NCBI RefSeq assembly: GCF_013403245.1
Contig: NZ_JACBNQ010000018.1
Location: 1-64,000 of the forward strand
DNA: 64,000 nt
Reading direction: 5' to 3'
Origin: Sedimentibacter hydroxybenzoicus DSM 7310
GTDB taxonomy: Bacteria; Bacillota; Clostridia; Tissierellales; Sedimentibacteraceae
The notes under the pieces are model-generated. The model ran no database searches, was not told where the DNA came from, and saw only the letters and a program-made list of their open reading frames with translations. Below are positions 1 through 64,000 of this stretch, one piece after another (within the stretch, counting starts at the first letter, position 1; every line of letters begins with the position of its first letter). The translations under genes were made by a program, and so were the position numbers.

Positions 1-77
1 GAACCGCCGTATACCGAACGGTACGTACGGTGGTGCGGGAGGTCGGCTACCCAATTAATGGGAGCCTCCTACCCGAT
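1..77 (+). mobile_element. 3' end of a group II intron (domains V and VI); body lies upstream of the window
   Basis: The first 77 bases fold as the two terminal domains of a group II intron. Domain V: positions 3-11 pair with 26-34 with one G-U pair, a two-base bulge (C24 G25) follows, and 12-15 pair with 20-23 around a GAAC loop. This is the 34-nt shape with a two-nucleotide bulge expected of domain V. Domain VI: 36-42 pair with 68-75, leaving A71 bulged as the candidate branch point. An inner stem (45-48/63-66 and 50-52/60-62) closes an AATTAAT loop. The intron would end at about T77, 6 nt after the bulged A. The reverse transcriptase/maturase gene, if present, is outside the window. Confidence 0.85.
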
Positions 78-94
78 CTCTTACAGTATAAGAG
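78..94 (+). repeat. Small hairpin at the intron 3' exon, matching the left edge of a dispersed repeat
   Basis: CTCTTA (78-83) and TAAGAG (89-94) form a 6-bp stem around CAGTA. The core CTTACAGTATAAG (80-92) is identical to the left end of the palindromic repeat copies at 20198 and 47026. The 3' exon of the group II intron therefore begins in, or next to, a relic of that repeat. Confidence 0.5.
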
Positions 95-128
95 ACTGCA
101 GAGCTATCGTCTATCCATCGACAACCTA

Positions 129-157
129 TTGCCAATCAATTGTAACAGTGGTATAAT
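129..157 (+). promoter_or_regulatory. Predicted sigma-A promoter for tsaD
   Basis: TTGCCA (129-134), a 17-bp spacer and TATAAT (152-157) lie just upstream of the AGGAGG ribosome binding site of tsaD. The promoter lies downstream of the intron end, so tsaD need not depend on transcription through the intron. Confidence 0.65.
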
Positions 158-184
158 CAGAACAATTGTAAACAGGAGGAAATC

Positions 185-1204
185 ATGAAAGATAATGTAT
201 TAATACTTGCCATAGAATCTTCGTGTGATGAAACAGCATGCTCAGTCATTGAAAACGGAAGAAATATTTTATCAAATATTATATCATCTCAAATAGAAAT
301 ACATAAAGAGTACGGCGGAGTCGTTCCTGAAGTTGCGTCCAGGAAGCATATTGAAAATATAAGCGATGTTGTGAATGAAGCTATTATAAAAGCAAATGTA
401 AGCTGCGACCAGATAGATGCTGTTGCCGTTACCTACGGCCCGGGGTTGGTCGGAGCACTATTGGTAGGTGTTAACTATGCTAAAGGACTGTCTTATGCAT
501 GGAATAAACCGTTGATAGGTGTAAATCATATAGAAGGACATATATGTGCCAATTTTATAGAAAATAAAGACCTTGAGCCTCCATTTGTTTGCTTAGTTGC
601 ATCAGGAGGGCATACGCACCTGATTTATATCAATGATTACGGCAAATATGAAATCATGGGAAAAACAAGGGATGATGCTGCAGGAGAAGCCTTTGACAAG
701 GTTGCAAGAGCTATCGGGCTCGGATATCCCGGAGGACCTTTAATAGAGAAGAAGGCAAAGGAAGGAAATGAAACAGCAATTAATTTTCCAAGAGCTGTGA
801 TAGATGAAGACACTCTTGATTTTAGCTTCAGTGGTCTAAAGTCGGCGGTTTTAAACTATATTCATAACAAACAACAGAAAAATGAAGAAATTATAGCTGA
901 GGACGTGGCTGCAAGCTTTCAGCAAGCAGTAGTAGATGTGCTTGTAATGAAAACTATGAAGGCAGCTAAGCTAAAAAACTGTAAAACCGTTGCACTTGCA
1001 GGAGGAGTAGCATCAAACAGCAGTTTAAGAGAAGCTCTTGAAAAAGAATGCAAAAAGAATAACTATGTATTTTTAAAACCATCATCAATATTATGCACTG
1101 ACAATGCGGCGATGATAGGATGTGCGGCATATTATAAATATTTAAAAAAAGAATTTTCCGACGCATCATTAAATGCAATTCCAAATTTAAAACTTGCAGA
1201 TTAA
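185..1204 (+). CDS. tsaD: tRNA N6-threonylcarbamoyladenosine transferase TsaD
   Basis: This is the ASKHA-fold subunit (339 aa, normal length) that, with TsaB and TsaE, moves the threonylcarbamoyl group from threonylcarbamoyl-AMP to A37 of ANN-decoding tRNAs in the cytoplasm. The N-terminal AIESSCDET phosphate-binding motif is at residues 9-17. The metal-binding NHIEGH motif has H115 and H119. The SGGHTHL and GGVASN motifs are also present. The ATG has an AGGAGG site at 175-180. It stands alone with its own promoter and is followed by a terminator hairpin. Family assignment is clear. Confidence 0.97.
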
Positions 1205-1225
1205 TTAACAGCAAACGTTAAAAAA

Positions 1226-1259
1226 AGTATCAACAGTTGTGGATAAAGCTGTTGATACT
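1226..1259 (+). other. Hairpin carrying a perfect DnaA box in its loop
   Basis: AGTATCAACAG (1226-1236) and CTGTTGATACT (1249-1259) form a perfect 11-bp stem. Across the loop, 1238-1246 reads TGTGGATAA, the exact complement of the DnaA box TTATCCACA. Two near-matches follow in the next hairpin: TTATCAACA at 1277-1285, and TTATCCACC on the minus strand at 1300-1308. It could be a terminator-related stem, a DnaA titration site, or chance. There is no adjacent dnaA/dnaN, so an origin is unlikely. Confidence 0.5.
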
Positions 1260-1270
1260 GATATTTCAGC

Positions 1271-1316
1271 AAAAAGTTATCAACACCTTTTCAACAAAGG
1301 GTGGATAACTTTTTGT
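1271..1316 (+). terminator. Rho-independent terminator of tsaD
   Basis: AAAAAGTTATC (1271-1281) pairs perfectly with GATAACTTTTT (1304-1314), and CACC/GGGTG pairing extends the stem inward. The 3' arm ends in a T-run. The 5' A-run makes it potentially bidirectional, serving the convergent ABC-F gene as well. Confidence 0.75.
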
Positions 1317-1317
1317 A

Positions 1318-1368
1318 TTTACAGTATAAGCGACCGACACCAAATATAAAATTTGGGTCGTCTGCTTA
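1318..1368 (+). repeat. Dispersed palindromic repeat, family A, copy 1 (right arm diverged)
   Basis: It starts TTACAGTATAAGCGACC, runs to CACCAAAT, then returns as a decayed complement (ATTTGGGTCGTCTGCTTA). The last three bases are the TAA stop codon of the minus-strand ABC-F gene, so the repeat abuts or supplied that gene's stop. Related copies lie at 20198-20250 and 47026-47077. Confidence 0.8.
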
Positions 1369-3285
1369 TTTTTTATCTAATATTTCAGTCCATTCATCAT
1401 AATATTGTTCTAATTCATTTTTGAGTATGTTTATTTTTTCATTTAAGTTCATAACTAATACTTTGTCATCATATGTCGAAGGTTGACATAATGCAAGTTC
1501 CAATTCAAGAATTTTATTTTCATGCATTTCTATCATTTCTTCCAGCTTCTTTATTGATTTTTCCCGCCTTTGCCTGTCCCTTATCTGTTCGCGCTCCTTT
1601 TTCTTTTCTGCGTTTATTTGTGTCTTAGTCTTTGCTTCGATTATTTCATCGTCATCTTCTTCAAGCTCTGCTTTCTTCTGTAAATAATAATCGTAATTAC
1701 CAAGGTATTGAAAAACTCCTTCTGAAGACATATCATAAATATTATTTGCAATTTTATTTAAAAAATATCTGTCGTGTGATACAACTAAAACAGTGCCTTC
1801 ATAGTTTAAAAGTGCATCCTCCAGCATTTCCTTTGAATCTATATCTAAATGATTTGTGGGCTCGTCCATCAATAAAAAATTAGCATTCGATGTCATCAGC
1901 TTCAGTAATGATAACCTGCTTTTTTCACCACCGCTCAGTTCTCCTATTATTTTATACAAATCATCTCCGGTGAATAAGAATTGAGCTAACATAGTTCGTA
2001 CGTCATAATAATTTAAATCCGGATTACAGTCCCAAATTTCATCGATAACTGTATTTTCATCGTCTAAGCTCGTTTGCTCCTGATCGTAATAACCTATATT
2101 AACATAATGCCCCGTACTTATGGAACCGTTGAATTTGTTCAATTTATTTGAGATAACCTTTAAAAGCGTGGATTTTCCTATTCCGTTAGGACCGATTATA
2201 CCGGCTCTGTCTCCTTTATAAATGTTCATATTAACATTTTTAAAAACGTTATATTCATTATAGCTTACAGATAAATTTTCGACCTTTAACACATCTCTGC
2301 CGCTTTTAACCTTAGGTATAAAATGTAATTTAACCTTTTTACTATCTGTTTGCGGTTTATCCATCTTCTTTATTTTGTCAAGGGCTTTCTGTCTGCTGAA
2401 TGCTTGTCGGATATTTCGTTTACTGCCGTAAGCATGAAGCCGTCGTATCATTTCTTCTTGCTTTTCAATTTCTTTTTCATATTCATCATACTGCTTCATT
2501 TTCAGTTCGAGCTCTTGTTTTCTTTTTTTCATGAAATCAGTATAATTACCGTTGTATGAGCTTAACTTTTTATTTTCCAGCAATAGTATTCTGTCTACCG
2601 TATTATCCAGAAAATATCTGTCATGAGATATGATTATGGCAGCACCGCCAAAGCTTTTAATATATTTTTCCAGCCACGAAATTGCATCAATATCTAAATG
2701 GTTTGTCGGCTCGTCAAGTAATAAGATATCTGCTTTTTCCAATAAAAGCTTTGCAAGCATAACTCTGCTTTTCTGACCTCCGCTTAAAAGATTAACCGGT
2801 TTATTGAATTCATTTTCAGAAAAACCTAATCCCTTTAGAACTCCCCGAATTAAGCTTTTAAATCCGTAGCCGTCGGATTCTTCAAATTGTTCACTCAATT
2901 TAGCATAAGTGTGCATTAAACTTTCAAGCTCTGACTTATTATCGTTTTCGGTAAAATTGCTTATTTTATTGGATAGAAGGCTGAGTTCTTCTTCTATTTT
3001 AATAACATCATTAAAAATCGTCAGCATTTCATCCATAATGCTCATATTGCTGTCAATTTTCGTATTCTGTTTTAAATAACCGAGCTTTTTACTTTTTACC
3101 CTGTAAATTTCTCCCGAATCAGGCTCTAAGCTTCCTGTCAAAATATTAAACAGTGTTGTTTTGCCGGCTCCATTAAGACCGATTAATCCAATTTTCTCAT
3201 TATCATTAACTGAAAATGATATATTTTCTATTATATTATCTACTACGTAGCTTTTAGAAACATAGCTGCAAGATAAAACTATCAT
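1366..3285 (-). CDS. ABC-F family ATPase (YdiF/Uup-like, ribosome-associated)
   Basis: A soluble protein of 639 aa with two ABC ATPase domains and no membrane segment. Members act on the ribosome as translation factors, and some protect it from antibiotics. Domain 1 has GLNGAGKTT, LSGGQKSR and LLLDEPTNHLD; domain 2 has GPNGIGKST, LSGGEKSR and LLMDEPTNHLD. Between them lies a charged linker (YEKEIEKQEEMIRRLHAYGSK), and the C-terminus is a basic coiled coil, as in the Uup/YdiF branch. An upstream TTG would add 18 residues, but the ATG at 3285 is preceded by AAAGGATT and begins the conserved strand, so it was chosen. It lies 54 bp after the XRE gene, probably co-transcribed. Whether it is a resistance or a housekeeping ABC-F cannot be told from sequence. 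Confidence 0.9.
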   Translation of the reverse strand: MIVLSCSYVSKSYVVDNIIENISFSVNDNEKIGLIGLNGAGKTTLFNILTGSLEPDSGEIYRVKSKKLGYLKQNTKIDSNMSIMDEMLTIFNDVIKIEEELSLLSNKISNFTENDNKSELESLMHTYAKLSEQFEESDGYGFKSLIRGVLKGLGFSENEFNKPVNLLSGGQKSRVMLAKLLLEKADILLLDEPTNHLDIDAISWLEKYIKSFGGAAIIISHDRYFLDNTVDRILLLENKKLSSYNGNYTDFMKKRKQELELKMKQYDEYEKEIEKQEEMIRRLHAYGSKRNIRQAFSRQKALDKIKKMDKPQTDSKKVKLHFIPKVKSGRDVLKVENLSVSYNEYNVFKNVNMNIYKGDRAGIIGPNGIGKSTLLKVISNKLNKFNGSISTGHYVNIGYYDQEQTSLDDENTVIDEIWDCNPDLNYYDVRTMLAQFLFTGDDLYKIIGELSGGEKSRLSLLKLMTSNANFLLMDEPTNHLDIDSKEMLEDALLNYEGTVLVVSHDRYFLNKIANNIYDMSSEGVFQYLGNYDYYLQKKAELEEDDDEIIEAKTKTQINAEKKKEREQIRDRQRREKSIKKLEEMIEMHENKILELELALCQPSTYDDKVLVMNLNEKINILKNELEQYYDEWTEILDKK

Positions 3286-3339
3286 AATTAATCCTTTCGA
3301 TTTAAATACTTCATGGTTATACGAGATTTGACTGTTCAA

Positions 3340-3735
3340 TTAAATGTTAATAAAAAATCTCATATTATCCAATATATTAGTAACGTTCTTCATAAACATC
3401 TTTTTCATATTATTATCAAGTGGTTGTCCATCAAATCTTATTGTATTTTGGTTGTTCATATAAACTATCAGACTTTCTAAAACTTCGGAAAAATCAATAT
3501 CAATAATTTTTTCACTGTCTGTTATAGTATTCTTATCTGCACCTAAAATGAAATCAGTTGACACATTAAAATAATCAGCCATCTTCAAAATCAGTTCTAT
3601 ACTTGGTTTGCGCTTTCCGTTTTCATATAGGGATATTGCAGATTCAGAAGTGCCTAATATTAAACTTAAATCCTTTGCTGTCAGATTGTTTTTCAATCTC
3701 AGATAGCGGATCCTTTCACTTATTTTACTGCTCAT
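3340..3735 (-). CDS. XRE-family helix-turn-helix regulator
   Basis: This 131-aa protein has an N-terminal Cro/CI-type HTH (about residues 7-62): RIRYLRLKNN followed by SESAISLYENGKRKPS. A C-terminal part of about 65 aa resembles nothing I recognise and may serve for dimerisation or ligand sensing. The ATG at 3735 has an AAAGGA site. It precedes the ABC-F gene on the same strand, so it may control that gene and itself. The ligand is unknown. Confidence 0.85.
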   Translation of the reverse strand: MSSKISERIRYLRLKNNLTAKDLSLILGTSESAISLYENGKRKPSIELILKMADYFNVSTDFILGADKNTITDSEKIIDIDFSEVLESLIVYMNNQNTIRFDGQPLDNNMKKMFMKNVTNILDNMRFFINI

Positions 3736-3856
3736 TTATGAAATCCTTTAATTATATTTGTTTAATTCAATAAGGTTAATACAATCATTTAATTATAATT
3801 CATAAATTGATAAAAAACAACAATAATTTACAATATGTAATTTTTTTATATAATTA

Positions 3857-3885
3857 TTGACAAAATGTAAAGCTTGATTTATCAT
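3857..3885 (+). promoter_or_regulatory. Predicted sigma-A promoter for the gene at 3916
   Basis: A perfect TTGACA (3857-3862), a 17-bp spacer and TATCAT (3880-3885) lie 30 bp before the start codon. Confidence 0.6.
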
Positions 3886-3915
3886 ATAAGTAAGTAAAAT
3901 TAAAGGGGGTTAGGA

Positions 3916-4374
3916 ATGATAAAAAGCAGGATTGCTGAAATCGTTTTTGATGTAGAAAAATATATTGAAATTATTGAATTAAACCGTTTTAACAACATGT
4001 TTTTTGTAGTGGCTGCAGTTGGAATAATAGAAGGAAATATACAAGTATCTAAGGAAGATAATCGAATAACGTTACTTGATATTTATAATGTTAACTGTAA
4101 AAATTCTGATTATATTTTTTTATCCTTGTATAATTTAATTAAAAGTAACAGTGACTTATATAATTATATCGTTAAGTATTTTAATTTGTGGCACGGAAGA
4201 GAATTTAAGGAATTTACATATGATAATTATCACAAAAACGAGTTAAAAAACAATTTTAATCAGTTAATTTCTTTAATTTATGATGAATTAAAATATGCCA
4301 TTAAAAATAAAGACTATGAAACTATTTCAATATATGAATCTTTTTTATATAATATAATAGAAGAATTTAAGTAA
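3916..4374 (+). CDS. Protein of unknown function, 152 aa
   Basis: I do not recognise this family. The protein is 152 aa, predicted soluble, rich in Asn, Ile, Lys and Tyr, with alternating hydrophobic and charged stretches suggesting helices. There is no signal peptide, no clear membrane segment and no cysteine cluster. It has a strong ribosome binding site (AAGGGGGTTAGG), its own TTGACA promoter, and a terminator-like hairpin downstream, so it is very likely a real single-gene unit. Base composition is lower in GC than its neighbours. It is divergent from the XRE/ABC-F pair and could be under the same XRE regulator. Confidence 0.7.
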   Translation: MIKSRIAEIVFDVEKYIEIIELNRFNNMFFVVAAVGIIEGNIQVSKEDNRITLLDIYNVNCKNSDYIFLSLYNLIKSNSDLYNYIVKYFNLWHGREFKEFTYDNYHKNELKNNFNQLISLIYDELKYAIKNKDYETISIYESFLYNIIEEFK

Positions 4375-4387
4375 TTAATAAGATGAT

Positions 4388-4466
4388 AGGTTGTTGAAAA
4401 TCCTGCAAGGCGCCGGAAGACGGGCAATCGCAGCGCAACAAAGCAGGGAGATCTTTTCAGTAACCT
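4388..4466 (+). repeat. GC-richer palindromic insertion, possible dispersed repeat
   Basis: The stretch is bounded by inverted AGGTTGTTGAAAA (4388-4400) and TTTTCAGTAACCT (4454-4466). Its interior (GGCGCCGGAAGACGGGC...GCAGCGCAAC) is strikingly GC-rich for this AT-rich intergenic setting. I see no coding capacity. No second copy lies in the window, so calling it a repeat is inference. Confidence 0.4.
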
Positions 4467-4468
4467 TA

Positions 4469-4502
4469 GATACCAAAAATTTAATTGGTATCTTTTTTTT
4501 TA
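4469..4502 (+). terminator. Rho-independent terminator upstream of glmM
   Basis: GATACCAA (4469-4476) pairs with TTGGTATC (4485-4492), followed by a run of ten T. It ends the transcription unit of the 152-aa gene. Confidence 0.8.
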
Positions 4503-4589
4503 TATGAAAATATGCTAAAATATATGATGATTTATATTTTTTTTATTAATACGAATTAGCATTATCAATTTATTTATATCGGAGGAAAG

Positions 4590-5936
4590 ATGGGAAAATT
4601 ATTTGGTACAGATGGAGTCAGAGGAATTGCAAATAAAGATTTAACACCTGAATTAGCATATAAGTTAGGACGAATCGGAGGATATTTTCTTACAAAGGGC
4701 AAGAAAAGACCAAAGATGGTCGTAGGAATGGATACGCGTATATCAGGGGATATGCTGGAAGGAGCTTTGTCTGCAGGATTAAATTCTGCAGGTGTAGATG
4801 TTTTATATTTAGGTATACTTCCTACTCCTGCCGTAGCATGCATGATAAAAACATTAAAGGCAAATGGCGGAGTTATGATTACTGCATCACATAATCCTGT
4901 AGAGTACAACGGCATAAAATTCTTTAACGAGCAAGGCTTAAAATTAACAGATGAAACAGAAGATTCAATAGAAGAGTACCTGCTCAATAATATTGATATA
5001 GATTATCGTCCTGTTTCCGGGGAAATAGGACGAAAGATTTTGATAGAAAGTCCAACTGATATGTATAAGGATTTTCTGAAAAAGACAATTAACGTAAATT
5101 TAGAAGGAATGAAAATTGCGGTTGATTGCGGTAACGGAGCCGTTTATAAAGCTGCACCGGAATTGCTCAGTGAACTTGGAGCAAGCGTATATGTAATACA
5201 TAATGAGCCAAACGGTATCAATATAAACGTAGAATGTGGTTCAACCAAGACCGAAGAGATACAGAAGCTTGTGTTGGAAACAGGAGCAGATGTAGGACTT
5301 TCTTTTGACGGCGATGCAGACAGATTGATAGCTGCAGATGAAAAGGGTAATATAGTTGACGGGGATCATGTTCTTGCAATTTGCGGAACTCATATGAAAG
5401 AAAATGGAAAATTAAGAAGTAATGCCGTAATCGGAACAGTTATGACTAATATGGGTCTGGACGTATGTCTGAAGGAACATAACATAGATATTGTAAAAAC
5501 TAAGGTGGGAGACAGATACGTCCTTGAAGAAATGCTTAAAGGCAATCATTCAATAGGAGGAGAGCAATCAGGACACATTATATTTCTTGATTACAATACG
5601 ACAGGTGACGGACTTCTTACAGCACTGCAGCTGCTAAGTGTCGTAAAAGAAAAGAACACTAAGCTTTCAGAGTTGGCGAGCATAATGCAGGTAATGCCTC
5701 AAACTTTGGTAAATGCTCACGTATCACCGGAGAAAAAAAATGCTTATTTAGATGATGAAATAATTAAAAACAAAATTCAGGAAATAGAGAATCATTTTAG
5801 CGGAAAAGGAAGGGTGCTTATCAGACCTTCAGGAACAGAGCCGATGGTAAGGGTTATGATTGAAGGAGAAAACCAAGCAGAATTAGATATGTATGCTAAT
5901 GAATTGGCAAAGCTGATAGAAGAAAGACTAAAATAA
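4590..5936 (+). CDS. glmM: Phosphoglucosamine mutase GlmM
   Basis: It converts glucosamine-6-phosphate to glucosamine-1-phosphate, the step before GlmU on the way to UDP-GlcNAc for peptidoglycan. Length is 448 aa, typical for the family. The N-terminal GKLFGTDGVRG signature is present. The catalytic serine is S100 in TASHNP, the metal loop is DGDADR, and the C-terminal phosphate-binding loop is RPSGTEPMVRV. The ATG has a GGAGGAAAG site. It is monocistronic here, not next to glmS. Confidence 0.97.
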   Translation: MGKLFGTDGVRGIANKDLTPELAYKLGRIGGYFLTKGKKRPKMVVGMDTRISGDMLEGALSAGLNSAGVDVLYLGILPTPAVACMIKTLKANGGVMITASHNPVEYNGIKFFNEQGLKLTDETEDSIEEYLLNNIDIDYRPVSGEIGRKILIESPTDMYKDFLKKTINVNLEGMKIAVDCGNGAVYKAAPELLSELGASVYVIHNEPNGININVECGSTKTEEIQKLVLETGADVGLSFDGDADRLIAADEKGNIVDGDHVLAICGTHMKENGKLRSNAVIGTVMTNMGLDVCLKEHNIDIVKTKVGDRYVLEEMLKGNHSIGGEQSGHIIFLDYNTTGDGLLTALQLLSVVKEKNTKLSELASIMQVMPQTLVNAHVSPEKKNAYLDDEIIKNKIQEIENHFSGKGRVLIRPSGTEPMVRVMIEGENQAELDMYANELAKLIEERLK

Positions 5937-5938
5937 AA

Positions 5939-6027
5939 GTGAACAATGAAAAATGATTGTAGAATTTGTGCAATAGCACAAATTCTTTCATTAATTGTTC
6001 ACTGTTCACTATTCACTGTTCATTGTT
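5939..6027 (+). repeat. Palindromic and tandem repeat between glmM and the LigT-like gene
   Basis: AGTGAACAAT near 5939 is mirrored by ATTGTTCACT near 6003. Inside is a perfect hairpin, AGAATTTGTGC (5961-5971) and GCACAAATTCT (5976-5986). Tandem GTTCACT-like units follow to 6027. The last codons and the stop (6013) of the minus-strand gene lie within it, so the repeat supplied that protein's extreme C-terminus. It may also act as a terminator. Confidence 0.65.
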
Positions 6028-6519
6028 AAACGGTATTTCCATATATGGTATGTATATGAATTTCTCTTTTGGCTGATGATAGACAACTATAGATTTCAAG
6101 GTATATTCAGGGTAAGAAGTTAATTTAATTTCTGCCCTCTTTTTAACTGTTTCAATATCAATGGGTCTTTTGGGACGTTGTTTCACTATGGTCAGATGAG
6201 GCGTATAACCTCTTTTTTCTTTTACAAGCTTTAACTTTTTAAATATATTTTCATATAAATTGATTAATTCCTTGGAATATACATTAATATAAAGCACTCT
6301 GTTACCAAACTGTCCTAATTTATCAAGCTTTATTTTAAACGGTTCAGTATTTTTGCACACTTCAATTAAATCCGCAACAAATGAATCTTCATCAGGAAGA
6401 GCCGGTGGCGGTGCTATCGTAATGTGAGGTTCAGTTGTAAGAAATCTGAATTCAGCACGCAGCATTTCAATTTTATTTTTATATAAATTCGGAATAGGTG
6501 CACCTATAAAATATTTCAT
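6013..6519 (-). CDS. 2H phosphoesterase, 2'-5' RNA ligase (LigT/ThpR) family
   Basis: This 168-aa cytoplasmic protein has the two HxT motifs of the 2H superfamily, PHITIAPP (H32, T34) and PHLTIV (H108, T110). Members hydrolyse 2',3'-cyclic phosphodiester ends (ThpR) or related nucleotide cyclic phosphates; the substrate here is not known. The ATG at 6519 has an AAAGGATAA site. The C-terminal residues are encoded within the adjacent repeat. Confidence 0.85.
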   Translation of the reverse strand: MKYFIGAPIPNLYKNKIEMLRAEFRFLTTEPHITIAPPPALPDEDSFVADLIEVCKNTEPFKIKLDKLGQFGNRVLYINVYSKELINLYENIFKKLKLVKEKRGYTPHLTIVKQRPKRPIDIETVKKRAEIKLTSYPEYTLKSIVVYHQPKEKFIYIPYMEIPFNNEQ

Positions 6520-6568
6520 AAATTATCCTTTCTGTTATTGCTATGAATATACGTAAATCTGCCGCTAT

Positions 6569-6639
6569 GTCATTCTGAACGCAAGTGAAGAATCTCATCT
6601 TTTGAACTGCTGAGATCCTTCGCTATCGCTCAGGATGAC
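6569..6639 (+). repeat. Dispersed palindromic repeat, family C, copy 1
   Basis: GTCATTCTGAACGCAAGTG...AATCTCA is mirrored imperfectly by TGAGATCCTTCGC...CAGGATGAC (ends at 6639). A shorter, diverged relative lies at 33284-33344 in the opposite orientation. It fills the gap between the LigT-like gene and the VTT-domain gene. Confidence 0.65.
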
Positions 6640-6801
6640 GAATACGGGGATTATTCATTTATTGTGGTGTGAATGGCACATGATAATTCCGAGCATCAGT
6701 CGGTGGGGAATCTCAGGTTTTTATTATTTTCAAATTATCATGCCTATTATACAATAAATCAGGGCATAATTAAACTAAATTGTTTCTCGGGATTATTAGT
6801 T

Positions 6802-7359
6802 ATGGATGAAATTTTAGAAATAGTGTTAAAATATGTAGAAGCGGGAGGACCATTGGCAGGTATCTTATTTACTGTCGTTGAGGCATTTTTTCCCATACTC
6901 CCACTGGTCGCTTTTGTTATAATAAATGTTGCAACATTCGGGTTTTTCTTCGGGTATCTCTATTCGTGGGCAGGAAATTGTATCGGCTCATTTCTTTTGT
7001 TTTTATTAATCCGCAAGGTTGGCGAAAAAAAGTTCGAAGAAAAAATCAAACAAAGTAAATATAAAAGTACTTTAGAAAAAATCAAACAAAAAAACACTAC
7101 ACTCATGTTTTTTTTATATTGCTTTCCTTTTTCTCCGTCATTTTTAATAAGTGGAACGGCCGCTTTGGCTAACATGAATACAAGGCGTTTCTTAATAACG
7201 CTTTTGCCGGCTAAATTTGTTATGATGCTGTCTTTGGCATTCATAGGAGAAAATGTGAGCTCATTTTTTGAAAATCCATTAAAATCAATACTTTATATTT
7301 TATTAATCTTGCTTGTGAATTTGTTAAGTAAAAAATTATTATTTTTCCTTACCGACTAA
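6802..7359 (+). CDS. VTT/SNARE-associated (TVP38/TMEM64, DedA-like) membrane protein
   Basis: This integral membrane protein (185 aa from the chosen start) belongs to the DedA/TVP38 superfamily, implicated in lipid scrambling or membrane homeostasis. There are about five hydrophobic segments, including FPILPLVAFVIINVATF and the family-like FPFSPSFLISGTAALANM region. A longer reading frame opens at 6673, but its first 43 codons run through repeat-like DNA and lack membrane character, so ATG 6802 is preferred despite a weak ribosome binding site. The 3' end overlaps the convergent TetR gene by 21 bp. Specific function is unknown. Confidence 0.75.
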   Translation: MDEILEIVLKYVEAGGPLAGILFTVVEAFFPILPLVAFVIINVATFGFFFGYLYSWAGNCIGSFLLFLLIRKVGEKKFEEKIKQSKYKSTLEKIKQKNTTLMFFLYCFPFSPSFLISGTAALANMNTRRFLITLLPAKFVMMLSLAFIGENVSSFFENPLKSILYILLILLVNLLSKKLLFFLTD

Positions 7360-7923
7360 ACCATATAAAAATAGTTTTATTATTCCAAGCTTATAATCAT
7401 CACCGGTACCAATATAATTTGGCTGTTGTGTAATATATGATGAAGCTGTCATAAAAGACAAAATTGCATCATCCGGTATATTCTCGTTGATATAGCCTTC
7501 GCTTTTACCGTTTTGAATAAATTTTGTGAAAATAGCCTTTATTTTTAAATTTGCTGCCTCGGTGTATATATCTTTTAAAGCTTTATCCTGCCAGGCATCA
7601 GAACTAAAAAATGTCTTGCCCGAATTTGTAATTGCATCGTGTTTTTTTGTTATTATTATTTTTAATTTTTCTTCAAAAGAGATGTTGTCTTCTAAAATTT
7701 CATCATACTCATTTACCAAAATATCAATATAAGAAATAAGAACTTCCTTTGCAAGAGAAATTTTATCACCAAAATAATTGTATATTGAAACTTGAGACAC
7801 ATTTGCTTTGGCAGCTATTTCACTTATTGATACGTCTGTTACCCCGTGTTTTATAAACAATTTACGAGCACTATTGATAATTGCTTCCTTTTTTATTTGA
7901 GTTCGTTTTTCATAACCGTTCAT
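7339..7923 (-). CDS. TetR-family repressor, divergent from rph copy 1
   Basis: This 194-aa repressor has an N-terminal HTH with recognition region VSQVSIYNYFGDK. That region is almost identical to VSQVSIYNFFGNK of the TetR at 15491-16078, also divergent from an rph gene, so the two are paralogues and probably bind similar DNA. The start at 7923 (ATGAACGG) has an AAGGTGAT site; the earlier in-frame ATG overlaps that site. The C-terminal ligand domain is of ordinary length and its inducer is unknown; a rifamycin is an obvious guess. It shares the intergenic operators at 8034-8065 and 8098-8121 with rph. Confidence 0.9.
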   Translation of the reverse strand: MNGYEKRTQIKKEAIINSARKLFIKHGVTDVSISEIAAKANVSQVSIYNYFGDKISLAKEVLISYIDILVNEYDEILEDNISFEEKLKIIITKKHDAITNSGKTFFSSDAWQDKALKDIYTEAANLKIKAIFTKFIQNGKSEGYINENIPDDAILSFMTASSYITQQPNYIGTGDDYKLGIIKLFLYGLVGKEK

Positions 7924-7954
7924 TATAATCACCTTCATATTTATGTATATAGAT

Positions 7955-8019
7955 TATATCATATCTGAGCCGAGTGCAGCGCAAGCTCGCTTGCATTGTC
8001 GAGGCGATGGTATGATATA
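7955..8019 (+). repeat. GC-rich hairpin element in the TetR/rph intergenic region
   Basis: TATATCATATC (7955-7965) is mirrored by GGTATGATATA (8009-8019) with one mismatch. It encloses a GC-richer stretch with its own GCGCAAGC/GCTTGC hairpin. It lies between the TetR start and the first operator. It could be a small inserted repeat or part of the regulatory DNA; no second copy was found in the window. Confidence 0.45.
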
Positions 8020-8033
8020 TGCATTATATCATG

Positions 8034-8065
8034 GTTTTGAAATAATTCAACGATTATTTCAAAAC
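8034..8065 (+). promoter_or_regulatory. Predicted TetR operator O1 upstream of rph copy 1
   Basis: A perfect 13-bp inverted repeat (GTTTTGAAATAAT at 8034-8046, complement at 8053-8065) has a 6-bp centre. The core is TGAAAT-N12-ATTTCA. It ends 5 bp before the -35 box. The same half-site recurs over the -10 region and in front of rph copy 2. Confidence 0.75.
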
Positions 8066-8069
8066 TATA

Positions 8070-8098
8070 TTGACATTACTATTTATATAATATATTAT
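8070..8098 (+). promoter_or_regulatory. Predicted promoter of rph copy 1
   Basis: TTGACA (8070-8075), a 17-bp spacer and TATTAT (8093-8098). It is flanked by O1 upstream and O2 downstream. Confidence 0.75.
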
Positions 8099-8121
8099 GA
8101 AATAAAGTGGTTTAAATTTCA
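8098..8121 (+). promoter_or_regulatory. Predicted TetR operator O2 of rph copy 1
   Basis: TGAAAT (8098-8103)-N12-ATTTCA (8116-8121) has the same spacing as O1. It overlaps the end of the -10 box and the transcription start, where bound repressor would block initiation. Confidence 0.65.
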
Positions 8122-8141
8122 AAACTTCCGGAGGCAAAAAA

Positions 8142-10769
8142 ATGAAGACATATGTCTTAAAATTTAACGAAATTGATAAATCAATGATAATGGATGTAGG
8201 CGGTAAAGGTGTTAATCTTGGAGAATTGACAAAAATAAATAACATAAATATACCTGATGGTTTCTGTGTTACAACAAAAGCATATCAAGAAGCTATTGCA
8301 GGCAATGTTGAGCTGAAAAAATTATTTGCTGAATTATCAGAATTAATGCCCGAAGACAGAGATGAAATATCTTCTGTGAGTAAAAGGATAAGAGAGATTA
8401 TTGAAAATATTAAAATAAACAGTGATATTGAGAATGAAATATTGGATGAATTATCATATTATGACAAGGAACATTCCTTTGCAGTCAGATCAAGCGCAAC
8501 TGCCGAAGATTTGCCCACTGCTTCATTTGCAGGACAGCAGGACACTTATCTGAACATTAAAGGAAATCATGAAATTATCAGATCCATAACAAAATGCTGG
8601 GCATCGCTTTTTACCGACCGTGCAGTAACATACAGAATAAAAAATAAATTTGACCATAAAAAGGTTCTGCTTTCTGTAATTGTACAGAAAATGGTTATGG
8701 CGGAAGCGTCCGGAACAATGTTTACGGCAGATCCTATGACTTCTGACAGAAAAACACTTTCAATTGATGCGGGCTTTGGTCTTGGAGAGGCATTAGTTTC
8801 AGGAATTGTAAACCCGGATATATACAAGGTGAAATTTGAAAGCATTACAGAAAAAAAGATAGGAAAAAAGAAAATAGAAATTAAGCCTGCGGCTGATGGT
8901 GAGACAGAGGAATTAAATATAGATGATGAAAGAAAAGGCATGCAGGTTCTTTCGGATAGTCAGATACTGGCTCTTGCAGGAATCGGCAGGAATATAGAAG
9001 CTTATTTTAACAGCCCTCAGGATATAGAATGGTGCTTGTATAACGATGAATTTTATATAGTCCAAAGCAGAGGAATAACTACTCTGTTTCCAATTCCGGA
9101 TTGTGAAGGCAAAGAAATTCCCAGAGTGTATATGTCAATTGGTCACACCCAGATGATGACTGATATAATCAGACCGTTAGGAATGTCATTTTTTGAAATG
9201 ATTTCAGAATCGACTATGGATAGGATAGGCGGAAGAATATATGCAGATATAACTCATGACTTATCATCATATGCAGGTAAAAAAAGACTTATAATGGCAA
9301 CCGGCAAACAGGACCCGCTGATACAATATGCACTTAATAATTTAATAAAAAATAAAGATTTTATGAAATCACTTCCGCGTGGTGAAAGAAATATTAAGGG
9401 CGGAATATTTACCTTTAAATCTTTGTTAGAAACATTTAACGTAAGCAGGAAAAATAATCCTTACATTATAGAAAGTTTATTAGAACGATTCGAAAAGGAA
9501 ATTAAGGAAACAGATAATCTGCTTTCTGAATTGTCAGGGTCGGATGCTCTTGAGTTCATTCAGAGAGAGAAAGAAAAACTGCTGTCTATGGCTTACGATC
9601 CGACAATGCTTGGAGCAATCATAGCAGGGATAATGGTAAGTGATACCATAAATAAAAGTGTAGAAAAGTGGACCGGTGAAAAAAATATTGTGGACATTCT
9701 GTCTAAATCGGCTGAACGCAACGTTACAACAGAGATGGGGCTTGCACTGTGCGATTTATCAGATGTTGTGCGAAAGTATCCTGATATAATAAATTATATA
9801 TCAGATAGTCCAGACGGCGATACACTTCTGGAAGATATAAAGGGATTGCACGGTGGTGACGAGGTTGTTGAAGCATTCAGGTTATTTCTTGATAAATATG
9901 GCATGAGGTGCCCCGGTGAGATAGATATAACAAAGGATCGCTGGGAAGAGAAACCTGCTCAGCTCGTACCGTTAATATTAAACAATATCAATGTTCTAAA
10001 AAGCAGGGAGCAGCAGGAGAAATTTGAAGCAGGAAAATTAACGGCAAAAGCAAAAGAAGATGAAATAATAAAGTATTTGGAGAGTATGCCGGGCGGTAAT
10101 AAAAAAGCTGAGAAACTGAAGAAGAATATCAGCATCTTAAGAAATTTTATAGGATGCAGGGAATATCCAAAATACTATATTGTGAGAAGATATAAGATTT
10201 ACAAAAGAGTATTAAAAAATATAGCTGATACACTTGTTGCAAAGTGTGTAATCAAAGAAGCAGAGGATATATATTACATGTATTTTGATGAACTCAAAGA
10301 AGCTGTATCTGCAAATAAATTTGATTATAATGTTATTGAGAAAAGAAAAAATGAATATATGCATTTTGAAAAATTAACACCTCCAAGAATAATTACTTCA
10401 GACGGATACGTACCGCCTGTAAAAATGTCGCATTCTGCAAATATTCCGGAAGGTGCATTATCAGGAATTCCGGTTTCATCAGGTATCGTGGAGGGAAGAG
10501 CAAGAGTGATTTTATCAATGAATGATGCCAAGGTAGAAGACGGTGATATTTTAGTGACACAATTTACCGACCCAAGCTGGACTCCGCTATTTGTTACTAT
10601 AAGAGGTCTGATAACCGAAGTAGGAGGCTTTACAACGCATGGAGCGGTTATAACGAGGGAATACGGTCTTCCCGGAGTTGTCGGTATTGAAAATGCCACA
10701 AAGATAATAAAAGACGGACAGAAAATACGGTTGAACGGGACGGAAGGATATGTGGAAATATTAGAATAG
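8142..10769 (+). CDS. rph: Rifampicin phosphotransferase-like enzyme, copy 1
   Basis: An 875-aa three-domain enzyme that resembles Rph (ATP + rifamycin + water to phosphorylated, inactive drug) more than housekeeping PEP synthase. An N-terminal PPDK/ATP-grasp domain (about 1-315; AVRSSATAEDLPTASFAGQQDT, IEWCLY, QSRGITTL) is followed by a substrate domain (about 325-750; KYGMRCPGEID, FREYPKY-like CREYPKY) and a C-terminal swivelling phosphohistidine domain. The catalytic histidine is H833 in TTHGAVITREYGLP; PEP synthases have a cysteine-containing TCHAAI motif instead. The ATG has a GGAGG site. It is divergent from a TetR, with paired operators. Substrate is inferred from family resemblance. 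Confidence 0.82.
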   Translation: MKTYVLKFNEIDKSMIMDVGGKGVNLGELTKINNINIPDGFCVTTKAYQEAIAGNVELKKLFAELSELMPEDRDEISSVSKRIREIIENIKINSDIENEILDELSYYDKEHSFAVRSSATAEDLPTASFAGQQDTYLNIKGNHEIIRSITKCWASLFTDRAVTYRIKNKFDHKKVLLSVIVQKMVMAEASGTMFTADPMTSDRKTLSIDAGFGLGEALVSGIVNPDIYKVKFESITEKKIGKKKIEIKPAADGETEELNIDDERKGMQVLSDSQILALAGIGRNIEAYFNSPQDIEWCLYNDEFYIVQSRGITTLFPIPDCEGKEIPRVYMSIGHTQMMTDIIRPLGMSFFEMISESTMDRIGGRIYADITHDLSSYAGKKRLIMATGKQDPLIQYALNNLIKNKDFMKSLPRGERNIKGGIFTFKSLLETFNVSRKNNPYIIESLLERFEKEIKETDNLLSELSGSDALEFIQREKEKLLSMAYDPTMLGAIIAGIMVSDTINKSVEKWTGEKNIVDILSKSAERNVTTEMGLALCDLSDVVRKYPDIINYISDSPDGDTLLEDIKGLHGGDEVVEAFRLFLDKYGMRCPGEIDITKDRWEEKPAQLVPLILNNINVLKSREQQEKFEAGKLTAKAKEDEIIKYLESMPGGNKKAEKLKKNISILRNFIGCREYPKYYIVRRYKIYKRVLKNIADTLVAKCVIKEAEDIYYMYFDELKEAVSANKFDYNVIEKRKNEYMHFEKLTPPRIITSDGYVPPVKMSHSANIPEGALSGIPVSSGIVEGRARVILSMNDAKVEDGDILVTQFTDPSWTPLFVTIRGLITEVGGFTTHGAVITREYGLPGVVGIENATKIIKDGQKIRLNGTEGYVEILE

Positions 10770-10812
10770 GGTGAATCTTTCACAACCTATGAAATATTTA
10801 TGAAAAAAACTG

Positions 10813-10843
10813 TTGACATTAACGCAGCGTGAATGTGTACACT
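10813..10843 (+). promoter_or_regulatory. MerR-type promoter with 19-bp spacer and operator
   Basis: TTGACA (10813-10818) and TACACT (10838-10843) are 19 bp apart, the overlong spacing typical of MerR-activated promoters. Within the spacer, 10816-10836 is a near-perfect inverted repeat (ACATTAACG-CAG-CGTGAATGT). This predicts autoregulation of the TipA-like gene downstream. Confidence 0.85.
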
Positions 10844-10864
10844 GTTAATGTAAGGAGTGAAGAA

Positions 10865-11629
10865 ATGGAATATACAATAAAAAAACTCAGCGCATTGGCA
10901 GGAGTCAGTACGAGAACATTAAGGTACTATGATGAAATAGGGATTCTGAAGCCGGCAAGAATCAATTCATCAGGTTATCGAATTTATGGTGAAAAAGAAA
11001 TTGATATACTGCAGCAAATTTTGTTTTACAAAGAGCTTGGTGTTAATTTAGACAGCATAAAGGAAATTATTACATCTCCGGATTTTGACGAAACAAAAGC
11101 ACTGAAGCAGCACTATAATGAACTCCTTGCAAGAAGACAGCAATTGGATGCTTTAATCCATAATGTTGAAAAGACAATATTTAATAAAGGAGGGAAAATA
11201 AAAATGAGTGATAAGGAAAAATTTGAAGGCTTTAAGAAAAAGCTTGTAGAAGATAATGAAAAAGAATTCGGAAAAGAAATAAGAGAAAAATACGGTGAGG
11301 AAGCTGTCAAGAAATCCAATGCACAGTTTATGAACATGACAGAGGAACAGTACAACGAATTGCAGGGGCTTGGAAACGAGGTTCTCAAAACATTGAAGGA
11401 AGCCTATAAAGAGGGAAATCCTGCAGGAGAGCTTGGCCAGAAGGCAGCAGAGCTTCACAGGAAGTGGATTACATTCTGTTGGGGAAATTACAACGCCGAA
11501 GCACATGCCAATTTAACACAAATGTATGTGGATGATGAAAGATTCAGGGCTCACTATGATAAGGAACAGCCCGGATGTGCCGATTTTCTAAGAGATGCGG
11601 TTAAAATATATACCGAAAAAATCAGATAA
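10865..11629 (+). CDS. MerR-family regulator with TipAS antibiotic-binding domain
   Basis: A 254-aa protein. The winged HTH (residues 1-70: YTIKKLSALAGVSTRTLRYYDEIG) is followed by a short coiled coil (about 75-110) and a TipAS-type domain (about 115-254; QLNELQ-like YNELQGLG, HRKWITFCWGNYN, AHANLTQMYVDDERF). TipAS proteins such as TipAL and Mta bind drugs and switch on efflux genes. A longer frame begins at 10829, but that GTG lies inside the promoter and operator; the AAGGAG site fixes the ATG at 10865. A terminator follows immediately, so it controls itself and perhaps distant genes. Confidence 0.92.
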   Translation: MEYTIKKLSALAGVSTRTLRYYDEIGILKPARINSSGYRIYGEKEIDILQQILFYKELGVNLDSIKEIITSPDFDETKALKQHYNELLARRQQLDALIHNVEKTIFNKGGKIKMSDKEKFEGFKKKLVEDNEKEFGKEIREKYGEEAVKKSNAQFMNMTEEQYNELQGLGNEVLKTLKEAYKEGNPAGELGQKAAELHRKWITFCWGNYNAEAHANLTQMYVDDERFRAHYDKEQPGCADFLRDAVKIYTEKIR

Positions 11630-11640
11630 AATAAAGCTTT

Positions 11641-11678
11641 AAAATCTTGCGGTTGCTTAAATAACCGCAAGATTTTTT
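11641..11678 (+). terminator. Rho-independent terminator of the TipA-like gene
   Basis: AAAATCTTGCGGTT (11641-11654) pairs perfectly with the complementary arm from 11663, ending in six T. Confidence 0.9.
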
Positions 11679-11805
11679 AACAAATCAATATTAAATTTAT
11701 TAAATCAAATTCTAATGATTCATTAATATTTCTTTTATAGTCTTTTAAGTATGTTTATCCATAATTAGAACATGAGACATTAACATAGCAACATAAGGAG
11801 AGATT

Positions 11806-12393
11806 ATGGAAAGCAAGAAAATTTATATTGTTCTCACGAGAACAAACACAATATTATCAAGAATGATTGGATTTATTAAAGATGATGAATATACACACGC
11901 TTCAATTTCATTGGACAGGCATTTTAGGAAAATGTACAGCTTCGGCAGAAAATATACGTATAATCCTTTTGTAGGACGGTTCGTTAAAGAGAATTTGAAT
12001 GAAGGAGTATATGGAAGGCAGGATAACCTGCACGGTTTAGTAATGGAAATTGAAGTGACCCGAGAGCAGTACAGGAAAGCGGAGAATTTAATAAACGAAT
12101 TTATTTTGAAAAAGGATTTATACAAATATAACTATATTGGACTTGTTAATTGTTTACTTAACAGGGTATCATGCAATAATCACAGATTTTTATGCTCTGA
12201 ATTTGTTTATTATATTTTAAATAAAAGCAGCATAGCTAATTTTAATAAATCCGGAAATCTTGTAAGACCGCAGGAACTGCTAAATATAAAGGGAAGGGTT
12301 GTATTCAGCGGAAACCTGAAAAATACAAACTGGTCAAGAAAAACATTCAATGAGTCTGAACTTATACCAAGGTATCAATACGCGGAAATATAA
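11806..12393 (+). CDS. Permuted papain-like NlpC/P60 superfamily protein
   Basis: A 195-aa protein with the catalytic residues in circularly permuted order: the histidine comes first (THASISLD, H31) and the cysteine later (FLCSEFVYYIL, C130). This is the layout of the YiiX/YebB-like branch of NlpC/P60 hydrolases. There is no signal peptide, so it may be cytosolic. Substrates in this branch may be acyl or amide bonds in lipids or proteins; the actual one is unknown. The ATG has an AAGGAGAG site. It sits between a regulator and a TetR operon with no evident functional link. Confidence 0.75.
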   Translation: MESKKIYIVLTRTNTILSRMIGFIKDDEYTHASISLDRHFRKMYSFGRKYTYNPFVGRFVKENLNEGVYGRQDNLHGLVMEIEVTREQYRKAENLINEFILKKDLYKYNYIGLVNCLLNRVSCNNHRFLCSEFVYYILNKSSIANFNKSGNLVRPQELLNIKGRVVFSGNLKNTNWSRKTFNESELIPRYQYAEI

Positions 12394-12461
12394 TCCGCTT
12401 GTTGATGCCTTTTTTACTTTTATACACCTATAGTACCAACACACAAGTTGAGACTTGTATG

Positions 12462-12513
12462 TTGACATAAAGCATATCATGTGCTACAATGACTAAAACG
12501 ACAAATGTAGTCA
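12462..12513 (+). promoter_or_regulatory. Promoter and predicted operator of the TetR/ABC operon at 12543
   Basis: TTGACA (12462-12467), a 17-bp spacer and TACAAT (12485-12490). TGACTA (12490-12495) and TAGTCA (12508-12513) form an inverted repeat starting at the last base of the -10 box, a natural repressor site. Confidence 0.65.
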
Positions 12514-12542
12514 AATAGTTAAATAAAAAGGAGGAAGTTCAC

Positions 12543-13136
12543 ATGCCAAAGTCTTTTACTGAAAATGAAAGAGAATATATAAAAAGAAGATTAAAGGAAG
12601 AAGCAAAAGAGTGCTTAAATCTATATGGCATCAAAAAAACAACGGTAGATGAGCTTGTGAAAAGAGTCAATATACCCAAAGGAACGTTTTATTTATTTTA
12701 TGATTCAAAAGAATTGCTGCTGTTCGATGTGATTAATGACGTTCAAGATGAAATACAAAGCCATATAATTAGCGAATTACAGGTTTTAAATGGCAACATT
12801 GACAGTGAAGAATTAACTGAACTTTTATTCAGGCTTTATAAAAAGGTTGAAAATACATTTTTATTAAATATTTTAACAAACGGCGAATTAGAACTACTGA
12901 TGAGAAAGCTGCCCCTTGATGTCGTGGAGAAACATTTTGTTCAGGATGATATGATAATTGAAAAGATTCTAGGAGTAATTCCGCATAAGACGGATTTGGA
13001 TATTAAGCATTTCAGCGGAGCATTGCGCGGCATATTCTTGTCCATGCTTCATAAAAGGGAAATAGGCGAAGATGTGTTCGATGGATCATTAAAGCTTATG
13101 ATAAAGGGAATTGCAATTCAATTGGCGGAGGAATAA
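12543..13136 (+). CDS. TetR-family regulator of an ABC exporter operon
   Basis: This 197-aa protein has an N-terminal HTH (KKTTVDELVKRVNIPKGTFYLFYDSKELL, about residues 35-63). It is the first gene of an operon with an ABC ATPase and two permeases; the gap to the ATPase start is 2 bp. It probably represses its own operon through the TGACTA repeat over the promoter and is relieved by a transported compound. The ATG has a GGAGG site. Confidence 0.92.
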   Translation: MPKSFTENEREYIKRRLKEEAKECLNLYGIKKTTVDELVKRVNIPKGTFYLFYDSKELLLFDVINDVQDEIQSHIISELQVLNGNIDSEELTELLFRLYKKVENTFLLNILTNGELELLMRKLPLDVVEKHFVQDDMIIEKILGVIPHKTDLDIKHFSGALRGIFLSMLHKREIGEDVFDGSLKLMIKGIAIQLAEE

Positions 13137-13138
13137 AA

Positions 13139-13981
13139 ATGATTGAAGTTATTGACCTGTCATTCAGCTATAATGACAGACCATTTATTGATATGAATTT
13201 CAGTGTGAAAAAAGGAGAAATATTTGGATTTTTGGGGCCTTCCGGAGCCGGTAAAAGTACTCTGCAAAAAATACTTACAGGGTTAATCAGAAGTTATAAA
13301 GGCAATGCAATTGTAAATAAAACAGAATGCAAAAGCTATAAAGATGATTTTTACGAAAATATCGGTGTTGATTTTGAATTCCCTTCACTGTATGAAAAAC
13401 TGACCGGAAGGGAAAACTTAAAGTTTTTCGGCTCCTTATATTCCAAAAAACTTAGAGATGTTGACGAATTATTAAAAATGGTTGGACTGCAAAACGATGG
13501 AGGCAAAAAAGTTTCGGAATATTCAAAGGGCATGAAGTCAAGGCTGAACTTCATAAAAGCATTACTTCACAATCCCGACATTTTGTTTTTGGATGAACCC
13601 ACCAGCGGCTTGGACCCCAACAACAGCAGAATTATGAAAAATATAATTATCAACGAAAAAGAGAAGGGCAAGACTATAATTCTTACCACACATAACATGG
13701 TTGATGCAACAGAATTATGTGACAAGGTGGCTTTCATAGTTGACGGAAATATAAAAGCATTGGATTCCCCGCATAATTTAATTATGTCCAAGGGCGCGGC
13801 AAAAATAAAATATACCTTTATGGATGGCAAAGAAGAAATCAGAGAATGTATGCTTGGAAAAACATCTGAAGATGCAAAGCTTCAGGAGCTTATAATGTCG
13901 AATAGAATTTTATCAATACACAGCAGTGAGCCAACATTGAATGATATATTTGCGGAAGTTACAGGGAGTGTGCTGCAATGA
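13139..13981 (+). CDS. ABC transporter ATP-binding protein
   Basis: A 280-aa cytoplasmic ATPase that powers the two membrane proteins encoded next. Walker A GPSGAGKST is at residues 33-41. The signature is YSKGMKSRL, the Walker B is ILFLDEPTSGLDP, and the H-loop is TTHNM. The LSGGQ position is changed to YSKGM, as is common in ABC-2 drug and lipid exporters. Translation is probably coupled: its stop overlaps the next start (ATGA). Confidence 0.93.
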   Translation: MIEVIDLSFSYNDRPFIDMNFSVKKGEIFGFLGPSGAGKSTLQKILTGLIRSYKGNAIVNKTECKSYKDDFYENIGVDFEFPSLYEKLTGRENLKFFGSLYSKKLRDVDELLKMVGLQNDGGKKVSEYSKGMKSRLNFIKALLHNPDILFLDEPTSGLDPNNSRIMKNIIINEKEKGKTIILTTHNMVDATELCDKVAFIVDGNIKALDSPHNLIMSKGAAKIKYTFMDGKEEIRECMLGKTSEDAKLQELIMSNRILSIHSSEPTLNDIFAEVTGSVLQ

Positions 13982-14658
13982 GGCTGATAAATCTTATATA
14001 CGGCGATTGCAGGTTTCAGTTCAAATATGGATTTTATTTTATTTATTCTATTTTTACCATAATGTATGTTACCATAGTACTATTTCTTCCTTTGGAATGG
14101 AGGGAAAAAGCAGCAGCTGTTTTAATATTTTCCGATCCTTCCGCAATGGGACTGTTTTTCATGGGTGCAATAGTATTGTTTGAAAAAAGCGAAAGAGTGC
14201 TCAGCACTATAGCAGTTTCGCCTGTAAGGGCAGATGAATATATCATTTCAAAGGTTGTGTCTTTGGGTATAATATCTGCAATTTCAGGAGCTTCCATAGC
14301 TTTATCTGCAGATGCTCAAAATATGTTGATTGTAATAACGGGAGTAATTGCAGGTTCTGCATTGTTTACCTTGATTGGATTAATTGTTGCGGTTAATATC
14401 AACAGCCTGAATCAGTTTGTAACGGCAGCTGTTCCTATTGAAATAATAATTTTTACTCCGCCGATTCTGTACTTGTTTGGATATGATAATAAATTTATGC
14501 TGCTGCATCCGGGATGCGTGATAATAAGTATGATCAGCGGCAGCAGTGATTACATTTTGTTTCTGCCGATATTTATTATATGGTTTTTGTTTCTGTATAA
14601 AATGGCACGTATTAATGTAATCAAAATGTTTCAAAATCTTGGAGGAATAAAGCTATGA
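13978..14658 (+). CDS. ABC-2 type exporter permease, subunit 1
   Basis: A 226-aa protein with about six hydrophobic segments and the ABC-2 hallmark of a cytoplasmic loop before the core helices (SVSPVRADEYIISKV-like VSPVRADEY). It overlaps its neighbours by 4 bp on both sides. The two permeases resemble each other in layout and probably form a heterodimer. Substrate is unknown. Confidence 0.85.
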   Translation: MRLINLIYGDCRFQFKYGFYFIYSIFTIMYVTIVLFLPLEWREKAAAVLIFSDPSAMGLFFMGAIVLFEKSERVLSTIAVSPVRADEYIISKVVSLGIISAISGASIALSADAQNMLIVITGVIAGSALFTLIGLIVAVNINSLNQFVTAAVPIEIIIFTPPILYLFGYDNKFMLLHPGCVIISMISGSSDYILFLPIFIIWFLFLYKMARINVIKMFQNLGGIKL

Positions 14659-15362
14659 ATTTCGCTAACAGCTATGGAAAACTATTTATTTCATTTAAAC
14701 AATATTTAATACAAATTACTAAGGATGCCATGCTTTTTATTATTTGTCTGGCTCCTTTGATGTGCGGAGTATTGTTTAAATTCGGTATACCGGCGGCAGA
14801 AAAACTGATAATACTTGAACCTTACTATCTTTTGTTTGATTTGCTTTTGGCAGTGCTGACTCCTATGATGATTTCATACGTATCCTCTATGGTAATACTT
14901 GGAGATATTGATGAAGGTATAACGAAGTACATGGCAGTCACGCCTCTGGGAAAAAGTGGATATTTAATTTCAAAATTAGTATTTCCGCTGTTTGCATCAT
15001 TTTTTATAACAATTATTGTCATGATGATATTTTCCTTAACAAAAATTGATCTTATGCAGATAATAGGAATATCAATATTAACATCATTGCTTGGGCTTAT
15101 AATGTCAATGATGGTAATATCAATTTCTGCCAATAAGGTGGAGGGTATGGCAGTTATAAAGTTATCAGGGATTACAATGATCGGAATACCGGCGGCATTT
15201 TTGACTGCACAAAACGTTCAATATCTTTTTTTCTTCTTGCCTTCCTTATGGGTTGCCAAGTTTTCTATTGAATATTCATTAATTTATTTTGTTTTATGTA
15301 TTGCCTTATCGTCCGTATGGATTTTATTTTTTATTAAAAAATTTCTGAAAAAAATTTATTAA
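14655..15362 (+). CDS. ABC-2 type exporter permease, subunit 2
   Basis: A 235-aa protein with about six membrane segments. The loop VTPLGKSGYLISKLVFPL parallels VSPVRADEYIISKVVS of the preceding subunit, which supports a duplicated permease pair. It is the last gene of the TetR-ATPase-permease-permease operon. The ATG overlaps the previous stop. Confidence 0.85.
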   Translation: MNFANSYGKLFISFKQYLIQITKDAMLFIICLAPLMCGVLFKFGIPAAEKLIILEPYYLLFDLLLAVLTPMMISYVSSMVILGDIDEGITKYMAVTPLGKSGYLISKLVFPLFASFFITIIVMMIFSLTKIDLMQIIGISILTSLLGLIMSMMVISISANKVEGMAVIKLSGITMIGIPAAFLTAQNVQYLFFFLPSLWVAKFSIEYSLIYFVLCIALSSVWILFFIKKFLKKIY

Positions 15363-15480
15363 TATACTTGAAAAATTTTCTGGGTTTAATAATACATCTT
15401 TTTATAATGGTAATCTTTATAGGATTTTCGGTTATGTTTATTTAGGATATATTATAGGAAAACAGAAAAAGTCAACAGAA

Positions 15481-15516
15481 AATAGTCTTCTTATTTTATT
15501 TGAAGACTATTTTTTT
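15481..15516 (+). terminator. Bidirectional terminator between convergent operons
   Basis: AATAGTCTTC (15481-15490) pairs with GAAGACTATT (15502-15511) and is followed by a T-run. The right arm lies in the last codons of the minus-strand TetR gene. Confidence 0.75.
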
Positions 15517-16078
15517 CACCTAATAAACCATAATAAAACAATTTTCCTAAATCTACTCTTGTTTTCTTGCTTATATTTGTTTGAAGAACGCTATTGATCG
15601 AATCTATATATAATAGTATTGATTCAGTGGAAATGCTGCTATCCAGATAGCCCTCGTTACTGCCCTGTTCAATTAAATTCATTAATAATGGTTCAGTCTT
15701 AGTTTTTTTATACTCTTCAAGAAAGTTTTGAACTGCCTGATCCTTGATAAATTCTGATCGATAAAGATTTTCATCTATACTATCTGCAGATTTCAAAGAA
15801 ATAGCAAAAAGCTTTTCAATTTTATTACGATATGAAATATCGTGACTAACTATTACTTCCAGTTCCTTCATCGTAGAATCCATTAGATTGAATAATACTT
15901 GTTTTGCTAAATTTTCTTTATTTCCAAAAAAATTATATATACTTACCTGAGATACATTTGATTTTTTGGCAATTTCAGCTATACTGACAGATTTAAATCC
16001 TTTAATTGAAAAAAGTTCACCGGCAGCCTTAATAATATCTTCCATTTTCTTTTCTCTTCTAATCTCAAAGCCATTCAT
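15491..16078 (-). CDS. TetR-family repressor, divergent from rph copy 2
   Basis: A 195-aa paralogue of the repressor at 7339-7923: both start MNGxExR, and their recognition helices differ at only two positions (VSQVSIYNFFGNK). The start at 16078 has a GAGGTGAT site; the frame's earlier codons overlap that site. It shares a 164-bp intergenic region with rph copy 2 that contains two palindromes with the same TGAAAT half-site as copy 1. Cross-regulation between the two modules is plausible. Confidence 0.9.
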   Translation of the reverse strand: MNGFEIRREKKMEDIIKAAGELFSIKGFKSVSIAEIAKKSNVSQVSIYNFFGNKENLAKQVLFNLMDSTMKELEVIVSHDISYRNKIEKLFAISLKSADSIDENLYRSEFIKDQAVQNFLEEYKKTKTEPLLMNLIEQGSNEGYLDSSISTESILLYIDSINSVLQTNISKKTRVDLGKLFYYGLLGEKNSLQIK

Positions 16079-16105
16079 TATAATCACCTCAAAACCAGGA
16101 TAACA

Positions 16106-16144
16106 AAATTTATGAAATATTTCAAGGGATTATTTCATAAATTT
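16106..16144 (+). promoter_or_regulatory. Predicted TetR operator O1 of rph copy 2
   Basis: A perfect 14-bp inverted repeat (AAATTTATGAAATA at 16106-16119, complement at 16131-16144) with an 11-bp centre. The core is TGAAAT-N13-ATTTCA, one base wider than in copy 1. It ends 1 bp before the -35 box. Confidence 0.75.
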
Positions 16145-16145
16145 G

Positions 16146-16174
16146 TTGACGTATTCTTTAAACTGTTATATTAT
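16146..16174 (+). promoter_or_regulatory. Predicted promoter of rph copy 2
   Basis: TTGACG (16146-16151), a 17-bp spacer and TATTAT (16169-16174). The layout is the same as the promoter of copy 1. Confidence 0.7.
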
Positions 16175-16201
16175 GAAATGGATAGTAAAAATATTTCATA
16201 A
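16171..16201 (+). promoter_or_regulatory. Predicted TetR operator O2 of rph copy 2
   Basis: TTATGAAAT (16171-16179) and ATTTCATAA (16193-16201) are a perfect 9-bp inverted repeat with a 13-bp centre. It overlaps the -10 box, matching the position of O2 in copy 1. Confidence 0.7.
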
Positions 16202-16242
16202 TTTTATTAAATATTTGGAGGCTTTATATAGGCAAATATACT

Positions 16243-18849
16243 ATGATTTTTAATGAAATTGACAAAGATAAGCTGCTGATTGTTGGAGGTAAAGGGCTGA
16301 ATTTAGGAGAATTATCTAGAATCGAAGGATTAAATGCACCTTCCGGTTTTTGTGTTACTACTAATGCATATAAAAAAATAATCAAAAATAATGAAATGCT
16401 AAACATATTGATGGAAGAATTAGTTACCCTTAATGCAAATGAGATAGAGCGAGTTTCAAAAATCAGCAAGGAAATACGCAATATTATCGAAGCATCTGAT
16501 ATTCCGAATGATATGGAGGAAGAAATTAAAGGGGCTATTTTTATGAGTGGTTATGATTATGCATATGCAGTACGTTCCAGCGCTACCGCGGAAGATTTGC
16601 CGACAGCTTCCTTTGCAGGACAACAGGATACTTTTTTAAATATAATTGGTATCGATTCTGTTTTATATCATATTAAAAAATGCTGGGCGTCATTGTTTAC
16701 AGAACGTGCCGTAGTGTATAGAATTCAAAATGGATTTGATCACCGTAAAGTATACTTGTCTGTAGTCGTACAACAAATGGTATTCCCAAAGGTCTCAGGA
16801 ATTATGTTCACATCGGATCCGGTTACATCGAACAGAAAAGTCATATCCATCGATGCCGGTTACGGTTTAGGTGAGGCATTGGTTTCCGGCTTAGTAAATC
16901 CGGATATATATAAGGTCAGAGACGGGAAAATAGTACACAAGAAAATATCTTCTAAAAAAACAATCGTTAATGCGGCAAAAGAAGGCGGTACGGTGGAAAG
17001 AGAAGTAGTTACGGATATACAAAATATGCAGACGCTTACAGATGGACAAATATTACAGCTTGAGTCAATCGGAAGAAAAATTGAAAGTTACTTTGGACAT
17101 CCTCAGGATATAGAATGGTGCATGAGAGATGATGAATTTTTTATTGTTCAGAGCCGTCCCATTACCACGCTTTATCCGACCCCTGAAAATGACGGTAAAA
17201 ATCGGGTTTACTCATCTATGGGACATTTACAGATGATGACAGAAGACATTAAACCATTAGGAATATCCTTTTGTAAAATGTTATCATTTTGGTTTGGTGA
17301 AAATTTAACCGAAGCAGGCGGAAGACTTTTTATTGACGGCACATATGACTTGAAATCACCTGCAGCAAGAAAAATATTAATAAAAAGTGTAGGAAATGCT
17401 GACATATTGATGAAGGAAGCTTTATTAAATATTATTAATCAGAAGGAATTTGTAAAATCCATGCCGCGAGGTAAGACATCAATTAATGTGGGTACCGGAG
17501 CCTTAAAATGGATAGTTCATGCCTTTAAACTGTATTTGAAAAATGATATCTCAATTGTTGAAGAACGTATATCTTTCAATGATGAATTAATAAATGATAT
17601 GGAGCAAAAAATTAAAAAGGTTTCAGGGAATGAATTATTTGAATTTATTTTAAACGATATAAAGGAATTAAAAGGTATATTGACTGGGCCAAAAAATATG
17701 GGCGTAATGGTATTGGCCGGAATGGCACCTTACTGGATAAACAAAAATATGGAAAAGTGGCTCGGCGTAAAGAATACAGCCGATACACTTGTTAAATCCG
17801 TTCTAAATAACGTAACTACAGAAATGGGATTAGAACTTATGGATTTGGCTGATGCAATAAGACAATATCCGAAAGTAATTGAGTATTTACATGATGCTAA
17901 GGATGAAACATTTTTTACGGATATAGAAAAACTAGAAGGAGGAAATGTAGCAGCTAAGGCTTTTAAAGAATATTTAGAAAAATATGGTATGCGATGTGCC
18001 GGTGAAATTGACATTACGAAGAAAAGATGGAATGAAAAACCTACAGCGCTTATACCAACTGTTATAAGCAATATCAATAATTTTGAAACTAATTCAAGTT
18101 CAGCAAAAATTGAGCAGGGAATGCATGAAGCAAAGAAAATGGAACAAGAATTATTATCTGGACTTGAAAAGCTTCAGGGAGGCATGAAAAAAGTAAAAAA
18201 GACGAAGAAAATGATCAGATTGTTACGCAATGTTGCCGGATTCAGAGAATATCCCAAGTATTCATTTATTAAACGCTTCTGGATTTACAAGACAGCGCTT
18301 ATGAAAGAAGCAGACAACTTAGTGAAAAAAGGTATCATAAGTGACAGAGAGGATGTATATTATCTGTATTTTGAAGAATTCAAGGAGGCAGTAAGAACTA
18401 ATCATATAGATTACAGCTTAATAGAAAAAAGAAAAGAAGAATATAAGGTCTTTGAAAAATTAACGCCTCCAAGAGTTATGACATCAGAGGGTGAGGTTAT
18501 TAAAGGAAAATATAATTCAGGTAATATTCCGAAGGGCGCTTTAGTCGGAATACCGGTTTCAGCGGGAACCGTTGAAGGAAGGGCACGCGTTATTTTAAAA
18601 ATGGAGGATGCAAATATTGAAGAAGGTGACATTTTGGTAACTTCATATACAGACCCAAGCTGGACTGCACTTTTTGTATCTGTTAAGGGTATGGTAACTG
18701 AAGTAGGCGGCTTAATGACTCATGGTGCTGTTGTAACCCGAGAGTATGGTCTGCCGGGGGTTGTTGGTGTAGAAAATGCTACAAAACTTATAAAGGATGG
18801 ACAGATGATACGTGTAAATGGAACGGAAGGATATGTGGTAATATTATAA
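16243..18849 (+). CDS. rph: Rifampicin phosphotransferase-like enzyme, copy 2
   Basis: An 868-aa paralogue of 8142-10769 with the same three domains: ATP-grasp (AVRSSATAEDLPTASFAGQQDT, QSRPITTLYPTPE), substrate domain (KYGMRCAGEIDITK, FREYPKYS) and phosphohistidine domain with H827 in MTHGAVVTREYGLP. QSRPITTL is the canonical form; copy 1 has QSRGITTL. Start-codon problem: GGAGG (16217-16221) is correctly spaced from ATA at 16228, the codon aligned with the ATG of copy 1, while the first ATG (16243) lies 21 nt from the site and drops five residues. The MFS gene follows after 36 bp, so inactivation and efflux may be co-expressed. Confidence 0.82.
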   Translation: MIFNEIDKDKLLIVGGKGLNLGELSRIEGLNAPSGFCVTTNAYKKIIKNNEMLNILMEELVTLNANEIERVSKISKEIRNIIEASDIPNDMEEEIKGAIFMSGYDYAYAVRSSATAEDLPTASFAGQQDTFLNIIGIDSVLYHIKKCWASLFTERAVVYRIQNGFDHRKVYLSVVVQQMVFPKVSGIMFTSDPVTSNRKVISIDAGYGLGEALVSGLVNPDIYKVRDGKIVHKKISSKKTIVNAAKEGGTVEREVVTDIQNMQTLTDGQILQLESIGRKIESYFGHPQDIEWCMRDDEFFIVQSRPITTLYPTPENDGKNRVYSSMGHLQMMTEDIKPLGISFCKMLSFWFGENLTEAGGRLFIDGTYDLKSPAARKILIKSVGNADILMKEALLNIINQKEFVKSMPRGKTSINVGTGALKWIVHAFKLYLKNDISIVEERISFNDELINDMEQKIKKVSGNELFEFILNDIKELKGILTGPKNMGVMVLAGMAPYWINKNMEKWLGVKNTADTLVKSVLNNVTTEMGLELMDLADAIRQYPKVIEYLHDAKDETFFTDIEKLEGGNVAAKAFKEYLEKYGMRCAGEIDITKKRWNEKPTALIPTVISNINNFETNSSSAKIEQGMHEAKKMEQELLSGLEKLQGGMKKVKKTKKMIRLLRNVAGFREYPKYSFIKRFWIYKTALMKEADNLVKKGIISDREDVYYLYFEEFKEAVRTNHIDYSLIEKRKEEYKVFEKLTPPRVMTSEGEVIKGKYNSGNIPKGALVGIPVSAGTVEGRARVILKMEDANIEEGDILVTSYTDPSWTALFVSVKGMVTEVGGLMTHGAVVTREYGLPGVVGVENATKLIKDGQMIRVNGTEGYVVIL

Positions 18850-18885
18850 AGTTTAATTTTGACAGTTTATTGACAGGAGCATTAC

Positions 18886-20133
18886 ATGAGAAAATATAAT
18901 AGCAGCTTTATATTATTTTTGGCCGGAAGAATGGTATCTGATACCGGTACCAGCATACAAATGATGATATTGCCTCTTTATATTATAGATATAGGAGGAA
19001 ATGCGTCTGATATAGGAATATTTTCTTTTATATCTCTCACTCCCGCTCTTTTTATTTATCCCTTTGCGGGAGTGCTGGGAGACAAATTTAACCGGAAGAA
19101 AATTATGATTATGACAGATTTTTTAAGCGGTGTAATAATACTGGCATTTGCTTGTATTTCTTATTTAGATAAAATGAGTATTATCTTATTAATGATAGGC
19201 ATGGCAATAATATCTATGTTGAATGGCCTGTTTGACCCTGCCACAAGGGGCATGCTGCCTAAGCTCGTAGAAAAAGATGAGTTAACGAAGGCTAATTCGA
19301 CGGTTGCATCACTAAGAGGCTTATCAGTATTACTTGGTCCTGTAATAGGTGCTGTATTATATTCCAATTATGGTGTTGCGGTATTATTCCTTATAAATGG
19401 CTTTTCTTTTCTGATATCCGGAATAAGTGAGATTTTAATTAAGTACAATCATGTCAACAGCCGTTTAACCGAATGCAAGCAAGGAATGCTGAAAGATTTG
19501 TACGAAGGAATAAAGTTCATTATTAACAATAAATTGATAAGTAAGCTATGTTGGTTTTATATCTTAATATATACTTCAATTCAACCAATATTTTCAGTAG
19601 TCCTGCCTTTGTTTTATAAGACTCAATTAAAATTTACAGATGTTCAATACGGCTATTTGCAATCAATCAGTATATTTGGAATGCTTTTGAGCAGTATAGC
19701 TGTTGGACTTGCATATAAAAAGGAAAAAGGAATAATAAAACCGTTTAAGATTGGTATTAAATTACTTGTGTGTTGTATGATAATATTTTCGTTTCTTGTA
19801 TTTCCGGACGTGGTATTTTTACTAGGTAATGGTTCGACTATTTATTTTTTGTTATTATCAGCAGTGGTTTGCTTATTCAGCAGTGCTACTACATTTATAA
19901 ATGTTCCGATACAATCATATATACAGAGAGAGACACCGGACGAATATATATCAAGAGTGTTCTCGATAGTTGGAATGATTACAAGAGGCGGCATGCCGTT
20001 AGGTTCTCTGGTATATGGTATTATATTGAATAATGTTAGCATTCAAATGACTGTTTTTGCGGCATCCATGCTGATTATCATATATTCGGCTGCCTTTATA
20101 ATTAATTTTCAAAAAAATCTATTACCTTTCTAA
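18886..20133 (+). CDS. Major facilitator superfamily drug exporter
   Basis: A 415-aa protein with about 12 membrane helices. The loop motif between helices 2 and 3 is GVLGDKFNRKKIMI, the MFS A-like motif. It resembles the MefA/EntS-type exporter group (MFS_3). The ATG has an AGGAG site. The position directly after rph copy 2 suggests a role in exporting the same class of compound. The substrate is otherwise unknown. Confidence 0.88.
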   Translation: MRKYNSSFILFLAGRMVSDTGTSIQMMILPLYIIDIGGNASDIGIFSFISLTPALFIYPFAGVLGDKFNRKKIMIMTDFLSGVIILAFACISYLDKMSIILLMIGMAIISMLNGLFDPATRGMLPKLVEKDELTKANSTVASLRGLSVLLGPVIGAVLYSNYGVAVLFLINGFSFLISGISEILIKYNHVNSRLTECKQGMLKDLYEGIKFIINNKLISKLCWFYILIYTSIQPIFSVVLPLFYKTQLKFTDVQYGYLQSISIFGMLLSSIAVGLAYKKEKGIIKPFKIGIKLLVCCMIIFSFLVFPDVVFLLGNGSTIYFLLLSAVVCLFSSATTFINVPIQSYIQRETPDEYISRVFSIVGMITRGGMPLGSLVYGIILNNVSIQMTVFAASMLIIIYSAAFIINFQKNLLPF

Positions 20134-20163
20134 GCTTAGGATTTGTTTAATAGGAAAGGGCTG

Positions 20164-20195
20164 CGCACTAAATTAGTGCGACGGTCCTGTTTTTT
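20164..20195 (+). terminator. Terminator of the rph copy 2/MFS operon
   Basis: CGCACTAA (20164-20171) and TTAGTGCG (20173-20180) form the stem, with flanking AGGA/TCCT pairing and six T at 20190-20195. Confidence 0.75.
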
Positions 20196-20197
20196 CA

Positions 20198-20250
20198 CTT
20201 ACAGTATAAGCGACCGACACCAAATTAAAAAATTTGGTGTCGGTCGCTTA
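20198..20250 (+). repeat. Dispersed palindromic repeat, family A, copy 2 (intact)
   Basis: CTTACAG is followed by a perfect 20-bp inverted repeat (20207-20226 with 20231-20250; TAAGCGACCGACACC...) around AAAA. It is the least decayed of the three copies. It lies directly after a terminator and before a TetR promoter. Confidence 0.85.
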
Positions 20251-20263
20251 TTAATATTATGTG

Positions 20264-20320
20264 TTGACAAATTATTAAAAATAAGATAACATCAGTCTAG
20301 ACCATATGGTCTAGACTGAT
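20264..20320 (+). promoter_or_regulatory. Promoter with a 30-bp perfect palindromic operator
   Basis: TTGACA (20264-20269) is 17 bp from TAACAT (20287-20292). Positions 20291-20320 are a perfect 30-bp palindrome (ATCAGTCTAGACCAT and its complement) overlapping the end of the -10 and the start site. It is the obvious binding site for the TetR encoded next. Confidence 0.85.
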
Positions 20321-20345
20321 AAGTCTATCATATTAGGAGTTCCTT

Positions 20346-20975
20346 ATGAAAGAAAAGAGTTTTGAAAAAAAGCAGGAATTATTGGAAGCGGCATTAAATG
20401 AATTTTCTTCAAAAAAATATGAAGATGCTTCTTTAAACAGCATTATAAAAAGTGCCGGTATCAGCAAGGGTACATTTTATTATCATTTTAAGGATAAGCA
20501 GGAGCTTTACATTTATTTGCTGGAATCATCTTCTAAAGTTAAATGGGAATTTATAAATAAAAATATTAAATCATCTTCAACAGAAGAAAAAGGGGATATA
20601 TTTGCGACGTTCAGGCTGCAGGCCAGAATTGGAGCAGAATTCGCATCGATACATCCAAAGTACCATAATCTGAGCAGAATGTTTGTAAAAGAAAAGGGTA
20701 ATGAAATTTATGATACAGCAAAGAATGTATTAATTGAAGACGATATAAATCCTTTAAACGAAATTATTGAAAATGCTGTAAAGAAAGGTGATTTCAGAAA
20801 TGATTTGCCCGGAGAGTTTATAATAAAAATAATCAGTCACTTGTTTACTCATTTTGAGGATGTTTTTAATTCAGAAGATGATATGGAGCTTGGAAATATT
20901 ATTAAAAACCTTGATTACTACGTTGACTTTATGAAGAATGGTTTATACAATAAAATTACGCGGGAGGATATATGA
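20346..20975 (+). CDS. TetR-family regulator with a co-transcribed membrane protein
   Basis: A 209-aa protein; the HTH is at residues 16-46 (SLNSIIKSAGISKGTFYYHFKDKQELY). It overlaps the following membrane protein gene by 4 bp, forming a two-gene unit. A perfect palindrome over its promoter predicts tight autoregulation. The ATG has a TTAGGAG site. The effector is unknown. Confidence 0.92.
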   Translation: MKEKSFEKKQELLEAALNEFSSKKYEDASLNSIIKSAGISKGTFYYHFKDKQELYIYLLESSSKVKWEFINKNIKSSSTEEKGDIFATFRLQARIGAEFASIHPKYHNLSRMFVKEKGNEIYDTAKNVLIEDDINPLNEIIENAVKKGDFRNDLPGEFIIKIISHLFTHFEDVFNSEDDMELGNIIKNLDYYVDFMKNGLYNKITREDI

Positions 20976-21541
20976 AAAAAAATCATGATAAAATCATAGC
21001 ATTGATATTTGCTTTGGGTACTGTGTTTTTTCTCGTTTTGGCATTTACAAACAATCAATTTTTTAATTGGGCTTATGAGCGCCATCAAAACCAGATAAGC
21101 TGGTATATAAGACCCTTGTTTCTGATACCGTTTTGTTACTTTGCATATAAAAGAAGCTGGGCAGGAATTTCTGCAACGATTTTTCTGCTGTTAACAAGTA
21201 TGTTCTGGTTCCCGAGGCCTGAAACTGTAAATGAACAGGTTAAGGAATTTTTGAAGATGGAAATGGATTATTTACTGGGTGATTGGGGAGTAATCAAGAT
21301 TTTGATTACGATGCTTGTTCCCGTATCGCTTATTGCTTTAGCGGCGGCATTCTGGAAACGAAATTTATATTTTGGTATTTCGGTAATGGTTTTTATAGCT
21401 GTTGCCAAAATGACCTGGAGCGTTGTGTTCGGAGGAGAAGCAGGCAAGTCGATTTTCATTCCCGCAATAGCTGGATTGGTAATTTGCATAGCCTTGATAT
21501 ATTTTGGCTTTAGAAAGATAGAAAAAAAGAAAAGAGCTTAA
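20972..21541 (+). CDS. Multi-pass membrane protein of unknown function
   Basis: A 189-aa protein with about five hydrophobic helices and a short basic C-terminus (RKIEKKKRA). Aromatic-rich stretches include SWYIRPLFLIPFCYFAY. I do not recognise the family. Translational coupling to a TetR gene suggests it responds to, or handles, the regulator's ligand. Confidence 0.75.
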   Translation: MKKNHDKIIALIFALGTVFFLVLAFTNNQFFNWAYERHQNQISWYIRPLFLIPFCYFAYKRSWAGISATIFLLLTSMFWFPRPETVNEQVKEFLKMEMDYLLGDWGVIKILITMLVPVSLIALAAAFWKRNLYFGISVMVFIAVAKMTWSVVFGGEAGKSIFIPAIAGLVICIALIYFGFRKIEKKKRA

Positions 21542-21572
21542 CGGATGCCCTCCGGTGTCGAGAATCGTCATA

Positions 21573-21607
21573 AACTTCCTGATTATGTAAGCGGGAAGTT
21601 TTTTTTT
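21573..21607 (+). terminator. Terminator after the TetR/membrane-protein pair
   Basis: AACTTCC (21573-21579) pairs with GGGAAGTT (21593-21600), followed by a T-run. Confidence 0.75.
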
Positions 21608-21611
21608 ATAA

Positions 21612-21700
21612 AGTCATTGACCTAACAGGTAAATAGTGATACAATATTATTAACCTGTTAGGTCAATGACTCGTTATGCCTGTTGATCTGACAGATAAAT
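21612..21700 (+). promoter_or_regulatory. Promoter and three operator units for the TetR/ABC operon at 21732
   Basis: A perfect 19-bp inverted repeat (21612-21630 with 21653-21671) brackets the promoter TTGACC (21617-21622), 17-bp spacer, TACAAT (21640-21645). Each arm contains ACCTAACAGGT, itself a small palindrome. A third, diverged unit TTGATCTGACAGAT lies at 21683-21696, followed by TAAATAGT as in unit 1. The arrangement suggests several TetR dimers across the -35 box and leader. Confidence 0.8.
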
Positions 21701-21731
21701 AGTTGAAAAAAATAAAAATAAGGTGATTATT

Positions 21732-22355
21732 ATGTTTTCAAAATTTTTAAGTTTAGAGCCAGAAAGACGGAATGCAATTTTGAATGCAGCGCTCAAGGAG
21801 TTTGCCGGCAAAGGCTTTGACGATGCATCGACCAATGTGATTGCCAGAGAATCCGGCATATCAAAACCGCTGATGTTTCACTATGTTAATAATAAAAAGG
21901 ATTTCTTTCTTTTTCTTTACGACTATTGTCTGGATATTTTGAACCGAGAGTATTTTGATAAAATTGATGTGAATGAGAAGGATATTTTTGAGCGTCTCCG
22001 GCAGACATGCCTGCTTAAAATTCAGGTAATGCAAAAATCTCCGTGGATTTTTGATTTTATTAAGGTGGCTGTTTTCACAGATTCTGAGGAGGTTAAGGAT
22101 GAGCTTGGAAAAAAGCGCAGAATGGTAGAAAACAGGAGCTTTGAACGATTTTACAGAGATATTGATACCTCCAAATTCCGAAACGAGCTGGATACAGAAA
22201 AAGCAAAGAAGCTGATCTTTTGGGCAGTAGGAGGATATGCAGGTGAAATATTGGAACAGTTTCGAAGTACAGATGCTCCTGTATATGATTTTGAAAAAAT
22301 TCGTGCTGAGTTTGACAGCTATCTTAACGAGCTGCGAAAAACCTATTATAAATGA
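21732..22355 (+). CDS. TetR-family regulator of a polyketide-type ABC exporter
   Basis: A 207-aa protein with HTH NVIARESGISKPLMFHYVNNKKDFF. The start at 21732 follows AAGGTGAT; a GTG at 21723 lies inside that site. It heads an operon with the ABC ATPase (15 bp on) and a large permease. It probably represses the operon through the ACCTAACAGGT units. Confidence 0.92.
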   Translation: MFSKFLSLEPERRNAILNAALKEFAGKGFDDASTNVIARESGISKPLMFHYVNNKKDFFLFLYDYCLDILNREYFDKIDVNEKDIFERLRQTCLLKIQVMQKSPWIFDFIKVAVFTDSEEVKDELGKKRRMVENRSFERFYRDIDTSKFRNELDTEKAKKLIFWAVGGYAGEILEQFRSTDAPVYDFEKIRAEFDSYLNELRKTYYK

Positions 22356-22370
22356 TTGGAGGGTATTATT

Positions 22371-23270
22371 ATGAATGTAATTGAAACAAGAAAGCTTACT
22401 AAGTCCTATGGCAGACAGGAAGCTTTACGCGGGGTTGATTTGACCGTAAAGCAAGGTGAGGTATATGGATTTATCGGACCGAACGGCTCAGGAAAGTCTA
22501 CGACAATACGAATTCTTTTGGGCATGCTCCGAAAAAGCGGTGGGGAAGCAAAGCTTTTGGGCGGTGACCCATGGGCTGACGCCGTGGAACTTCACAGAAG
22601 AATTGCATATGTACCCGGTGATGTAACCCTTTGGCCGAATTTGACAGGCGGGGAGGTTATAAATTTATTAAATCGCTTGGGCGGCAAAGCTAATACTTCT
22701 CGCATCAAAGAATTACTTGACAGATTTCAGCTTGATCCAAAGAAAAGATGCCGCAGTTATTCCAAAGGTAATCGGCAGAAGGTGGCGCTTGTTGCCGCAC
22801 TTTCTTCAGATGCGGAATTGTTGATTTTGGATGAACCTACCAGCGGTCTTGACCCGCTGATGGAACAGATTTTTCAGGAATGTATCTTTGAATTAAAAAA
22901 ACAAGGTAAAACAATTTTTTTATCCAGCCATATTCTTGCGGAGGTAGAAGCACTTTGCGACAGAGTGGGGATTATCAGGCAGGGTGAAATCGTCGAAGAG
23001 GGTACTCTTGAAGAACTGCGTCATCTGACACGTACAACAGTTACCGTAGAGCTTGCAAAGTCCATGAGTTTAAATCAACTTCAAGGAATTCACGATATAT
23101 CACGAAAAGAAGAAAAGTGGCGTTTCTCAGTTGATGTCAATGCTATGGATGAAGTTATAAATGCCATTGCACCAATGGGTATTAAATCACTTACGGTAGA
23201 GCCGTCTACATTGGAAGAGCTGTTTATACGTCACTATGGGGACGATATTCAGGAAAAGGCGGTGAAGTGA
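22371..23270 (+). CDS. ABC transporter ATP-binding protein (drug exporter)
   Basis: A 299-aa ATPase. Motifs are Walker A GPNGSGKST, signature YSKGNRQKV, Walker B LLILDEPTSGLDP and H-loop SSHIL. The C-terminal extension (about 220-299) is typical of DrrA-like ATPases. ATG 22371 has a GGAGGG site; a TTG at 22356 was rejected. GC and codon use (CGC, GCG, GGG) are visibly higher than in the surrounding genes, hinting at acquisition. Confidence 0.93.
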   Translation: MNVIETRKLTKSYGRQEALRGVDLTVKQGEVYGFIGPNGSGKSTTIRILLGMLRKSGGEAKLLGGDPWADAVELHRRIAYVPGDVTLWPNLTGGEVINLLNRLGGKANTSRIKELLDRFQLDPKKRCRSYSKGNRQKVALVAALSSDAELLILDEPTSGLDPLMEQIFQECIFELKKQGKTIFLSSHILAEVEALCDRVGIIRQGEIVEEGTLEELRHLTRTTVTVELAKSMSLNQLQGIHDISRKEEKWRFSVDVNAMDEVINAIAPMGIKSLTVEPSTLEELFIRHYGDDIQEKAVK

Positions 23271-23272
23271 AT

Positions 23273-24859
23273 ATGAAACAATTTACTGGGACAGGAAAAC
23301 TTTTGAGGCTTTATATCCGAAGGGATTGGCTCTTACTTCCTATCTGGCTCTTTCTTCCGGTGGTGCTTGTGTCCGGGCAGATGACCTTTGTGAAAGCGAT
23401 GCCCGACTGGAGGTTGTTTATTGAAGAATTATCGGAAAGTGCGATTACGTCGGCATGGTTAGGACCTATTTATCCTTTGAGCTTAGAGGGGGCGATACTT
23501 TGGAGAGGTATGCTGCAAGCTGCTATTGTTGTTTTATTTGGGGCTGCATTTACCGTAATCCGACATATTCGCACCGAAGAAATGTCCGGACGGAGTGAGT
23601 TGATATTAGGGAAACCCGTTGGGCGATACGCAAATGTAACGGCAGCTGTGACACTTTCCTGTGCCGGCAGCTTGCTTGCGGGGCTGCTGTGCTCTGCTTC
23701 TCTGTTCAGCAGCGGATTTGCTGCAGGCGGCTCGTTAATCGCAGGACTGACGATTGCGGCTGCAGGCTGTGTATTTGCGGGACTGGGTTCAGTGCTTGCA
23801 CAATTTTTCGGACACAGCGGACAGGTTCGTGGTGCAATATTCGGAGTGTATGGCTTGATGATGCTTTTTATGGTATTAAACAACGTAAATGGTGGTTATT
23901 CCACTTGGGCATGGCTTAACCCCGGCGCATGGTTTCGCGTAACCGCACCATTTGCGGAAAATCACATTTGGCCGTTGTTTATTTTTGCGGGTCTTGCGTT
24001 GATTATGCTGGAATTGTCCTATGCTCTGCTAAACAAGAGAGATATGGGTGCGGGCATTATTGCCGAAAGGGAAAGAACTAAGAATGCAGACATAAAATCA
24101 CCTATAGCTTTGGCATGGCATAGTCATAAAAGGGCTGTTGTAGTCTGGTCGGCGGGACTTTCATTTATCGGCGTCTTCATAGGAGCAATTACACCCAGTA
24201 TATCAATGGACACTATGGGTGAAATGCTGGCGCAATTATCAGGTTGGGGACCGGCTATGATGAAGCTTGGCAATCAGGAAGGTTTTATAGCACTGTCTGT
24301 ATATATACTGGGTCTGATGGGCGGGCTGTCGGTGTTTGTGCTCACATTTGTTCAAAGTATGCGAGGTGAAGAAAACGAGGGTTATACGGAAATACTTCTG
24401 TCAAAGCCTGTAAGCCGGCTTAAGTGGATGGGAAGCTATTTGGCGGTTGCTTTTGTGGGAAGCGCGATTATTCTTCTTGCATTCGGGATCATGTCCGGAT
24501 TGGGCTGGAGTATCGGCTCAGGTAATTCGGAGCATCTTTTCCGCGTGACTGCAATGAGTATTTCAAAAATTCCGTCAGTGTGGATAATAATAGGAATAGC
24601 CGCTTTGCTGTACGGCTGGCTTCCGCGCATTGCGTCATTTTTGGGCTGGCTGATATGGGGCGTGTTTGTCCTTATTGAAATGCTTTGGGAAGCGGGGATT
24701 GTCGGTTGGTCCGCAATGAAATGGACGCCGTTTTCCTATGCTCATTACAGTATTCCGATCAATGAGATTTCAATGATTTCATTGATTGTGCTCGTCCTTA
24801 TTTCCGGTGCCTTCACTGCTTTGGGTATTATTGGATTTAAACGAAGAAATATTATTTAG
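23273..24859 (+). CDS. ABC-2 permease, polyketide-antibiotic exporter type (TnrB3-like)
   Basis: A 528-aa protein with about twelve hydrophobic segments in two halves, each with a repeated loop (MSGRSELILGKPVGRYA and NEGYTEILLSKPVSRLK). This duplicated layout and length fit the putative polyketide-antibiotic exporters (COG3559 type). A GTG at 23267 overlapping the ATPase stop is an alternative start; ATG 23273 is better spaced from GGCGGTGA. GC is higher than in neighbours, as with its ATPase. A GC-rich hairpin (ATTCCGG...CCGGAAT, about 24868-24901) follows. Confidence 0.88.
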   Translation: MKQFTGTGKLLRLYIRRDWLLLPIWLFLPVVLVSGQMTFVKAMPDWRLFIEELSESAITSAWLGPIYPLSLEGAILWRGMLQAAIVVLFGAAFTVIRHIRTEEMSGRSELILGKPVGRYANVTAAVTLSCAGSLLAGLLCSASLFSSGFAAGGSLIAGLTIAAAGCVFAGLGSVLAQFFGHSGQVRGAIFGVYGLMMLFMVLNNVNGGYSTWAWLNPGAWFRVTAPFAENHIWPLFIFAGLALIMLELSYALLNKRDMGAGIIAERERTKNADIKSPIALAWHSHKRAVVVWSAGLSFIGVFIGAITPSISMDTMGEMLAQLSGWGPAMMKLGNQEGFIALSVYILGLMGGLSVFVLTFVQSMRGEENEGYTEILLSKPVSRLKWMGSYLAVAFVGSAIILLAFGIMSGLGWSIGSGNSEHLFRVTAMSISKIPSVWIIIGIAALLYGWLPRIASFLGWLIWGVFVLIEMLWEAGIVGWSAMKWTPFSYAHYSIPINEISMISLIVLVLISGAFTALGIIGFKRRNII

Positions 24860-24902
24860 CGATTATATTCCGGAGGCAGCTGTTCTTTTGCCCCCGGAAT
24901 AA

Positions 24903-25019
24903 TATAAACTGCTGAAATCACATATTAATGACCACCAAAAATTAATTGAATTTATAAAAAATACCGTATATAATAAACCTGAGGAGCATCATCCGGATAC
25001 AGCAAGAAAAGTGAAATAA
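24903..25019 (+). pseudogene. Open remnant without start codon, C-terminal gene fragment
   Basis: Between an in-frame stop and TAA at 25017-25019, 39 codons remain open and read like real protein (NDHQKLIEFIKNTVYN, then KPEEHHPDTARKVK). No ATG, GTG or TTG start with a ribosome binding site is present. I read it as the 3' end of a gene deleted when its neighbours arrived. The parent family is not recognised. Confidence 0.35.
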
Positions 25020-25032
25020 GGCGGTGATATGA

Positions 25033-25920
25033 ATGAAGTATTTAATAGGTATAGATGCGGGAGGTACAAAGTCCGAGCTTGTTGCTTATGATTTAAGCGG
25101 GAGAGTTATATTAAAAAGAATCGGAGGAGCGGGAAACCCTGCCGTAAATTTGGAAAATACCGTGAACAATATTATTTCTCTGACAGAGGAATGCACAGGT
25201 GAGCTTGGAAAGGAAGGATGCCATTTTATTTCCATTGGAATGGCTTCAGTAGAAACAGGGAATTATATTGAATTAATAAAAACATATGTGGAACGTGATT
25301 TTGGAATTGAAACCACAGTCCTGAACGATGCTGAAATGGCATGCATGGCATATTTCGGAGGCGGTGACGGGATACTTGCCATTGCGGGGACGGGCTCTTC
25401 ATGCTACGTTCAAAAAAACGGGCAGGGTGAGATGGTAGGAGGCTGGGGACATATCCTTGGAGATGAAGGAAGCGGATATCACATAGTTATGGAAGCTTTT
25501 AAAAGCATAGTTTATAAAATAGACAGGAATATGAACCAGGATGTCTTAAGCATAAAGCTCCTTCATGAAATCGGAGGGTCTTCACGTTCGAAAATAATGG
25601 AATTTATCTATAATAACGAAAAAGACGCCATCGCCGCTTTATTTCCGGTTATTGTACATGCTGCCGAAGCAGGAGACGCGCTTGCTGTCTGGTATTTGGA
25701 AGAGGCGGCAAGAGCACTTGCGGAACTTACGCTGGCGGCATACGAAAAAGAATTTGACGACCATATTACCATAGGAATTAAGGGAGGCGTGTTCCATAAC
25801 AGCGCGCTCATAAGGCGAACCTATGTAAATGAGCTTGAAAAGCATCTGAAAAGCTTCCAGATAATCGGAGAAGATATCTCCGCAACAAGGGCGGTTTTGT
25901 ATTTACACGGCAGGAAATAA
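25033..25920 (+). CDS. BadF/BadG/BcrA/BcrD-family ATPase, N-acetylglucosamine kinase-like
   Basis: A 295-aa ASKHA-fold kinase. Phosphate 1 motif is GIDAGGTKSELVAYD; phosphate 2 is AGTGSSCYVQ, preceded by VLNDAEMA. GGWGHILGDEGSGYHI is typical of the NagK/MurK-like branch. It probably phosphorylates an amino sugar such as GlcNAc or glucosamine; the exact sugar is not determined. The ATG has an AAGGCGGTGAT site. It stands alone, 15 bp short of the convergent SARP gene. Confidence 0.82.
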   Translation: MKYLIGIDAGGTKSELVAYDLSGRVILKRIGGAGNPAVNLENTVNNIISLTEECTGELGKEGCHFISIGMASVETGNYIELIKTYVERDFGIETTVLNDAEMACMAYFGGGDGILAIAGTGSSCYVQKNGQGEMVGGWGHILGDEGSGYHIVMEAFKSIVYKIDRNMNQDVLSIKLLHEIGGSSRSKIMEFIYNNEKDAIAALFPVIVHAAEAGDALAVWYLEEAARALAELTLAAYEKEFDDHITIGIKGGVFHNSALIRRTYVNELEKHLKSFQIIGEDISATRAVLYLHGRK

Positions 25921-25935
25921 AAAGCAAATCGCCTG

Positions 25936-27609
25936 TCACATCAGTTTTGCTATCAGGCATAGAGACTTTGGATTGTTGAGCTTTTTTGCAAGGTCGTATG
26001 CTTTTTGGGAGTGGATTTTTGCCTCAGCATGATTTCCTTTTTTTATTTCTAACAATGCCTTATAATATTCTGTAAAATCTCTTCCCCAAATAACATTAAA
26101 TTTATCAAAATATTCAATGGATATATTTATTAAGTCTTCGGATTCTTTAAATCTGCCCATGCTGTACAGCGCTTGTCCTGCATTTGAATAAAATATTTCT
26201 AATCCCTTGACAACTGAGTTTTCCATACATATATTTATTGCTTTCATGAAATAATCATATGCCTCTTCATAATTTCCCAAGTCCTTGTTCATTTGACCTA
26301 AATAATTATAGCTTGCGGAAATGTTGACGCTGTACTTGCTGCTGAATTTATTCAAGCTTGAAAAAATGCTGATTGATTCATTTAATACTCTGTCTGCTTC
26401 ATTGAAATTTTCTGTCTTGATAAAATAAAGTCCCTGCAGCCTCAGGATGATGCCCCGTTCATCTATTATGTCTCTTTTTTCAAGAAGGTCTAAGCATCTG
26501 TTTATATAAGCATTCATTATATCGTTATTATCGGTTTGTATGGCATAGAAAATCATTTGTTTGTGATTGTTTAATAAATATATTAAATTATCAAGCTTAT
26601 GTGCCAGCTTAATGCTTATTTGTATATTTCTAATCCCTTTTTCATATTCGCCTATGGAAATATAATATCTTCCTGCCAAATAAGAAGCTTCCATTTTTAT
26701 TTTAATGTACTCTGTATCCAAATCATCTATGACAGTTAAATCCTTTTCGATATCTTTCAGTTCTGACTCAATATCCGAAATATTTGAAGTGCTTAAAGCA
26801 TCTATTGTTTCTGATGATAAAGACGGATAAGTTTCATGGTACATGGTATAGTAATAGGTTAAATTTTCAACCTTACTCTTTAAATTGGTATAATTGCCGT
26901 TATGGTCGGAATTAATTGTATTTTTCAGATCTAAAATTTCTTTGAACAGCTTTCTCGTTTTTATTTCAGGTTCAACATCCAAATCGTTTTTCAATACGTT
27001 CGAAAGTTCATAATAAAGCTTGATTGCTTTATTGTAATCCTCTGACAATGCATGTACCCTCATCAGATAGCGGTAGTTTTTTTCATTGTAAGGGTCATTT
27101 TTTATTAAAATATTTCCGTATTTTTCTATGCTTCTGTAGTCGCTGACACTGATGAGTTCATTAATTTTTTTATGTACCGATTTAATATAAATTTCTTTAT
27201 AGTAATCTCTTTTTTCCTGTATCCAGCTTTCAAAATCATAGCAGTTTTTCACAGAAAAGTTCATTAAAAAGTTGCCGGTATACAAATTAACCGCGTTTGT
27301 TTCGGTGATATTGTCTGTATCTGAGTCAACTTTTAAATCGTTTGAAAATTCTATTACGGATTTTGAATTGGAAAAAATATTTTCTATTGTGCTCGTCTTT
27401 ATTTTATACAGAGCATCTCTTAAGCTTTTTCTGCCTGTTTTCTCTGCTGATTCTGACCAAAACATGTTTATTGCTTCTTCTCTGGATACTTTTTTGTTTA
27501 TGAGGACGTAGTAAAATAAGGCCTCCGATTTTTTGTACGGAAAGCTTATCAATTTATTATTAAGTTTTACCGACGGAGTCCCAAACAGCTTTACAGAAAT
27601 AATATCCAT
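25936..27609 (-). CDS. SARP-type transcriptional activator (BTAD and TPR), likely hut regulator
   Basis: A 557-aa protein. The N-terminal OmpR-like winged helix (about 1-90: KLFGTPSVKLNNKLISFPYKKSEALFYYVL, ...KSLRDALYKIK) is followed by a bacterial transcriptional activator domain (about 95-240: YDFESWIQEKRDYYKE, NDPYNEKNYRYLMRVHAL) and tetratricopeptide-like repeats (about 300-550: YNYLGQMNKDLGNYEEAYDYF). SARPs bind heptameric direct repeats next to the -10 box, and such a repeat sits in the divergent hutU promoter. The ATG has a GAGGT site. It lacks the NTPase domain of larger relatives. That it controls hut is inference from position and the DNA repeat. Confidence 0.85.
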   Translation of the reverse strand: MDIISVKLFGTPSVKLNNKLISFPYKKSEALFYYVLINKKVSREEAINMFWSESAEKTGRKSLRDALYKIKTSTIENIFSNSKSVIEFSNDLKVDSDTDNITETNAVNLYTGNFLMNFSVKNCYDFESWIQEKRDYYKEIYIKSVHKKINELISVSDYRSIEKYGNILIKNDPYNEKNYRYLMRVHALSEDYNKAIKLYYELSNVLKNDLDVEPEIKTRKLFKEILDLKNTINSDHNGNYTNLKSKVENLTYYYTMYHETYPSLSSETIDALSTSNISDIESELKDIEKDLTVIDDLDTEYIKIKMEASYLAGRYYISIGEYEKGIRNIQISIKLAHKLDNLIYLLNNHKQMIFYAIQTDNNDIMNAYINRCLDLLEKRDIIDERGIILRLQGLYFIKTENFNEADRVLNESISIFSSLNKFSSKYSVNISASYNYLGQMNKDLGNYEEAYDYFMKAINICMENSVVKGLEIFYSNAGQALYSMGRFKESEDLINISIEYFDKFNVIWGRDFTEYYKALLEIKKGNHAEAKIHSQKAYDLAKKLNNPKSLCLIAKLM

Positions 27610-27711
27610 ATTTATACCTCGAATTATGCTATTTTAATGATACATTATTTTTGGCTTTTTTTCAAATGAAACATAAAAGAGTTGTCATGCAATTTGTTTA
27701 CATGCAAAAAA

Positions 27712-27741
27712 ATTAAGTCTTACGCTGGCGTAAGACTTAAT
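27712..27741 (-). terminator. Perfect hairpin with a minus-strand T-run in the SARP/hut intergenic region
   Basis: ATTAAGTCTTACGC (27712-27725) pairs with the complementary arm 27728-27741. On the minus strand it is followed by seven T (27705-27711 are A). It therefore reads as a terminator for leftward transcription, placed before the start of the SARP gene. It is either an attenuator in that gene's leader or a block on antisense reading. Confidence 0.6.
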
Positions 27742-27841
27742 CAATATTTATAAAAAAACAAGGGGGAGAGGGTATTAATAAGTTGTACTTATTAACTATA
27801 AATTAATTATAAAGTTAAAAGCTTTAACTAATCTTAAAAAT

Positions 27842-27875
27842 TTAGACGTTTTTTAGACGGATTTTGTTGTATAAT
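27842..27875 (+). promoter_or_regulatory. hutU promoter with SARP-box direct repeat
   Basis: TTAGACG occurs at 27842-27848 and again at 27853-27859, an exact 11-bp period (7-bp unit plus 4). TATAAT follows at 27870-27875. The expected -35 position (27847-27852, CGTTTT) is non-consensus and is covered by the repeats. This is the layout of SARP-activated promoters. Upstream, TTAATAAGTTGTACTTATTAA (near 27774-27794) and AGTTAAAAGCTTTAACT (near 27813-27829) are further palindromes. Confidence 0.7.
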
Positions 27876-27902
27876 ATATTAAAGATAAATGGAGGTGTAT
27901 TT

Positions 27903-29924
27903 ATGAACAATTTAGACATTTCAAATTCTATGACCATAAAATTGGATGATGTTTTACCGGAATATCCGGTCTTTAAGGAAAATGTAAGAAGAGCTCCCAA
28001 AAGAGAGCTTACATTGAATGAAAGAGAAGTTAAGCTTGCATTAAAAAATGCATTAAGGTATGTTCCTGAAAGCTTGCATGAAAAATTGGCTCCGGAATTT
28101 TTAGAGGAATTGATGACAAGGGGCAGAATTTACGGCTACAGATTTATGCCTAAAGAAAGAATTTACGGTAAACCTATAGATGAATACAAGGGAAATTGTG
28201 TTGAAGGGAAAGCGTTTCAGGTAATGATTGACAATAACTTAGATCATGAAGTGGCTCTTTATCCTTATGAGTTAGTTACTTACGGGGAAACCGGCCAAGT
28301 GTGTCAGAACTGGATGCAGTATCAATTGCTGAAAAAATATCTGGAGCAGCTGACGGACGAACAAACCCTTGCGGTTATGTCAGGTCATCCCTTAGGTCTT
28401 TTTAAATCACATAAAATGAGTCCGCGCGTAATAGTATCAAACGGGTTGATGATAGGAATGTTTGATAATCCTCACGACTGGGCAAAGGCAACCGCAATGG
28501 GATGTTCAAGCTACGGACAGATGACTGCAGGAGGATGGATGTATATCGGACCGCAGGGAATTGTTCACGGTACGTTTAATACATTGATAAATGCCGGCAG
28601 AAAGGAATTGGGAATTCCGTCTGACAAGGACTTGGCAGGACATTTGTTTGTAACCTCAGGTCTTGGGGGTATGAGCGGAGCCCAGCCAAAAGCCATCGAA
28701 ATAGCTAACGGAGTCGGAATAATTGCCGAGGTTGATTATTCAAGAATTGAAACAAGGTTAAATCAGGGATGGGTGTCCAAGGTTACCGATAACCTTGAAG
28801 AATGCTTTACAGCGGCTCAGGAATATAAGGACAAAAAACAGACTATATCAATTGCTTACCACGGTAATATAGTTGATTTGCTGGAATATGCGGTAAATAA
28901 TAATATACATATAGACCTGCTGTCGGACCAAACCTCATGTCATGTACCATATGACGGAGGCTATTGTCCGAAGGGATTAACATTTGAACAAAGAACGCAA
29001 ATGCTGAATACAAATAAAGAAGAGTTTGTAAAGCTGGTTGATAAATCATTAGCAGAACATTACAGAGCAGTTAAAGCTTTGGTTGATAAGGGAACATATT
29101 TCTTTGATTACGGCAATGCATTTATGAGGGCAGTATTTGATGCAGGGATTAAGGAAATCGCCAAAAATGGTGTTGATACTTCAGAAGGCTTTATATTCCC
29201 GTCCTATGTAGAGGATATAATGGGACCGATGTTGTTTGATTATGGATACGGACCGTTCAGATGGGTATGCCTAAGCGGTAAGGAAGAAGACTTGAGAAAG
29301 ACGGACCATGCAGCGATGTCAGTTATAAATCCGGACAGAAGAGGTCAGGACAGAGACAATTATATATGGATAAGAGATGCGGAAAAAAATAAATTAGTAG
29401 TTGGAACTAAGGCGAGAATACTATATCAGGATGCTCTTGGCAGAAGAGATATCGCTTTAAAATTCAACGAAATGGTAAGAAATAAAGAAATAGGACCTGT
29501 GATGCTTGGCAGAGACCATCACGATACGGGCGGAACAGATTCACCATATAGAGAAACATCTAATATATATGACGGCAGTAATGTAACTGCCGATATGGCA
29601 GTACACTGTTATGCAGGTAATGCTGCAAGAGGAATGTCCTTGATAGCGCTTCATAACGGAGGCGGAGTAGGAATAAGCAAGTCAATAAACGGTGGATTTG
29701 GTATGGTATTGGACGGAAGCGAGAGAGTTGATGAAATACTTAAAAAGGCAATGACATGGGATACAATGGTAGGAGTTTCAAGAAGGTCGTGGGCAAGAAA
29801 CGAGCATTCTATCGAAACTACAATTGAATATAATAAAACGAACAAAGGTGATGACCATATAACGATACCTTTCGTTGCAAGCGATGAATTAATAGAAAAA
29901 ACATTTAAAAATTACATGAAATAA
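27903..29924 (+). CDS. hutU: Urocanate hydratase HutU
   Basis: It converts urocanate to 4-imidazolone-5-propionate with tightly bound NAD+. Length is 673 aa, the long form seen in many anaerobic Firmicutes (the Pseudomonas enzyme is about 556). Conserved stretches include SGHPLGLF, GCSSYGQMTAGGWMYIGPQGI, GLGGMSGAQPKA and DQTSCHVPYDGGY. The ATG at 27903 has a GGAGGTG site; the frame's upstream TTG lies in the promoter. It is first in the hut operon. Confidence 0.96.
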   Translation: MNNLDISNSMTIKLDDVLPEYPVFKENVRRAPKRELTLNEREVKLALKNALRYVPESLHEKLAPEFLEELMTRGRIYGYRFMPKERIYGKPIDEYKGNCVEGKAFQVMIDNNLDHEVALYPYELVTYGETGQVCQNWMQYQLLKKYLEQLTDEQTLAVMSGHPLGLFKSHKMSPRVIVSNGLMIGMFDNPHDWAKATAMGCSSYGQMTAGGWMYIGPQGIVHGTFNTLINAGRKELGIPSDKDLAGHLFVTSGLGGMSGAQPKAIEIANGVGIIAEVDYSRIETRLNQGWVSKVTDNLEECFTAAQEYKDKKQTISIAYHGNIVDLLEYAVNNNIHIDLLSDQTSCHVPYDGGYCPKGLTFEQRTQMLNTNKEEFVKLVDKSLAEHYRAVKALVDKGTYFFDYGNAFMRAVFDAGIKEIAKNGVDTSEGFIFPSYVEDIMGPMLFDYGYGPFRWVCLSGKEEDLRKTDHAAMSVINPDRRGQDRDNYIWIRDAEKNKLVVGTKARILYQDALGRRDIALKFNEMVRNKEIGPVMLGRDHHDTGGTDSPYRETSNIYDGSNVTADMAVHCYAGNAARGMSLIALHNGGGVGISKSINGGFGMVLDGSERVDEILKKAMTWDTMVGVSRRSWARNEHSIETTIEYNKTNKGDDHITIPFVASDELIEKTFKNYMK

Positions 29925-29935
29925 CGGAGGAAGAA

Positions 29936-30826
29936 ATGGAAAGAATTATTGAATGTGTGCCTAATTTCAGTGAAGGCAGAGATTTGCAAAAATTAGAGAA
30001 AATACTTGATGTGTTCAGAGGAAGACATAATGTGAAACTGCTGGATTATTCAAGCGACGAGGATCATAACAGAACTGTCGTAACAGTAGTTGGGGAGACT
30101 GAAGCACTGAAGGTTGCCATGGTTGAAGCAATAGGCAAGGCAGTGGAACTGATAGATTTAACCAAGCACGAAGGACAGCATCCGCGTATGGGAGCAGTAG
30201 ACGTCGTACCTTTTATTCCTATAAAAAATGTAACTGTTGAAGAAGCCGACGCGCTTGCTAAGGAAGTAGCAAAGGCAGCTTCTGAAGCTTATGGACTTCC
30301 GTTTTTCTTGTATGAAAAATCTGCTTCCGCTCCTCACAGAGAAAATCTTGCGGCTATAAGAAAGGGTCAATTTGAAGGAATGGCTGAAAAAATGAAGGAT
30401 GAACAATGGATTCCCGATTTCGGTCCGGGTACAATACACCCTACGGCGGGAGTAACGGCAATAGGAGCAAGAATGCCTCTTGTTGCTTACAATGTGAACC
30501 TTGGAACCAATAACCTTGAGATTGCAAGCAAGATAGCAAAGAATGTAAGGTTTATGAATGGCGGCTTCAGGTACGTTAAAGCTTTGGGTATTGAGCTTGA
30601 AGACAGAGGTATAGTCCAGGTTTCAATGAACTTAACCGATTATACAAAGACGTCAATTTACAGAGTGTTTGAAACAGTAAAAATGGAAGCTGAAAGATAT
30701 GGAGTTAATGTTGTCGGAAGTGAAATAGTGGGACTCGTTCCTTTACAGGCACTTGTAGATACGGCTGATTACTATTTGAGATTAGAAAACTTTAACTTTA
30801 ATCAGGTATTGGAGACACGCCTGTGA
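29936..30826 (+). CDS. ftcD: Glutamate formimidoyltransferase FtcD
   Basis: It transfers the formimino group of N-formimino-L-glutamate to tetrahydrofolate, releasing glutamate. The protein is 296 aa, containing the two formiminotransferase subdomains only (IIECVPNFSEGRD at the N-terminus; HPRMGAVDVVPFIP; GARMPLVAYNVNLGT). The cyclodeaminase partner is a separate gene, fchA, in the same operon. The gap to hutU is 11 bp. Confidence 0.96.
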   Translation: MERIIECVPNFSEGRDLQKLEKILDVFRGRHNVKLLDYSSDEDHNRTVVTVVGETEALKVAMVEAIGKAVELIDLTKHEGQHPRMGAVDVVPFIPIKNVTVEEADALAKEVAKAASEAYGLPFFLYEKSASAPHRENLAAIRKGQFEGMAEKMKDEQWIPDFGPGTIHPTAGVTAIGARMPLVAYNVNLGTNNLEIASKIAKNVRFMNGGFRYVKALGIELEDRGIVQVSMNLTDYTKTSIYRVFETVKMEAERYGVNVVGSEIVGLVPLQALVDTADYYLRLENFNFNQVLETRL

Positions 30827-30833
30827 TAGGAAA

Positions 30834-30945
30834 GGGGACACACCTCCTGCTTAAGGAAAGTCTTTGGGGTGGGAGGAATGTCCCCAACTTAAAAGGGGAC
30901 ACATCTCCTATTAGGGAAAGTCTCTGGGTCGGGAGAAATGTCCCC
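30834..30945 (+). repeat. Tandem pair of GGGGACA...TGTCCCC hairpin repeats (family B)
   Basis: Two units, 30834-30885 and 30895-30945 (61-bp period), each begin GGGGACACA and end AATGTCCCC with CTCC/GGGAG inner pairing and a GGAAAGTCT centre. They differ at roughly ten positions. They lie inside the hut operon between ftcD and hutI, where they would form mRNA hairpins. A diverged third unit follows the PIN/TRAM gene at 62189. The look is REP-like. Confidence 0.8.
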
Positions 30946-30967
30946 AAATTGATAGAAGGAGGAATAC

Positions 30968-32209
30968 ATGAGTAAGATTATTATAAAGAATGCATCTGAG
31001 CTTATTACCTGCAAAGGTAAAGCGCCGAAGCACGGCAAGGAAATGTATGATATCGGTATGATTAAAAACGGATGTGTTGTAATAGAAGATGGCATAATTA
31101 CTGATGTTGGAACGACAGACGATATACTAAAAAAATATGATGAGAACGAATATAGAGTTATAGACGCAGACGGTAAGGCAGTGCTGCCCGGATTTGTTGA
31201 TTCACACACACATCTTGTGTTCGGAGGCTACAGGGCTGATGAATTTTCGTGGAGATTAAAGGGTGACAGCTATATGTCCATCATGGAGCGCGGTGGCGGT
31301 ATTACCAGTTCGGTCAGGGCTACAAGAAACACTTCTTTAGATGAATTTATTGAAATAGGTAAAAAGAGATTAGACAAGTTAATTGCCATGGGTGTCACAA
31401 CAGTTGAAGGTAAGAGCGGATATGGCTTGGACAGGGAAACGGAAATAAGACAACTTCAGGCCATGAGGAAGCTGAATGAGATACATGAGGTTGACGTAGT
31501 TCCTACCTTTTTAGGGCCTCACAGTGTTTTGCCGGAATACAAAGGTAAGGAAGATGAATTTATTGATTACATGATTGATGTAATGAAAGACGTTGTAAGT
31601 GAAAATTTAGCTGAATTTGCCGATATATTTTGTGAGAAAAATGTTTTTACCGTAGAGCAGTCAAGAAAATTTTTATCTGAAGCAAAAAAGATGGGATTGA
31701 ATTTAAAAATACACGCTGATGAAATTGTGCAATTAGGCGGAACCGAGTTAGCTGTTGAATTAGGTTGTGCGTCTGCTGACCATCTGCTCCAGGCATCGGA
31801 CAAAGGTATAAAAATGCTTTCAGAATCAGATACGGTTGCAACCTTGCTTCCGGCTACGGCATTTTGCCTGAAGGAAGAGTATGCGAGAGCAAGAGAAATG
31901 ATTGATTCAGGATGCGCTGTAGCTTTGGCAACCGATTTTAATCCAGGGAGCTGCTTTACAAATTCTGTTCCATTGGTAATAGCACTTGCAGCCTTACATA
32001 TGAAAATGTCTGTGGAAGAGATAATAACAGCTTTAACGGTAAATGCAGCAGCAGCTGTTAATCGCAGCAATACTATAGGTAGTATAGAAGCAGGGAAAAA
32101 AGCGGATATTATAATATTAGAATATCCTTCAATACATTTCCTGCCTTATCATGCGGCTGTCAACATAGTAGAAACAGTAATAAAAAACGGAAAAATAATA
32201 GGAGAATAA
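30968..32209 (+). CDS. hutI: Imidazolonepropionase HutI
   Basis: It opens the ring of 4-imidazolone-5-propionate to N-formimino-L-glutamate. A 413-aa amidohydrolase-fold protein: metal ligands in DSHTHLVFGG, substrate region EFSWRLKGDSYMSIMERGGGI, KIHADEI, and the aspartate of ATDFNPGS. The ATG has an AAGGAGG site. It follows the repeat pair. Confidence 0.96.
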   Translation: MSKIIIKNASELITCKGKAPKHGKEMYDIGMIKNGCVVIEDGIITDVGTTDDILKKYDENEYRVIDADGKAVLPGFVDSHTHLVFGGYRADEFSWRLKGDSYMSIMERGGGITSSVRATRNTSLDEFIEIGKKRLDKLIAMGVTTVEGKSGYGLDRETEIRQLQAMRKLNEIHEVDVVPTFLGPHSVLPEYKGKEDEFIDYMIDVMKDVVSENLAEFADIFCEKNVFTVEQSRKFLSEAKKMGLNLKIHADEIVQLGGTELAVELGCASADHLLQASDKGIKMLSESDTVATLLPATAFCLKEEYARAREMIDSGCAVALATDFNPGSCFTNSVPLVIALAALHMKMSVEEIITALTVNAAAAVNRSNTIGSIEAGKKADIIILEYPSIHFLPYHAAVNIVETVIKNGKIIGE

Positions 32210-32210
32210 A

Positions 32211-32825
32211 ATGAGAAATCTTACATTAAATGATTTTACCGAAAAACTTGCCTCTAATTCACCTGTACCCGGCGGCGGAAGTGTGGCTGCAGTGTGCGGA
32301 ACATTAAGTGCCGCATTAGCGGAAATGGTAGCAAATTTAACCTTAGGTAAAAAGAAATACGTTCAATTTGAAGAAGAAATGAACTCAATAATCAAAAAAA
32401 CAGCCACATTGAGACATAAGCTGTTGGATTATATTGAGAAAGACAGCAATGCTTATAATAAGGTTATGGAAGCATATAAAATGCCTAAAGAAACAGAAGA
32501 AGAAAAGCAGCTCAGATCAAAAGCTATTGAAGAATATTCAAAGGGCGCGGCAATTGTACCTTTTGAAATTGCTGAAACAGCATATGAAATATTCCCTTTG
32601 ACAGAAATTGTTGTTAAAAACGGAAACTCGAATGCGATAACTGACGGTTTGATTTCGGCAATGCTTGCAAGAACCGCGGTGCTTGCAGGTATATTGAATG
32701 TACAAATTAACTTGGATTATATAACTGATGTTGATTTTGTAACCAAATACAGAACCTTAACAGGTGAACTTAAAGAAAAAGCGTGCGAATATGAGAAAAA
32801 GATATTAAATTATTCGCCGTTTTAA
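32211..32825 (+). CDS. fchA: Formimidoyltetrahydrofolate cyclodeaminase FchA
   Basis: A 204-aa helical protein of the FTCD_C family. It converts 5-formimino-THF to 5,10-methenyl-THF and ammonia. The signature SPVPGGGSVAAVCGTLSAAL is near residue 17. It starts 1 bp after the hutI stop with a GGAG site, so expression is tightly coupled. With FtcD it channels the histidine ring carbon into the one-carbon pool. Confidence 0.93.
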   Translation: MRNLTLNDFTEKLASNSPVPGGGSVAAVCGTLSAALAEMVANLTLGKKKYVQFEEEMNSIIKKTATLRHKLLDYIEKDSNAYNKVMEAYKMPKETEEEKQLRSKAIEEYSKGAAIVPFEIAETAYEIFPLTEIVVKNGNSNAITDGLISAMLARTAVLAGILNVQINLDYITDVDFVTKYRTLTGELKEKACEYEKKILNYSPF

Positions 32826-32845
32826 GTAAAATAGCGGAGCTGTTT

Positions 32846-33283
32846 ATGGAAAAGAGAGGTATAGGAAAAATTGCATTATTGCTTTCTTTAGGCGACGGCG
32901 ACATTGAAAGCTTACAAAAATATTACGAAAATAAAAATTATATAATTTATCGCGGGCAGGCGGGCTCAATGGATTCGAAAAAGATTATAGCAGCTATTGA
33001 GACGGCTGCTTCGAGAGAGGATATAATAAGAGAAAACTATCATGAAGAACACGCTCTTTATCATGCTATTATAGAGGCTTTAAGCGGATATTGCAGAGGT
33101 CAGGTATTGCTTGGAGAGGTTTTAAGAAGTGCCGGTCTAACATTTACCATCGTAAGAGGTACATTAGTAGAAGATGAACCAAGCAGCGGAAATTGGATAG
33201 CGGTTGTTCTTTACGGACAAATCGGTTCTCCAAGAAGAGGCTTTGAGCATGAAGCAATAGGCATGGGAATACAGCCAATATAA
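32846..33283 (+). CDS. hutP: HutP, histidine-responsive RNA-binding antiterminator
   Basis: A 145-aa protein. The stretch NYHEEHALYHAIIEALSG, followed by GQVLLGEVLRSAGLTFTIVRG, matches the HutP core that binds L-histidine and a divalent metal. In Bacillus, HutP is the first gene of the operon and binds NAG-triplet RNA in the leader to prevent termination. Here it is the last gene, and the hutU leader is only about 20 nt, so its RNA target is elsewhere or internal. Confidence 0.93.
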   Translation: MEKRGIGKIALLLSLGDGDIESLQKYYENKNYIIYRGQAGSMDSKKIIAAIETAASREDIIRENYHEEHALYHAIIEALSGYCRGQVLLGEVLRSAGLTFTIVRGTLVEDEPSSGNWIAVVLYGQIGSPRRGFEHEAIGMGIQPI

Positions 33284-33344
33284 GCGACGGCGAAGGATCT
33301 CACATGACAAAAGATGAGATTTTTCAGTCGAGTACTCAGAATGA
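33284..33344 (-). repeat. Dispersed palindromic repeat, family C, copy 2 (inverted, diverged)
   Basis: GCGAAGGATCTCA, then AAAAGATGAGATT and CAGAATGA, align in order with the reverse complement of 6569-6639. It begins directly after the hutP stop codon. Confidence 0.6.
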
Positions 33345-33353
33345 AAAAAATAA

Positions 33354-33380
33354 GGTCTGGAATTTTCCAGACCCTTTTTT
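33354..33380 (+). terminator. Bidirectional terminator of the hut operon and the convergent small gene
   Basis: GGTCTGGAA (33354-33362) pairs with TTCCAGACC (33365-33373), followed by T5-6. On the minus strand it is followed by TTATTTTTTT, so it also ends the small gene at 33388-33495. Confidence 0.85.
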
Positions 33381-33387
33381 ATTTCAA

Positions 33388-33495
33388 CTAACGGTATCCG
33401 TCTTCGCAAAATTGGAATAAAATTACTAACAATAAGAAGAAAAATAGTAAATTAGATCCGCTTGCTCCGCCAACTCTATCTCTGTTGCAACCCAT
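33388..33495 (-). CDS. Small hydrophobic protein, 35 aa (YjcZ-like spore or membrane peptide)
   Basis: The ATG at 33493-33495 is preceded by a perfect TAAGGAGG site on the minus strand, at good spacing. The peptide has a Gly/Cys-bearing N-terminus (MGCNRDRVGGASGS), one hydrophobic helix (NLLFFLLLLVILFQF) and a short polar tail (CEDGYR). It ends right before a terminator. Upstream on the minus strand is CATATAAT, a possible -10. Size and layout recall the YjcZ/spore-coat small proteins, but the match is by resemblance only. Confidence 0.7.
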   Translation of the reverse strand: MGCNRDRVGGASGSNLLFFFLLLVILFQFCEDGYR

Positions 33496-33689
33496 ATTTA
33501 AACCTCCTTAAAGTATTGTTTATGTTATTATATGAACATACCTTAAGTCGGTTACTGCTTTAATTTATAAAAATCAGGAAACTTAAATTGAAATTGTTTT
33601 TTGAAAAAATTCCGGAAATAAACCTCAGTTAAATAAAATGTTAAAAATTTAAACGAGTTTGTTTAAAATATACCAATTATAAAAAAAAA

Positions 33690-33734
33690 CCCAATAATTA
33701 AATATATAATATTTAATTATTGGGTTTTTTTTTA
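33690..33734 (+). terminator. Bidirectional terminator upstream of the ptb operon
   Basis: CCCAATAATTAAATAT (33690-33705) pairs perfectly with 33709-33724. A-run on the left and T-run on the right make it symmetrical. It isolates the sigma-54 promoter region from leftward and rightward transcription. Between it and 33500 I see only AT-rich sequence with no gene. Confidence 0.85.
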
Positions 33735-33805
33735 TAATAAATTATCGGGTAATATACAAGGAGTTGTAGTATCTATAGGGTTGCTTGACAGCTTGTTTGT
33801 TGAAG

Positions 33806-33822
33806 TTGGCATACATCTTGCT
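33806..33822 (+). promoter_or_regulatory. Sigma-54 promoter of the ptb-buk-oxidoreductase operon
   Basis: TTGGCATACATCTTGCT matches the -24/-12 consensus, with GG at 33808-33809 and GC at 33820-33821 (10 nt between). It lies about 50 bp before ptb. The cluster encodes its own sigma-54 activator at 38703-40652. Confidence 0.88.
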
Positions 33823-33871
33823 GTGATTTGTTTAACTGTTACTATTTTTAAGAATGGAAAGGAGTAAAAAG

Positions 33872-34777
33872 TTGGTTAATAATTTTCAGGAAGTGATTAA
33901 TAGTGCGAAAAAGTATTCACCAATAAACATAGCCGTTGCAGCTGCAGAGGATTCAGAAGTTTTAACAGCAATTGAAGAAGCCAGATCTTTAGGAATAATT
34001 AATGCTATTTTAATAGGTTGCAAAGACAAAATTGAAGATATTTTGAACAATAATTCTATTGATTCCAAAAGCTATGAAATTATTGATACCGTAAGCAAAG
34101 AGGAATCGTGCTTTAAAGCGGTACAGCTTGTTAAAGAAGGAAAGGCTTCCACAATAATGAAGGGCATTGTAGATACATCGATTGTTTTAAAAGCAGTAAT
34201 TAATAAAGAAACAGGTCTGGAGGTTAACGGCTTAATAAGTCATGTAGGTGTTTTAAAGGTTGATAAATTTGACAAACTTTTCTTAATCAGTGATTCAGCT
34301 GTTGTTTTGTCACCAACGGTTCAGGACAAAGTCAGTATAATTAATAATGCTGTAATCGTTGCAAAAGCTTTAGGGATTGAAGAACCAAAAGTTGCAATAA
34401 TCTGTCCGGTTGAAAAGGTAAATGAAAAGATTGAATCAACTGTACATGCGGCTGAATTAGTAAGTTTATATGAACAAAAAAAAATTACCGGATGTGTAGT
34501 CGGAGGACCTTTTGCATTGGATAATGCCGTTTCTGAAGAGGCAGCCAATCATAAGGGTATTATCAATCCTGTTGCAGGTAAGGCAGATATACTTATAGCA
34601 CATAATTTAGAAGTGGGAAATGTTTTAAATAAAGCAATTGAGTATTTTGGGTATACAGAAAAGGCAGGAGTAATAATGGGTGTAGGAGCTCCGATAATTC
34701 TTACTTCCAGGGCAAGTTCAAGTAAATCCAAGCTAAATTCTATTGCATTAGCTGCCTTAATAGCACAAGAAATTTAA
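33872..34777 (+). CDS. ptb: Phosphate butyryltransferase Ptb
   Basis: It exchanges CoA of butyryl-CoA (or branched acyl-CoA) for phosphate, giving the acyl phosphate used by Buk. A 301-aa protein from the chosen TTG start at 33872, which is 7 nt after GGAG; an in-frame ATG at 33854 has no ribosome binding site and lies just upstream of that site. Motifs typical of phosphate acetyl/butyryltransferases include ASTIMKGIVDTSIVLKAV, GLISHVGVL and the C-terminal GAPIILTSRASS. First gene of the operon. Next to an oxoacid oxidoreductase, its physiological substrate may be isobutyryl- or isovaleryl-CoA. Confidence 0.93.
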   Translation: MVNNFQEVINSAKKYSPINIAVAAAEDSEVLTAIEEARSLGIINAILIGCKDKIEDILNNNSIDSKSYEIIDTVSKEESCFKAVQLVKEGKASTIMKGIVDTSIVLKAVINKETGLEVNGLISHVGVLKVDKFDKLFLISDSAVVLSPTVQDKVSIINNAVIVAKALGIEEPKVAIICPVEKVNEKIESTVHAAELVSLYEQKKITGCVVGGPFALDNAVSEEAANHKGIINPVAGKADILIAHNLEVGNVLNKAIEYFGYTEKAGVIMGVGAPIILTSRASSSKSKLNSIALAALIAQEI

Positions 34778-34799
34778 TAAATAAACATTGGGAGGATTT

Positions 34800-35876
34800 A
34801 TGAAAAATTCATATAAAATTTTAGCTATTAATCCAGGATCTACATCTACAAAAATAGCAATATATGAAAATGAGAACTTAGTTTTTAAAGAAACAATATC
34901 TCACAGCAATTCTGATTTAGAAAAGTTTGATAAAATAAGCGATCAGTTTGAATATCGTAAAAAAATAATACTAGATACAGTAAAAGAACAAAAATTTAAC
35001 CTGAGCGAGCTTAATGCCGTTGTAGGCAGAGGCGGAAATATGAAGCCTGTTGAAGGTGGTACATATAAAGTTAATGAGGAAATGGTCGGAGATTTAACGG
35101 TTGGTGTAATGGGGCAACATGCTTCTAATCTTGGGGGAATAATAGCTGAGGCTATTGCTAAGGATTTGGGGTTATCAGCATATGTGGTTGATCCTGTTGT
35201 TGTAGATGAATTTGAAGATTATGCAAGAATTTCGGGAATACCTGAGATAAAAAGAAAGTCTAAGGATCATCCTTTAAATCAAAAAGCAGTAGCCAGAATT
35301 GCCGCAAGTGAGTTAGGAGGAGTGTATTCGGATTATAATTTTGTAGTTGCGCATATGGGTGGAGGAATATCTATCGGAATACATAAAAAAGGCAGGATAA
35401 TAGATGTAAATAATTGTTTAGACGGAGAGGGAACATTTTCTCCTGAGAGATCCGGCAGTTTACCTGTAGGTTCATTAGTCGAAATGTGTTTTTCGGGAAA
35501 ATATACAATGCATGAAATAAAGAAAAAGATAACAGGCAAGGGCGGATTAGTAGCGTATTTAGGTACAAATGATGCACGGGAAGTGAAAAAGAAAATATCT
35601 GAAGGAGATGAATATGCCAAATTAATATATGAAACAATGGCATATCAGATTTCCAAAGATATTGGAGCAGCAGCAACAGTTTTAAAAGGAAAGGTTGAAA
35701 ATATAGTATTGACCGGTGGATTAGCATATGACGAAGATCTTGTTCAATGGATAAAAGAAAGGGTTGAATTTATAGCACCCGTAAAAGTATATCCGGGAGA
35801 AAACGAAATGTATGCAATGGTTCAGGGTGTTATAAGAATATTAAACGGAGAAGAAAAATTAAAAGTATATATTTAG
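34800..35876 (+). CDS. buk: Butyrate (or branched-chain fatty acid) kinase Buk
   Basis: It makes ATP and the free acid from the acyl phosphate. A 358-aa ASKHA-fold acetate-kinase relative: AINPGSTSTKIAIYEN at the N-terminus, AVVGRGGNMKPVEGGTY, VVAHMGGGISIGIHKKGRI, GEGTFSPERSGSLP, VLTGGLAYD. ATG 34800 follows GGGAGG; the frame's earlier start lies at that site. Second gene of the operon, 22 bp after ptb. Confidence 0.95.
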   Translation: MKNSYKILAINPGSTSTKIAIYENENLVFKETISHSNSDLEKFDKISDQFEYRKKIILDTVKEQKFNLSELNAVVGRGGNMKPVEGGTYKVNEEMVGDLTVGVMGQHASNLGGIIAEAIAKDLGLSAYVVDPVVVDEFEDYARISGIPEIKRKSKDHPLNQKAVARIAASELGGVYSDYNFVVAHMGGGISIGIHKKGRIIDVNNCLDGEGTFSPERSGSLPVGSLVEMCFSGKYTMHEIKKKITGKGGLVAYLGTNDAREVKKKISEGDEYAKLIYETMAYQISKDIGAAATVLKGKVENIVLTGGLAYDEDLVQWIKERVEFIAPVKVYPGENEMYAMVQGVIRILNGEEKLKVYI

Positions 35877-35891
35877 CAAAAGGAGGCAAAT

Positions 35892-36089
35892 ATGTGGAAA
35901 GTTGAAGTAAACGAAAAATTATGTAAGAGGTGTGGTATTTGCTCAACATTCTGTCCTGTAAAAGTATTTACATGTGAAATTGACGGATTGCCGGTACATA
36001 CATATCAGGAAAAATGTACCGGATGCAATTTATGTGTATTACGATGTCCGGATATAGCACTAACATTAACTGGAGGTAAAGAGCAATGA
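35892..36089 (+). CDS. 2-oxoacid:ferredoxin oxidoreductase, delta (ferredoxin) subunit
   Basis: A 65-aa 2[4Fe-4S] protein. Two CxxCxxCxxxC motifs (CKRCGICSTFCP and CTGCNLCVLRCP) hold the clusters that carry electrons from the TPP site to ferredoxin. It overlaps the alpha subunit start by 4 bp. The subunit order delta-alpha-beta-gamma is that of KOR/VOR-type enzymes. Confidence 0.93.
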   Translation: MWKVEVNEKLCKRCGICSTFCPVKVFTCEIDGLPVHTYQEKCTGCNLCVLRCPDIALTLTGGKEQ

Positions 36090-37249
36090 CCAAAAAACAG
36101 GATATTAGATTTATTCAGGGTAATGTTGCGATGGTTGAAGGAGCAATAGCAGCAGGAGCAAGATTTTATGCAGGATACCCCATAACTCCTTCTTCTGAAG
36201 TAGCGGAAGCATCATCAATCAGATTGCCGCAAGAGGATGGATTATATGTGCAAATGGAGGATGAAATTGCCAGTATTGCAGCAATAATAGGAGCATCTGC
36301 TTCAGGAAAGAAATCTTATACGGCTACCAGCGGTCCCGGGTTTTCTTTAATGCAAGAAAATTTAGGTGTAGCTATTATGGCTGAAGTACCATGCGTTATT
36401 ATAAACGTTCAACGTTCCGGACCAAGTACAGGACTTGCAACTAAACCCGCTCAAGGAGATTTCCTGCAGAGCAGATGGGGAACACACGGTGATCATGGAA
36501 TAATTGTTTTATCACCATCGACTGTACAAGATTGTTTTGATTTAATGATTGATGCCTTTAATTACGCCGAAAAATACAGAACACCGGTAATTTTCTTAGC
36601 TGATGAAATTGTCGGACATATAAGAGAAAAGGTTGTTATAAGAGAAGTGGATGAAAATGAAATAATAAACAGAGCTCAGCCCGACTGTGAACCTGAAGAA
36701 TATAAGCCGTTTAATCATACTGAGAATGGAGTAGCTCCACTTGCTCCTTTTGGAGATAAATATGTAGTTAGATTATCCGGTTCAACCCATGATGAAAGGG
36801 GTTTTCCGTGTTCCAGACCTGATAACGCAGATAAATTTATCAGACATTATACAGATAAAATTGAAAAGAATTATAAGGATATAGTAAAGGTTAGAAAATA
36901 TAATTTAGAAGATGTGGATATAACACTTGTAGCTTTTGGAGGAAGTACCAGATCTGCTTTAGAAGCCATGAATATGGCACGCAAAGAAGGCAAGAAGGTT
37001 GGTGTATTACAATTAGTTACGCTATGGCCATTCCCCGAAGATGAGGTCATAGATGCATTGATAAATTCTAAAGCTGTAATCGTACCGGAAATGAATTTAG
37101 GGCAAATGATAAGGGAAGTTAAAAGGCTGAATGATTTTAATACAGTGGTACAAGGAGTTAATAGGATAGACAGCATGGCTATTACACCTAAAGAAATCCT
37201 GGATAAAATTGCGGAGGTGGAAAATGAAAGCTCAAGAATTTTTGGTTAA
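36086..37249 (+). CDS. 2-oxoacid:ferredoxin oxidoreductase, alpha subunit (KorA/VorB-like)
   Basis: A 387-aa subunit with the pyrimidine-binding fold: GNVAMVEGAIAAGARFYAGYPITPSSE, ATSGPGFSLMQENLG, QRSGPSTGLATKPAQGD. With the beta subunit it forms the thiamine-pyrophosphate site that decarboxylates a 2-oxoacid to acyl-CoA, reducing ferredoxin. The family covers 2-oxoglutarate and branched-chain oxoacids; pairing with Ptb/Buk favours branched-chain or 2-oxobutyrate-type substrates. The 3' end overlaps the beta gene by 26 bp. Confidence 0.93.
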   Translation: MTKKQDIRFIQGNVAMVEGAIAAGARFYAGYPITPSSEVAEASSIRLPQEDGLYVQMEDEIASIAAIIGASASGKKSYTATSGPGFSLMQENLGVAIMAEVPCVIINVQRSGPSTGLATKPAQGDFLQSRWGTHGDHGIIVLSPSTVQDCFDLMIDAFNYAEKYRTPVIFLADEIVGHIREKVVIREVDENEIINRAQPDCEPEEYKPFNHTENGVAPLAPFGDKYVVRLSGSTHDERGFPCSRPDNADKFIRHYTDKIEKNYKDIVKVRKYNLEDVDITLVAFGGSTRSALEAMNMARKEGKKVGVLQLVTLWPFPEDEVIDALINSKAVIVPEMNLGQMIREVKRLNDFNTVVQGVNRIDSMAITPKEILDKIAEVENESSRIFG

Positions 37250-38048
37250 GGAAAAGTTTCCGTTATTTTGGTGTGCAGGATGTGGAAATGGAAGTGTAAT
37301 GCATGCAATCGTAAGATGTTTTGAAAAGCTGAATTACACCAGGGAAAATACAGTCGTTGTAACCGGCATAGGATGTTGGGGAAAAGGAGACGACTATATT
37401 AATACTAATACATTTCACGGAACTCATGGTAGGGCATTAGCTTTCGGAACAGGTATAAAACTGGCTAATCCGGAGTTAAATGTTGTAGTATTAATGGGGG
37501 ATGGAGATGGAGCAACAATTGGTGGTAATCATTTAATACATGCGGCAAGAAGAAACGTTGATGTTACATCAATCGTAGTAAATAATTTAAATTATGGAAT
37601 GACAGGCGGTCAGTACTCAGGTACAACTCCTTGCAATAAAACTACATCAACTTCAAGATATGGGCATATAGAGCATGGCTTTGATCTAAGTGGTTTAGTG
37701 GCAGCCGCAGGAGCACCTTATGTAGCAAGAGGAAGCGTATATGGAATAGTTCAGCTGGAAAAGTTTATACTCGAAGCTCTCAAGAAAAAAGGGTTCTCAT
37801 TTGTAGAGGCAATTTCTCAATGTCCGACACATTTTGGCAGACTTAATGGAATGAAAGAACCTGCGGGCATGTTGAACTGGATTAAAGAAAACTCCGTTTC
37901 GGTTTCTTCTGCAAATCAGCTTTCAGACAGTGAAAGAGAAAATAAGTTTATATTAGGAAAATTTGCAGATAAAGAAAAAGAAGACTATAGTACAAAATAT
38001 CTAAGAGTTATCAGGGAAGCAAAAAAAATCAAAGAAGGAGGTAAATAA
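37224..38048 (+). CDS. 2-oxoacid:ferredoxin oxidoreductase, beta (TPP-binding) subunit
   Basis: A 274-aa subunit. FWCAGCGNG opens it, and the TPP/Mg motif is GDGDGATIGGNHLIHAARRN followed by NNLNYGMTGGQYSGTTP. ATG 37224 follows GGAGGTGG inside the alpha gene; a start at 37209 was rejected because it precedes that site. Its stop overlaps the gamma start by one base. Confidence 0.94.
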   Translation: MKAQEFLVKEKFPLFWCAGCGNGSVMHAIVRCFEKLNYTRENTVVVTGIGCWGKGDDYINTNTFHGTHGRALAFGTGIKLANPELNVVVLMGDGDGATIGGNHLIHAARRNVDVTSIVVNNLNYGMTGGQYSGTTPCNKTTSTSRYGHIEHGFDLSGLVAAAGAPYVARGSVYGIVQLEKFILEALKKKGFSFVEAISQCPTHFGRLNGMKEPAGMLNWIKENSVSVSSANQLSDSERENKFILGKFADKEKEDYSTKYLRVIREAKKIKEGGK

Positions 38049-38593
38049 TGAAAAGCAGATATGAAATTATCTTAAGCGGAGTTGGTGGTCAAGGCTTAGT
38101 AGTTGGGGGCACAATACTTGGTGAAGCAGCTACAATGTTTGAAAATCTAAATTCTACACTTACAACCTCATATGGTGTTGAAACCAGAGGAACATTCACT
38201 AAGTCAGATGTTATTATCAGCAAAGACGAGATTTTCTTTCCGGAAGTTGTAGAAGAAGACTTTGTATTGGCGTTGGCGCAAGTTTCTTACGATAAATATG
38301 CGAAATTAATAAATGAGAATTGTATTCTTGTTTATGATTGCAATTCTATAGATCCGGTTGATCATTTAAAAGCTAGACAATATGGATTTCCAATAACGGA
38401 TGCAGCCAGAGAAATTGGAAATATAGCTACTGCTAATATTATCTCCTTAGGACTTATAGTGAAAATGACGGGTGTTGTTTCTGTAGAGTCCGTGACTAAT
38501 GTTTTGAAAGAGCAGTTTTCTAAGAAGCCTAAAATATATGAAATGAACCTTAATGCATTTAATAAGGGGTTGGAAATGGCAGAGCAACTGTAA
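38048..38593 (+). CDS. 2-oxoacid:ferredoxin oxidoreductase, gamma subunit
   Basis: A 181-aa subunit with the Rossmann-like gamma fold that binds CoA in this family (SGVGGQGLVVGGTILGEAA; SYGVETRGTFTKSDVIIS). Last gene of the six-gene operon ptb-buk-delta-alpha-beta-gamma. A terminator hairpin follows. Confidence 0.93.
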   Translation: MKSRYEIILSGVGGQGLVVGGTILGEAATMFENLNSTLTTSYGVETRGTFTKSDVIISKDEIFFPEVVEEDFVLALAQVSYDKYAKLINENCILVYDCNSIDPVDHLKARQYGFPITDAAREIGNIATANIISLGLIVKMTGVVSVESVTNVLKEQFSKKPKIYEMNLNAFNKGLEMAEQL

Positions 38594-38628
38594 AAAATTC
38601 AAGGAAATGACTGATACATACCAATATG

Positions 38629-38669
38629 GAAACAGTATTCGATATACTATGAAATTCGAATACTGTTTC
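38629..38669 (+). terminator. Terminator between the oxidoreductase operon and the convergent activator gene
   Basis: GAAACAGTATTCG (38629-38641) pairs perfectly with CGAATACTGTTTC (38657-38669). The T-run is short, so strength is uncertain; it can serve both strands. Confidence 0.65.
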
Positions 38670-38702
38670 TATTTAAATCACAATTCAATTGTTTAATCTG
38701 TA

Positions 38703-40652
38703 TTAAGACTTGTACGATTCTTCAATTTGCTTAAGTCTTTTCCATAAGGTAGACCTGCTGATTCCAAGAACATTAGCTAAATCAGATTTGTCACCTTTAT
38801 ATATTTTACTTGCTTGTTCAATTACCTGAAGTTCAATATCACTTAAGCTTGAAAGACGGACAGAAATACTGTCATCCTCATTGAGATTATCATTCCTTAC
38901 GTTTTCACAAACCATATTTTTTTTGAAATAATTTTCTTCACTCAATAGGGAATTAGTGATAAACATCGAATCTATAGAAAAACCGTCTGACAATATGGCT
39001 GATTTTTCAATGAAGTTTTCTAATTGTCTCACATTGCCGGGCCAATTGTATTTAGTTAAAATTTTTATTATTTCATCTGAAACAGGTGAGATTTTTGTGC
39101 CATACTTATCATTCATTCTATCAAGGAACATGTTTGCCAAGTCGGGAATATCTTCCTTTCTTTCTCGGAGAGGAGGTATTATCACATCTATAACGTTTAA
39201 TCTGTAATATAAGTCTTGCCTGAACTTGCCTTCATTTACCATATTTAATAAATTTTTATTCGTTGCCGCTATTACTCTTATATTAACATTTAAAATATAA
39301 TCCCCGCCTATCCTTAGAATTTCCTTTTCCTGAAGCACTCTAAGCAGCCGTCCTTGTAAACTTAAAGGTAATTCACTTACCTCATCAAGAAATATGGTGC
39401 CATTATGGGCAAGCTCGAATAATCCGTGTCTTCCTCCTTTTTTAGCACCTGTGAAGGCTCCTTCTTCATATCCGAATAATTCACTTTCCAATAGATTCTC
39501 CGGCATAGCGGCACAATTTACTGTAACAAAAGGTCCGTTTTTTCTTAAACTTATATTATGTATGCTTTGTGCAAAAAGTTCTTTTCCTGAGCCTGTTTCG
39601 GCCAATATTAAAACAGTAGTATCTGTTTTAGCAATTTTTTTGATTTTTGTCTTTAATTCCTTGAGTGCTTTACTTTCGCCTACAATATCCTCTAAATTAT
39701 ATTTTGCATACAATCCTTTTTTGTAAAGTTGAGATCTTACCTTAAGCTCTAATTGCTGCAATTTTGATACTTCCTGTAAAGAAATAATTGTATTATATTC
39801 ATCGTTTTCCATTATTATAGGAATAATGTTCACAATAAATTTGTTATTATTAATTTCTACTATTTTATTAAAAGCTATTTTTTCACTTTGCATTGTATCT
39901 ACGATTATTTTTAAAGCTGCAATAGTTAAAATAGAATTATTAATTGTTTCTGAAGCTTTTACATTGAAAATCTTTTCAGCTAAGGAATTCAGGGTAATAA
40001 TTTTATTGTTGCTGTCTATTGTTAAAACACCGTTATTTGAATAATCTAATATGTTTTTATATCTTTTGTTTAATTCTCTTTCTCTTTTAGATAAATCACT
40101 TATATTTTTTGCCGAGTTTAAAGCAGATTCAATTCCTTTCCTGTCAGATTCAATAGAAATTGCATTTACATTATATTTTGCAGCTTCTTCAATTATACAA
40201 TCGCCTATTCCGACTAATGAAGTGAGGCCCGAATCAACGGCTCTGCTTATTGAATCTCTTAATTCTATATTGTTAGTATAGGTAAACAATTCAAAATTAA
40301 TATTTAGAATATCATTCAGCATATATAGCTCTTTTAAGCTGTCATGCTTAAAAAGAATCAGTGCAACAGTATTACCGTGTTTTTTAGCTTTTAAAAGTGT
40401 ATTTAGTACGTTTGCTATAGTTGTTTCTATTGAAACAACAGGGATTTTAACCAATCTCCTAATAGACTCGGCAGAATTACCGTGACTTATAATTACGTCA
40501 TAATCCTGTTCATGTTGTTGGGCATAAATATGTCCGCCTTTTAATATACCGCCATCATGAACATGCATATCAATTCCTATTTTTTTTGCTGCATCCGTAG
40601 CAATATCAGACATATTTTTGCTTGTGGATACAAAAAGTATCTTTTCATTCAT
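38703..40652 (-). CDS. Sigma-54-dependent activator with PrpR_N sensor domain
   Basis: A 649-aa enhancer-binding protein that would open sigma-54 promoters. N-terminal PrpR_N periplasmic-binding-like sensor (about 1-180; VVSIETTIANVLNTLLKA), PAS domain (about 195-300; ILDYSNNGVLTIDSNNKI), AAA+ domain (about 320-555) with Walker A AETGSGKE (351-358), the exact sigma-54 contact loop GAFTGA (398-403), and DEVSELPLSLQGRLLRVLQ, then a C-terminal Fis-type HTH (KSDLANVLGISRSTLWKRLK). ATG 40652 has an AAGGAG site 11 nt upstream; a TTG at 40661 is too close to it. It lies amid three sigma-54 promoters. Its ligand is unknown; PrpR_N proteins often sense acyl or carboxylate intermediates. Confidence 0.93.
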   Translation of the reverse strand: MNEKILFVSTSKNMSDIATDAAKKIGIDMHVHDGGILKGGHIYAQQHEQDYDVIISHGNSAESIRRLVKIPVVSIETTIANVLNTLLKAKKHGNTVALILFKHDSLKELYMLNDILNINFELFTYTNNIELRDSISRAVDSGLTSLVGIGDCIIEEAAKYNVNAISIESDRKGIESALNSAKNISDLSKRERELNKRYKNILDYSNNGVLTIDSNNKIITLNSLAEKIFNVKASETINNSILTIAALKIIVDTMQSEKIAFNKIVEINNNKFIVNIIPIIMENDEYNTIISLQEVSKLQQLELKVRSQLYKKGLYAKYNLEDIVGESKALKELKTKIKKIAKTDTTVLILAETGSGKELFAQSIHNISLRKNGPFVTVNCAAMPENLLESELFGYEEGAFTGAKKGGRHGLFELAHNGTIFLDEVSELPLSLQGRLLRVLQEKEILRIGGDYILNVNIRVIAATNKNLLNMVNEGKFRQDLYYRLNVIDVIIPPLRERKEDIPDLANMFLDRMNDKYGTKISPVSDEIIKILTKYNWPGNVRQLENFIEKSAILSDGFSIDSMFITNSLLSEENYFKKNMVCENVRNDNLNEDDSISVRLSSLSDIELQVIEQASKIYKGDKSDLANVLGISRSTLWKRLKQIEESYKS

Positions 40653-40849
40653 AAATGGCAACGCTCCTTATAATGTTTACATCATTATATAATCTATATA
40701 TACTAAAGTCAATCTTGCGTGTATAAAATTTAAACAATGTCTTTTTAATAAACATTAAGTTTAACAGCTTCATAATGACTAAAGGATTTGGAGAATCATT
40801 TTGTGAGCCTATCAGTCATTTGCAATTAATATATAAGCATACATATGTG

Positions 40850-40866
40850 TTGGCATAGAAGTTGCT
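40850..40866 (+). promoter_or_regulatory. Sigma-54 promoter of the aminotransferase/antiporter operon
   Basis: TTGGCATAGAAGTTGCT, GG at 40852-40853 and GC at 40864-40865, has the exact 10-nt gap. It lies about 90 bp before the aminotransferase start. The rest of the 40653-40957 interval holds the activator's upstream region and no further gene that I can see. Confidence 0.85.
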
Positions 40867-40957
40867 ATAAATTAAGTTGAAATAATTACTCGAGTATTTT
40901 GAAAGCAAAGGAAAACGTTGTAAGTAAAGGAATATTAAATTATTGGAGGTAAAAAAA

Positions 40958-42136
40958 ATGACTTTACTAATCGCTGACAGAACCAATGGTATTTATCCAT
41001 CGAAAATACGAGAGGTTCTGGAACAAGCCAGTGCATTGAAAAAGCAAGGTGTTGAAGTAGCTGACTTTACAGTGGGGAGACCGGATTTTGATACCCCGGA
41101 GCACATAAAGGAAGCTGCAAAACAAGCTCTTGACAAGGGTTTTGTACATTATACTCCAAGTGCCGGATCTTTAATTTTTCAGGAAGCAGTTTGCAGCAGG
41201 TATTATGAAGACTATCAATTGCAATTTGAACCTAGTCAGGTTATTGCAACAGTAGGTGCTTCTCAAGCAATATATTCTGCTTTACAGGGGATATTAAATC
41301 CGGGGGATGAGATTATTGCACCGGAGCCCATGTATGTATATTATGGAGGTTTATCTTTCTTGGCAGGTGCTAAGCTGGTAAGCGTTCCTATTAGCGATGA
41401 AGATGAGTTTATTGTCAAAGCGGAGGTTCTGGGTAAATATATTACTCCTAAAACTAAGGCCATAATTCTGACTTCTCCTAATAATCCTACAGGACAAGTT
41501 ATTGATAAAGAGACAGTTGTTAAAATTTCTCAGTTGGCAATAAAACATAATCTTATAGTTATAGCAGATGATATTTATGATAAAATTCTTTATGATGATG
41601 TTGATTATTTACCTATTGCAAAAGCTCCGGGAATGAAGGAGAGAACCATTATTATAGGCAGCTTTTCGAAAACATATGCTATGGATGGCTGGAGAATAGG
41701 GTATCTTATTATCCCTAAGGAACTTTATAAAGGCATATTTAAGCTTCATCAGCACATGGTAAGTTGTCCCAATACATTTGTACAGATTGGAGCAGCAAAA
41801 GCATTAACAGATTCGCAGAATTGCGTAGAGGATATGGTGAAGGAGTTTGACCGAAGAAGACGTTTGATTATGAAATTTTTTGATGAGAATATGATATCAT
41901 ATGTCAGACCGAAGGGTGCTTTTTATATTTTCCCATCCGTTAAAGAATTTGGTCTTGATTCAAAAGAACTATGTATGCACCTTTTACACGAAGCGAGAGT
42001 GGCTATTGTTCCGGGATCTGCTTTCGGAGCAGCCGGTGAAGGTCATATAAGAATTGCATTCTCTGCATCTTATGAAGAAATTGAACAGGGGATGGAAAGA
42101 ATGATGACAGCTTTGAATAAGTTAAGAAATAAATAG
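40958..42136 (+). CDS. Class I/II PLP-dependent aminotransferase
   Basis: A 392-aa aspartate-aminotransferase-fold enzyme. Motifs: GRPDFDTPEHIKEAAKQAL, SPNNPTGQ, the PLP lysine K238 in SFSKTYAMDGWRIGY, and the C-terminal carboxylate-binding arginine in HIRIAFSAS. ATG 40958 follows GGAGG; a TTG at 40943 was rejected. In context it probably converts the fermented amino acid to its 2-oxoacid for the ferredoxin oxidoreductase. Substrate not determined. Confidence 0.9.
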   Translation: MTLLIADRTNGIYPSKIREVLEQASALKKQGVEVADFTVGRPDFDTPEHIKEAAKQALDKGFVHYTPSAGSLIFQEAVCSRYYEDYQLQFEPSQVIATVGASQAIYSALQGILNPGDEIIAPEPMYVYYGGLSFLAGAKLVSVPISDEDEFIVKAEVLGKYITPKTKAIILTSPNNPTGQVIDKETVVKISQLAIKHNLIVIADDIYDKILYDDVDYLPIAKAPGMKERTIIIGSFSKTYAMDGWRIGYLIIPKELYKGIFKLHQHMVSCPNTFVQIGAAKALTDSQNCVEDMVKEFDRRRRLIMKFFDENMISYVRPKGAFYIFPSVKEFGLDSKELCMHLLHEARVAIVPGSAFGAAGEGHIRIAFSASYEEIEQGMERMMTALNKLRNK

Positions 42137-42241
42137 TATAGCTTATTGTCATGATGTAAATAAGGGGGAGAAGAACAACCCTTATACATAAACTAATAGG
42201 AATATCATAGAGATATTACCATTAAAAATAGGAGGATTTCA

Positions 42242-43669
42242 ATGGAAAAAGAAAGATCAAAGATGACGTTTGGTATGGCTTCCTTATGTCTGGGACTAAT
42301 AGTTGCTGTAATGATGATCGGAATACTTGTTTACAAGATTAAATTACCAACCTTATTATTTTTATGCTGGTTACTTGTTGTGCCATTTGCTAAAAAAATT
42401 GGAATACCATATTCTGAACTGCAAGATGGTGGCTTTGAGATGATAAGAAAAGGTTTCGAAGCGGTTGTGATTATATTAGCAGTAGGTGCATTAACAGGAG
42501 CTTGGATAGCATCGGGGACAGTTCCCGGATTGATCTATTTGGGCTTAAAAATAATGTCACCTACATTTTTCTTGATTACAGCCTTGTTTCTTTGCTCTAT
42601 CGTTTCACTTGCTACTGGTACTTCTTGGGGAACACTTGCTACAGCCGGCTTAGCATGTATGGGAATCGGTGAAGGCTTGGGAATTCCTGCCGGAATGACA
42701 GCCGGGGCTGTAGTTTGCGGAGCTTTTTTCGGTGATAAAATGTCGCCATTATCGGACACTACAAATATGTGTCCTGCTGTTGCCGGTACAGACGTTATAA
42801 CTCATATAAAACATATGGTTTATACTACCGGGCCTACCTATGTACTTTCGGCAATTATTTTTCTTGTGTTCGGTTTTAAATACGGTTCTGGCAGCGCAGA
42901 TATGGGTAGTGTACAAGGTTTAATGGATGCAATATCAGGAATATTCAAGGTAGGCTTTGTTGTATATATACCTGCAATAGTTGTTATAACACTTCTGATA
43001 ATGAGACAATCCCCTGTTACATCTATTTTGATTGGCGCCGTACTTGGAGTAATTGTTGCTGCTTTATATCAAGGTCAAACGCTAAACTACTCCGCAGCTA
43101 CTTTGTATACCGGTTTTTCAGGAGAATTCGGAAATGAATTTTTAAATAATCTATTAAATCGTGGCGGTATTATAAGTATGCAAGAGTTAGCAACTATTAT
43201 GATAGCAGGCTTAGGATTGGGAGGTATGCTAAGAGTATCCGGTGTGTTACCTGCTATTGTAACTAAGCTTACTGAATATATTAAATCTGTAGGAGTTCTT
43301 GTTGTTAATACTATTGTAATATGTATATTGGGCCTTTCGGTTGGCGGTTCAATGGCATTTACACACGTTATGGCTGGAACCTTAATGTCACCGTTATTCA
43401 GGGAGTTTAAATTAAAACCTGAAAACCTTTCAAGAGTTTTGGAGGATGCAGGAACATTGGTAGCACCTTTGATTCCATGGGGTGGAAGCGGTGTATACAC
43501 TGCCACTATGTTGCAAGTTCCAACAGTTGTATATGCTCCTTATTGCTTCGTAAATTACCTTACCCCAATAGTTTCTATAATTTACGGATTCACAGGATTC
43601 TCAATGAAGAAATATACTGATGAAGAACTTGCGGATTTAGAAAGAAAGGAAGCTTTAACAGGAGTTTAG
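42242..43669 (+). CDS. Na+/H+ antiporter NhaC family transporter
   Basis: A 475-aa membrane protein with about 11-12 helices. Family motifs are ATGTSWGTLATAGLACMGIGEGLGIP, GAFFGDKMSPLSDTTNM and APLIPWGGSGVY. NhaC-type proteins exchange Na+ for H+, or substrate pairs such as malate/lactate or amine/amino acid. Here it may exchange substrate for product. The ATG has an AGGAGG site. A 13-bp perfect hairpin (43698-43710/43722-43734) follows, without a T-run. Confidence 0.9.
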   Translation: MEKERSKMTFGMASLCLGLIVAVMMIGILVYKIKLPTLLFLCWLLVVPFAKKIGIPYSELQDGGFEMIRKGFEAVVIILAVGALTGAWIASGTVPGLIYLGLKIMSPTFFLITALFLCSIVSLATGTSWGTLATAGLACMGIGEGLGIPAGMTAGAVVCGAFFGDKMSPLSDTTNMCPAVAGTDVITHIKHMVYTTGPTYVLSAIIFLVFGFKYGSGSADMGSVQGLMDAISGIFKVGFVVYIPAIVVITLLIMRQSPVTSILIGAVLGVIVAALYQGQTLNYSAATLYTGFSGEFGNEFLNNLLNRGGIISMQELATIMIAGLGLGGMLRVSGVLPAIVTKLTEYIKSVGVLVVNTIVICILGLSVGGSMAFTHVMAGTLMSPLFREFKLKPENLSRVLEDAGTLVAPLIPWGGSGVYTATMLQVPTVVYAPYCFVNYLTPIVSIIYGFTGFSMKKYTDEELADLERKEALTGV

Positions 43670-43697
43670 CCTTTATAAAAACAATTTGAGGATAATA

Positions 43698-43734
43698 ATA
43701 GGAGAAGAAAAAGACTGTGTATTTCTTCTCCTAT
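43698..43734 (+). other. Perfect hairpin downstream of the antiporter gene
   Basis: ATAGGAGAAGAAA (43698-43710) pairs with TTTCTTCTCCTAT (43722-43734). There is no T-run, so it may be an mRNA-stabilising or weak terminating structure that divides the antiporter from the next genes. Confidence 0.5.
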
Positions 43735-43829
43735 CATCATCAAGCTGTAGTTATTGAGTTTATCCGGAAATAATAAGATGTTATGTAGAGTTTAATCATA
43801 CTGTTAGATTGTATATTAGAGGAGGAAAG

Positions 43830-44135
43830 GTGGACTTTAATTATTTTTTTTCACAGAAGAATAATGCCGGTATTAGTTCTTACTTAATAATAGCTGACAT
43901 AGTAGGTATATTGATAGCCATGCTTGGACTGAAATTATCCATTATATATTTTTTAGATATTTTTAGATTTAGCAAAAAATTAAAAAATATTATATGCTTG
44001 ATTGGTAGTGTAATGCTGATGTTTTCAGGAATCAATCTTGTATTGTTTAATAAAGGTTTGCAAACATGGTTTGTCAGCATAGGGATTATTATTGTTAGTT
44101 CGTTATTAGGAAGATTTACCCATAGGAAGTTTTAA
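43830..44135 (+). CDS. Small membrane protein of unknown function
   Basis: A 101-aa protein with three hydrophobic segments (ISSYLIIADIVGILIAMLGL; IICLIGSVMLMFSGINLVLF; WFVSIGIIIVSSLLG). GTG 43830 is placed right after GAGGAGGAAAG; the open frame begins earlier with a TTG inside the ribosome binding region. It lies between the antiporter and alanine racemase genes, all on the same strand. Function not recognised. Confidence 0.65.
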   Translation: MDFNYFFSQKNNAGISSYLIIADIVGILIAMLGLKLSIIYFLDIFRFSKKLKNIICLIGSVMLMFSGINLVLFNKGLQTWFVSIGIIIVSSLLGRFTHRKF

Positions 44136-44216
44136 TAAACTGAATAATAGCTTATTAAGTGATAGTAGAATTATAGATATATCAATTATAAAAGTAAAAC
44201 TAGGATGGATATAATA

Positions 44217-45371
44217 ATGGATTATGAAATATTAAGAGATACTGTAGCAGAAATAAATCTTGATAATATTGCACATAATGTAAGAACAATAAAGGAAATG
44301 ATCGGAAATGACGTAGCTATGATGACTGTTATTAAGGGAGATGGCTACGGTCATGGAGCAGCTGCAGTAGCACCAATCATGATAGAAAACGGTGCGGACT
44401 ATCTTGCAGTGGCCACATTGACGGAAGCACTGGAATTAAGAAAGCTTTATAAAGATTATAAACTATTTATTTTGGGACATACTCCCAATGAGGTTTTACA
44501 CTATGTTGTAGATAATAATATTGTGCAAACGATTTACTCAATAGAACAAGCCAAAATATTAGATGAACTTGGTAAACATATCAATAAAAAGCCGGTTGTT
44601 CATATAAAATATGATACGGGACTCCATAGATTGGGATATGAACATAAAAAAGAAAGCATTGAAGAAATAATGAGAATATTGGAGTTAAAGAATCTATGTG
44701 TAGAAGGAATATTTTCTCATTTGGCTCAGGCAAGTAAAGAGGACGATAAAGAGCAATATGAAAGGTTTATCCAGGCAATTTCAGAAATAGAATCAAAAGG
44801 CTATAAATTTAAATATAAACACTTATGTGAAAGTATAGCAATTATAGAATATCCTGAGTATCGGTTTAATATGGTAAGGCCTGGCACTGTCCTCTATGGG
44901 ATAAAGCCATATAAAGAAAACTTTTTCTTTAAGCAGGCATTAACATTAAAAACAAGAATATGCAGTATCAGAAATGTAAGGAAAGGTGAAGGTGTTGGAT
45001 ATAGTTATGTGTGGAAAGCGGACAGAGATATTGTGATTGGAACATTACCTTTTGGATTTGCAGATGGATATTCCAGAAAACTTAGCGGAGGATTAGGATA
45101 CATGATCGTAAACGGCAAAAAGGCTCCGGTAGTAGGAAGGGTTTGTATGGATCAATGTATGATAGATTTGACTGATATTCCTAATGTAAAAATAGGCGAT
45201 GAAGTTATTATTTTTGGAGATGGAAAGGACGGTTCTATCACTATTGAACAAGCATCACAACTATTAGATGTGACCAGAGGGGAAATATTAAGCCGAATAT
45301 CAAGAAGAACACCCAGGGTATATATAAAGGGTGACAATATATGTAAGACTGTAGATTATTTAATGGATTAG
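44217..45371 (+). CDS. alr: Alanine/amino-acid racemase (Alr family)
   Basis: A 384-aa fold-type III PLP enzyme. The PLP lysine is K40 in VIKGDGYGHGA (most Alr have KANAYGHG or KADAYGHG), the C-terminal base is in VGYSYVWKADRD, and VGRVCMDQCMIDLTD is the family signature. ATG 44217 follows AGGATGG; an ATG at 44205 overlaps that site. The unusual KGDGYG loop and its place in a fermentation cluster suggest a catabolic racemase, possibly for an amino acid other than alanine. Confidence 0.88.
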   Translation: MDYEILRDTVAEINLDNIAHNVRTIKEMIGNDVAMMTVIKGDGYGHGAAAVAPIMIENGADYLAVATLTEALELRKLYKDYKLFILGHTPNEVLHYVVDNNIVQTIYSIEQAKILDELGKHINKKPVVHIKYDTGLHRLGYEHKKESIEEIMRILELKNLCVEGIFSHLAQASKEDDKEQYERFIQAISEIESKGYKFKYKHLCESIAIIEYPEYRFNMVRPGTVLYGIKPYKENFFFKQALTLKTRICSIRNVRKGEGVGYSYVWKADRDIVIGTLPFGFADGYSRKLSGGLGYMIVNGKKAPVVGRVCMDQCMIDLTDIPNVKIGDEVIIFGDGKDGSITIEQASQLLDVTRGEILSRISRRTPRVYIKGDNICKTVDYLMD

Positions 45372-45500
45372 TAAGAAAGTATTCTCAAATCAGTAATATG
45401 TGCAGGTTAAATTCTTAATACGGTGATGTTTAAAATATAGACAAAAATCATGTATAACAATTAAACATGTAATATACTAAAACGATTTATTATGAAATAT

Positions 45501-45564
45501 TGTTGAAATATCAATATTCAATTTACAAACTTTCAACAGCAAGAGATTTGGCATATATCTTGCA
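45501..45564 (+). promoter_or_regulatory. Sigma-54 promoter of the sodium:solute symporter, with possible activator site
   Basis: TTGGCATATATCTTGCA, GG at 45550-45551 and GC at 45562-45563, has the exact 10-nt gap, about 40 bp before the symporter start. TGTTGAAA (45501-45508) and TTTCAACA (45531-45538) form an inverted repeat just upstream, a candidate activator or modulator site. Rest of the 45372-45604 gap: AT-rich, no gene seen. Confidence 0.85.
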
Positions 45565-45604
45565 TAACTCATAGTAAATTAAAACAATAAAGGAGAAATA
45601 CAAG

Positions 45605-47008
45605 ATGTCTGTACAGTTTTTAATTATTCTTATTTATTTTGCACTAACTATTGGAATTGGAATGTATTCTATGAAGCAATCTAAAAGTTCCGACTCATTT
45701 CATGGGGCAGGTTTAGGTGTATTAATGTGTGTAGCTGCCGGTACAGGAGAATGGCTTGGAGGAACATCTACAACAGGTATAGCAGAATACGGATTTACCT
45801 ATGGAATTTCCGGTTCATGGTATTCAATAGCAAATGGAATCGGTGTAATGGTATTAGCACTATTCTTTGCTAAATTATATAGAAGCTTGGAAACAGTTAC
45901 GGTTCCCGGAATTGTAGAAAAATTTCTTGGTACCAATGCAAGAACCGTAGCAAGTGTAATGTTGACATTTGTTATGGTAATGGTTGGAACATCACAGATA
46001 ATTGCTGCAGGCACACTTGGCGTTACAGTACTTGGACTGGACTATAATATTTCAGTAATCATATTGGGAATAGGATTTATTATTTATACTTTGGCAGGTG
46101 GTATGAACGCGGTGGCATCGACAAATATAATGCACTTAGTAGCTATGTACGGCGGTACATTGTTGGCTTTGATACTTGTTGGAGCTAATACCGGAGGATT
46201 GGCAGGATTACAGAGAGCGTTGCCTGCAAATCCATACTTTTCAATGGTTGGAATAGGTGTGCCGAAAGTTTCATCATGGATTATTGCTTCAATATTGGGA
46301 GCTTGTACAGCTCAAGCAGGGATTCAACCCATACTTGCGGCAAAAGATGTTAATGTTGCAAAAAAAGCTGCAGTTGTAACGGCTTTAGCGGTAGCCCCGT
46401 TTGGCATTTTAACAGCACTTCTTGGAATGGCTGCAAAGGTACAGTATCCTGACTTAGCTAATGCTAAACTTGCACTTCCAACTCTTATGATGGACCTTAA
46501 TCCGGTCGCAGGCGGCATTGTATTGGCTTCAATTATGGCGGCAATATTATCAACTGTTTCACCTATAATATTAGCAGCAGGAACGATGTTTACAAAAGAC
46601 TTATATGAGGGAAAAATTAATAAAAATGCTGATGACAAAAAAGTACTGCAAGTATCCAGAATATCCACCGGAATTGCAGGGTTAGTATGTATTATTCTTT
46701 CAATATTTATGTATGGAAGTACAATGATACTGGATATGGTATATTTTGCATATACTATCAGAGGTTCGATTTTTGTTATATTGTTATTGGCCATTTATGC
46801 AAAGAGGACATCAGAAAAAGGAGCTGTTTACGCTATGGTAACAACCGGCGTAGTAGGTGTGTTCTGGGTAGCATATAAATCAGTTACGGGATCATTCCCT
46901 ATACATGAGGCATTAACAGAAACTTATGCATCTGTAATCGTTGCATTTATTTCGGCATTGATTTTTAATTCTATATTTAAAGATAGGGTAACATTTAAGG
47001 CGAATTAG
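45605..47008 (+). CDS. Sodium:solute symporter (SSS family)
   Basis: A 467-aa membrane protein with about 13 helices. Features of the SSS family: GAGLGVLMCVAAGTGEWLGGTSTTG near the N-terminus, GGMNAVASTN, and the conserved LASIMAAILSTVSPIILAAGTMFTKDLY. These proteins import amino acids, proline, pantothenate or similar with Na+. It is preceded by a sigma-54 promoter, so it is a candidate uptake system for the substrate fermented by the neighbouring genes. The ATG has an AAGGAG site. Confidence 0.92.
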   Translation: MSVQFLIILIYFALTIGIGMYSMKQSKSSDSFHGAGLGVLMCVAAGTGEWLGGTSTTGIAEYGFTYGISGSWYSIANGIGVMVLALFFAKLYRSLETVTVPGIVEKFLGTNARTVASVMLTFVMVMVGTSQIIAAGTLGVTVLGLDYNISVIILGIGFIIYTLAGGMNAVASTNIMHLVAMYGGTLLALILVGANTGGLAGLQRALPANPYFSMVGIGVPKVSSWIIASILGACTAQAGIQPILAAKDVNVAKKAAVVTALAVAPFGILTALLGMAAKVQYPDLANAKLALPTLMMDLNPVAGGIVLASIMAAILSTVSPIILAAGTMFTKDLYEGKINKNADDKKVLQVSRISTGIAGLVCIILSIFMYGSTMILDMVYFAYTIRGSIFVILLLAIYAKRTSEKGAVYAMVTTGVVGVFWVAYKSVTGSFPIHEALTETYASVIVAFISALIFNSIFKDRVTFKAN

Positions 47009-47584
47009 ATGAAATTGTTATTGCACTTACAGTATAAGCGACCGACACCAAATAGAAGTATTTGGGGCGTATGCTTAAAGCATAGAAAAATATTAATATT
47101 ATTTCTTATTATATTAATTCTTCCCTCTTGTAGTATAAATAATTTAGAAAAAGCTAAAAATAACAACGAATTTGCAAGTGAATATAATGATGTAATAAAA
47201 GATTACAACAGATTGGCTGCAAAATTTACAGAAATAGCACGTTTTATTGATAAGAACACGAAAGGTAATACATATGAATTCGATACAAAGGCTTGGAAGG
47301 ATTATGATAAGAAAAAAAGTGATGTTGTTTTAAGTATTGATAAATTGAATAATTTCGAATTTAAATATCAGGAAAATATGTTATGTATGGAAGAAATAAA
47401 TCCATTAATATCTAATATTGAAGAATATTTAAATGTAATTGACAAGTTTAGAAGCGGCAGCTATTATTTTGACTACAATGAATTTAATGATAAATTGGAG
47501 AAGTTATACAATAATATACTTAAACAAAGCAATATTGTTTCTGATACATTTAACAATATTTATAATCAATATATTATTCAGTAG
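47009..47584 (+). CDS. Putative lipoprotein with repeat-derived N-terminus
   Basis: A 191-aa frame starting at the base after the symporter stop (AAGGCG as ribosome binding site). Codons 6-23 are the family A palindromic repeat. Only then comes a lipoprotein signal (KHRKILILFLIILILPSC, lipobox cysteine C41). The mature part is charged and helical, with no recognised domain. No other in-frame start exists before the signal. Either the repeat was inserted near the original start and the gene uses an extended N-terminus, or the gene is crippled. A terminator follows. Confidence 0.6.
   Translation: MKLLLHLQYKRPTPNRSIWGVCLKHRKILILFLIILILPSCSINNLEKAKNNNEFASEYNDVIKDYNRLAAKFTEIARFIDKNTKGNTYEFDTKAWKDYDKKKSDVVLSIDKLNNFEFKYQENMLCMEEINPLISNIEEYLNVIDKFRSGSYYFDYNEFNDKLEKLYNNILKQSNIVSDTFNNIYNQYIIQ
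47026..47077 (+). repeat. Dispersed palindromic repeat, family A, copy 3 (inside a reading frame)
   Basis: CTTACAGTATAAGCGACC...CACCAAAT matches copies 1 and 2 on the left arm. The right arm has decayed (TTTGGGGCGTATGCTTA). It lies wholly within the first codons of the lipoprotein gene at 47009. Confidence 0.8.
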
Positions 47585-47591
47585 ATTAACG

Positions 47592-47625
47592 GGTAACCTT
47601 AGCTTGGCTTTGGTTATCTGTTTTT
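47592..47625 (+). terminator. Terminator after the lipoprotein gene
   Basis: GGTAACC (47592-47598) pairs with GGTTATC (47612-47618, one G-U), followed by six T. Confidence 0.7.
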
Positions 47626-47643
47626 TAATTTATAAAATATAAC

Positions 47644-47672
47644 TTTACCCGATTGTAATAAATTGTTATAAT
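47644..47672 (+). promoter_or_regulatory. Predicted promoter of polA
   Basis: TTTACC (47644-47649), a 17-bp spacer and TATAAT (47667-47672). Confidence 0.6.
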
Positions 47673-47712
47673 TAAAAGAATAAGAACTTTAATATTGATA
47701 CGAGGCGATAAC

Positions 47713-50457
47713 ATGAATAATAAAATTATGATATTGGACGGCAACAGCTTATTGTTTAGGGCTTTTTATGCTATGCCTCCTTTGAAAACAAAAAAAGGAC
47801 AATATACAAATGCAGTATATGGATTTTTGAGCATGTTGTATAAACTTTTAGATACATATTCTCCTGAGTATATATGTGTTGCCTTTGATCCTAAAAAGCC
47901 GACCTTCAGACATGAGCAGTACAAGGAGTACAAGGCAAAAAGGGCAAAGGCACCGGATGAATTGGTGGAACAGTTTCAGCTTATAAGAGACGTATTGGAT
48001 ATTCATAACATAAAATGTGTGGAAATAGACGGATTTGAAGCTGATGACGTCGCAGGTACGTTTGCAAATGCAGCCAAGGAATTGGTGGATGAAATTTACT
48101 TAGTTACAAGCGACAAGGATTATTTGCAGCTTATAGACGAAAACATTAAGGTTATTTTAACTAAAAAAGGTGTTACAAATACTGAAGAAATGAATGTTGA
48201 AGAAATGAATAACCAGTATGGAATAACGCCCTTACAGTTTATAGATTTAAAAGCATTGATGGGAGATCAGTCAGACAACATTCCGGGAGTTTCGGGAGTA
48301 GGTGAAAAAACCGCTCTTAAACTCATTCAAGAATATAATAATTTAGATAATCTGTATGAAAATATTGATAATATAAAAGGAAAATTGAAAGAAAAGCTTG
48401 AAAATGACAAAATGCAGGCATATATGAGTCAGACGCTTGCAACCATTATAACCGATATTCCCATTGATTTTAACCTTGATGAATACAAGGTTATGGAGCC
48501 TGATTACAAAAAGTTATCTGACTTATATGACGAGCTTGAATTCAGAACGTTCAAGAAAAAAATAGCTGAAGAAAAAGTTCAAAGTGCAACAGAAACTCAG
48601 ATGTCCCTATTCGATAATGGTGATGATAAAAGCGATGCAATTACTAATAAAAACAGTGATGCAATTGTCAATAAAAATTCCGTAAGAATTAATTATATAG
48701 AAGCCGAAGACGATATAAAAAATATAGTAAATAATATAAACAAAAGTAAAAAAGCAGCAATAAAATTTCTGTTGGATAGTGACAGGGCTTTGTACAGCAA
48801 GCTTATAGCTCTTGGAATTTCTGACGGCACAGAAATTTATTATATAGACTCAGATAAAATAAGTGAAGAAAAAATATTGAGCAGTTTTACAGATATTTTT
48901 GAAAGCGATGAAATATCTGTAATTGGTCACGGACTTAAAAATGAAGTTATTTATTTGATGAAACAGAAAATCGAATTAAATTGTATTTCATTTGATTCCG
49001 AAATAGGAAAATATTTGTTGAATCCTTCTGACAGTTCATATGCAATAGACAAAATTGCCTATGAATATTTAAAGGAAGAATTGTTATCCGAAAATGATAT
49101 ATTGGGAACCGGAAGGTCAAAAATATCGTTTAAAGAATTGAACTTGGATAAAAAGAAAGAATATATATATAATTATTTAAGCACCGTAATCAGGTGTGAA
49201 AGCTTAATGAAAACAGAAATAAAAGAGCTTCAAATGAATGAGCTGTATGAAAATATTGAGCTTCCTTTGATTGAAGTTTTGGGCTATATGGAATATGTGG
49301 GCTTCAAGCTCGATTTAAAAGTTTTAGAATCCTTAGGGACACATTTCAATGAGAAGATACAGTATTTAGAAAAAGAAATATACGAAATGGCAGGAGAAAA
49401 ATTCAATATCAATTCTCCTAAGCAGCTTGCCGTTATATTGTTTGAAAAATTAGGACTTCCGGTTATAAAGAAAACAAAGACGGGTGTATCGACAGATGCA
49501 GAGGTTCTTGACAGACTTAAATCCGAGCATGAAATAGTCGGGTCAATAGTTGAATACAGGCAAATGGTTAAGCTGAACTCTACATACGTTGAAGGGTTGA
49601 AAAATGTAATAGATAAAAAGACTGGAAGAGTTCATTCGGTATTCAATCAAACAATTGCTGCGACAGGCAGAATTTCAAGCACTGAACCAAATCTTCAAAA
49701 CATACCCACCAGAACGGATGAAGGAAGAGAGCTAAGAAAAGCCTTTGTGGCAGAGGAGGGTTATGTGCTTTGTGACGCAGACTATTCCCAGATCGAATTG
49801 AGAGTTTTAGCCCATCTTGCAAATGAGCAAAATTTGATAGATGCATTTCTGAATAATGAAGACATACACACAAAGACCGCTTCACAGGTTTTCCATGTGG
49901 CGGTTGAGGATGTTACCCCCATAATGCGAAGCAGAGCAAAGGCGGTTAATTTCGGCATAGTATACGGAATCAGCGACTTCGGACTGAGCAGGGATTTGAA
50001 CATACCGAGAAAAGAATCCAAGCAATATATAGAAAATTATCTTTCGTTTTATTCAAATATAGATAAGTATATGAAGGATATAGTTGAATTTGGGAAAAAG
50101 GACGGGTATGTTACAACGTATTTTGGCAGAAGAAGATATATTCCCGAATTATCATCAAGAAATTTTAATATCCGCTCATTCGGTGAAAGAATAGCCCTCA
50201 ACACTCCTGTTCAGGGTACTGCTGCAGATATTATAAAGGCAGCAATGGTGGGAGTTTATAAAAAATTAAAAGACAATAATATGAAATCGAGGCTGATATT
50301 GCAGGTTCATGATGAGCTTATAGTAGAAGCTGTTGCGGAAGAATTAAATGAAGTTAAAGTAATTATAAAAGAAGAAATGGAAAATGTAGTTGACAACTTC
50401 AGTGTTCGACTGGAATCAGACATTAATGTGGGCGGAAGTTGGTATGAAGCAAAATAA
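47713..50457 (+). CDS. polA: DNA polymerase I PolA
   Basis: A 914-aa repair and Okazaki-fragment polymerase. The N-terminal 5'-3' exonuclease/flap domain spans about 1-290 (DGNSLLFRAFYA, GFEADDVAGT, GDQSDNIPGVSGVGEKTA). A degenerate 3'-5' exonuclease-like domain (about 320-500) lacks the usual D-x-E (FLLDSDR at that position), so no proofreading is expected. The polymerase domain has DADYSQIELRVLAH, RSRAKAVNFGIVYG and LQVHDELIVE. ATG 47713 follows GAGGCGA. Confidence 0.96.
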   Translation: MNNKIMILDGNSLLFRAFYAMPPLKTKKGQYTNAVYGFLSMLYKLLDTYSPEYICVAFDPKKPTFRHEQYKEYKAKRAKAPDELVEQFQLIRDVLDIHNIKCVEIDGFEADDVAGTFANAAKELVDEIYLVTSDKDYLQLIDENIKVILTKKGVTNTEEMNVEEMNNQYGITPLQFIDLKALMGDQSDNIPGVSGVGEKTALKLIQEYNNLDNLYENIDNIKGKLKEKLENDKMQAYMSQTLATIITDIPIDFNLDEYKVMEPDYKKLSDLYDELEFRTFKKKIAEEKVQSATETQMSLFDNGDDKSDAITNKNSDAIVNKNSVRINYIEAEDDIKNIVNNINKSKKAAIKFLLDSDRALYSKLIALGISDGTEIYYIDSDKISEEKILSSFTDIFESDEISVIGHGLKNEVIYLMKQKIELNCISFDSEIGKYLLNPSDSSYAIDKIAYEYLKEELLSENDILGTGRSKISFKELNLDKKKEYIYNYLSTVIRCESLMKTEIKELQMNELYENIELPLIEVLGYMEYVGFKLDLKVLESLGTHFNEKIQYLEKEIYEMAGEKFNINSPKQLAVILFEKLGLPVIKKTKTGVSTDAEVLDRLKSEHEIVGSIVEYRQMVKLNSTYVEGLKNVIDKKTGRVHSVFNQTIAATGRISSTEPNLQNIPTRTDEGRELRKAFVAEEGYVLCDADYSQIELRVLAHLANEQNLIDAFLNNEDIHTKTASQVFHVAVEDVTPIMRSRAKAVNFGIVYGISDFGLSRDLNIPRKESKQYIENYLSFYSNIDKYMKDIVEFGKKDGYVTTYFGRRRYIPELSSRNFNIRSFGERIALNTPVQGTAADIIKAAMVGVYKKLKDNNMKSRLILQVHDELIVEAVAEELNEVKVIIKEEMENVVDNFSVRLESDINVGGSWYEAK

Positions 50458-51070
50458 AAGAATTATCGTAATTACAGGAGGTATCGGTACCGGCAAATCA
50501 ACGGCGGTCAGCATAATAAAGAGCCTTGGTTTTGAAGTGATAGATTCTGATAAAATAGTCCATGAGGGATATGAAGTTAACAGCCATCTTTATAAGAAAG
50601 TTACGGAAGTTTTTGGCAAGCAAATATTAAATGAAGATTGTACGATAAACAGACAAAAACTTGGGAAAATAGTTTTTAATGACACTGAGAAGCTGAATAT
50701 TTTGAACAAAATAGTTCACAGCTATGTGCATGCTGAAATCAACAAAGCAATAAATGAAAATGAGGATGAAGTAATATTTTTAGACATTCCTTTGATACTT
50801 GAGAATATAAAGCAAAATAAGTATTATGAATTGAAATTTGATGAAATATGGTTAATATATGTAAGTCCCGAAATTCAGATTGAAAGATTGAAAAAAAGAG
50901 CCATACAAGAAAATAAAAATCCTGAGGATGTATTAAATATTATAAAAAAGCAAATACCTATTGATGAAAAGGTATCAATGGTAAATGAAGTGATTGATAA
51001 TGAAGGTACAATTGAGGACCTTAGAATTAAAATAAAAGGGCTTCTTAAAATAAAAGGGATAGGGTGGTGA
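50444..51070 (+). CDS. coaE: Dephospho-CoA kinase CoaE
   Basis: It performs the last step of CoA synthesis, phosphorylating dephospho-CoA at the 3' hydroxyl. A 208-aa P-loop kinase: GGIGTGKST near residue 11, VIDSDKIVHE, and the lid region RLKKRA. ATG 50444 lies inside the end of polA after GGCGGAAG; the frame's earlier start would extend 18 residues into polA without homology. Operon polA-coaE-membrane protein. Confidence 0.95.
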   Translation: MKQNKRIIVITGGIGTGKSTAVSIIKSLGFEVIDSDKIVHEGYEVNSHLYKKVTEVFGKQILNEDCTINRQKLGKIVFNDTEKLNILNKIVHSYVHAEINKAINENEDEVIFLDIPLILENIKQNKYYELKFDEIWLIYVSPEIQIERLKKRAIQENKNPEDVLNIIKKQIPIDEKVSMVNEVIDNEGTIEDLRIKIKGLLKIKGIGW

Positions 51071-51073
51071 GCT

Positions 51074-51688
51074 ATGGCAAGACGGCGAAATATGTATTCA
51101 AAAAGGAAAAGGATTAATTACGGACGTATTTTCTTATTGCTTTTAATACTTGTTGTTTTGATTGTTTTGGTGTTTAAATTATTTAAGAAAAATGATTATA
51201 TAGGTGTTGTAGAAGAAGCATTAAATTCAAAAATAATTCAAATTTCCGGATCGGTTAACAGTGTGTCAGATGTCGATTACAGTGTTTATTCTAACGATGG
51301 CATCAGATATTCCAATCAGCATGAAAATATCATTCAGCTTAATATAATTGATGGAACCAATACTGAAGATAAAGAAAAAGCTAATGATGTAAAGCGTTTA
51401 TTTGACAATCTCATTAAATCCGATGCAGCAGATAAAGTTAAGGAGTTGCCTTTAAAGGAAAGCGGATATTATTGGGTTGATGCAAAATTCATCGTTGAAG
51501 ACCGTAAATTGTTTATTAAGGACGAAAATGAATATAATTTCGACTTATATTATGATATTGAAGAAAAAACAGTATATATCAAGGAAAAGTATTACAATGA
51601 ATTCAGCAAGAAAAATAACAAAACAGAGCTTCAGGGATACTCGGCCACCGATGAATTTGTGGAAATAATTGAAAGATTAGTTAAATAG
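51074..51688 (+). CDS. Membrane-anchored protein of unknown function
   Basis: A 204-aa protein with a strongly basic N-terminus (MARRRNMYSKRKR), one membrane helix (IFLLLLILVVLIVLVFKLF, about residues 18-36) and an external domain of about 165 aa. It starts 3 bp after coaE with a GGTGG site, so it is co-expressed. I do not recognise the external domain. Confidence 0.75.
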   Translation: MARRRNMYSKRKRINYGRIFLLLLILVVLIVLVFKLFKKNDYIGVVEEALNSKIIQISGSVNSVSDVDYSVYSNDGIRYSNQHENIIQLNIIDGTNTEDKEKANDVKRLFDNLIKSDAADKVKELPLKESGYYWVDAKFIVEDRKLFIKDENEYNFDLYYDIEEKTVYIKEKYYNEFSKKNNKTELQGYSATDEFVEIIERLVK

Positions 51689-51701
51689 AAGAATTATTAC
51701 G

Positions 51702-51731
51702 ACCGTCCAACTTGTTTAAAGTTTGGACGGT
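51702..51731 (+). terminator. Hairpin ending the polA-coaE operon
   Basis: ACCGTCCAA (51702-51710) pairs with TTGGACGGT (51723-51731). The T-tract is weak. Confidence 0.55.
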
Positions 51732-51805
51732 TAACTTTCTAATTCGCCTTACTCTAAGAGGTCGTAAATACTTACTACTGATTAGGACCCCTTGAAAAGA
51801 ATTTT

Positions 51806-52195
51806 TTATTTTCCGTCGTTTTTTTTCTGTTTACCTCGGAGATAGTCCTGTAATTGATGCTCATCTTCTATTTCGAGGTGTTTTTCTCCTGCCAATGATT
51901 CAAAATGGTGTACAAATTCATGTTTTACAATTGCCCTGAGCTTATTTTTCAGCCTGCTTCTTGAATAATTGCCATAAAGATTTTCCACCGAGCCGTAGTA
52001 CACAACTATATATCTTCCGGAAATCTTTTCGTTGCGGTATTCGCCCATAACATAAAGGTCATCATCAACACTTTTTTTATGCAGCTTAATTTGGGGCAGC
52101 AAAATTATACCTCCATTCAAATCCTTATATAGTTCGGAGGGAAATTCCTCAGCTATTTCATCCAATATTTCCTGTACTTCATTTATTGTAATCAT
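51806..52195 (-). CDS. Small zincin-like metallopeptidase domain protein
   Basis: A 129-aa protein. HEFVH (92-96) followed by E104 is a HExxH...E zinc site in a small single-domain protein, like minimal-metalloprotease families found near other clostridial housekeeping genes. No signal peptide. The C-terminus is short and basic (RGKQKKNDGK). Substrate unknown. The ATG has a GAGGAT site. Confidence 0.72.
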   Translation of the reverse strand: MITINEVQEILDEIAEEFPSELYKDLNGGIILLPQIKLHKKSVDDDLYVMGEYRNEKISGRYIVVYYGSVENLYGNYSRSRLKNKLRAIVKHEFVHHFESLAGEKHLEIEDEHQLQDYLRGKQKKNDGK

Positions 52196-52255
52196 AATTG
52201 TATCCTCATAAATATTATCAATATTATATTATAAAATTATTGATTTTACAATAAA

Positions 52256-52293
52256 AAACAGAGGGAGTTATATGAGCCTCCCGCTGATTTTTT
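52256..52293 (-). terminator. Bidirectional-looking terminator after the secreted protein gene
   Basis: GGGAG (52263-52267) and CTCCC (52278-52282), with flanking CAG/CTG pairing. A-run on the left and T-run on the right. It ends the minus-strand gene that stops at 52304. Confidence 0.65.
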
Positions 52294-52303
52294 ATAGAAT
52301 CGT

Positions 52304-52792
52304 TTATTTTATAACTTCGTATGTACCTCTTACCATGAAAACAGCGTATGTATCGGTGTAAACACCTCTGCCGTCATCTCTCGGAACTATCATCAGATTG
52401 TTAGGAACTGCTTCCATGCCTGAAACAAAATCTTTGCCCACAGTAATATTAGCAAGACCGCCTAATTCGCTTCCGATAATAGTGGCCTTTCCGCCTCTTA
52501 ATATAAGCTCTGTTCCGGCTCCGCCTATCAATCTTTCACCATCTTTAATTTCAACAACCTCTAAGCTTGCAGTGGCGCCTGAGCCTGTTGATGTACCGCC
52601 AGTGCTTAGATCATCTACTTTCTCTTTAATTGTCTGAACGTCTTCTAAGCCATAATCCTTTATCAAACTGTTAATACGATCGTTTAAATAGCTCAATACC
52701 ACTATAGGGTCGTTTGAATCTCCGGCTACGGCAAAAATAACCGGTGTTAAAGTCAGTAACAGTACAACTGTAAAAATCAGAATTTTTTTCAA
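52304..52792 (-). CDS. Secreted or surface protein of unknown function
   Basis: A 162-aa protein with a clear signal peptide (KKILIFTVVLLLTLTPVIFAVAG; cleavage probably near residue 23). A helical stretch and a Gly/Ser/Thr linker (TGGTSTGSGATA) are followed by a beta-rich C-terminal domain (KDGERLIGGAGTELILRGGKATIIG). The start codon is TTG, following GGGAGTGG. Monocistronic. Family not recognised by name. Confidence 0.75.
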   Translation of the reverse strand: MKKILIFTVVLLLTLTPVIFAVAGDSNDPIVVLSYLNDRINSLIKDYGLEDVQTIKEKVDDLSTGGTSTGSGATASLEVVEIKDGERLIGGAGTELILRGGKATIIGSELGGLANITVGKDFVSGMEAVPNNLMIVPRDDGRGVYTDTYAVFMVRGTYEVIK

Positions 52793-52917
52793 ATTACCAC
52801 TCCCTTAATTATATGATGAAGACAGGTTAAACATATTTTATATTAAAATAGTAAATTATTCAACAAAAATCGACTTTAAAGTGGTAGCACAATTTGCCAA
52901 TAAGAATAAACAAATCA

Positions 52918-52946
52918 TTGAATTTAGCCGATTGTAATGTTATAAT
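52918..52946 (+). promoter_or_regulatory. Predicted promoter of the methyltransferase/surface-polymer operon
   Basis: TTGAAT (52918-52923), a 17-bp spacer and TATAAT (52941-52946). Confidence 0.6.
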
Positions 52947-52983
52947 TCATAAGGAATAAAAAATTGATGAAGAAGGTTAAAAT

Positions 52984-53820
52984 ATGCAGAAATTATGTAT
53001 GACAGTAAATAAATTTTTCAAGCTGCCCGTACATCCTTTTAATTTAAACAATGAAGGAAAAAAAACCTATGCAGAATGGCAATATGAAAAGGGTATTGAA
53101 ACAATCAAATTTTATTTGAAGCATACCGATGTTGATGAAATGTTTAAGGACAAAGTTGTTTTGGATATTGGCTGCGGTGCTGCGGGCAAAACAATTTTTT
53201 ATGCTTCCAAGGGAGTTGAAAAAATCGTTGGTGTTGAGATATTAGGTAAATATAAGCCGGAAGCCGAGGAATTGGCAAAAAAGTACGGCATGGAGAGTAA
53301 ATTTGAATTTGTCGGTGCGGATGCTTCAAGCACTCCATTTGAAGACGAATATTTTGATACCATCATAATGAATGATGCAATGGAGCATGTGGATGAGCCG
53401 GAAAAGGTTCTGAAGGAATGCTACAGAATTCTTAAAAAGAACGGTAGACTATACCTGAATTTTCCTCCGTATAATCATCCTTACGGTGCTCATTTAAGTG
53501 ATGCGATAGGGATGCCCTGGGTTCATGTGTTCTTCGGAGAAAAAACTTTGATAAATACATATAAGGAATTGGTTAAGGACTTACCCGACGGTAATGAGAG
53601 GATTGAGTTCAGAATCGGTAAGAGAGCAGACAGAACCGAATATTTTTCGTATATTAATAAAATGACAATAAAAAGGGCAAAACAAATAATAGAGAATAGC
53701 GATTTCAAAGTAGAGTATTATTCTGAGGAGCCATTAAGGAATATATTTAGGTATCCTGCAAAGTTACCGGGATTAAAAGAATTTCTTGTTAAAATGGTTG
53801 TATGTGTTTTAAGAAAATAA
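52984..53820 (+). CDS. Class I SAM-dependent methyltransferase
   Basis: A 278-aa protein. The SAM-binding motif I is VVLDIGCGAAGK (about residue 59), followed by the acidic VGVEI, motif II FDTIIMNDAMEHV and post-motif LKKNGRLYLNFPPY. It begins a run of five same-strand genes leading to csaB and tagA, suggesting it modifies a surface glycan or lipid carrier. Substrate unknown. Confidence 0.85.
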   Translation: MQKLCMTVNKFFKLPVHPFNLNNEGKKTYAEWQYEKGIETIKFYLKHTDVDEMFKDKVVLDIGCGAAGKTIFYASKGVEKIVGVEILGKYKPEAEELAKKYGMESKFEFVGADASSTPFEDEYFDTIIMNDAMEHVDEPEKVLKECYRILKKNGRLYLNFPPYNHPYGAHLSDAIGMPWVHVFFGEKTLINTYKELVKDLPDGNERIEFRIGKRADRTEYFSYINKMTIKRAKQIIENSDFKVEYYSEEPLRNIFRYPAKLPGLKEFLVKMVVCVLRK

Positions 53821-53840
53821 ATTTATAGTGGGGAGTTAAA

Positions 53841-55988
53841 ATGAAATTAAAAATAGATAAAATTGTTTTAGTGTTAATATCATTATCTCTTTTAGTAGGT
53901 ATTTATACAGTTTATCAAAGGGTAGAAATAGAAAAGCAATATAAAACGGCAGAGATTATATTGGATTACAGTGAAATGAAAAAATTTGCCGACAGCTCGG
54001 AAGAAGATTTAGACTGGTGGCTGAGAGAATTTAAAAAGTATGGTGCTGAGTCGGTTGCGGTACCGGAAGAAACTGTTAAGCTTTTAATTGAATCAGGCAA
54101 GCCCCTGAGAGCTGAAATTGTATCGGAGATGATAAAGAATTACAACTGGCAGAATGATTACAACGAACAGATTTCAGTAATGGTTGATGAAGGCGTCATA
54201 AAAAACAACGATGTGCTTATAACGACACGGGACGAATCATTATTTGATTATTTAAACAGCGGGCTAACAGAAAGATACGATAATGAGTTTTTTGATACAT
54301 ATCATATGAACGATGATTATTATATAGTATTAAAGGGTACAAATGATGATATATATTACTCTGATATTCAGAAAGTTTGGGATCTGGAAGGAAAAGGAGT
54401 TTACGAATCAAAGATTGTGGCCGATTCAAGACTGCTGAACATAGGAATAGGCTATGATGAAGAAAAAATAAATCTTATAAAGGATTCCGGTCTGGACGTC
54501 ATATTAAGACCTATTAATTTTCCTACATATAATGAAAAATTGACAGATGTATACATATCGGCAAACGAGAAATACGATTTGAAGCCTCGGATATATCTGC
54601 TTGGCAGCAAGGAAGTTTTGGGATATCCCGAAAATGAGCAAAGTTTATTGGATTATGTTAAGGAAAACAACATTGCGATAGCTCTGATAGAGAACTCTAC
54701 TCAAAGAGAGCATTTAGACGGAAAGGGGTTAAATAAGTTAGTTGAAAAATCCGGCTACAGCGCTATGAGAGTCTTCACCATGTGGGATTACATAAGAGAA
54801 AGAAACAAATACTACAATTATGAAGGTGCGGAAGAAATTGAAAACACAATGTTCAGGGCAATAACTGAGCGTAACATAAGAGCAATTTATTTTAAGCCGT
54901 TCTTTGAAGAACAGAAAAGTGCTAAGTATTTAACTGATGCCGAAGAATATGAAAGAACCTTCAGCAGTTTGGAAAGCAGATTAAGCGAGCACAATATCAA
55001 GCTTGGCAAGGCTGAGTCGATGAAAGAATTTCATGTGGGCTCAAAGAGATTATCTGTTTTAGCCTTTGGTATAACTTTAGCAGCAGTGCTGTTGTTTATC
55101 AAAATGTTTAATATAAAAGACTCAAGGGCAAGCTATTTATATTTGTTTGCAGTCCCGGCAGCATTCATACCTCTTGTTGCAAGAGGCATTGCCGAAAAAG
55201 GATTTGCATTTGCCGCCGCAGTAATTTTTTCAGGTCTGGGAATATATTTTTATATTATTCAGATTAAGAAAATATATGTGGATACAAAAAAATATTCATT
55301 TATAAATATTATTTCATATTCAACACTGATATTGACGGGAGCGGTAATTATTTCGCTGGCTGGCGCAATCTTTCTTGATGCAATGCTTGCGGATGTGAAA
55401 TATTTCCTTGAGATGGATATTTTCAGAGGAGTTAAGTTTGCACAAATACTTCCTTTTGGTATCTTTTTGGTGATGTTCATAATTTATTTCATGAATAAAG
55501 AGGAAGATGAATCAGTTAAAAGTGTTGTTAAAACTACCGCAAGATTTTTGAATAAAGAGGTAAAAATCTATTACGGAATTATAGTTGGAATTATAGGTGC
55601 CGCAGCTTATATTTATATTTCAAGAACAGGGCACGAAACGAACGTTCAGCCTTCAAGCATCGAAATGATTTCAAGAAACTTTATGGAATATGTATTATTG
55701 GCAAGACCGAGGACTAAGGAATTCCTTATTGCGTTTCCTGCAATTTTTGCCGCAGTTTACGCAGCCGGAAAAAAATCGGAGTTCTTTACGGGAATTTTCA
55801 TGTTAGCAGCTGCTATGGGGACTTCTTCAATAGTTAACACATTTTCACATTTGAGAACTCCTATATATTTATCATTGGCAAGAACAGTGATTGCATTAGG
55901 CTTTGGAATAGTTGTGGGTGTAATTGCAGTGATAATAATGGACGTACTTCATAAAATATACTTAAGATTACAGGAGAGGTTTAAGTGA
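53841..55988 (+). CDS. DUF5693 family membrane protein
   Basis: A 715-aa protein. An N-terminal membrane anchor (IVLVLISLSLLVGIYTVYQ, residues 7-26) is followed by an external domain of about 390 aa and a C-terminal half with about eight membrane helices (from about residue 405). This layout and position before csaB are typical of DUF5693 in Clostridia. A role in surface polymer synthesis or export is inferred from neighbours. Its stop overlaps the csaB start. Confidence 0.85.
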   Translation: MKLKIDKIVLVLISLSLLVGIYTVYQRVEIEKQYKTAEIILDYSEMKKFADSSEEDLDWWLREFKKYGAESVAVPEETVKLLIESGKPLRAEIVSEMIKNYNWQNDYNEQISVMVDEGVIKNNDVLITTRDESLFDYLNSGLTERYDNEFFDTYHMNDDYYIVLKGTNDDIYYSDIQKVWDLEGKGVYESKIVADSRLLNIGIGYDEEKINLIKDSGLDVILRPINFPTYNEKLTDVYISANEKYDLKPRIYLLGSKEVLGYPENEQSLLDYVKENNIAIALIENSTQREHLDGKGLNKLVEKSGYSAMRVFTMWDYIRERNKYYNYEGAEEIENTMFRAITERNIRAIYFKPFFEEQKSAKYLTDAEEYERTFSSLESRLSEHNIKLGKAESMKEFHVGSKRLSVLAFGITLAAVLLFIKMFNIKDSRASYLYLFAVPAAFIPLVARGIAEKGFAFAAAVIFSGLGIYFYIIQIKKIYVDTKKYSFINIISYSTLILTGAVIISLAGAIFLDAMLADVKYFLEMDIFRGVKFAQILPFGIFLVMFIIYFMNKEEDESVKSVVKTTARFLNKEVKIYYGIIVGIIGAAAYIYISRTGHETNVQPSSIEMISRNFMEYVLLARPRTKEFLIAFPAIFAAVYAAGKKSEFFTGIFMLAAAMGTSSIVNTFSHLRTPIYLSLARTVIALGFGIVVGVIAVIIMDVLHKIYLRLQERFK

Positions 55989-57037
55989 AAAAAATATTGT
56001 TGGCGGGATATTACGGGTTTGGAAATTTAGGTGATGAAGCAATATTAGAAATGGCACTTAAACAAATACTGGAGATAACCGACAGAAAAAATATTATTGT
56101 TTTATCAGGAAACAAAGAAATAACAAGCGAAAAATATAACATAGCTACAATAGACCGCTACAACGTGCTTTCGATTATTTTTAAGCTAAGGAGTACAGAT
56201 GCTATTGTTTTTGGTGGCGGAAGCTTGCTGCAGGATATAACAAGCAAAAGAAGCATTTATTATTACCTGTTTTTAATCAGATTAGCTAAGATGATGAACA
56301 ATAAAGTAATTATGCTCAGTCAGGGCATTGGACCGCTGGTTAACGAAAACAGCAAGAATGCAGTAAAAAATACATTAAAATTAGTTGATTACATAACTGT
56401 CAGAGATAAGCATTCGATGGAACTGTTGGAGGAAATGGGATTGGATAAAAATAAAATATTTTTATCCATAGACCCTGTCATAAATTTAAGGGCAGGTGAA
56501 AATTTTGTCAATAAAACAAGCGGTAGAAAAAAAGTTTGTTTTTCCTTAAGAAACTGGAAAAATGCTGATGTAAGCTGCAAAATAAGCAATGTTGCAGAAA
56601 AGCTGATTGAAAATAATATCGAATGCTACTTTATTCCTTTTTACTATAACGAAGATTTAGAGCTTATTGATCAAGTCGAAAAGAACCTCGGCGGAAGAGC
56701 TGTTTATTATAAGGAACGACTTACTACCAATGACGCATTTGATATAATTAAGGGTATGGATGTATTGGTTGGAGTGAGATTGCATTCATTGATTTTTGCG
56801 GCATCGGCAAATGTACCTTTTGTGGCGGTGTCTTACGACCACAAGGTTGATCATTTTGTTAACAGTGTCAACATGAAGGTTTCTTCAAATATTGACGATA
56901 TTGATGAGGAACTGCTTTTTAACGAGATAATAGATAAAATAAATAATGAGGATTTTGAGAAAAAAAAGCTTTATGATAATGTATCAAGATTAAGAGAGTT
57001 AATTAAGGTTAACTATCAAATATTAAAGGAAATATAG
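55985..57037 (+). CDS. csaB: Polysaccharide pyruvyl transferase CsaB
   Basis: A 350-aa enzyme that adds a pyruvyl ketal to a cell-wall polysaccharide, which S-layer proteins with SLH domains then bind. Signatures are LAGYYGFGNLGDEAIL, FGGGSLLQDITS, LSQGIGP and GVRLHSLIFAA. The start is GTG, overlapping the DUF5693 stop, after GGAGAGG. Implies an SLH-type surface layer in this organism (inference). Confidence 0.92.
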   Translation: MKKILLAGYYGFGNLGDEAILEMALKQILEITDRKNIIVLSGNKEITSEKYNIATIDRYNVLSIIFKLRSTDAIVFGGGSLLQDITSKRSIYYYLFLIRLAKMMNNKVIMLSQGIGPLVNENSKNAVKNTLKLVDYITVRDKHSMELLEEMGLDKNKIFLSIDPVINLRAGENFVNKTSGRKKVCFSLRNWKNADVSCKISNVAEKLIENNIECYFIPFYYNEDLELIDQVEKNLGGRAVYYKERLTTNDAFDIIKGMDVLVGVRLHSLIFAASANVPFVAVSYDHKVDHFVNSVNMKVSSNIDDIDEELLFNEIIDKINNEDFEKKKLYDNVSRLRELIKVNYQILKEI

Positions 57038-57038
57038 T

Positions 57039-57812
57039 ATGGATAAATTAAGTATAATGGGTGTTAGAATTGACAACATGTCAATGAATGAAACCATGGA
57101 CGTAATTAAAGATAAAATAAAAAACAAAGAACAGTACATAATTTATACGCCTAATACCGAAATAGTAATGATGTGTAATAAGGATGAAGAATTTATGGAA
57201 TTAATAAACAAATCTGACATAAATGTGCCTGACGGTATAGGATTAATATATGCATCTAAAATTAAAAAGCACCCTTTAAAAGAAAAAGTAGCCGGTTATG
57301 ATTTATCTGTAAATATGTTAAAGTTAGCAAATGAAAATAATTTAAAGCTTTTCGTTGTAGGCGGTAAGCCGGGAATTGCAGATGAAGCAATGGAAAATGT
57401 CCATAGAGAATATCCAAATATCAATATTGCAGGAAGTCAGCACGGTTATTTTAAGGGTACACATTTAGGTAAGAATGGTGATGACGAAGAATTAATAGTA
57501 TTGGATAAAATAAACAAGGCAGAGCCGGATATTTTATTTGTGGGCTTCGGTGCTAAAAAGCAGGAGCAGTGGATAGAGTATAACAGGGATAAGATTAATG
57601 CAAAGATAATCATAGGAAACGGGGGTACATTAGACGGACTTGCCGGCAAGGTAAAAAGAGCTCCCGATATTTTTATAAAGTTAGGACTTGAGTGGTTATA
57701 CAGATTAATAAAAGAACCTAAAAGAATTAAGAGACAAATATTGCTTCCGATTTTCATGATTAAAGTTGTCTTTAGAGGCAAAGATATTATAAAAGAAATA
57801 AAGGAGGGTTAA
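57039..57812 (+). CDS. tagA: WecG/TagA/CpsF family glycosyltransferase
   Basis: A 257-aa GT26 enzyme. Family motifs are YTPNTEIVMMC, NVPDGIGLIYASK, VVGGKPGIADEA and VGFGAKKQEQWI. TagA transfers N-acetylmannosamine to undecaprenyl-PP-GlcNAc, starting a secondary wall polymer. It follows csaB by 1 bp, consistent with making the polymer that CsaB pyruvylates. Confidence 0.92.
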   Translation: MDKLSIMGVRIDNMSMNETMDVIKDKIKNKEQYIIYTPNTEIVMMCNKDEEFMELINKSDINVPDGIGLIYASKIKKHPLKEKVAGYDLSVNMLKLANENNLKLFVVGGKPGIADEAMENVHREYPNINIAGSQHGYFKGTHLGKNGDDEELIVLDKINKAEPDILFVGFGAKKQEQWIEYNRDKINAKIIIGNGGTLDGLAGKVKRAPDIFIKLGLEWLYRLIKEPKRIKRQILLPIFMIKVVFRGKDIIKEIKEG

Positions 57813-58463
57813 ATGAAACTATTTATCGATACAGCTAATGTTGATGAAATAAGAATAGCAAACGACATGGGTGTTATTTGCGGAGTAACCACAAATCCAT
57901 CATTGATTGCAAAAGAGGGAAGAGTATTTGAAGAGGTTGTTCGTGAAATTACGCATATAGTGGACGGTCCTATAAGCGCGGAAGTTATAAGTTTAGACTC
58001 TGAAGGTATGATAAGGGAAGCAGTTGAACTTTCTAAAATTCATAAAAATATCGTTGTTAAAGTTCCAATGACTGACGAAGGGCTGAAAGCTGTCAAGGTT
58101 TTAAGTAATGAAGGAATTAAAACAAATGTTACTCTTGTTTTCTCGGCAGGTCAGGCGCTTCTGGCAGCAAAGGCAGGGGCGGCCTATGTAAGCCCTTTTG
58201 TAGGAAGATTAGACGATATTAATAACGATGGAATCAAGCTGATAGAAGAAATAACAAATATATTTATGAATTATGATATTGATACTGAAATAATAGCAGC
58301 AAGCATAAGGCATCCTATGCATGTAACTGAAGCTGCAAAATACGGCTGCCACATTGCAACAGTTCCGTTTAAGGTGTTGATGCAGTTAACAAAGCACCCG
58401 TTGACAGACAAAGGAATAGAACAATTTTTAAAGGATTGGGAGAACAGCGTTAACAATAGATAA
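57813..58463 (+). CDS. tal: Transaldolase, TalC/fructose-6-phosphate aldolase type
   Basis: A 216-aa short-form transaldolase. The Schiff-base lysine is K83 in [11 protein letters not shown]. Other motifs are [23 protein letters not shown] and [12 protein letters not shown]. It exchanges dihydroxyacetone units between sugar phosphates in the non-oxidative pentose phosphate pathway. It starts directly after the tagA stop and precedes the two transketolase genes. Confidence 0.93.
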
Positions 58464-58512
58464 AAACGATAGGAGAACAATTGTTCCGATGTTGTTACTT
58501 AAGGAGGATTAA

Positions 58513-59325
58513 ATGAACTACGATGAATTAAGCGTCATAGCAAAAAATATGCGCAGAAATATTTTGACTATGATTCATGCGGCAAACTCGGGGCATCCGG
58601 GAGGATCGCTGTCTGCGGTTGAAATTTTAACTTATTTATATTTTAAAGAAATGAACATAAAGGACGTTGATGATGATGACAGAGATCGTTTTGTATTGTC
58701 AAAGGGTCACGGCGCTCCTGTATTATATGCAGCACTGATGGAAAAGGGCTTTGTGAGCAAGGATTTAATGAATACATTGAGACAGGTCAATTCAAAGCTT
58801 CAGGGACATCCGGACATGAAAAAATTAAAAGGAGTTGAGGCTTCAACCGGCTCATTAGGTCAGGGTCTGTCCATCGCAAATGGTATGGCTCTTGCATTCA
58901 AGCTTGACAAGAGAAAAAACAGAGTGTTTGTGCTGTTGGGAGACGGAGAGATACAGGAAGGTATGATCTGGGAAGCAGCAATGCTTGCTAATCACTATAA
59001 GCTAGATAATCTGACGGCTATCGTGGATCATAACGGACTTCAGATAGACGGCAGAAACGAAGACGTTATGAGTGTGGAACCTATAGATAAAAAGTTTGAG
59101 GGCTTTGGATGGCACGTCATACATGTAGATGGTCATGATTTTTCTTCACTTGAGAAAGCATTTGAAGAAAGAAAAACTATAAAGGAAAAGCCCGTATTGA
59201 TTATTGCCAAAACGACGAAGGGCAGAGGCTGCTCATTCATGGAGGACAAGGCAGGTTGGCATGGCAAAGCTCCGAATTACGATGAGTATTGCACAGCAAT
59301 GGAAGAATTAGGGGGTGACAATTAA
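58513..59325 (+). CDS. Transketolase, N-terminal (TPP-binding) subunit
   Basis: A 270-aa protein corresponding to the first half of transketolase. TPP/Mg motif GDGEIQEGMIWEAAMLANHYKLDNLTAIVDHN; also HAANSGHPGGSLSAVEIL. Split transketolases of two genes are common in Firmicutes and archaea. The ATG has an AAGGAGG site. Its stop overlaps the start of the second subunit. Confidence 0.94.
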   Translation: MNYDELSVIAKNMRRNILTMIHAANSGHPGGSLSAVEILTYLYFKEMNIKDVDDDDRDRFVLSKGHGAPVLYAALMEKGFVSKDLMNTLRQVNSKLQGHPDMKKLKGVEASTGSLGQGLSIANGMALAFKLDKRKNRVFVLLGDGEIQEGMIWEAAMLANHYKLDNLTAIVDHNGLQIDGRNEDVMSVEPIDKKFEGFGWHVIHVDGHDFSSLEKAFEERKTIKEKPVLIIAKTTKGRGCSFMEDKAGWHGKAPNYDEYCTAMEELGGDN

Positions 59326-60248
59326 TGGCAAAGGCAACGAGAGAAGCATACGGAGAAGCACTGAAAAAGTTAGCTGCAAGCAATCCGAATATAGTGGTTT
59401 TAGATGCGGATTTGTCCGGATCCACTAAGACATCAGAATTTAAAAAAGTCAGTCCTGAAAGATTCTATAATGTAGGTATAGCAGAACAGAACCTCATAGG
59501 TACGGCAGCAGGTATGTCCCTGGCCGGAAAAATTCCATTTGCAAGTACATTTGCTATGTTTGCTGCGGGAAGGGCTTTCGAAATTATAAGAAATACTGTG
59601 GCATATCCTAATTTAAATGTAAAGATTGCAGCTACACATGCCGGTCTTACCGTAGGGGAAGACGGCGGTTCACATCAGGCAATAGAAGATATAAGCTTAA
59701 TGAGAAGCATACCAAACATGACAGTTATCAGTCCTGCCGATGCAACTGAAGCAGAACAGGCGGTATTAAGCGCTGCCGAATATGTGGGCCCTGTTTATAT
59801 CAGATTGGGAAGAATGGCAGTTGATGATGTTTATGACGATTCATATAAATTTGAATTGGGAAAAGGCGTTGAGCTTAAAAAAGGTGATGATATAACAATA
59901 ATCGCTACCGGTTTAATGGTTCAGGAAGCTTTAAAGGCAGCGAAGAAATTGTCTGAAGAAGGTATAGATGCAAGAGTAATCAATATTCACACTATTAAAC
60001 CGATAGATGCTGAAATAATTATAAAAGCTGCTATGGAAACTAAAAAAATAGTAACGGCAGAAGAGCACAGCATCATAGGCGGGCTTGGAAGTGCTGTTTT
60101 AGAGGTTTTATCCGACACATATCCTGTCAAGGTTAAGAGAGTCGGTGTAATGGATACATTCGGTGAATCAGGAAAACCGAAAGATTTGCTTGAAAAATAT
60201 CATTTGACGTCTGAATATATAGCAAAAGCATGTAAAGAGATAGTATAA
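59325..60248 (+). CDS. Transketolase, C-terminal subunit
   Basis: A 307-aa protein with the pyrimidine-binding and C-terminal domains (FYNVGIAEQNLIGTAAGMSLAGKIPF; THAGLTVGEDGGSHQAIEDI). It forms the active enzyme with the preceding subunit and, with the transaldolase, the non-oxidative pentose phosphate branch. Confidence 0.94.
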   Translation: MAKATREAYGEALKKLAASNPNIVVLDADLSGSTKTSEFKKVSPERFYNVGIAEQNLIGTAAGMSLAGKIPFASTFAMFAAGRAFEIIRNTVAYPNLNVKIAATHAGLTVGEDGGSHQAIEDISLMRSIPNMTVISPADATEAEQAVLSAAEYVGPVYIRLGRMAVDDVYDDSYKFELGKGVELKKGDDITIIATGLMVQEALKAAKKLSEEGIDARVINIHTIKPIDAEIIIKAAMETKKIVTAEEHSIIGGLGSAVLEVLSDTYPVKVKRVGVMDTFGESGKPKDLLEKYHLTSEYIAKACKEIV

Positions 60249-60253
60249 TAAAC

Positions 60254-60321
60254 CAACATTTCGGGGACGGACCTTTTTGTGGCGGCTTGCCGCCACAAAA
60301 AGGTCCGTCCCCGAAATGTTG
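60254..60321 (+). repeat. 33-bp perfect inverted repeat (GGGGACGGACC family)
   Basis: Positions 60254-60286 are the exact complement of 60289-60321, with only TT at the centre. The arms contain CGGGGACGGACC and a GGCGGC apex. It follows the transketolase stop by 5 bp and could stop or stabilise the mRNA, though there is no T-run. The GGGGAC edge recalls the repeats at 30834 and 62189. Confidence 0.85.
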
Positions 60322-60341
60322 AAAAAAATTATAATTTTATG

Positions 60342-60406
60342 TTGACATAATGTGGACAACAGGGTATAATATTCGATTTGACATATCTTTGCAAATGGTG
60401 TATACT
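60342..60406 (+). promoter_or_regulatory. Tandem sigma-A promoters of the CarD gene
   Basis: P1: TTGACA (60342-60347), 17 bp, TATAAT (60365-60370), a full consensus. P2: TTGACA (60378-60383), 17 bp, TATACT (60401-60406). P2 lies about 20 bp before the start codon and overlaps the approach to the AGGAGG site. Confidence 0.8.
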
Positions 60407-60426
60407 ATAATTTAGGAGGTATTTGT

Positions 60427-60936
60427 ATGTTTAAATTAGGCGACAAAGTAGTATATCCAATGCATGGAGCCGGCGTTATAGAAACGATGGAGTCAAAAGA
60501 AATACTGGGTGAAATCAAAAGTTACTATGTACTTAAGATGCCTATCGGTGAAATGAAGTTAATGATACCGGTAGACAATGTTAATAATATAGGGCTTAGG
60601 AATATTATAGAAAAAGACATGGTTGAAAAAGTATATGATATTTTAAAGCAAGCTGCTGTATTGAACGATTCAAATTGGAATAAAAGATATCGTGACAACT
60701 TAGTAAAAATGAAGACCGGAGATATATTTGCTGTAGCTCAGGTAGTAAGAGATTTAACGTACAGAGACAGAGAAAAGGGATTGTCAACCGGTGAGAAAAA
60801 AATGCTGGTAAGTGCTAAACAAATGTTGATTAGCGAAATAGCTCTTTCAACTGATAAGGACGGCAAGGGTATTTCTGATTATTTGGACAATATTATAAAT
60901 GAAGATGCACTAACACAGGAAGACAATGTGCTTTAG
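60427..60936 (+). CDS. CarD/CdnL-type RNA polymerase-binding regulator
   Basis: A 169-aa protein. The N-terminal RNAP-interaction domain (FKLGDKVVYPMHGAGVIETME) resembles the Mfd/CarD Tudor-like fold, and the C-terminal helical domain (about 70-160) binds promoter DNA. CarD proteins stabilise open complexes at housekeeping promoters. Two consensus promoters and an AGGAGG site predict strong expression. Confidence 0.93.
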   Translation: MFKLGDKVVYPMHGAGVIETMESKEILGEIKSYYVLKMPIGEMKLMIPVDNVNNIGLRNIIEKDMVEKVYDILKQAAVLNDSNWNKRYRDNLVKMKTGDIFAVAQVVRDLTYRDREKGLSTGEKKMLVSAKQMLISEIALSTDKDGKGISDYLDNIINEDALTQEDNVL

Positions 60937-61083
60937 TGCATATTTCTTTTTTTGTTGCAAAGTTAAGGAAAAATTAATAATAATTACGTATAATTTAATA
61001 AAAATGGTATAGCCAAACGATAAAAAATGTGTTACATTTAATATTATAACAAATAATGGGTATACTTAAAAGGAGGTGAGTAT

Positions 61084-62181
61084 ATGATTGATAAAATAAT
61101 TAAAGCAGTAATTGCTGTTGTGGGGGCATCGTTTGGTGCATTTGTAGGATTACTGTTAAATCAAAACGGACTTCTTAATTTTACAAGTTTGCAAAATGTA
61201 TTAATAATTTTAGGTATAAGTATAGCTTTTGGAATCATATTTTTTCTTTTTTCTTCTAAAATCAAAAAGGTCGGACTTAGTATAGTAGGAGCTTTTGAAA
61301 GAGAATTACTGAAATTTTCTATAATGGATATTATCTGGGGAGCAATTGGGTTAATTGTTGGATTTATAATTGCAGCTCTGATTAGTCAGCCGTTTTCAGA
61401 CATCAAATACGTGGGCACGATTGTTTCAATTTTGTCATACTTAATGTTTGGATACTTAGGAATTAAAATATCCACCGGGAAGAAAGATGATATGCTGTGG
61501 CCGCAGATTAATCTTAAAAAAGCAGCTGCCGCAGTTAAAAAACAAGATAAAGGTTCTAAAAAAGAAATGCTGTCTCCTAAAATTCTTGATACAAGTGTAA
61601 TTATTGACGGAAGAATTTCGGACATATGCAAGACAGGTTTTGTAGAAGGAACGTTGGTTATCCCTGAGTTTGTTCTTAAGGAATTAAGACATATAGCTGA
61701 CTCGTCGGATAGCTTAAAAAGAAACAGAGGCAGAAGAGGCTTAGATATTTTAAACATCCTTCAAAAGGATGATGACGTACACGTTGTTATTGAATCCAAG
61801 GATTATGGCGATAACATTGAGGTGGACGTGAAGCTCCTGAAGCTGGCTAAAGAGCTCGGTGGTAAAGTGCTGACAAATGATTTTAATTTAAATAAGGTAG
61901 CTGAATTCCAAGGAGTTGAAGTTCTTAATATAAACGAGTTAGCGAACGCGGTAAAACCGGTTGTATTACCCGGTGAAGAAATGAATGTCATGGTTGTTAA
62001 GGACGGTAAGGAATCAGGCCAAGGTCTTGCATACCTGGACGACGGTACTATGATAGTGGTAGAAGGCGGCAAAAAGTGCATAGGAGATTCGGTTGTAGTA
62101 ACGGTAACAAGCGTACTTCAGACGGCGGCAGGCAGAATGATTTTTGCAAAGCTAAAAAATGTAATTAATAAAGCGGTTTGA
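61084..62181 (+). CDS. PIN/TRAM-domain membrane protein (YacL-like)
   Basis: A 365-aa protein. Four membrane helices (about residues 5-125) are followed by a PIN nuclease-like domain ([39 protein letters not shown]) with conserved acidic residues, then a TRAM domain (about 300-360), which may bind RNA. Same order as Bacillus YacL, often next to CarD as here. The ATG has an AAAGGAGGTGAG site. Physiological role unknown. Confidence 0.92.
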
Positions 62182-62188
62182 TAGGAAG

Positions 62189-62244
62189 AGAGACACACCT
62201 TTAAGAATGGAAAGTCTTTGAAATATAGGTTAAAGGAATGTCCC
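62189..62244 (+). repeat. GGGGACA-family hairpin repeat, diverged unit
   Basis: GATAGGAA precedes it, then AGAGACACACCTTTAA, a GGAAAGTCTTTG centre, and TTAAAGGAATGTCCCT. It parallels the unit at 30834-30885 base for base at its edges and centre. Like that one, it follows directly after a gene's stop codon. Confidence 0.7.
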
Positions 62245-62342
62245 TGTGTATAAAATTTGATAAAAGTATAAGAATAATAAGGTACTCGTGCGAGTATCTT
62301 ATTTATTTTTTTGTTTATCTATATTTTCGGGTGGTGTTGATT

Positions 62343-62981
62343 ATGATTATAGTTGCTGTCAGAGCACTGATATTATATACATTTTTATTGATATCGATGA
62401 GGATAATGGGAAAAGGCGAGCTTGGGGAACTTCAGCCGTTTGATCTGGTTGTATCATTAATGCTTGCGGAGCTTGCAGTTATACCTTTAGGTGATTTAGG
62501 CGAGCCATTGTTTCATGGATTTATTGCAATAGCAACAATTATGTTTTTACAATGCTTAATATCGTACATTACTTTAAAAAACAATGGCGCAAGAAAAATA
62601 ATATCGGGAGTACCGTCAATTATTTTTGATCATGGCAGATTCAATGTCAAAGAAATGAAAAAGCTGAGAATAAATGTTAATGACGTATTGGGTCAGATTC
62701 GGTTAAAAGGATATTGTAATATAGAAGATATAGATTATCTTATAATGGAAACTAACGGAGAAATGAGCATTATTGCACCGGATGATCCACCAGGTACAAA
62801 ATGCAAGAGATTACCGGTTGCCACAATACTTGACGGTAAGGTAATGTATAATAACTTTAAAAAGTACAATGTTTCTTATTCGGATTTTGAAAAGGAACTG
62901 AAAAAGAAGAAAACAAATCCAAAAGATATATTGTACGGTTTTGTGGATGAAGATGATAATTTTATTTTTTATGTGAGGTAA
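62343..62981 (+). CDS. DUF421 (YetF/YrbG-like) membrane protein
   Basis: A 212-aa protein with three N-terminal membrane helices and a soluble C-terminal domain (about 85-210; LRINVNDVLGQIRLKGYCNIEDIDYLIMETNG). The family is linked to spore and membrane physiology; function uncertain. ATG 62343 follows GGGTGGTG; the frame opens 35 codons earlier, but that part overlaps the repeat's downstream DNA. It precedes a DUF4363 gene, a usual pairing. Confidence 0.88.
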   Translation: MIIVAVRALILYTFLLISMRIMGKGELGELQPFDLVVSLMLAELAVIPLGDLGEPLFHGFIAIATIMFLQCLISYITLKNNGARKIISGVPSIIFDHGRFNVKEMKKLRINVNDVLGQIRLKGYCNIEDIDYLIMETNGEMSIIAPDDPPGTKCKRLPVATILDGKVMYNNFKKYNVSYSDFEKELKKKKTNPKDILYGFVDEDDNFIFYVR

Positions 62982-62984
62982 GCT

Positions 62985-63368
62985 ATGAGAATGTTGATTA
63001 TTTCTTTAATATTTTTGCTGTTAATGATTGGGATATGGATGTGGTATCATTTCACCTCAATTGAACCAATGACCAAATTTTACAATGAAAGTATAAACGA
63101 TTTATTAATAGATATAGAAAATGAACAATGGGATAAAGCAGACGAAGCTATACTGCTCTACATGAATAAATGGGAGGAAGTTAAAAATGTCTGGATTTAT
63201 TTCATAGACCAAAAAGACTTAGACGGCATAGAATCATCAATGAAAAAGATCAACGTCTACATAAAAAACAGGGATAAATCATATGCTCAAGCAGAACTTG
63301 AGCATATGATGATTTTATTCAATAGTATTAAAGAAAATGAATGCCTGACAATACAAAATATTTTTTAA
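62985..63368 (+). CDS. DUF4363 family protein
   Basis: A 127-aa protein: one N-terminal membrane helix (MLIISLIFLLLMIGIWMWY) and an external helical domain with Trp-rich heptads (ENEQWDKADEAILLYMNKWEEVKNVW). Length and its position 3 bp after DUF421 match DUF4363. Function unknown. Confidence 0.8.
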   Translation: MRMLIISLIFLLLMIGIWMWYHFTSIEPMTKFYNESINDLLIDIENEQWDKADEAILLYMNKWEEVKNVWIYFIDQKDLDGIESSMKKINVYIKNRDKSYAQAELEHMMILFNSIKENECLTIQNIF

Positions 63369-63370
63369 AC

Positions 63371-64000
63371 CTATTTGACAGCATTGGAAAGCTCACCTAT
63401 ATTTTCTATATAACATCTTACAACATCGCCTTGTTTCAGGTAGTTTGGAGGATTAAAACCTGCTCCTACACCCGCCGGAGTTCCTGTTAATATAATATCT
63501 CCCGGATACAGTGTGATGCATGATGAAAGGTCACTGATAATTGTCGGTATATCAAATATTAATTGGTTTGTGTTTGAGTTTTGTCTAAGTTCACCATTTA
63601 CATAGCTTTTTATTTCTAAGCACGGTGGAAATGATATATTCGTCTTATGTGCGATATAAGGTCCCAGCGGTGTAAAAGTATCTACCGATTTACCTTTATG
63701 CCATTGGATATGCTCCTGCTGCAAATCTCTTGCAGATATGTCATTGCAAATTGTGTATCCGAAAATTACACTTTCTGCTTCTTCCTTTGATACATTCTTG
63801 CATTTTTTGCCGATAACTACAGCTAATTCAACCTCATAATCCAAATCCTTTACGATAGGGAAATGAGAATCTATAAAATCCTCGTGACCTATGGCAGGGT
63901 ATGCGACCTTACTGAAATAAATCGGGTTTTTCGGTACATCAGCATTGACATTCTTTAAGTTCTTAACCTCATGCACATGATCGAGATAATTCTTCCCCAA
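63371..64000 (-). CDS. Fumarylacetoacetate hydrolase-family protein, truncated by the window edge
   Basis: 209 codons of the C-terminal FAH domain: GKNYLDHVHE, then DYEVELAVVIGKK with the metal-binding Glu pair, GYTICNDISARDLQ, and TGTPAGVGAGF. The first in-window codon is TTG within a conserved motif, so about 50-60 N-terminal residues lie beyond position 64000. Members are hydrolases or decarboxylases of 2-oxo-acid-like or acylpyruvate substrates. It is convergent with the DUF4363 gene, leaving only 2 bp between. Confidence 0.9.
   Translation of the reverse strand: MGKNYLDHVHEVKNLKNVNADVPKNPIYFSKVAYPAIGHEDFIDSHFPIVKDLDYEVELAVVIGKKCKNVSKEEAESVIFGYTICNDISARDLQQEHIQWHKGKSVDTFTPLGPYIAHKTNISFPPCLEIKSYVNGELRQNSNTNQLIFDIPTIISDLSSCITLYPGDIILTGTPAGVGAGFNPPNYLKQGDVVRCYIENIGELSNAVK

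Follow-up and report, generated by a model that had tools for sequence, protein, structure and literature searches.

To our knowledge, research on SARPs has dealt almost entirely with their role as antibiotic switches in actinomycetes. One of them, AfsR, is described as binding as a side-by-side dimer on repeats 11 bp apart that end 8 bp before the -10 element, with sigma region 4 resting on the SARP protomers in replacement of its contact with the -35 groove, and SARP target promoters are described as carrying direct repeats with a spacing of 11 (or 22) bp, of which the 3' one is about 8 bp from the -10 element (PMC10936776, in the sections relied on here). The regulators described for histidine genes include HutC, which belongs to the GntR family and regulates hut in Pseudomonas, and HisR, of the TrpR family, for which most work concerns genes of biosynthesis and transport (PMC9413887); this source, in the sections relied on here, covers HisR, T-boxes and attenuators, and SARPs are unmentioned in them. 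In the open full-text literature, among the matches listed, no work ties a SARP to hut or to fhs (encoding formate-tetrahydrofolate ligase) in Firmicutes, though other literature may hold some.

The stretch of 64,000 nucleotides of Sedimentibacter hydroxybenzoicus DSM 7310 analysed here (the window) presents a probable case of this kind. The gene at 25936-27609, with a probability of roughly 0.86, encodes a SARP-family activator dedicated to histidine fermentation, which would recruit RNA polymerase, via a pair of TAGACG half-sites, to the promoter of the hutU operon.

The regulator and the hutU promoter

The regulator, encoded on the minus strand (25936-27609), is a protein of 557 amino acids, in which Pfam recognizes BTAD (PF03704, 55.8 bits versus a cut-off of 22.1) along with TPR repeats, and which is divided into an OmpR-like winged helix (residues about 1-100), BTAD (residues 105-226) and a TPR superhelix (residues about 238-557). 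In the Pfam scan, Trans_reg_C was unmatched in the DNA-binding domain, and the N-terminus was therefore modelled as structure; as a VIA search with the whole model was swamped by TPR folds, the N-terminal part was modelled separately. An NCBIfam search assigned no name to the protein. The AlphaFold model of residues 1-236 (mean pLDDT 93.5) aligns in VIA with AfsR (Z 17.0 over 222 residues, rmsd 3.5) and with EmbR (Z 15.4), and six chains of AfsR and EmbR were the sole PDB matches for these residues in Foldseek at E 1e-3 or better. An OmpR-type winged helix followed by BTAD at the N-terminus, the arrangement by which the SARP family is recognized, is thus found in the Pfam match and the predicted fold together, and a SARP fold is predicted for the regulator. 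The C-terminal TPR superhelix aligns with MalT domain III (1hz4; Z 23.3, 294 residues) and with Rap (Z up to 27.1), and, judging from such folds, would be appropriate for a sensor that binds a ligand or a peptide. A cluster-situated SARP is located in an antibiotic cluster; the genes adjoining this regulator are hut genes.

The regulator gene is divergent from hutU, the first gene of a plus-strand operon composed of hutU (urocanate hydratase, 27903-29924; TIGR01228, 455 bits, cut-off 375), ftcD (glutamate formimidoyltransferase, 29936-30826; TIGR02024, above cut-off), hutI (imidazolonepropionase, 30968-32209; TIGR01224, above cut-off), an fchA-type gene (formimidoyl-THF cyclodeaminase/cyclohydrolase, 32211-32825; PF04961 above cut-off, the NCBIfam FchA equivalog below its own) and hutP (RNA-binding antiterminator of hut, 32846-33283; NF002838, 169 bits, cut-off 155). 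Upstream of hutU and on the same strand, the half-site TTAGACG is found at 27842-27848 (core TAGACG, 27843-27848) and again at 27853-27859 (core TAGACG, 27854-27859; TCGACG in nine other same-genus loci), the starts being 11 bp apart, and the -10 element TATAAT (27870-27875) follows 10 bp past the second copy. No -35 element is recognizable: at a spacing of 17 bp from TATAAT the upstream hexamer reads CGTTTT, and no option at 16-18 bp agrees with TTGACA at more than one of six positions. The earlier note had claimed a TTAGACG pair with an exact 11-bp period, a non-consensus -35 position and a SARP gene divergent from hutU, and all of these are borne out, the last by the BTAD-TPR reading frame and its AfsR-like predicted fold; its further claim, that the repeat lies 10 bp before TATAAT, is correct for the window, but this is the minority spacing, relatives mostly having 9 bp. 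Pairs of identical 7-mers 11 bp apart are found at 17 positions in the 64-kb window, overlapping positions counted, and the TTAGACG repeat alone therefore proves little, so that cross-genome comparison was needed.

A promoter of the SARP gene itself is predicted on the minus strand at 27637-27665 (TTGAAA-17-TATCAT), downstream of the terminator of an sRNA-like gene described below. Its two hexamers are also readable in L004 and L005, and the region holds four promoter-like sites versus 2.9 expected.

Conservation of the repeat and alternative explanations

The comparison covered the genome of the window and 60 relatives (n = 61). The SARP gene is divergent from hutU in 10 same-genus loci, the window included, and an alignment of these intergenic regions, a check that the earlier note had proposed, reveals that 10/10 pair-bearing loci keep both half-sites, their 11-bp period and the -10 element, in the order of TAGACG, a spacer of five bases, TCGACG (replaced by TAGACG in the window) and TATAAT, with 9 bp between the second hexamer and the -10 element in nine loci and 10 bp in the window alone. 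The outcome that the note had named as refuting, loss of the repeat or of its period in relatives with the gene pair, is thus not seen in these loci. A strict motif (TMGACG-N5-TMGACG-N7..13-TATAAT) has 13 matches among the 61 genomes, one per genome, versus none for the reversed motif, and all 13 precede hutU, in the 10 divergent pairs and in G013, G024 and G056, the last belonging to another family of the order. An ortholog of the SARP, called at a chosen cut of E below 1e-30, is present in 21/61 genomes, and a loose motif (TAGACG-N7-GAYG-N8..10-TANNNT) is found in 20 of these 21 versus one of the 40 genomes without the ortholog (p about 7e-14, a value that overstates independence, as the genomes are related); in the one ortholog-less genome with a match, G002, that match is inside a coding frame. 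The 31 matches to the loose motif are located before hutU (17), fhs (8, in eight genomes), a focA-like gene for a formate transporter (1, in one genome) and a folate ECF transporter gene (1), with the remaining four inside or across coding frames. The reversed loose motif is approximately as frequent (30 matches), and therefore it is position, not match number, that is informative. When the two half-sites and the -10 element were scored upstream of hutU, 3 mismatches or fewer were found in 18 of 22 rows with the SARP, and fewer than 5 in none of 31 rows without it (G022 being without upstream DNA), while shuffled upstreams gave 30/1080 at 4 mismatches or fewer, 20 of the 1080 deriving from an empty sequence. 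The four misses among the SARP-bearing rows are G010, which matched a poor 40% segment, G045b, a second, diverged hutU, both counted as misses, and G033 and G049, in which the motif precedes an fhs gene that itself precedes hutU.

At the -35 position of the repeat-bearing promoters, the match to TTGACA is 1-3 of 6 (17 genomes checked), which is consistent with a contact of the SARP to RNA polymerase and sigma region 4. As 9 bp after a hexamer correspond to 8 bp after a heptamer, we infer from this geometry, taken with the poor -35 match and by analogy, an AfsR-like mode of activation at these promoters. The opposite proposal, of a SARP that binds the repeat but represses hutU until relieved by histidine, is improbable. 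Divergent catabolic regulators are often repressors, and a site covering the -35 region can block polymerase. Moreover, while the repeat is absent before hutU in seven SARP-less same-genus genomes (G001, G002, G005, G011, G012, G015, G023), in which the sRNA-like gene is kept, a TATAAT string is left in the hutU leader of three of the seven, and a repressor would allow this too. However, promoters with the repeat combine a conserved -10 element with a lack of -35, so the bare hutU promoter should be weak, which speaks for activation by the SARP.

Further evidence comes from loci fetched with the regulator alone. A profile built from an alignment (A1) of 18 regulators was run over genome contigs, and the closest 75 of 272 relatives were kept. 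The association of the regulator with hut is widespread in Firmicutes: 57 of these 75 loci have a clear hutU, hutH or hutI (59 at a laxer cut), and the names under which they are recorded include Clostridium, Alkaliphilus, Blautia, Veillonella, Acidaminococcus, Peptoniphilus and Vagococcus. In the 2.68 Mb of these loci, both strands counted, the loose motif has 45 matches and the reversed one none, and 42 of the 45 are positioned within 450 bp before hutU (22), ftcD (10), fhs (8) or hutH (2). In upstream regions (126, from 62 loci), NGAYG comes after AGACG at an offset of 11 in 44 cases, and no other offset between 5 and 35 has more than 3; from there, TATAAT with one mismatch or none follows 9 bp on in 39 cases, the next commonest gap having 7 cases. 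Of 63 loci whose target start was usable, all 13 positions of the motif are matched in 36 and 12 in 8, thus 44/63, with no reversed string above 11 of 13; the gap to the -10 element in the 44 is 9 bp in 41 and 10 bp in three, and Sedimentibacter-type loci account for eight of the 44. The other 19, among them five Veillonella and two Peptoniphilus, fall short of 12/13, so that the rule is not universal, or in these loci the sites have diverged or fall beyond the scanned stretches. Four loci (L118, L119, L134, L147) possess two SARP paralogues near each other.

A chance origin of the repeat is rejected on the strict-motif counts, the regulator-fetched loci, the peak at offset 11 and the 13-position scores. 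The claims of the earlier note, that the SARP probably controls histidine degradation and that the promoter has the classical SARP layout, are supported, the former by the motif tracking the regulator and by the position of its matches at hut and one-carbon genes, and the latter by repeats 11 bp apart that end, in most relatives, 8 bp after the heptamer from the -10 element, the gap after the window's second copy being 10.

It is marginally less probable than repression that a different response regulator, of the OmpR/PhoB type, uses the repeat as its site, with the SARP gene only a neighbour. Response regulators of this type use 11-bp repeats too, the winged-helix class is common to them and to SARPs, and divergent neighbour genes need not be regulators. 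Yet the motif follows the SARP ortholog across the 61 genomes, in five of them (G013, G024, G025, G026, G045) it is present both between the SARP gene and fhs and before hutU, and the association recurs in the 75 loci (closest of 272) that were fetched via the regulator alone. Least credible is that hut is controlled by HutP (32846-33283), an RNA-acting protein with a known site of UAG repeats, and that it recognizes the repeat's TAG triplets as RNA sites, a proposal favoured by the presence of hutP within the operon and by a distant hutH with a perfect promoter and then a leader terminator, a plausible HutP target, and rejected because the repeat, being upstream of the -10 element, is absent from the transcript of the hutU promoter, because its 11-bp period differs from the triplet spacing of HutP sites, and because HutP is encoded in only 4/75 fetched stretches (L103-L106; closest 75 of 272) and the motif is found in far more.

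A hut operon under HutP control of the Bacillus type would have, in its mRNA, a leader terminator with UAG repeats; the room between TATAAT (27870) and hutU (27903) is little, and such a terminator-bearing leader is seen before the separate hutH (terminator at L097 2576-2622). The latter gene is apart from the operon (L097 2511-2731, G000:C1); its promoter is a perfect TTGACA-17-TATAAT, and its leader contains a hairpin resembling a terminator; this leader, in which Rfam found nothing up to E 1, is a candidate target of the HutP encoded at 32846-33283.

Regulon, loss of the ATPase and an sRNA-like gene

If the SARP is an activator, as we favour, two protomers would bind side by side at the TAGACG half-sites, one helical turn apart, and the bound SARP would replace the -35 element, dock sigma region 4 and bring RNA polymerase to TATAAT at 27870, by which hutU-ftcD-hutI-fchA-hutP would be switched on. 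In most relatives, the regulator appears to be a large STAND form (SARP, AAA_16 ATPase and TPR), with the motif also before fhs and, occasionally, other THF or formate genes, and the long-form regulon would then cover the conversion of histidine to glutamate and formimino-THF, followed by formyl-THF and by formate and ATP. The inducer may be histidine, urocanate or a formimino/THF intermediate, presumably sensed by the TPR domain.

HutH, HutU and HutI convert histidine to formiminoglutamate, FtcD and FchA hand the one-carbon unit to THF, Fhs is able to convert formyl-THF to formate and ATP, FocA is responsible for formate movement and FolT for folate import, and, judged from these enzyme functions, the regulon is metabolically coherent. 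The folate ECF transporter gene with the SARP motif upstream (L239 1-342, minus strand, G010:C283; TIGR04518) suggests that folate uptake can join the regulon. The motif precedes fhs in all three long-type genomes tested (G013, G024, G026), and in 0/16 full or near-full fhs copies of nine short-type genomes, G007, the tenth, being without an fhs match and four fragments in G014 being unscored.

Most homologues are of about 950-1020 amino acids, versus 557 for the window protein. An insertion between BTAD and TPR is present in 10/18 aligned homologues, and AAA_16 was found in all four of these ten that were scanned, while the ATPase is missing from the window protein and seven aligned relatives. 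In a tree of the 18 regulators, which left out G007 and G019, the eight ATPase-less proteins form one clade nested among the ten long ones with a support of 100/100, and therefore the ATPase was lost once. The loss is not genus-wide, as the Sedimentibacter genomes G013 and G024 retain the long form. Large SARPs are distinguished by a nucleotide-binding oligomerization ATPase between BTAD and TPR, which the window protein lacks; it is derived from large SARPs and is not itself one. We give about even odds to a broader scenario, in which, in anaerobic Firmicutes, the ancestral regulator dedicated to inducing the fermentation of histidine to formate was a STAND-type SARP, with hut, fhs and, in some cases, the transport of formate and the uptake of folate tied together by one 11-bp repeat code. 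In this scenario, a single event would then have removed the ATPase switch from one clade of Sedimentibacter, and what remained would be a SARP under the control of the TPR domain only, with a regulon shrunk toward the hutU promoter. If this is true, the loss in Sedimentibacter presents a natural experiment on the role of the ATPase.

The region between the SARP gene and hutU also holds an sRNA-like gene (27706-27801, minus strand), with a 5' hairpin, an invariant C-rich single strand (CUCUCCCCCUUG), a U-rich stretch and an intrinsic terminator (27711-27742). Its fold has a z of -7.2 on the minus strand versus -4.3 for the plus-strand control, and the terminator has changes on both sides at 5/12 pairs in 19 sequences, the consensus fold being without the 5' hairpin. 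A covariance model (R1) matched 23/61 genomes, namely the 19 used in building it and G008, G016, G020 and G025, and in G016 and G020 it is matched without a match for hutU. The gene is also present where the SARP is missing, and it is duplicated in tandem in G018. Rfam found nothing at gathering in the whole window, and only two sub-threshold, chance-like matches in the intergenic region. A box, CTTAAGATTA(C/G)TTAAAG (27822-27837, minus strand), is present with small variations 10 bp upstream of the -10-like element of this gene (27806-27811), and, from its sequence, looks like a putative site for a further regulator. A palindrome at 27712-27741 was considered as an operator of the SARP and rejected in that role, being a minus-strand terminator hairpin with compensatory changes and followed by a minus-strand T run in 19/19 sequences. 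The sRNA-like gene is probably independent and outside the SARP switch, for which it is not needed; it could pair with ribosome-binding sites.

Significance and comparison with known systems

Breakdown of histidine by gut anaerobes has been reported to compete with formation of imidazole propionate (PMC13320830). The strains in that study of gut histidine pathways, whose text as consulted here is free of the terms 'regulator,' 'SARP' and 'operon,' include A. intestini and B. coccoides, read here as Acidaminococcus and Blautia, and loci recorded under both genus names, among the closest 75 of 272, carry the regulator beside hut genes, therefore naming a testable regulator for a health-linked pathway. 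Based on comparative sequence data, it appears that in many gut and sediment anaerobes a SARP-type regulator switches on the histidine-fermenting genes via a two-part site whose spacing is kept in distant species. The novelty is in SARP-type control moved into amino acid fermentation, with fhs as a second target: in another phylum, primary catabolism is served by a predicted SARP fold and by the promoter geometry of SARPs, and the regulon can be read from the sequence. As versions with and without the ATPase share one genus, the system is tractable with respect to both -35 replacement and signal sensing by ATPase and TPR.

As to the known systems, HutP, HutC and HisR are the other known regulators of histidine genes; they are of classes different from SARP, and HutP is even encoded in this operon. 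The likeness to MalT domain III and to the RRNPP receptors (Rap, NprR, PlcR) is limited to the TPR superhelix at the C-terminus of the regulator, TPR folds matching widely, with no common ligand or DNA-binding domain seen. EmbR of Mycobacterium tuberculosis has the winged-helix and BTAD fold of the window regulator and other targets, and possesses an FHA domain in place of the ATPase and TPR. The large SARP AfsR of Streptomyces coelicolor has a fold in common with the N-terminal 236 residues of the regulator at an identity of about 15%, and the layout of its sites, with repeats 11 bp apart, 8 bp (after the heptamer) to the -10 element and no -35, is also the layout of the hutU promoter. The long Firmicutes homologues resemble AfsR further, in that ATPase and TPR are also present, unlike the window regulator, which is without the ATPase. 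However, while AfsR targets afsS and antibiotics, the Firmicutes regulator is associated with the half-site TAGACG and with histidine and one-carbon fermentation in low-GC anaerobes.
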